This document shows positions 1 through 12,794 of a stretch of 12,794 nt of DNA, piece after piece. Source of the stretch: Candidatus Aerophobota bacterium (GTDB lineage: Bacteria; Aerophobota; Aerophobia; Aerophobales; B3-G15). Each line of letters begins with the position of its first letter. Positions within the stretch are counted from its first letter, which is position 1. The notes beneath the pieces are model-generated. The model worked only from the letters and a program-made list of their open reading frames with translations, was not told the DNA's origin and made no database searches. The DNA is taken from the NCBI GenBank assembly GCA_030607715.1, contig JAUWJM010000038.1, positions 1-12,794 of the forward strand, written 5' to 3'. A program made the translations under genes and the position numbers.

Positions 1-221
1 AAGAACTTTGTCACACTTGTGGGCTTATTGATAGAGGAGTAAAATCAGCTAGATTTTATGTTTTAAGAGGAGCTAAGATGCCAGCTATTCTTGTGGAAGT
101 TGGCTTTATTTCCAATCCCTGGGAGGAAAAAGAACTAAGAAAAAAGGATTTTCAATTTTTAATTGCTCAGGGAATTTATCAGGGATTGGCTAAGTACATT
201 AAATCTTTTAATAAAAAATAA
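1..221 (+). CDS. N-acetylmuramoyl-L-alanine amidase, C-terminal end (partial)
   Basis: The window opens inside this gene; codons start at position 3 and it stops at TAA 219-221, leaving 72 residues. The visible part has the hallmark end of an Amidase_3 (zinc-dependent N-acetylmuramoyl-L-alanine amidase) domain: a RGVKSARFYVLRGAKMPAIL-type stretch followed by VEVGFISNPWEE, in which the Glu of VEVGF is the conserved catalytic glutamate of the family, and then a closing helix. The family cleaves the amide bond between muramic acid and the stem peptide, outside the cytoplasmic membrane. The next gene starts 17 bp downstream and encodes a GerMN protein, then a glutamate racemase, so this is a cell-wall cluster. 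N-terminal signal or wall-binding domains cannot be judged because they lie outside the window. Confidence 0.9.
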   Translation, partial: ELCHTCGLIDRGVKSARFYVLRGAKMPAILVEVGFISNPWEEKELRKKDFQFLIAQGIYQGLAKYIKSFNKK

Positions 222-238
222 ATCAGTAAAGGTAAGAA

Positions 239-826
239 ATGGCTTCGGGTAAAAAGAAAACTTTGTTATGGGTGGGAATAATAATTGTTGCTTTTGTAGT
301 TGGAATATTCTTTGCTCCTTTAATTAGAGAAAGAGCCTATAAAATTAAAGAATGGATAGTTAAACCTTCCCTACCACCTCCTCAAACGAGGATAGTTAGT
401 CTTTACTTCTCTTTGCCCCAGGGAGAGTATTTAGTTCCTCAGCAAAGGAAAATTTTTCTTCCCCCGTCAGGTAATGAGAAAAACAGGGAAATAAAAGCTG
501 TTCTTGAGGAACTTATAAAAGGGCCAAAAGACAAAGATTTATCTCCCACTATTTCCCCGGAAACCAAGATAAGAGCAGTTTATATAAAAGATGGAATCAT
601 TTATGTAGATTTTTCCTCTTCTCTTAAGGAAAAACATCCCGGAGGAACTACAGGGGAACTGCTCACTATTTATTCTATTGTAGATACTCTTTTAGATAAT
701 TTTCCTTCCTACTCCCGAGTTCAAATTCTTATTCAAGGGGAACCTCAAGCCACTCTGGTTGGGCATATAGATATAAGGAACCCTCTTTCCCTAAATTCTG
801 ATATTATTAAATCTCCTCAAGAGTGA
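239..826 (+). CDS. GerMN-domain membrane-anchored protein
   Basis: A 195-residue protein. Residues 1-8 are Lys-rich and are followed by one hydrophobic segment (about 9-28, LLWVGIIIVAFVVGIFFAPL), giving a signal anchor with the rest outside the membrane. There is no lipobox cysteine. After a Pro-rich linker (about 43-50), residues about 85-185 match the GerMN fold first described in Bacillus spore protein GerM: ELIKGPKD, a GIIYVDFSS strand, then a helix with ELLTIYSIVDTLL and a final QATLVGHIDIRNPL strand. The biochemical role of GerMN domains is not settled; they recur beside amidases and murI, and a wall-associated role is inferred from that context. It starts 17 bp after the amidase and ends 4 bp before murI, so the three are probably one transcript. 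Its presence alone does not prove sporulation. Confidence 0.85.
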   Translation: MASGKKKTLLWVGIIIVAFVVGIFFAPLIRERAYKIKEWIVKPSLPPPQTRIVSLYFSLPQGEYLVPQQRKIFLPPSGNEKNREIKAVLEELIKGPKDKDLSPTISPETKIRAVYIKDGIIYVDFSSSLKEKHPGGTTGELLTIYSIVDTLLDNFPSYSRVQILIQGEPQATLVGHIDIRNPLSLNSDIIKSPQE

Positions 827-830
827 TACA

Positions 831-1649
831 ATGGCAAAAGGAAAAATTGGGATATTTGATTCGGGAATTGGAGGGCTTACCGTAGTTAAAGAAGTAATAA
901 GGCTATTTCCCTGGGAGTCCATAGTTTATCTGGGTGATACAGCCCGAGTTCCTTATGGAGCCAAATCTTCCTTAACAATTACTAAATTTTCCATACAGGC
1001 TCTAAATTTTCTTCAAATCAAAGGCGTAAAATTAATAGTAATTGCCTGCAATACTGTTTCAGCTCTGAGTTTATCCAATCTTAAGAAAGATTTCTCTTTA
1101 CCCATTATTGGAGTATTAAAACCAGGGGCAGCTAAAGCAGTAAGTGTAACTAAGAAAGGGGTAATTGGAGTTATGGGAACTGAGGCTACCATCAGAAGCA
1201 GGGCTTACCCCAAAATAATTAAATCCATAAATCCTAAAATGAAAGTAAGAGGAAAGAGTTGCCCTCTTTTAGTTCCTCTGGTAGAAGAGGGTTGGTTAAG
1301 AGGAAAAGTTACCCGTAGCGTGGTTTGGTTTTATTTAAAGCCTTTATTAAAAGAGAGAATAGATACTCTAATTTTAGGCTGTACTCACTATCCCCTTCTT
1401 AAGCCAGTAATTCAGAAAATAGTTGGAGACAAAGTAGTTCTAATAGATTCTGCTCAGGAAGTAGCTAAACAGGTAGGAAAAACTCTAAAAGAGGAGAATA
1501 TGTTTGATAGTTTTAAAAATGAGTTTAGTGGAAATATTCCCCAACACCACTTTTTTGTTACCGACAGACCAGAGAAATTCTCTTCTTTTATAAAGGTGTT
1601 TCTGGGGAAAAATATAAATGAAAATGTTCAGAAGATAACCTTAGAATAA
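831..1649 (+). CDS. murI: Glutamate racemase
   Basis: A 272-residue cytoplasmic enzyme that interconverts L- and D-glutamate and supplies D-Glu for the peptidoglycan stem peptide. The family signatures are all present: GIFDSGIGGLTV at residues 7-18 (catalytic Asp10), LGDTARVPYG at 34-43, ACNT at 72-75 with catalytic Cys73, GTEATIRS at 116-123, and GCTHYPLL at 183-190 with the second catalytic Cys184. The length is normal for the family. The start lies 4 bp after the GerMN stop, with an AAGAG purine run in the end of the preceding gene serving as a weak ribosome site, so translational coupling is likely. The gene is followed by a 75-bp gap carrying the next promoter; I see no GC-rich hairpin with a T tract that would terminate this transcript. 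Confidence 0.97.
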   Translation: MAKGKIGIFDSGIGGLTVVKEVIRLFPWESIVYLGDTARVPYGAKSSLTITKFSIQALNFLQIKGVKLIVIACNTVSALSLSNLKKDFSLPIIGVLKPGAAKAVSVTKKGVIGVMGTEATIRSRAYPKIIKSINPKMKVRGKSCPLLVPLVEEGWLRGKVTRSVVWFYLKPLLKERIDTLILGCTHYPLLKPVIQKIVGDKVVLIDSAQEVAKQVGKTLKEENMFDSFKNEFSGNIPQHHFFVTDRPEKFSSFIKVFLGKNINENVQKITLE

Positions 1650-1674
1650 TGAAAACAATTTTAATTTAGTTAGC

Positions 1675-1702
1675 TTGACAACATCTTTTTCTCACTTAGA
1701 AT
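1675..1702 (+). promoter_or_regulatory. Sigma-70-type promoter for the dehydrogenase-riboflavin block
   Basis: A perfect -35 box TTGACA lies at 1675-1680 and TAGAAT, five of six matches to TATAAT, at 1697-1702, with a 16-bp spacer. Transcription would begin near 1709, giving a leader of about 16 nt that contains the AAAAGGA ribosome site at 1711-1717 before the ATG at 1725. It is well placed in the gap after murI. No operator-like palindrome is evident beside it. Confidence 0.7.
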
Positions 1703-1724
1703 TTATATAAAAAAGGATTTTAAA

Positions 1725-4088
1725 ATGGTTAGAGAAATTAGTATTGTACCTGATTTTACTCCTGGATTTATTGGCGTGGAGGGAAAGATTCCCAAATTTC
1801 AGTATAACAAGTCTATTCAACAGGAAATAGAAGAAGGTAACCTCACTTCTCAAAAATGTCTGGATATTCTTGAATGTATGCTTTTAATTAGAAATTTTGA
1901 ACAGATGATAGTGGAGTTAAAGGATAAGAAAGGAAAGTATGGTTCTTTAAAATACCTTTATATAGGGGCTTCTCATCTTTCTATTGGTCAGGAAGCTATT
2001 TCTACAGGAGCGATAGCTAATCTTTGGATGCAAGACTGCATCACCAGTCATCATAGAGGTCATGGAGATAGCTTATCCAAGGGATACTTTGCCATTAAAC
2101 AGATGAATGGAAAAAGCTTACTTGAGCTTATAGAAAGTGATATAAAAATTCAAGATTATCTGGAGTTATCCCCTCAAGGCAAGAGTAAAGATGAGGTTAT
2201 TGAGCAAGCTTTTCAATTGCATCTATTTCGAGCTATAGCTGAACTTTTTGGCAAAGAAGAAGGGTACTGTCGTGGTAGGGGAGGAAGTATGCACATTGCC
2301 GACTTTAGTAAGGGACATTTAGGAGCAAATGCTATTGTAGGAGGAAGTTTAGGTATGGCTGTAGGGGCAGCTATAGCCTCTCGAGCTTTTAATGATGGAA
2401 CAGTAGTTTTCTGTTTTGCCGGGGATGGTGCTTATAATAATGGAATCTCCCATGAATCAATGAATATGGCTACTATGGCTCAATTTACCAATGGACTGAT
2501 GAAGAAAAAGATGGGAGTTCCTGTCATCTTTGGCATCGTAAATAATCAGTATGGAATGACTGGCCAGCAGAAAGGCGAGGTTACAGGGATAGAGTTTTTA
2601 TCTGAAAGAGCATTTGGCTACAATAAATATGGAATGTATGCAGAAATTGTTAATGGAATGGATGTTTTAGCTGTTATGGATGCAGCTAAAAGGGCTATTG
2701 AGAAGACCAGGAAGGGGGGGGATGCTTGTCTCCTGGAGTTCTGGTGTACTCGCTACAAAGGTCATTCTTTAAGCGATAGGCTGGACAAAAAGGAAGATGA
2801 AACTTATCGAACTGTAGAGGAGCTTCAAGCCTGGGAGAGATTAGACCCTATTGAAACTTATTCAAAGAAGTTAGTTGAGGAAGCTCTTGTTACGAAAGAG
2901 AAAATAGAGGAGTTAAAAATAAAGGCAAGAGAAAGAAATGAAGCTATGGCTATAAAGGCAGCTAAAGCTACCAGTCCCAATCCAAAAGATATGTATCTGG
3001 GGTTGTTTACTAACTTTGTTTCAAAGGAAGTCCCGGATAAATTTAGACAATCTGTTATTTTTTATAAACCAGCTTTTTTAGATAGAGATGAGAGAACGGA
3101 GATAACTTACCAAGAAGCAGTGATTGAAGCATTATTTGAGGAGATGAGACGAGATACCAGGGTTGTTCTCTGGGGAGAGGATATTGCTGATTATGGTGGA
3201 GCCTTTCATGCTACTGAAGGGCTTCTAAAAATATTCGGCAGGGATCGTATCTTTAATACAGCTATTTCTGAGGCAGGAATAATTGGTAGTGGTATGGGGG
3301 CAGCTTTGAAAGGTTTAAGACCGGTCGTAGAGATAATGTATATTGATTTTATTCTTCAAGCTATGGATCAGTTAGCCAATCAAGTAGCAAAATGGAAGTA
3401 TATGTCCGGAGGACAGCCAACCATACCCTTGACTGTAAGAACAACTATTGGTGGAGGTAAAGGTTATGCTGGCCAGCATTCTCAAAGTTTAGAAGCTATA
3501 ATAACTCATTTCCCAGGCTTAAAAATTGTTATGCCTTCCAATGCTTATGATGCAAAGGGACTGTTAAAAATGGCTATCAGGGATAATAATCCTGTGGTAG
3601 TTATTGAACATCAAAATCTCTATAGACATCCCCGTGGAAAGAGTTTGGTTCCCAAAGATGATTACTTAATACCTTTTGGCAAAGCTGCTATCAGGAGAAA
3701 AATTGAGAAGGAATCCTCTAACAAGGTTACCATAATTAGCTGGTCCTATATGGTGTCTATAGCTTTAAAGGCAGCACAAGAGTTAGCCCGCAGAGGTGTT
3801 GAAGCAGAGGTAATTGATTTGAGAACGCTTTACCCTTTTGATGAACAAACTCTCATTGATTCAGTTAAGAGAACCGGGCGAGCCCTGGTAGTTCATCAGG
3901 CTGTTCGGTTTATGGGATTTGGAGCAGAGGTGGCAGCTCAACTTCAGGAAAAAGCATTTGATTATCTGGATGGACCTATTTTAAGAGTGGCTGCTCCAGA
4001 TGTACCTCCCCCGGCAGCACCAATTTTAGAGAATGCTTTTTTGCCTAATGAGGATAAAATTATTAAAACAGTGGAAAGTATGCTATAG
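1725..4088 (+). CDS. Fused E1 alpha-beta subunit of a 2-oxoacid dehydrogenase complex (pyruvate/branched-chain type)
   Basis: A 787-residue thiamine-diphosphate enzyme that would decarboxylate a 2-oxoacid and pass the acyl group to lipoyl E2. Residues about 45-415 are the E1 alpha half: GASHLSIGQEA at 81-91, HHRGHGDSLSKG at 109-120, GRGGSMHIAD at 184-193, and the ThDP motif running from GDGAYNNG (233-240) to VNNQYGM (272-278). After a linker (about 416-455) comes the E1 beta half: TYQEAVIEALFEEM at 461-474, LWGEDIADYGG at 482-492, SEAGIIGSGMGAA at 515-527, GQHSQSLEA at 583-591 and the C-terminal transketolase domain from about 650. Most bacteria encode alpha and beta as separate chains. The alpha half also has about 40-50 extra residues between the HGD and GRGG motifs (about 121-172) and a longer stretch between GDG and NN. 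The substrate cannot be read from sequence; pyruvate or branched-chain oxoacids are both possible. E2 follows 18 bp downstream. Confidence 0.9.
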   Translation: MVREISIVPDFTPGFIGVEGKIPKFQYNKSIQQEIEEGNLTSQKCLDILECMLLIRNFEQMIVELKDKKGKYGSLKYLYIGASHLSIGQEAISTGAIANLWMQDCITSHHRGHGDSLSKGYFAIKQMNGKSLLELIESDIKIQDYLELSPQGKSKDEVIEQAFQLHLFRAIAELFGKEEGYCRGRGGSMHIADFSKGHLGANAIVGGSLGMAVGAAIASRAFNDGTVVFCFAGDGAYNNGISHESMNMATMAQFTNGLMKKKMGVPVIFGIVNNQYGMTGQQKGEVTGIEFLSERAFGYNKYGMYAEIVNGMDVLAVMDAAKRAIEKTRKGGDACLLEFWCTRYKGHSLSDRLDKKEDETYRTVEELQAWERLDPIETYSKKLVEEALVTKEKIEELKIKARERNEAMAIKAAKATSPNPKDMYLGLFTNFVSKEVPDKFRQSVIFYKPAFLDRDERTEITYQEAVIEALFEEMRRDTRVVLWGEDIADYGGAFHATEGLLKIFGRDRIFNTAISEAGIIGSGMGAALKGLRPVVEIMYIDFILQAMDQLANQVAKWKYMSGGQPTIPLTVRTTIGGGKGYAGQHSQSLEAIITHFPGLKIVMPSNAYDAKGLLKMAIRDNNPVVVIEHQNLYRHPRGKSLVPKDDYLIPFGKAAIRRKIEKESSNKVTIISWSYMVSIALKAAQELARRGVEAEVIDLRTLYPFDEQTLIDSVKRTGRALVVHQAVRFMGFGAEVAAQLQEKAFDYLDGPILRVAAPDVPPPAAPILENAFLPNEDKIIKTVESML

Positions 4089-4091
4089 ATT

Positions 4092-4100
4092 AGAAGGAGA
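4092..4100 (+). promoter_or_regulatory. Strong ribosome binding site of the E2 gene
   Basis: AGAAGGAGA at 4092-4100 ends six bases before the ATG at 4107. It is one of the strongest Shine-Dalgarno sequences here and fixes the E2 start, which also gives the expected lipoyl-domain N terminus (ITKVIMPKLGETM). Confidence 0.75.
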
Positions 4101-4106
4101 ATACCT

Positions 4107-5270
4107 ATGATAACTAAAGTTATAATGCCCAAATTGGGAGAAACTATGGAAGAAGGAGAAATTATAAAATGGTTAAAAAAAGAGGGGGATACAGTAAAGG
4201 AAGGAGAGCTTCTCTTAGAGATTACTACTGATAAAGCTGATATGGAGATAGAGGCTACTACTTCAGGGGTAGTAAGAAAAATTGTAGCTCAAGAAGGCCA
4301 GGTTGTTCCTATTACAGAGACAATTGCCTATATTGCTGATAGTATGGATGAAAATGTCCCTCTAAAAGAAGAAGAAAAAGTAGAATCTGAAACAGTAGCT
4401 AATGTTGAAAAAGAAGTTGTTTCCATTAAAGCTTCTCCCTTAGCCAAAAGATTAGCTAAAGAGAAAAAAATTGATCTTTCCATTATAAGGGGAACAGGAC
4501 CCGGAGGTAGAATAACAAAGGAAGATGTCTTAAGATGCGCAGAGGAAAAAGAGACTAAAAGAGAAGGTGCACCTTTAGCTAAGGAAGAGTTTTCTTTATC
4601 CAGGATAGAGAAAATTATGGCTCAAAGAATGCAGGAAAGCAAAAGACAGATACCACATTTTTACCTTACCAACGAGGTTAATTTCTCGCAGGCGGTGAAG
4701 TTTCGGAATGATTTATTAGAGGAATTTGAAAAAGAAAAAGGTGTTCATCTCTCCTACACTGATCTGCTAATTAAGGCTTGTGCTCGAGCTCTAAATAAAT
4801 TTCCCAGAATTAATTCTTGTTTTAAAGGAGAAAAAGTAGTTAGTTTCTCTCAGGTAAACATAGGATTAGCAGTGACTACAGAGAGGGGATTAATTGCCCC
4901 TGTAATTAAGGATGTGGATAAAAAGGATATCTTTCAAATAGCTAAGAATCGAGTAGAATTGGTAAATAAAGCTAAAGAGAATAAACTCAGCTTGAAGGAA
5001 GTGGAAGGGGCAACATTTACCCTTTCTAATTTGGGGATGACAGGAGTAAAAACATTTGCTGCTATTATTAATCCTCCTCAGGTTGCCATCTTAGCTACAG
5101 GAGAAATTAAAGAAAAACCGGTAGTGAAAGAGGAGAAAATTGTTGCGGCTTTAGTTATAGAGATGACCCTTTCCTGTGATCACAGAGCTGTTGATGGATA
5201 TCTGGGGGCAAAGTTTCTTCAGGAAGTAAAAAGGGGATTGGAAAAGCCTTCTATTCTTTTGAAATCTTGA
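4107..5270 (+). CDS. Dihydrolipoamide acyltransferase (E2) of the 2-oxoacid dehydrogenase complex
   Basis: A 387-residue core protein of the complex, which takes the acyl group from E1 on a swinging lipoyl arm and transfers it to CoA. Domains in order: one lipoyl domain, residues 1-78, with the lipoylated Lys43 in TTDKADMEIEA; a charged Glu/Lys/Val-rich linker, about 79-107; a peripheral-subunit-binding domain, about 108-145 (ASPLAKRLAKEKKIDLSIIR then GTGPGGRITKEDV); a second linker; and the acyltransferase domain from about 160, with TFTLSNLGMTG at 303-313 and the catalytic motif DHRAVDG at 358-364 (His359, Asp363). A single lipoyl domain makes this a short E2. It follows the fused E1 gene by 18 bp and must work with it. 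The E3 lipoamide dehydrogenase is not in the window. Confidence 0.93.
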   Translation: MITKVIMPKLGETMEEGEIIKWLKKEGDTVKEGELLLEITTDKADMEIEATTSGVVRKIVAQEGQVVPITETIAYIADSMDENVPLKEEEKVESETVANVEKEVVSIKASPLAKRLAKEKKIDLSIIRGTGPGGRITKEDVLRCAEEKETKREGAPLAKEEFSLSRIEKIMAQRMQESKRQIPHFYLTNEVNFSQAVKFRNDLLEEFEKEKGVHLSYTDLLIKACARALNKFPRINSCFKGEKVVSFSQVNIGLAVTTERGLIAPVIKDVDKKDIFQIAKNRVELVNKAKENKLSLKEVEGATFTLSNLGMTGVKTFAAIINPPQVAILATGEIKEKPVVKEEKIVAALVIEMTLSCDHRAVDGYLGAKFLQEVKRGLEKPSILLKS

Positions 5271-5294
5271 ACCCTTTGTGGGGCAAAGTAGGGT
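5271..5294 (+). promoter_or_regulatory. Possible hairpin covering the ribE ribosome binding site
   Basis: Immediately after the E2 stop, ACCC-TTTG at 5271-5278 can pair with CAAA (5284-5287) and GGGT (5291-5294), with loop TGGGG and a GTA bulge at 5288-5290. The 3' arm holds the only plausible Shine-Dalgarno of ribE (TAGGG, 5289-5293; ATG at 5301). Translating ribosomes finishing E2 would melt it, so coupling is one reading. There is no following T tract, so it is not a terminator. The stem is seen in the sequence; a regulatory role is inferred. Confidence 0.4.
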
Positions 5295-5300
5295 AAAATT

Positions 5301-5966
5301 ATGTTCACTGGTTTAGTAGAAGAAGTGGGAATGGTGAAAAAAATAGAGTTTTCTTACTCTTTGTGTAAACTAAATATAAAGGCAAAAAAGATTTTAGAGG
5401 GAACAAAAGAATCTGATAGTATATTAGTTAATGGAGTTTGCCTTACAGTAATAAATGCAGGAGAGGAGGACTTTACTGTTGAGATAATTACTCAAACTTT
5501 AAATAAAACAAACCTGGGAAGTCTAAGAGCTGGAGATAGGGTTAACTTAGAGAGGTCTCTTTTACCTACTACTCGATTTGGTGGTCATCTGGTAACAGGA
5601 GATATAGATAAAATGGTGGTTATAAGAAGGATACTGCGAAGTTCGGGACAATGGATGATGCAAATAGAACCACCTTTAGATCTAATGAAATTTATAGCTA
5701 ATCAGGCCAGGGTAGCTATTGAAGGGGTAAGTTTAACTATAGCTGAAAAAAGAGAGAAAGATTTTACTGTTTGTCTTATCCCTTTTACTCTGGAGCATAC
5801 CAATTTAAGAGAGAAAAAAGAAGGAGATAAACTTAACTTAGAGGTGGATATATTGGCTAAGTATGTTGAGCAGATTATCTATTCAGAAAAAAAACCTGGG
5901 AATTTTTCATCTTCTACCTCTATAGATAGTATTGACAGAGATTTTTTAAGAAAAGCAGGATATTAA
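5301..5966 (+). CDS. ribE: Riboflavin synthase (alpha-chain type)
   Basis: A 221-residue cytoplasmic enzyme that dismutates two 6,7-dimethyl-8-ribityllumazine molecules to riboflavin and the pyrimidinedione recycled by RibH. It has the two tandem lumazine-binding beta-barrels of the family. The first (1-about 97) has the diagnostic N terminus MFTGLVEEVG, SILVNGVCLTV at 40-50 with Cys47, and NLGSLRAGDRVNLERS at 71-86. The second (about 98-190) has AIEGVSLTIAE at 139-149 and TLEHTNLR at 163-170. The interdomain motif reads GGHLVTGDID (94-103); families I know usually have GHxD there, so residue 101 is Asp (codon GAT) in place of the usual His. A Ser-rich tail (about 200-221) extends past the usual end. 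ribBA follows 44 bp downstream. The gene is also called ribC or ribB in some species. Confidence 0.95.
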   Translation: MFTGLVEEVGMVKKIEFSYSLCKLNIKAKKILEGTKESDSILVNGVCLTVINAGEEDFTVEIITQTLNKTNLGSLRAGDRVNLERSLLPTTRFGGHLVTGDIDKMVVIRRILRSSGQWMMQIEPPLDLMKFIANQARVAIEGVSLTIAEKREKDFTVCLIPFTLEHTNLREKKEGDKLNLEVDILAKYVEQIIYSEKKPGNFSSSTSIDSIDRDFLRKAGY

Positions 5967-6010
5967 CTCTTTTATTAGTTAGTGGCTGAATAGCGACAAA
6001 GAGATAAACA
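5967..6010 (+). promoter_or_regulatory. ribE-ribBA gap with weak hairpin over the ribosome site
   Basis: CTCTTT at 5967-5972, just after the ribE stop, is complementary to AAAGAG at 5998-6003, which contains the only purine-rich ribosome-site candidate before the ribBA ATG at 6011. The 25-nt loop holds a small GCT-GAAT-AGC stem. The pairing is only six AT-rich base pairs, so it may be chance. It parallels the hairpin before ribE. Confidence 0.2.
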
Positions 6011-7219
6011 ATGAGCACCTTTAATACCATTGAGGAAGTTTTAGAGAACTTTAAAAAAGGTAAGCCCTCTATAGTGGTGGATGATAAAGATAGAGAAAAT
6101 GAGGGTGATTTAATAATTCCTGCTTCTCATATTAGTGCTGAAATAATAAACTTTATAGCTAAGTATGCTCGAGGATTAATTTGCATAGCTATAACTTTAG
6201 AAAGGGCTAAGAAATTGGGACTCTCTCCCATGGTGGAGAAAAATACTTCCCTTAAAGGAACTCCCTTCACCATTTCTGTGGATGCCCGAAAAAATACCAC
6301 AACAGGGATATCTGCATATGACAGAGCTCAAACAGTGAAGGTGATAATTGACCCAGCTACCAGGCCTGATGATTTAGCCCGACCCGGGCATATCTTTCCC
6401 TTGATTGCTCAAAAAGGGGGAGTTTTAGTAAGGGCAGGCCACACTGAAGCAGCTATTGATTTAGCTCGATTAGCTGGATTCTATCCAGCAGGGGTTCTCT
6501 GTGAAATAATGGATGAGGATGGCCATATGGCCAGGCTTTCCCAACTCTCAGGATTTGCTCAAAAACATAAACTTAAGATATGCACTATAGCTGACTTAAT
6601 AAATTACCGCTGGAAAAAAGAAAAATTAGTTAAGAAAGAGGTAGCTACCCATCTTTCCACTCCCTTTGGAGAATTTACTCTAATAGGATATCAGAGTATT
6701 CTGGAGGACAGAGTTCACTTAGCTTTAGTCAAGGGAAAGGTAAAAGGTAAGGAAGGTGTTCTGGTGAGGGTTCATTCTCAATGCCTTACCGGAGATGTAT
6801 TTAAATCTTTGCGGTGTGATTGTGGAGAGCAATTGGAAAAATCCTTACGAAAAATAGGAAAGGCTGATTGCGGAGTAATTCTTTATCTCAATCAGGAAGG
6901 TCGAGGAATAGGATTGTTAAATAAACTTCGTGCCTACGAACTTCAGGATAGAGGATTAGATACGGTTGAGGCTAATCAAAAACTTGGTTTTGCACCAGAT
7001 TTAAGGCATTATGGGATTGGAGCTCAAATATTAGCTGATTTAGGACTGCACCGGATAAGACTTTTAACTAACAATCCTCGTAAGATAATTGGTTTGAAAG
7101 GATACGGTTTAGAAGTTATAGAACGTGTTCCTCTGGAAGTGAGAGCTAATAAGCTAAACAAGCATTACTTAGAAGTCAAGCAAGAAAAACTTGGTCATTT
7201 ACTTAAGTTAAATCCTTAA
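6011..7219 (+). CDS. ribBA: Bifunctional 3,4-dihydroxy-2-butanone 4-phosphate synthase / GTP cyclohydrolase II
   Basis: A 402-residue fusion carrying both entry reactions of riboflavin synthesis: ribulose 5-phosphate to dihydroxybutanone phosphate plus formate, and GTP to the pyrimidine precursor. Residues 1-about 203 are the RibB half: [12 protein letters not shown] at 24-35 with the acidic metal-binding residues, ARGLIC at 53-58, FTISVDAR at 86-93, [10 protein letters not shown] at 97-106, and [13 protein letters not shown] at 144-156. Residues about 208-402 are the RibA half: [20 protein letters not shown] at 254-273 with zinc ligands Cys258, Cys269 and Cys271; EGRGIGL at 296-302; [15 protein letters not shown] at 327-341 with conserved Asp330, Arg332 and Tyr334; and TNNPRK at 353-358. 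Length and all key residues are normal, so both activities are expected. It sits between ribE and ribH. Confidence 0.97.
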
Positions 7220-7223
7220 ATTT

Positions 7224-7231
7224 GGAGAGGA
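7224..7231 (+). promoter_or_regulatory. Strong ribosome binding site of ribH
   Basis: GGAGAGGA lies between the ribBA stop and the ribH ATG at 7236, four bases upstream of it. It supports the chosen start. Confidence 0.7.
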
Positions 7232-7235
7232 AAAG

Positions 7236-7709
7236 ATGAAAATCTACAAAGGCAAAATTGAGGGAAAAGGTTTAAAATTTGGAATTGTAGTCTCAAGATT
7301 TAATGATTTCATTACTCAAAAACTTTTTGAAGGAGCCATAGACGCTTTAATAAGGCATCAGGTGAAAGAGGAAGATATTGAGGTAGTCTGGGTTCCCGGA
7401 AGTTTTGAGATACCTGCTGTTGCCTCTCACTTAATTAAAGGAGGAAATTTTGACGCTTTAATTTGTTTGGGGGCAGTGATTAGAGGAGCTACTCCTCACT
7501 ATGAATTAATTTCTACCCAGGTAGCAAAAGGAATAGCTAACTTATCCATTCAGGCGAAGATTCCTGTTATTTTTGGAGTTGTTACTGCTGATACTATAGA
7601 GCAAGCTATTGAGAGAGCAGGAACAAAGGTTGGTAATAGAGGATGGGATGCGGCTATTTCTGCAATGGAGATGGCTAATTTATACCAACAGTTCCGTTCA
7701 TCTCGTTAA
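7236..7709 (+). CDS. ribH: 6,7-dimethyl-8-ribityllumazine synthase
   Basis: A 157-residue enzyme that condenses the ribitylaminopyrimidinedione with dihydroxybutanone phosphate to make the substrate of RibE; family members assemble as pentamers or 60-subunit capsids. Signatures: [12 protein letters not shown] at 16-27, WVPGSFEIP at 52-60, [14 protein letters not shown] at 77-90 with the catalytic-type His88, [20 protein letters not shown] at 111-130, and [17 protein letters not shown] at 133-149. Length is normal. It starts 16 bp after ribBA. The last codons and the stop are made of a 9-bp tandem repeat (7697-7723), so the C-terminal SSR is repeat-encoded. The rib set here is E-BA-H; RibD deaminase/reductase is not in the window. 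Confidence 0.97.
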
Positions 7710-7723
7710 TCTCGTTTATTTCG
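7697..7723 (+). repeat. Three 9-bp tandem units across the ribH stop
   Basis: TTCATCTCG, TTAATCTCG and TTTATTTCG follow one another at 7697-7705, 7706-7714 and 7715-7723, followed by a run of five T. The units differ at two or three positions. The ribH stop TAA (7707-7709) is supplied by the second unit. Confidence 0.7.
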
Positions 7724-7729
7724 TTTTTA

Positions 7730-7750
7730 CATATTACATATTACACATTA
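7730..7750 (+). repeat. Three 7-bp tandem units
   Basis: CATATTA, CATATTA and CACATTA occur head to tail at 7730-7750. The first two are identical and the third differs at one base. They lie between the 9-bp repeat and the palindromic element, with no gene in this gap. Confidence 0.7.
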
Positions 7751-7767
7751 CTAATTGAGCTCATTGA

Positions 7768-7822
7768 AGTAGCCGCAGGCTTTAACCTGCGAAGACAAGC
7801 GCAACTTAAAAGTTGCGGCTAC
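7768..7822. repeat. Palindromic REP/MITE-like element, copy 1
   Basis: A 55-bp structured element in the ribH-prmC gap. GTAGCCGCA at 7769-7777 is exactly complementary to TGCGGCTAC at 7814-7822. Inside are two hairpins: CGCAGG/CCTGCG around loop CTTTAA (7774-7791), and CGCAACTT/AAGTTGCG around AA (7800-7817). With both formed, GTAGC/GCTAC still pairs, giving a three-way junction. G+C is about 52%, well above the AT-rich surroundings. The direct repeat ATTGA flanks it at 7763-7767 and 7823-7827. GTAG beside a hairpin is the foot recognised by REP-associated (RAYT, Y1) transposases, and the mirrored arrangement resembles an inverted REP pair; a direct repeat instead suggests a MITE moved by a DDE enzyme. 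No transposase is in the window. Confidence 0.8.
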
Positions 7823-7836
7823 ATTGACTAAATGAA

Positions 7837-8829
7837 ATGGAACAGGAAAAGCAGTCTTGGAGTATTAAAAAAAGTTTGAAGTGGGGAATTCAATATCTTA
7901 AAGAAAGAGAGATTGAAAACCCTCAGGCAAATGTTGAGCTGATAATAGGTAAGATACTAAATCAAGACCGTCTGAATCTTTATCTTATCTCTAATGATTT
8001 TCTTTCCCCTCTTCAGATTAATGAATTCCAGGAGTGTATAAAAAAAAGAGCTCGGGGTATTCCTTTACCTTATATTATTAAAGAGAGCTACTTTATGGGC
8101 CTTAAATTCCGGATAAGCTTTGATGTTTATATCCCGCGTCCAGAAACAGAGCTTCTGGTAGAGAAAGCTCTAAATTTAATTAACAGCTTAAAATCAGAGG
8201 AAAAAGTTTTAGCCTTAATTGATCTGGGAACTGGATGTGGGAACATTGCCATTAGCCTGGCTAAAAAGTTAAAAAGGGTAAACCCCGTTAGAAACTTTGG
8301 AAGAGGCTTTAAACCCCTCCCAAACCATTTGTTTAGAAAACCCTTGTCCCCGCCTTTGCGGATGGGGCCTTCTAATGGGGTAAAGATTTATAGTATTGAT
8401 ATTTCTTCCCGGGCCTTAAAAGTAGCTGAAAAAAATATGAAGTTACATGGGGTGGAAAAACAAGTAGAGCTTCTTTTAGGAGATATTTTTTCTCCTTTGA
8501 AAAGAGTTAATTTAAGGGGAAAAATTGATGGGGTAATTTCTAATCCTCCCTATGTTAGTACTCACCAGATAAATTTTTTGTCCAGGGAGGTAAGAAAAGA
8601 ACCCAGAATTGCCCTTAATGGAGGAAAAACAGGCCTGGAATTTTTTGAAAGAATTATTCCTGAAAGTTCGTGGTATCTTAAAAGAAAAGGATTTTTAATT
8701 ATGGAAATTGGATATAATCAAGAAAATGAAGTCAAGCAGTTAATCTTATCTCAGAAGAATATGAAATTTTCTTGTATAATTCCAGATTACCAGGGTAATC
8801 CTCGAATTGCTGTAGCTATAAAAAAATAA
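7837..8829 (+). CDS. prmC: Release factor glutamine methyltransferase with in-frame palindromic insertion
   Basis: A 330-residue SAM-dependent enzyme that N5-methylates the glutamine of the GGQ motif in translation release factors. Residues 1-about 85 form the N-terminal helical domain (IQYLKEREIENPQANVELII at 18-37), RPETELLVE at 101-109 is the conserved linker, LIDLGTGCGNIAISLAKKL at 127-145 is the SAM motif I, and SNPPYVS at 235-241 is the catalytic NPPY loop. Residues 149-182, a Pro/Arg/Lys-rich segment starting NPVRNFGRGF, have no counterpart in the family; they separate motif I from the VKIYSIDIS strand (182-190) whose Asp188 should bind SAM. Without them the protein would be 296 residues and read KLKRVKIYSID, which is normal. 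No Shine-Dalgarno precedes the ATG; the palindromic element ends 14 bp upstream. Whether the enzyme is still active cannot be told. Confidence 0.92.
   Translation: MEQEKQSWSIKKSLKWGIQYLKEREIENPQANVELIIGKILNQDRLNLYLISNDFLSPLQINEFQECIKKRARGIPLPYIIKESYFMGLKFRISFDVYIPRPETELLVEKALNLINSLKSEEKVLALIDLGTGCGNIAISLAKKLKRVNPVRNFGRGFKPLPNHLFRKPLSPPLRMGPSNGVKIYSIDISSRALKVAEKNMKLHGVEKQVELLLGDIFSPLKRVNLRGKIDGVISNPPYVSTHQINFLSREVRKEPRIALNGGKTGLEFFERIIPESSWYLKRKGFLIMEIGYNQENEVKQLILSQKNMKFSCIIPDYQGNPRIAVAIKK
8283..8380 (+). mobile_element. Palindromic element inserted in frame in prmC
   Basis: CCCCGTTAGAA at 8283-8293 faces TTCTAATGGGG at 8370-8380, an inverted repeat with one mismatched position, and each arm can extend one base outward (A8282/T8381). 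The interior carries more pairing: TTTGGAAGAGG (8296-8306) with CCCCTCCCAAA (8314-8324) at nine of eleven positions, and CCGC-CTTT-GCGG (8350-8361). TAAA flanks it at 8279-8282 and 8381-8384, extendable to GGGTAAA at 8276-8282 and 8378-8384. Element plus one TAAA copy is 102 bp, exactly 34 codons. G+C is about 49%. The arrangement resembles Rickettsia palindromic elements, which also insert in frame in genes, but no homology to them is claimed. Confidence 0.82.
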
Positions 8830-8836
8830 GCTTATC

Positions 8837-8840
8837 AGGA
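8837..8840 (+). promoter_or_regulatory. Ribosome binding site supporting the TTG start of mrdA
   Basis: AGGA at 8837-8840 lies six bases before TTG 8847-8849. It decides in favour of this non-ATG start; no in-frame ATG occurs before the transmembrane segment. Confidence 0.6.
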
Positions 8841-8846
8841 AGAAAT

Positions 8847-10622
8847 TTGCTCCCTTTAAGAGAATTTATTCAAGGAAAAGGGGAAATAGAAGGAAGAATT
8901 AAGCTAATTTTGATAATCATACTAAGTGCCTTTCTTTTTATTTTAGGCAGAGTAGCCTGGCTGCAGCTTGTAAAAGGAGAAAGGTATCTCTGGCTTTCCA
9001 GGACTTCTCACCTTAGACTTCTTCCCCTGCCTGCACCTCGGGGAATAATTTTAGATAGAGAGGGAAGGATTTTAGCCGATAACCGGGCGACCTTTTCCAT
9101 AGGTGCTATCCCTGCCAATATTAAAAGTTTACCAGAGCTTCTTGATTCCCTTGAAAAGATCTTACCTTTAGATGTTGATTTAATTAAAGGGAAGATTAAA
9201 AATGTCTCTAACCCATTTCGTCCAGTGACATTAAAAAAAAATATAAGTTTATCCGAGGTTACTTATCTTTTAGAAAGAGAAGAAGAGTTCCCCGGGGTGG
9301 TTATTCTTACCCAACCTGTACGAAATTATCCTCATGGGAAATTAGTAGCCCATTTGCTTGGTTACCTGGGAGAGGTAAATAAAGAGGAATTAAATAGTTC
9401 TTTGGCTTCAAAAATAGAGTTGGGGGATCTGGTAGGAAAAGTAGGGATAGAAAAAGTGTATAACAGGTATCTTCAGGGAGAAAAAGGAGGAAAACAACTG
9501 GAAGTAGATGCCCATGGCCGAGAATTAAGAACTATTTCTTGTAAAGATTCTCTTCCTGGTGACAATATTTACCTTACTTTAGATTTAAAGATGCAGCAAA
9601 TTGCTGAGGAGGAATTAGGAGAAAGAAAAGGCGTGGTCTTAATAGGAGATCCTTATACAGGAGAGATATTAGTTTTGCTCTCTCATCCTTCTTTTGACCC
9701 CAATCTCTTTGTCCAGGGCATATCTTTATCGGTTTGTGATAAGCTATTTAGCGATTCGGGCAATCCCTTAGAAAATCGTGCTATTAGAGGAGAATATTTT
9801 CCTGGTTCCTCTTTTAAAATTATAGTTGCTATAGCAGCTTTAGAGGAAGGAAAAGCGACTGAGAGCACTACTTTTTTTTGTGGAGGAAAACTTCAGGTAG
9901 GCAATCGGATATTTAAGTGTTGGAAAGAGGAAGGCCATGGGCGGTTAAACCTGGAGAAGGCTATAATTCATTCCTGCAATGTTTACTTTTATCAGTTGGG
10001 ATTAAAAGTAGGCGTTAAGGACATAATTAAATACGCTGAACTTTTTGGCCTGGGTCAGCCTACAGGAATAGATTTGATCTCAGAGAAAAAGGGTTTTGTT
10101 CCCACTTTGGAGTGGAAAAAGAAAAATTATGGGGAGATCTGGTATCCTGGGGACACAACTAATTTATCTATTGGACAAGGATATATTTTAGTTACTCCTT
10201 TACAAATGTTAGGTGTTATTAATGCTATAGCTAATGGAGGAAACTTGCTTAAGCCTCATTTACTGAAAAGAGTGGTAGATTTTGAAGGAAAAGTTATTCC
10301 TTTAAATTCTTCTCAAACGATAAGGAAGGTTTCTATTTCTTCTTCTACTCTTAAATTTTTGAAAAGATCACTGCGGGGAGTGGTAACTCAAGGGACAGGC
10401 TGGAGAGCTGAAAATAAAGTGGTAAAAATATCCGGTAAAACTGGAACTGCTGAGGTCGCCTGGAGAGAGGAGCCTGATAACTGGTTTGTAGGATATGCTC
10501 CTTCTGAAAATCCTTCTTTGAGTATTGTAGTGTTGGTGGAGCAACGAGAAGAGGAAAGAGCAATTGCTCCGGAAATAGCGGGAAAAATCCTTGCTCGAAT
10601 TTTTACCTCAATTCAAATTTAA
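8847..10622 (+). CDS. mrdA: Penicillin-binding protein 2 (peptidoglycan D,D-transpeptidase, elongasome)
   Basis: A 591-residue membrane-anchored transpeptidase that cross-links peptidoglycan during side-wall growth, partner of RodA. It begins at a TTG codon 17 bp after prmC. One membrane segment lies at about 18-41 (IKLILIIILSAFLFILGRVAWLQL). The PBP dimerisation/pedestal region follows: PAPRGIILDREGRILADN at 62-79, HLLGYLGEVN at 169-178, GLxK-like GLVGKVGIE region at 192-202 and DAHGRELR at 221-228. The transpeptidase domain from about 235 has the three active-site motifs: SSFK at 321-324 (nucleophile Ser321, Lys324), SCN at 376-378, and KTGTAE at 531-536. GQGYILVTPLQM at 443-454 is also typical. 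Length is normal for the class. The mreBCD genes that often precede this pair are absent here; prmC takes their place. Confidence 0.95.
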   Translation: MLPLREFIQGKGEIEGRIKLILIIILSAFLFILGRVAWLQLVKGERYLWLSRTSHLRLLPLPAPRGIILDREGRILADNRATFSIGAIPANIKSLPELLDSLEKILPLDVDLIKGKIKNVSNPFRPVTLKKNISLSEVTYLLEREEEFPGVVILTQPVRNYPHGKLVAHLLGYLGEVNKEELNSSLASKIELGDLVGKVGIEKVYNRYLQGEKGGKQLEVDAHGRELRTISCKDSLPGDNIYLTLDLKMQQIAEEELGERKGVVLIGDPYTGEILVLLSHPSFDPNLFVQGISLSVCDKLFSDSGNPLENRAIRGEYFPGSSFKIIVAIAALEEGKATESTTFFCGGKLQVGNRIFKCWKEEGHGRLNLEKAIIHSCNVYFYQLGLKVGVKDIIKYAELFGLGQPTGIDLISEKKGFVPTLEWKKKNYGEIWYPGDTTNLSIGQGYILVTPLQMLGVINAIANGGNLLKPHLLKRVVDFEGKVIPLNSSQTIRKVSISSSTLKFLKRSLRGVVTQGTGWRAENKVVKISGKTGTAEVAWREEPDNWFVGYAPSENPSLSIVVLVEQREEERAIAPEIAGKILARIFTSIQI

Positions 10623-10624
10623 AA

Positions 10625-11698
10625 ATGAAAACGAAAACACTTTATATATCACGAAGACTGGATTGGTGGCTTCTTTTATCTACTTTAATAATAAGTGGTT
10701 GGGGAATTTTCCATCTGTATACTCTTTCTTTTGCTGGTGAATTCTACTACTTTAAGCGTCAGTTGATCTGGGTTGGAATTGGCTTTGGACTGGTAGTTTT
10801 ATTTTATTTCCTTAAGCAGAGTTTCTGGAAAAATTTAGCTTATTTTATTTATGGAATAGTTTTTTTTACCTTAGTGGTGGTTCTATTTAAAAAAGGTGAG
10901 ATTCATGGAGCTCAAAGATGGCTAAGGCTGGGCTGGATAAGTTTTCAACCATCAGAATTTGCTAAAATAGTTCTCATCCTTACCTTAGCTAAGTTATTAT
11001 CCGGAAAGGAATATATAGGGTGGAAGAAGATTGGGATTTCCTTTTGCCTTATGACTGTTTTTGTTTTTCTGGTAGCTAAACAACCGGATTTAGGAAGCGC
11101 TATTATTTTTCCTATTTTATGGTTAGGAATTCTTTTTTTATCCGGAATATCCTGGAGGAAGCTTCTGATTATTTTAGGAATAGCTTCTTTTTTCCTTCCC
11201 ACAACTTTTCTTTTTCTTCATTCTTATCAAAAACTGCGTATTCTTACCTTTCTTAATCCTCAGGCGGACCCGTTAGGCGCAGGGTGGAGCATCCTTCAAT
11301 CAAAAATTGCCTTGGGCTCAGGAGGATGGCTAGGAAAGGGCATAGGGGGAGCAGCTCATACCCAGTTGAAATATCTACCCAGGCCTTTTACTGATTTTAT
11401 CTTCCCCAGTATAGGTGAAGAATGGGGATTTATAGGTATTTTGGGATTGTTGGTTCTTTACTCTATCATTCTCTTAAGAGGTATGAGTGTGGTTAAAGAA
11501 AAGGGTAAAAGTTTTGCGGGTCTGACAGCAGGAGGATTTGTTATTTTGTTTTTTCTACAAGTTTTTATTAATACGGGTATGAGCACAGGAATCCTACCTG
11601 TAACAGGAGTTCCTCTTCCCTTAATTAGTTATGGAGGAAGCTCTACTATTACCTTTCTTTGGGGAATAGGAATGTTGCTTAGTTTTAAAAGAGAATGA
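10625..11698 (+). CDS. rodA: Peptidoglycan glycosyltransferase RodA (SEDS family)
   Basis: A 357-residue polytopic membrane protein that polymerises lipid II into glycan strands, coupled to PBP2. I count about nine to ten hydrophobic segments. SEDS hallmarks: GAQRWLRLGWISFQPSEFAKI at 95-115, KQPDLGSA at 152-159, LRILTFLNPQADPLGAGW at 204-221, GWLGKGIGGAAHTQLKYLP at 234-252, TDFIFPSIGEEWGFIG at 256-271 with the catalytic Asp257, and VTGVPLPLISYGGSS at 326-340. The segment before TDFIF reads LPRPF, where RodA/FtsW proteins usually have an LPExH pattern. It starts 2 bp after the mrdA stop without a clear Shine-Dalgarno, so translational coupling to mrdA is likely. FtsW is the alternative name for such proteins, but pairing with PBP2 points to RodA. 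Confidence 0.93.
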   Translation: MKTKTLYISRRLDWWLLLSTLIISGWGIFHLYTLSFAGEFYYFKRQLIWVGIGFGLVVLFYFLKQSFWKNLAYFIYGIVFFTLVVVLFKKGEIHGAQRWLRLGWISFQPSEFAKIVLILTLAKLLSGKEYIGWKKIGISFCLMTVFVFLVAKQPDLGSAIIFPILWLGILFLSGISWRKLLIILGIASFFLPTTFLFLHSYQKLRILTFLNPQADPLGAGWSILQSKIALGSGGWLGKGIGGAAHTQLKYLPRPFTDFIFPSIGEEWGFIGILGLLVLYSIILLRGMSVVKEKGKSFAGLTAGGFVILFFLQVFINTGMSTGILPVTGVPLPLISYGGSSTITFLWGIGMLLSFKRE

Positions 11699-11712
11699 TA
11701 GCTCGTAGCTCC
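11699..11712 (+). repeat. 7-bp tandem duplication after rodA
   Basis: TAGCTCG at 11699-11705 is followed directly by TAGCTCC at 11706-11712, six of seven bases the same. It begins at the base after the rodA stop. Like the tandem units after ribH, it lies in a gap that also holds a palindromic element. Confidence 0.5.
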
Positions 11713-11735
11713 AAGAAAGATAGCGGTATTAATAA

Positions 11736-11790
11736 TGTAGTGCAGACCTTTAGGTCTGCTTGATTTGGCAAATCTTGCGACCTGCACTAC
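11736..11790. repeat. Palindromic REP/MITE-like element, copy 2
   Basis: A 55-bp element in the rodA-leuC gap with the same plan as the one at 7768-7822. GTAGTGCAG at 11737-11745 is exactly complementary to CTGCACTAC at 11782-11790. Hairpin GCAGACC/GGTCTGC with loop TTTA fills 11742-11759 (plus outer GC pairing), the same relative place as in copy 1 but with different stem bases, and CTTTA falls at the same offset. The second internal hairpin is weak here (GCAA-ATC-TTGC, 11768-11778). AATAA flanks it directly at 11731-11735 and 11791-11795, again 5 bp and again 60 bp apart. G+C is about 48%. It lies about 40 bp upstream of the leuC promoter and has no T tract. Confidence 0.8.
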
Positions 11791-11831
11791 AATAACAAGG
11801 AAACTTTTCCTGAAAACTGGAGTTTACTGGG

Positions 11832-11860
11832 TTGACAGAGAAAGAAAAGTGAAGTATATT
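11832..11860 (+). promoter_or_regulatory. Sigma-70-type promoter for leuC
   Basis: TTGACA at 11832-11837 and TATATT (five of six matches) at 11855-11860 are separated by 17 bp, the ideal spacing. Transcription would begin near 11867, giving a leader of about 23 nt with AGGA at 11877-11880 before the ATG at 11890. No leader peptide or T-box can fit downstream of this start, so any leucine control would have to act at the promoter. Confidence 0.75.
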
Positions 11861-11889
11861 CTACTATAAAGAGAATAGGAAGAATTGAA

Positions 11890-12765
11890 ATGACCATTAG
11901 CCAAAAAATATTAGCTATTCATGCTAAAAAGAAAAAAGTGGAACCAGGGGAGTTTATTTTGGCTAAGGTAGACCTTGCCTTTGCTAATGATATTACAGCT
12001 CCTTTGGCCATAGAGAAGGTTAAAGAGTGGGGAGCGAAAAAAGTTTTTGATCCAGAAAAAGTAGTTTTTATTCTCGACCATTTTATTCCCAATAAAGATA
12101 TAAAGACAGCTGAGCAGTGTAAGCTAATAAAAGAGTTTGCTCGAGATTATGAACTAAAAAGCTATTTTGAGGTAGGAAGGGGGGGAATAGAACATATCTT
12201 TTTACCAGAACAAGGATTTGTTCTTCCTGGAGATTTAATTATAGGAGCGGATTCTCATTCCTGTACAGCAGGAGCCCTCGGAGCTTTTGCTTCTGGAGTA
12301 GGAAGCACAGATTTAGCTGCGATTATGTGTACTGGCGAGATATGGATTAAAGTTCCTCAAGCTATTAAATTTGTTTATGAAGGAGATTTTCTTCCCTGGA
12401 CTACTCCCAAAGACCTTATTTTGTATACAATAGGAGATATTGGAGTAAAAGGGGCGTCTTATAAATCTATGGAATTTAGTGGGGAAACTGTTTCTAAGAT
12501 TCCTATTTCTGGGCGACTAACTATTTGCAATATGGCTGTTGAAGCTGGAGCAAAAAATGGGATAATAGAACCAGATGAAATCACTTTAAATTATATTAAA
12601 GGAAGATCTCGCAGAGCTTATCAGTTGCATCATAGTGATTCTGAATTTGATTATATAGAAGTTAAGCATTATGAGGTTCAAAAAATTCAACCTCAAATAG
12701 CCTTTCCTTCACTCCCTTCTAATGTTATACCTGGTTCTGATGTAGGTAAAATAGAAATAGATTAA
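11890..12765 (+). CDS. leuC: 3-isopropylmalate dehydratase / homoaconitase large subunit, interrupted by in-frame stop
   Basis: The reading frame gives 291 residues of an aconitase-superfamily large subunit of the LeuC/HacA type (normally about 420 residues), which isomerises 2- to 3-isopropylmalate or a homologue with a [4Fe-4S] cluster. Visible motifs: AKVDLAFANDITAPLAI at 25-41, LDHFIPNKDIKTAEQC at 62-77, EVGRGGIEHIFLPEQG at 94-109, GADSHSCTAGALGAFASGVG at 119-138, KSMEFSG at 192-198 and EAGAKNGIIEPDE at 218-230. The frame stops at TAA 12763-12765 right after GKIEID, where relatives read on as ID-Q-V-x-IGSCTN. The same frame continues VFIGSCTN after the stop. The truncated product lacks all three cluster cysteines, so it should be inactive unless the stop is read through, is an error, or the gene is decaying. 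Substrate (LeuC versus HacA) is undecided. Confidence 0.88.
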   Translation: MTISQKILAIHAKKKKVEPGEFILAKVDLAFANDITAPLAIEKVKEWGAKKVFDPEKVVFILDHFIPNKDIKTAEQCKLIKEFARDYELKSYFEVGRGGIEHIFLPEQGFVLPGDLIIGADSHSCTAGALGAFASGVGSTDLAAIMCTGEIWIKVPQAIKFVYEGDFLPWTTPKDLILYTIGDIGVKGASYKSMEFSGETVSKIPISGRLTICNMAVEAGAKNGIIEPDEITLNYIKGRSRRAYQLHHSDSEFDYIEVKHYEVQKIQPQIAFPSLPSNVIPGSDVGKIEID

Positions 12766-12794
12766 GTGTTCATTGGTTCTTGCACCAATCGCTC
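12766..12794 (+). pseudogene. leuC: In-frame continuation of leuC past the stop (runs off the window)
   Basis: These 29 bases continue the leuC frame as VFIGSCTNR. GSCTN carries the first cysteine ligand of the aconitase-family iron-sulphur cluster, so this is the true continuation of the same gene rather than a new one. The first codon is GTG and could in principle restart translation, but no ribosome site is seen before it. The single change CAA to TAA would explain the stop. Confidence 0.65.

Follow-up and report, generated by a model that had tools for sequence, protein, structure and literature searches.

A short palindromic mobile element inserted in frame in prmC of a Candidatus Aerophobota bacterium belongs to a family dispersed over several phyla

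The prmC locus and its palindromic insert

The DNA analysed here (12,794 nucleotides, hereafter the window) carries a prmC gene whose product matched the TIGR03534 equivalog with 237 bits vs a cut-off of 199, and the PrmC_N profile with 57.6 bits (Table 1). Within this gene lies a 98-bp palindromic element with a G+C content of 51%, vs 34% in the remainder of prmC. Together with one 4-bp repeat, the element accounts for 34 additional residues in PrmC (NPVRNFGRGFKPLPNHLFRKPLSPPLRMGPSNGV; residues 149-182 of 330), lying after motif I (DLGTGCGNIAISLAKKL) and before the strand that follows it, KIYSIDIS. A preliminary description of this locus, made from the sequence alone, had reported inverted arms, 34 added residues and a protein that rejoins as KLKRV-KIYSID when 102 bp are deleted. 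All three were confirmed; the arms pair over 11 positions with one mispair, and the next two positions (12 and 13) are unpaired in this copy. The same description had extended the TAAA at the two edges to GGGTAAA. TAAA does stand on both sides, but the duplication is 4 bp; the longer GGGTAAA has only limited meaning, since on the right side the GGG belongs to the end of the element.

Table 1 Features of the window at and within prmC.
Feature	Position	Strand	Basis or remark
prmC, peptide chain release factor N5-glutamine methyltransferase	7837..8829	+	330 aa, stop included; host gene
Palindromic mobile element, 98 bp	8283..8380	.	empty site in L001, sister copies, protein alignment
Left TAAA of the 4-bp target duplication	8279..8282	.	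the empty site has one TAAA, L001 4429-4432; family statistics
Left arm CCCCGTTAGAA, an end of the element family	8283..8293	+	positions 12-13 unpaired here, paired in most other copies
Inner hairpin GAGGCTTTAAACCCCTC	8303..8319	.	read from the sequence; like motif in the AUK284 copy and copies of relative G037
Inner hairpin CCCCGCC...GGATGGGG	8348..8367	.	read from the sequence; like motif in some G037 copies, e.g. L187
Right arm TTCTAATGGGG	8370..8380	+	one mismatch vs the family's TTCTAACGGGG
Right TAAA of the 4-bp target duplication	8381..8384	.	empty site L001; family statistics

We predicted the structure of the window PrmC with AlphaFold2 from 75 sequences. The mean pLDDT was 89.9, with values of at least 90 for 279 of the 330 residues, and it fell below 50 at residues 1-3 and 149-179, the latter stretch sitting between helix 136-146 and strand 181-188. 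The insert is thus predicted to be a loose excursion from an intact fold. It does follow motif I, as the preliminary description had it, but the model places it in a loop beyond the motif-I helix and not in the SAM-binding core itself.

In the window alone, the arm motif was found twice vs 3.4 matches expected (at most 2 mismatches), and the fold of the element is only somewhat better than that of shuffled sequences (RNA z -1.3; DNA z -2.0). Since both values are near chance, the proof of the element is comparative. Rfam gave no match at the gathering score. The best GTDB match to the window, a locus of Candidatus Aerophobetes AUK284 (L001), is syntenic with it at ~83-90% DNA identity and has an empty site in prmC. 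In the BLAST alignment, window 7839-8282 corresponds to L001 3989-4432 and window 8381-10794 to L001 4429-6835, so that the two L001 pieces share exactly four bases, 4429-4432, which are one TAAA. The element was therefore inserted at a TAAA in prmC with one TAAA left on each side, and the 98 + 4 = 102 bp keep the frame. Elsewhere in the AUK284 genome (G001), a second copy, 76-77% identical to the window element and also in TAAA, is placed between two ORFs by our reading.

The closest PrmC orthologues are mixed. In the protein alignment, P0002, P0004, P0005 and P0006 have no insert, and P0003, 78% identical to the window PrmC outside the insert, has 34 residues at the same place. In a tree computed with the insert excluded, the window PrmC and the empty P0002 are sisters (100/99) and the filled P0003 lies outside, which requires at least two events: the site either gained the insert and then lost it precisely, or was hit twice. 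The window and P0003 inserts have 22 of 34 residues in common; by eye, this likeness is about that between the window insert and the peptide of the AUK284 intergenic copy, and it therefore does not choose between loss and reinsertion. A palindrome between short direct repeats could be lost precisely through slipped replication, which may account for the mixed presence among the closest sisters. A protein search with the insert region alone matched nothing except the window itself, probably because the interiors change so quickly that no 5-residue words are left in common. With the nucleotide-level empty site in AUK284 and the four close orthologues lacking the insert, the in-frame insertion proposed in the preliminary description holds. 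The outcome it had named as fatal, the same 34 residues in all close orthologues and no copies elsewhere, was looked for and is not what we found.

A dispersed family with paired arms and duplicated flanks

The ends of the family read CCCCGTT(A/C)GAA...TTC(T/G)AACGGGG. The CCCCGTTAGAA end occurs 65 times in the relative G037 vs once for the control, a reversed motif, and 16 times in G005 (Ca. Aerophobetes Ae_b3b, containing locus L011) vs 3 for the control. When C was permitted at position 8, the end was found 103 times in the 1.2-Mb Omnitrophota genome of L039 (control 3), 35 times in the Elusimicrobia genome of L043 (control 5) and 28 times in a second Elusimicrobia genome, that of L034 (control 1). 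Any end match was present in 35 of 50 genomes, many of these being no richer than their own control. We then counted compact members with a stricter two-ended pattern of 29-59 bp in phylum samples, each taken evenly from a larger group. They were present in 45 of 285 genomes of Omnitrophota (the phylum of the L039 genome), in 3 of 294 genomes of Elusimicrobiota (the phylum of the L043 genome) and in none of 299 genomes sampled from the phylum of a Desulfotomaculum genome; the reversed pattern, used as control, had no match in any genome of the three samples. With a longer and slightly looser version of the pattern (87-117 bp), 3 of the 17 genomes from the AUK284 phylum each had a single copy. 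Furthermore, the AUK284 copy and several of the G037 copies share interior motifs with the window element. The repeated family that had been anticipated thus exists, with further copies in AUK284 and other relatives, and the window element is a member of a dispersed multi-phylum family found in Aerophobetes, Omnitrophota and Elusimicrobia genomes.

Neither phage nor plasmid records matched the element in BLASTN. Compact copies occur in five IMG/VR stretches (L375, L376, L377, L378 and L379) from four viral contigs, and such viral copies are a possible route between hosts. Two copies of ~200 bp (L178 2586-2786 and L212 2493-2692) have an interior that looks like a palindrome nested in the common 94-bp G037 copy.

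The arms were analysed in 72 cluster representatives, each at least 44 bp long. Positions 1-11 are near-invariant save position 8, which is A or C and mostly matched on the opposite arm. The arms are complementary at position 12 in 66 of the 72 (shuffle mean 54.5) and at position 13 in 55 (shuffle mean 25.2, at most 39), where all four pair types occur; at position 14 they are complementary in only 13 (shuffle mean 18.9). The coupling is also seen within single genomes, where it is present at positions 12 and 13 and gone by 14. The terminal inverted repeats by which a MITE is recognised consist here of 11 near-invariant and 2 covarying positions. Such coupling would be expected if an enzyme requires paired arms or if one arm is copied from the other; shared descent accounts for part of it.

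From the fetched loci we gathered 141 distinct copies, 140 of which could be used for the flanks (one lies at a contig end). Identical 4-mers stand at both sides of 79 of the 140 vs a shuffle mean of 21.4 and a maximum of 36 in 10,000 shuffles, although the copies are mutually related, so that these counts, like those of length and frame below, are not independent. With TAAA and TTTA excluded, the flanks are identical in 27 of 46 copies vs 3.3 expected (maximum 10). Identity over 5 bp was found in one copy of 140, and all 79 identical 4-mers fit YNNR. The flanks are therefore a 4-bp duplication with a symmetric preference and not a fixed tag, and the duplication has the constant length expected of a MITE, 4 bp in the 79 copies as well as at the empty site. 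Candidate reasons for the 61 copies without identical flanks are decay, nested insertion, or a minority class flanked by CTCG or CGAG. In the L313 class, mostly of 29 bp, CTCG or CGAG stands next to the ends; in L313 itself the two are inverted (CTCG...CGAG) and not duplicated. CTCG or CGAG stands on one side only in L310, L315, L323, L326, L329 and L372.

The one-sided TAAA had first led us to suspect an IS200/IS605- or REP-like mechanism, in which a Y1 HUH transposase would place one strand on the 3' side of an invariable TAAA, the right TAAA being the element's own and nothing being duplicated. TAAA or CAAA is indeed on the same side in six oriented copies of the window subfamily and in the AUK284 copy, the arms pair like a hairpin, and Y1 transposase matches were found in 36 of 61 relatives. 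However, the tetranucleotide varies and yet matches on both sides, as counted above for copies other than TAAA/TTTA; the other 25 relatives, the carrier G015 included, have no Y1 match; and none of the 30 fetched Y1 loci is bracketed by a good end pair. Because the matching 4-mers are variable, we prefer a duplicating transposition and consider the Y1 mechanism improbable.

Two transposase families that we take to produce 4-bp duplications, PF01609 and PF13701, were searched for in 20 carrier genomes: the former matched in 11 and was not found in 9, and the latter was above the cut-off in 1. We fetched 62 transposase loci, 26 of PF01609, 6 of PF13701 and the 30 of Y1, which are a subset of the Y1 matches. 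None of the 62 is bracketed by a pair of family ends with at most one mismatch each. A looser pair, with 2 mismatches in at least one end, was present at five of them, none of the five having matching 4-bp flanks. The fetched DNA, 2.3 Mb with some overlap, contains two long end pairs with matching flanks: a nested pair, which recurs in three overlapping loci, and a 966-bp pair (L368). The latter was considered as an autonomous element and rejected, as inspection revealed no transposase-like ORF. No candidate for the mover of the family was found among the Y1, PF01609 and PF13701 loci or the long end pairs.

At L039 1067-1345 (also L259 and L276), a 279-bp element with the family's ends surrounds a small GIY-YIG nuclease ORF, and a further element abuts it with a common TTTA. 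An ORF enclosed in this way, with TTTA on both sides of the element (L039, same place as L259), would fit a GIY-YIG nuclease acting as the autonomous driver. Against such a driver, 30 loci were fetched from among the GIY-YIG matches listed, and family ends stand around only one of them; a scan of whole loci returned only L259. The carrier AUK284 has no GIY-YIG match, and in L374 an insertion seems to have struck the GIY-YIG gene itself. A GIY-YIG driver is in our view more improbable still than a Y1 transposase, and the gene fits better as captured cargo.

Reading frame and host proteins

Duplicating insertion of a 4-bp target adds the element length plus 4 bp, and in 94 of the 141 copies this sum can be divided by 3, the length mod 3 being 2. 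We defined a gene-embedded copy as one in which both flanks alone have open frames of at least 60 codons, a rule that is a crude gene finder and yielded 43 copies. The sum is a multiple of 3 in 37 of these 43 and in 57 of the 98 copies outside called genes; the length bias thus extends beyond callable genes, which we count against our main reading. Among the 43, the frame is continuous and open through 35, continuous but closed in 4, and lost in 4. After similar interiors were collapsed, 59 of 85 copies have the 3n length and 25 of 33 are continuous and open. The preliminary description had held that an open frame must run through the element; the statistics of length and frame support this, with 8 of the 43 copies as exceptions, some of which may be two neighbouring genes.

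The open gene-embedded copies read mostly "NPVRN...SNGV". At the left end, the 35 open copies read PVR (28 copies), PLE (6) or PLR (1), so the NPVRN-like peptides mentioned in the preliminary description are genuine. The third frame meets a TAG in the A-type end, and the frame of the window copy avoids that TAG.

We chose 20 host proteins from the open copies and compared all of them with NCBIfam and 10 of them also with Pfam. In 12 of the 20, the match to a known family extends across the element; in the other 8 it does not. The 12 are PriA, UvrB (two copies), MutS, MurJ, a GltA-type glutamate synthase subunit, TrpE/PabB, an AddB-like protein (below the cut-off), an AmmeMemoRadiSam B/A protein, MurF, TrpS, HolB and PolA. 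In alignments with solved UvrB, TrpS and 4ylf_B, a relative of the GltA-type host, gaps coincide with the elements; for PolA, the best alignment with a solved structure passes over the element region. The family is thus recurrently in frame inside conserved proteins. An Elusimicrobia uvrB (L303) has two 44-bp elements 49 bp apart (1423-1466 and 1516-1559), both in frame, and an AddB-like protein (L349 near 2075-2127) reads NPVRN...SNGVNPVRN, as if a second element starts directly after the first.

If ribosomes bypassed the hairpin during translation, no peptide would be added at all. The strong arm pairing around a variable interior and the 4 gene-embedded copies that are in frame yet have a stop would suit such a bypass; it would, however, work with any length and with a closed frame, and since the 3n length and the open frame are both strongly observed, bypass is very improbable. 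Hardly credible is an ordinary lineage-specific PrmC loop that is palindromic by accident, for which the 34-residue insert of P0003 at the same place would speak, and which is refuted by the sister empty sites, the 4-bp duplication and the copies elsewhere in AUK284 and in other phyla. The protein-coding-tolerant element family first proposed is supported by the empty site, the copies elsewhere and the open-frame statistics.

Relation to known palindromes and implications

Taken together, window 8283-8380 is very probably a non-autonomous, MITE-like transposable palindrome. A trans-acting enzyme would bring both arms together and cut a YNNR target with a stagger of 4 bases. Selection would remove insertions that disrupt the frame of needed genes, and the peptide added to PrmC would be translated as a loose surface loop that PrmC tolerates.

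Protein-coding palindromes are reportedly present in Wolbachia. Two articles describe Rickettsia palindromic elements (RPEs) as short and open-frame, lying in frame within conserved protein genes as well as in intergenic DNA (PMC2229807, PMC10969869); the former further describes a guanylate kinase bearing an RPE as translated and active with altered substrate affinity, and its Table 1 lists RPEs at 105-146 bp with the target duplication given as '?' (PMC2229807). The family of the prmC element is likewise open and in frame in conserved genes, as seen in the 35 of 43 copies and 12 of 20 hosts, a likeness of behaviour and not a claim of kinship. It differs from the RPEs in that its hosts are Omnitrophota, Elusimicrobiota and Aerophobetes and not Rickettsia, and in its 4-bp YNNR duplication and copies down to 29 bp.

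With bacterial MITEs such as Correia/NEMIS, RUP and ERIC, the family has in common terminal inverted repeats, a target duplication, dispersal and the lack of an internal transposase. Some bacterial MITEs are fused in frame to genes according to these articles (PMC2229807, PMC10969869), and most of those listed in one of them have TA at the termini (PMC2229807). In contrast, the prmC family has a YNNR duplication and largely free interiors, and no parent insertion sequence was found for it among the Y1, PF01609 and PF13701 loci and the long end pairs.

A third comparison is with REP palindromes, which are linked to RAYT transposases. GTAG-tagged palindromes are described as small, in many copies and with a tetranucleotide at one end (PMC3733652). 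In the family studied here, the tetranucleotide is duplicated and variable, its variable 4-mers matching on both sides and not forming a fixed one-sided tag without duplication, and many copies are intragenic. The window itself has, in the ribH-prmC gap (7769-7822), an unrelated palindromic pair, GTAGCCGCAGG...GCGGCTAC, which looks like a GTAG-tagged REP pair; GTAGCCGCAGGCTT occurs six times in L003. In the Omnitrophota locus L260 (~1484-1770), the arms of another palindrome, CCCCCACACCAAT...ATTGGTGTGGGGG, enclose a GIY-YIG ORF; CTTG stands on either side, and this may be a sister family. We found no description of the prmC palindrome family in the open-access literature, most subscription papers being outside that scope.

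A more general picture, which we offer tentatively and consider rather unlikely, is one of cross-phylum minimal transposons whose covarying 13-bp arms would be the sole conserved feature around an arbitrary interior, with a 4-bp YNNR duplication, precise loss and recognition of paired hairpins by an enzyme, and whose in-frame peptides would be continually added to and removed from essential proteins.

The in-frame behaviour of palindromes, known best from Rickettsia, is here seen in several uncultivated phyla, and the family supplies clear target duplications and a natural pair of empty and filled sites. As replication, repair and translation enzymes are hit, UvrB twice, both the mover and the tolerance of proteins to repeated insertion become testable questions. 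The family would also account for inserts of the NPVRN...SNGV type in metagenomic proteins, which can upset annotation, alignments and structure prediction.
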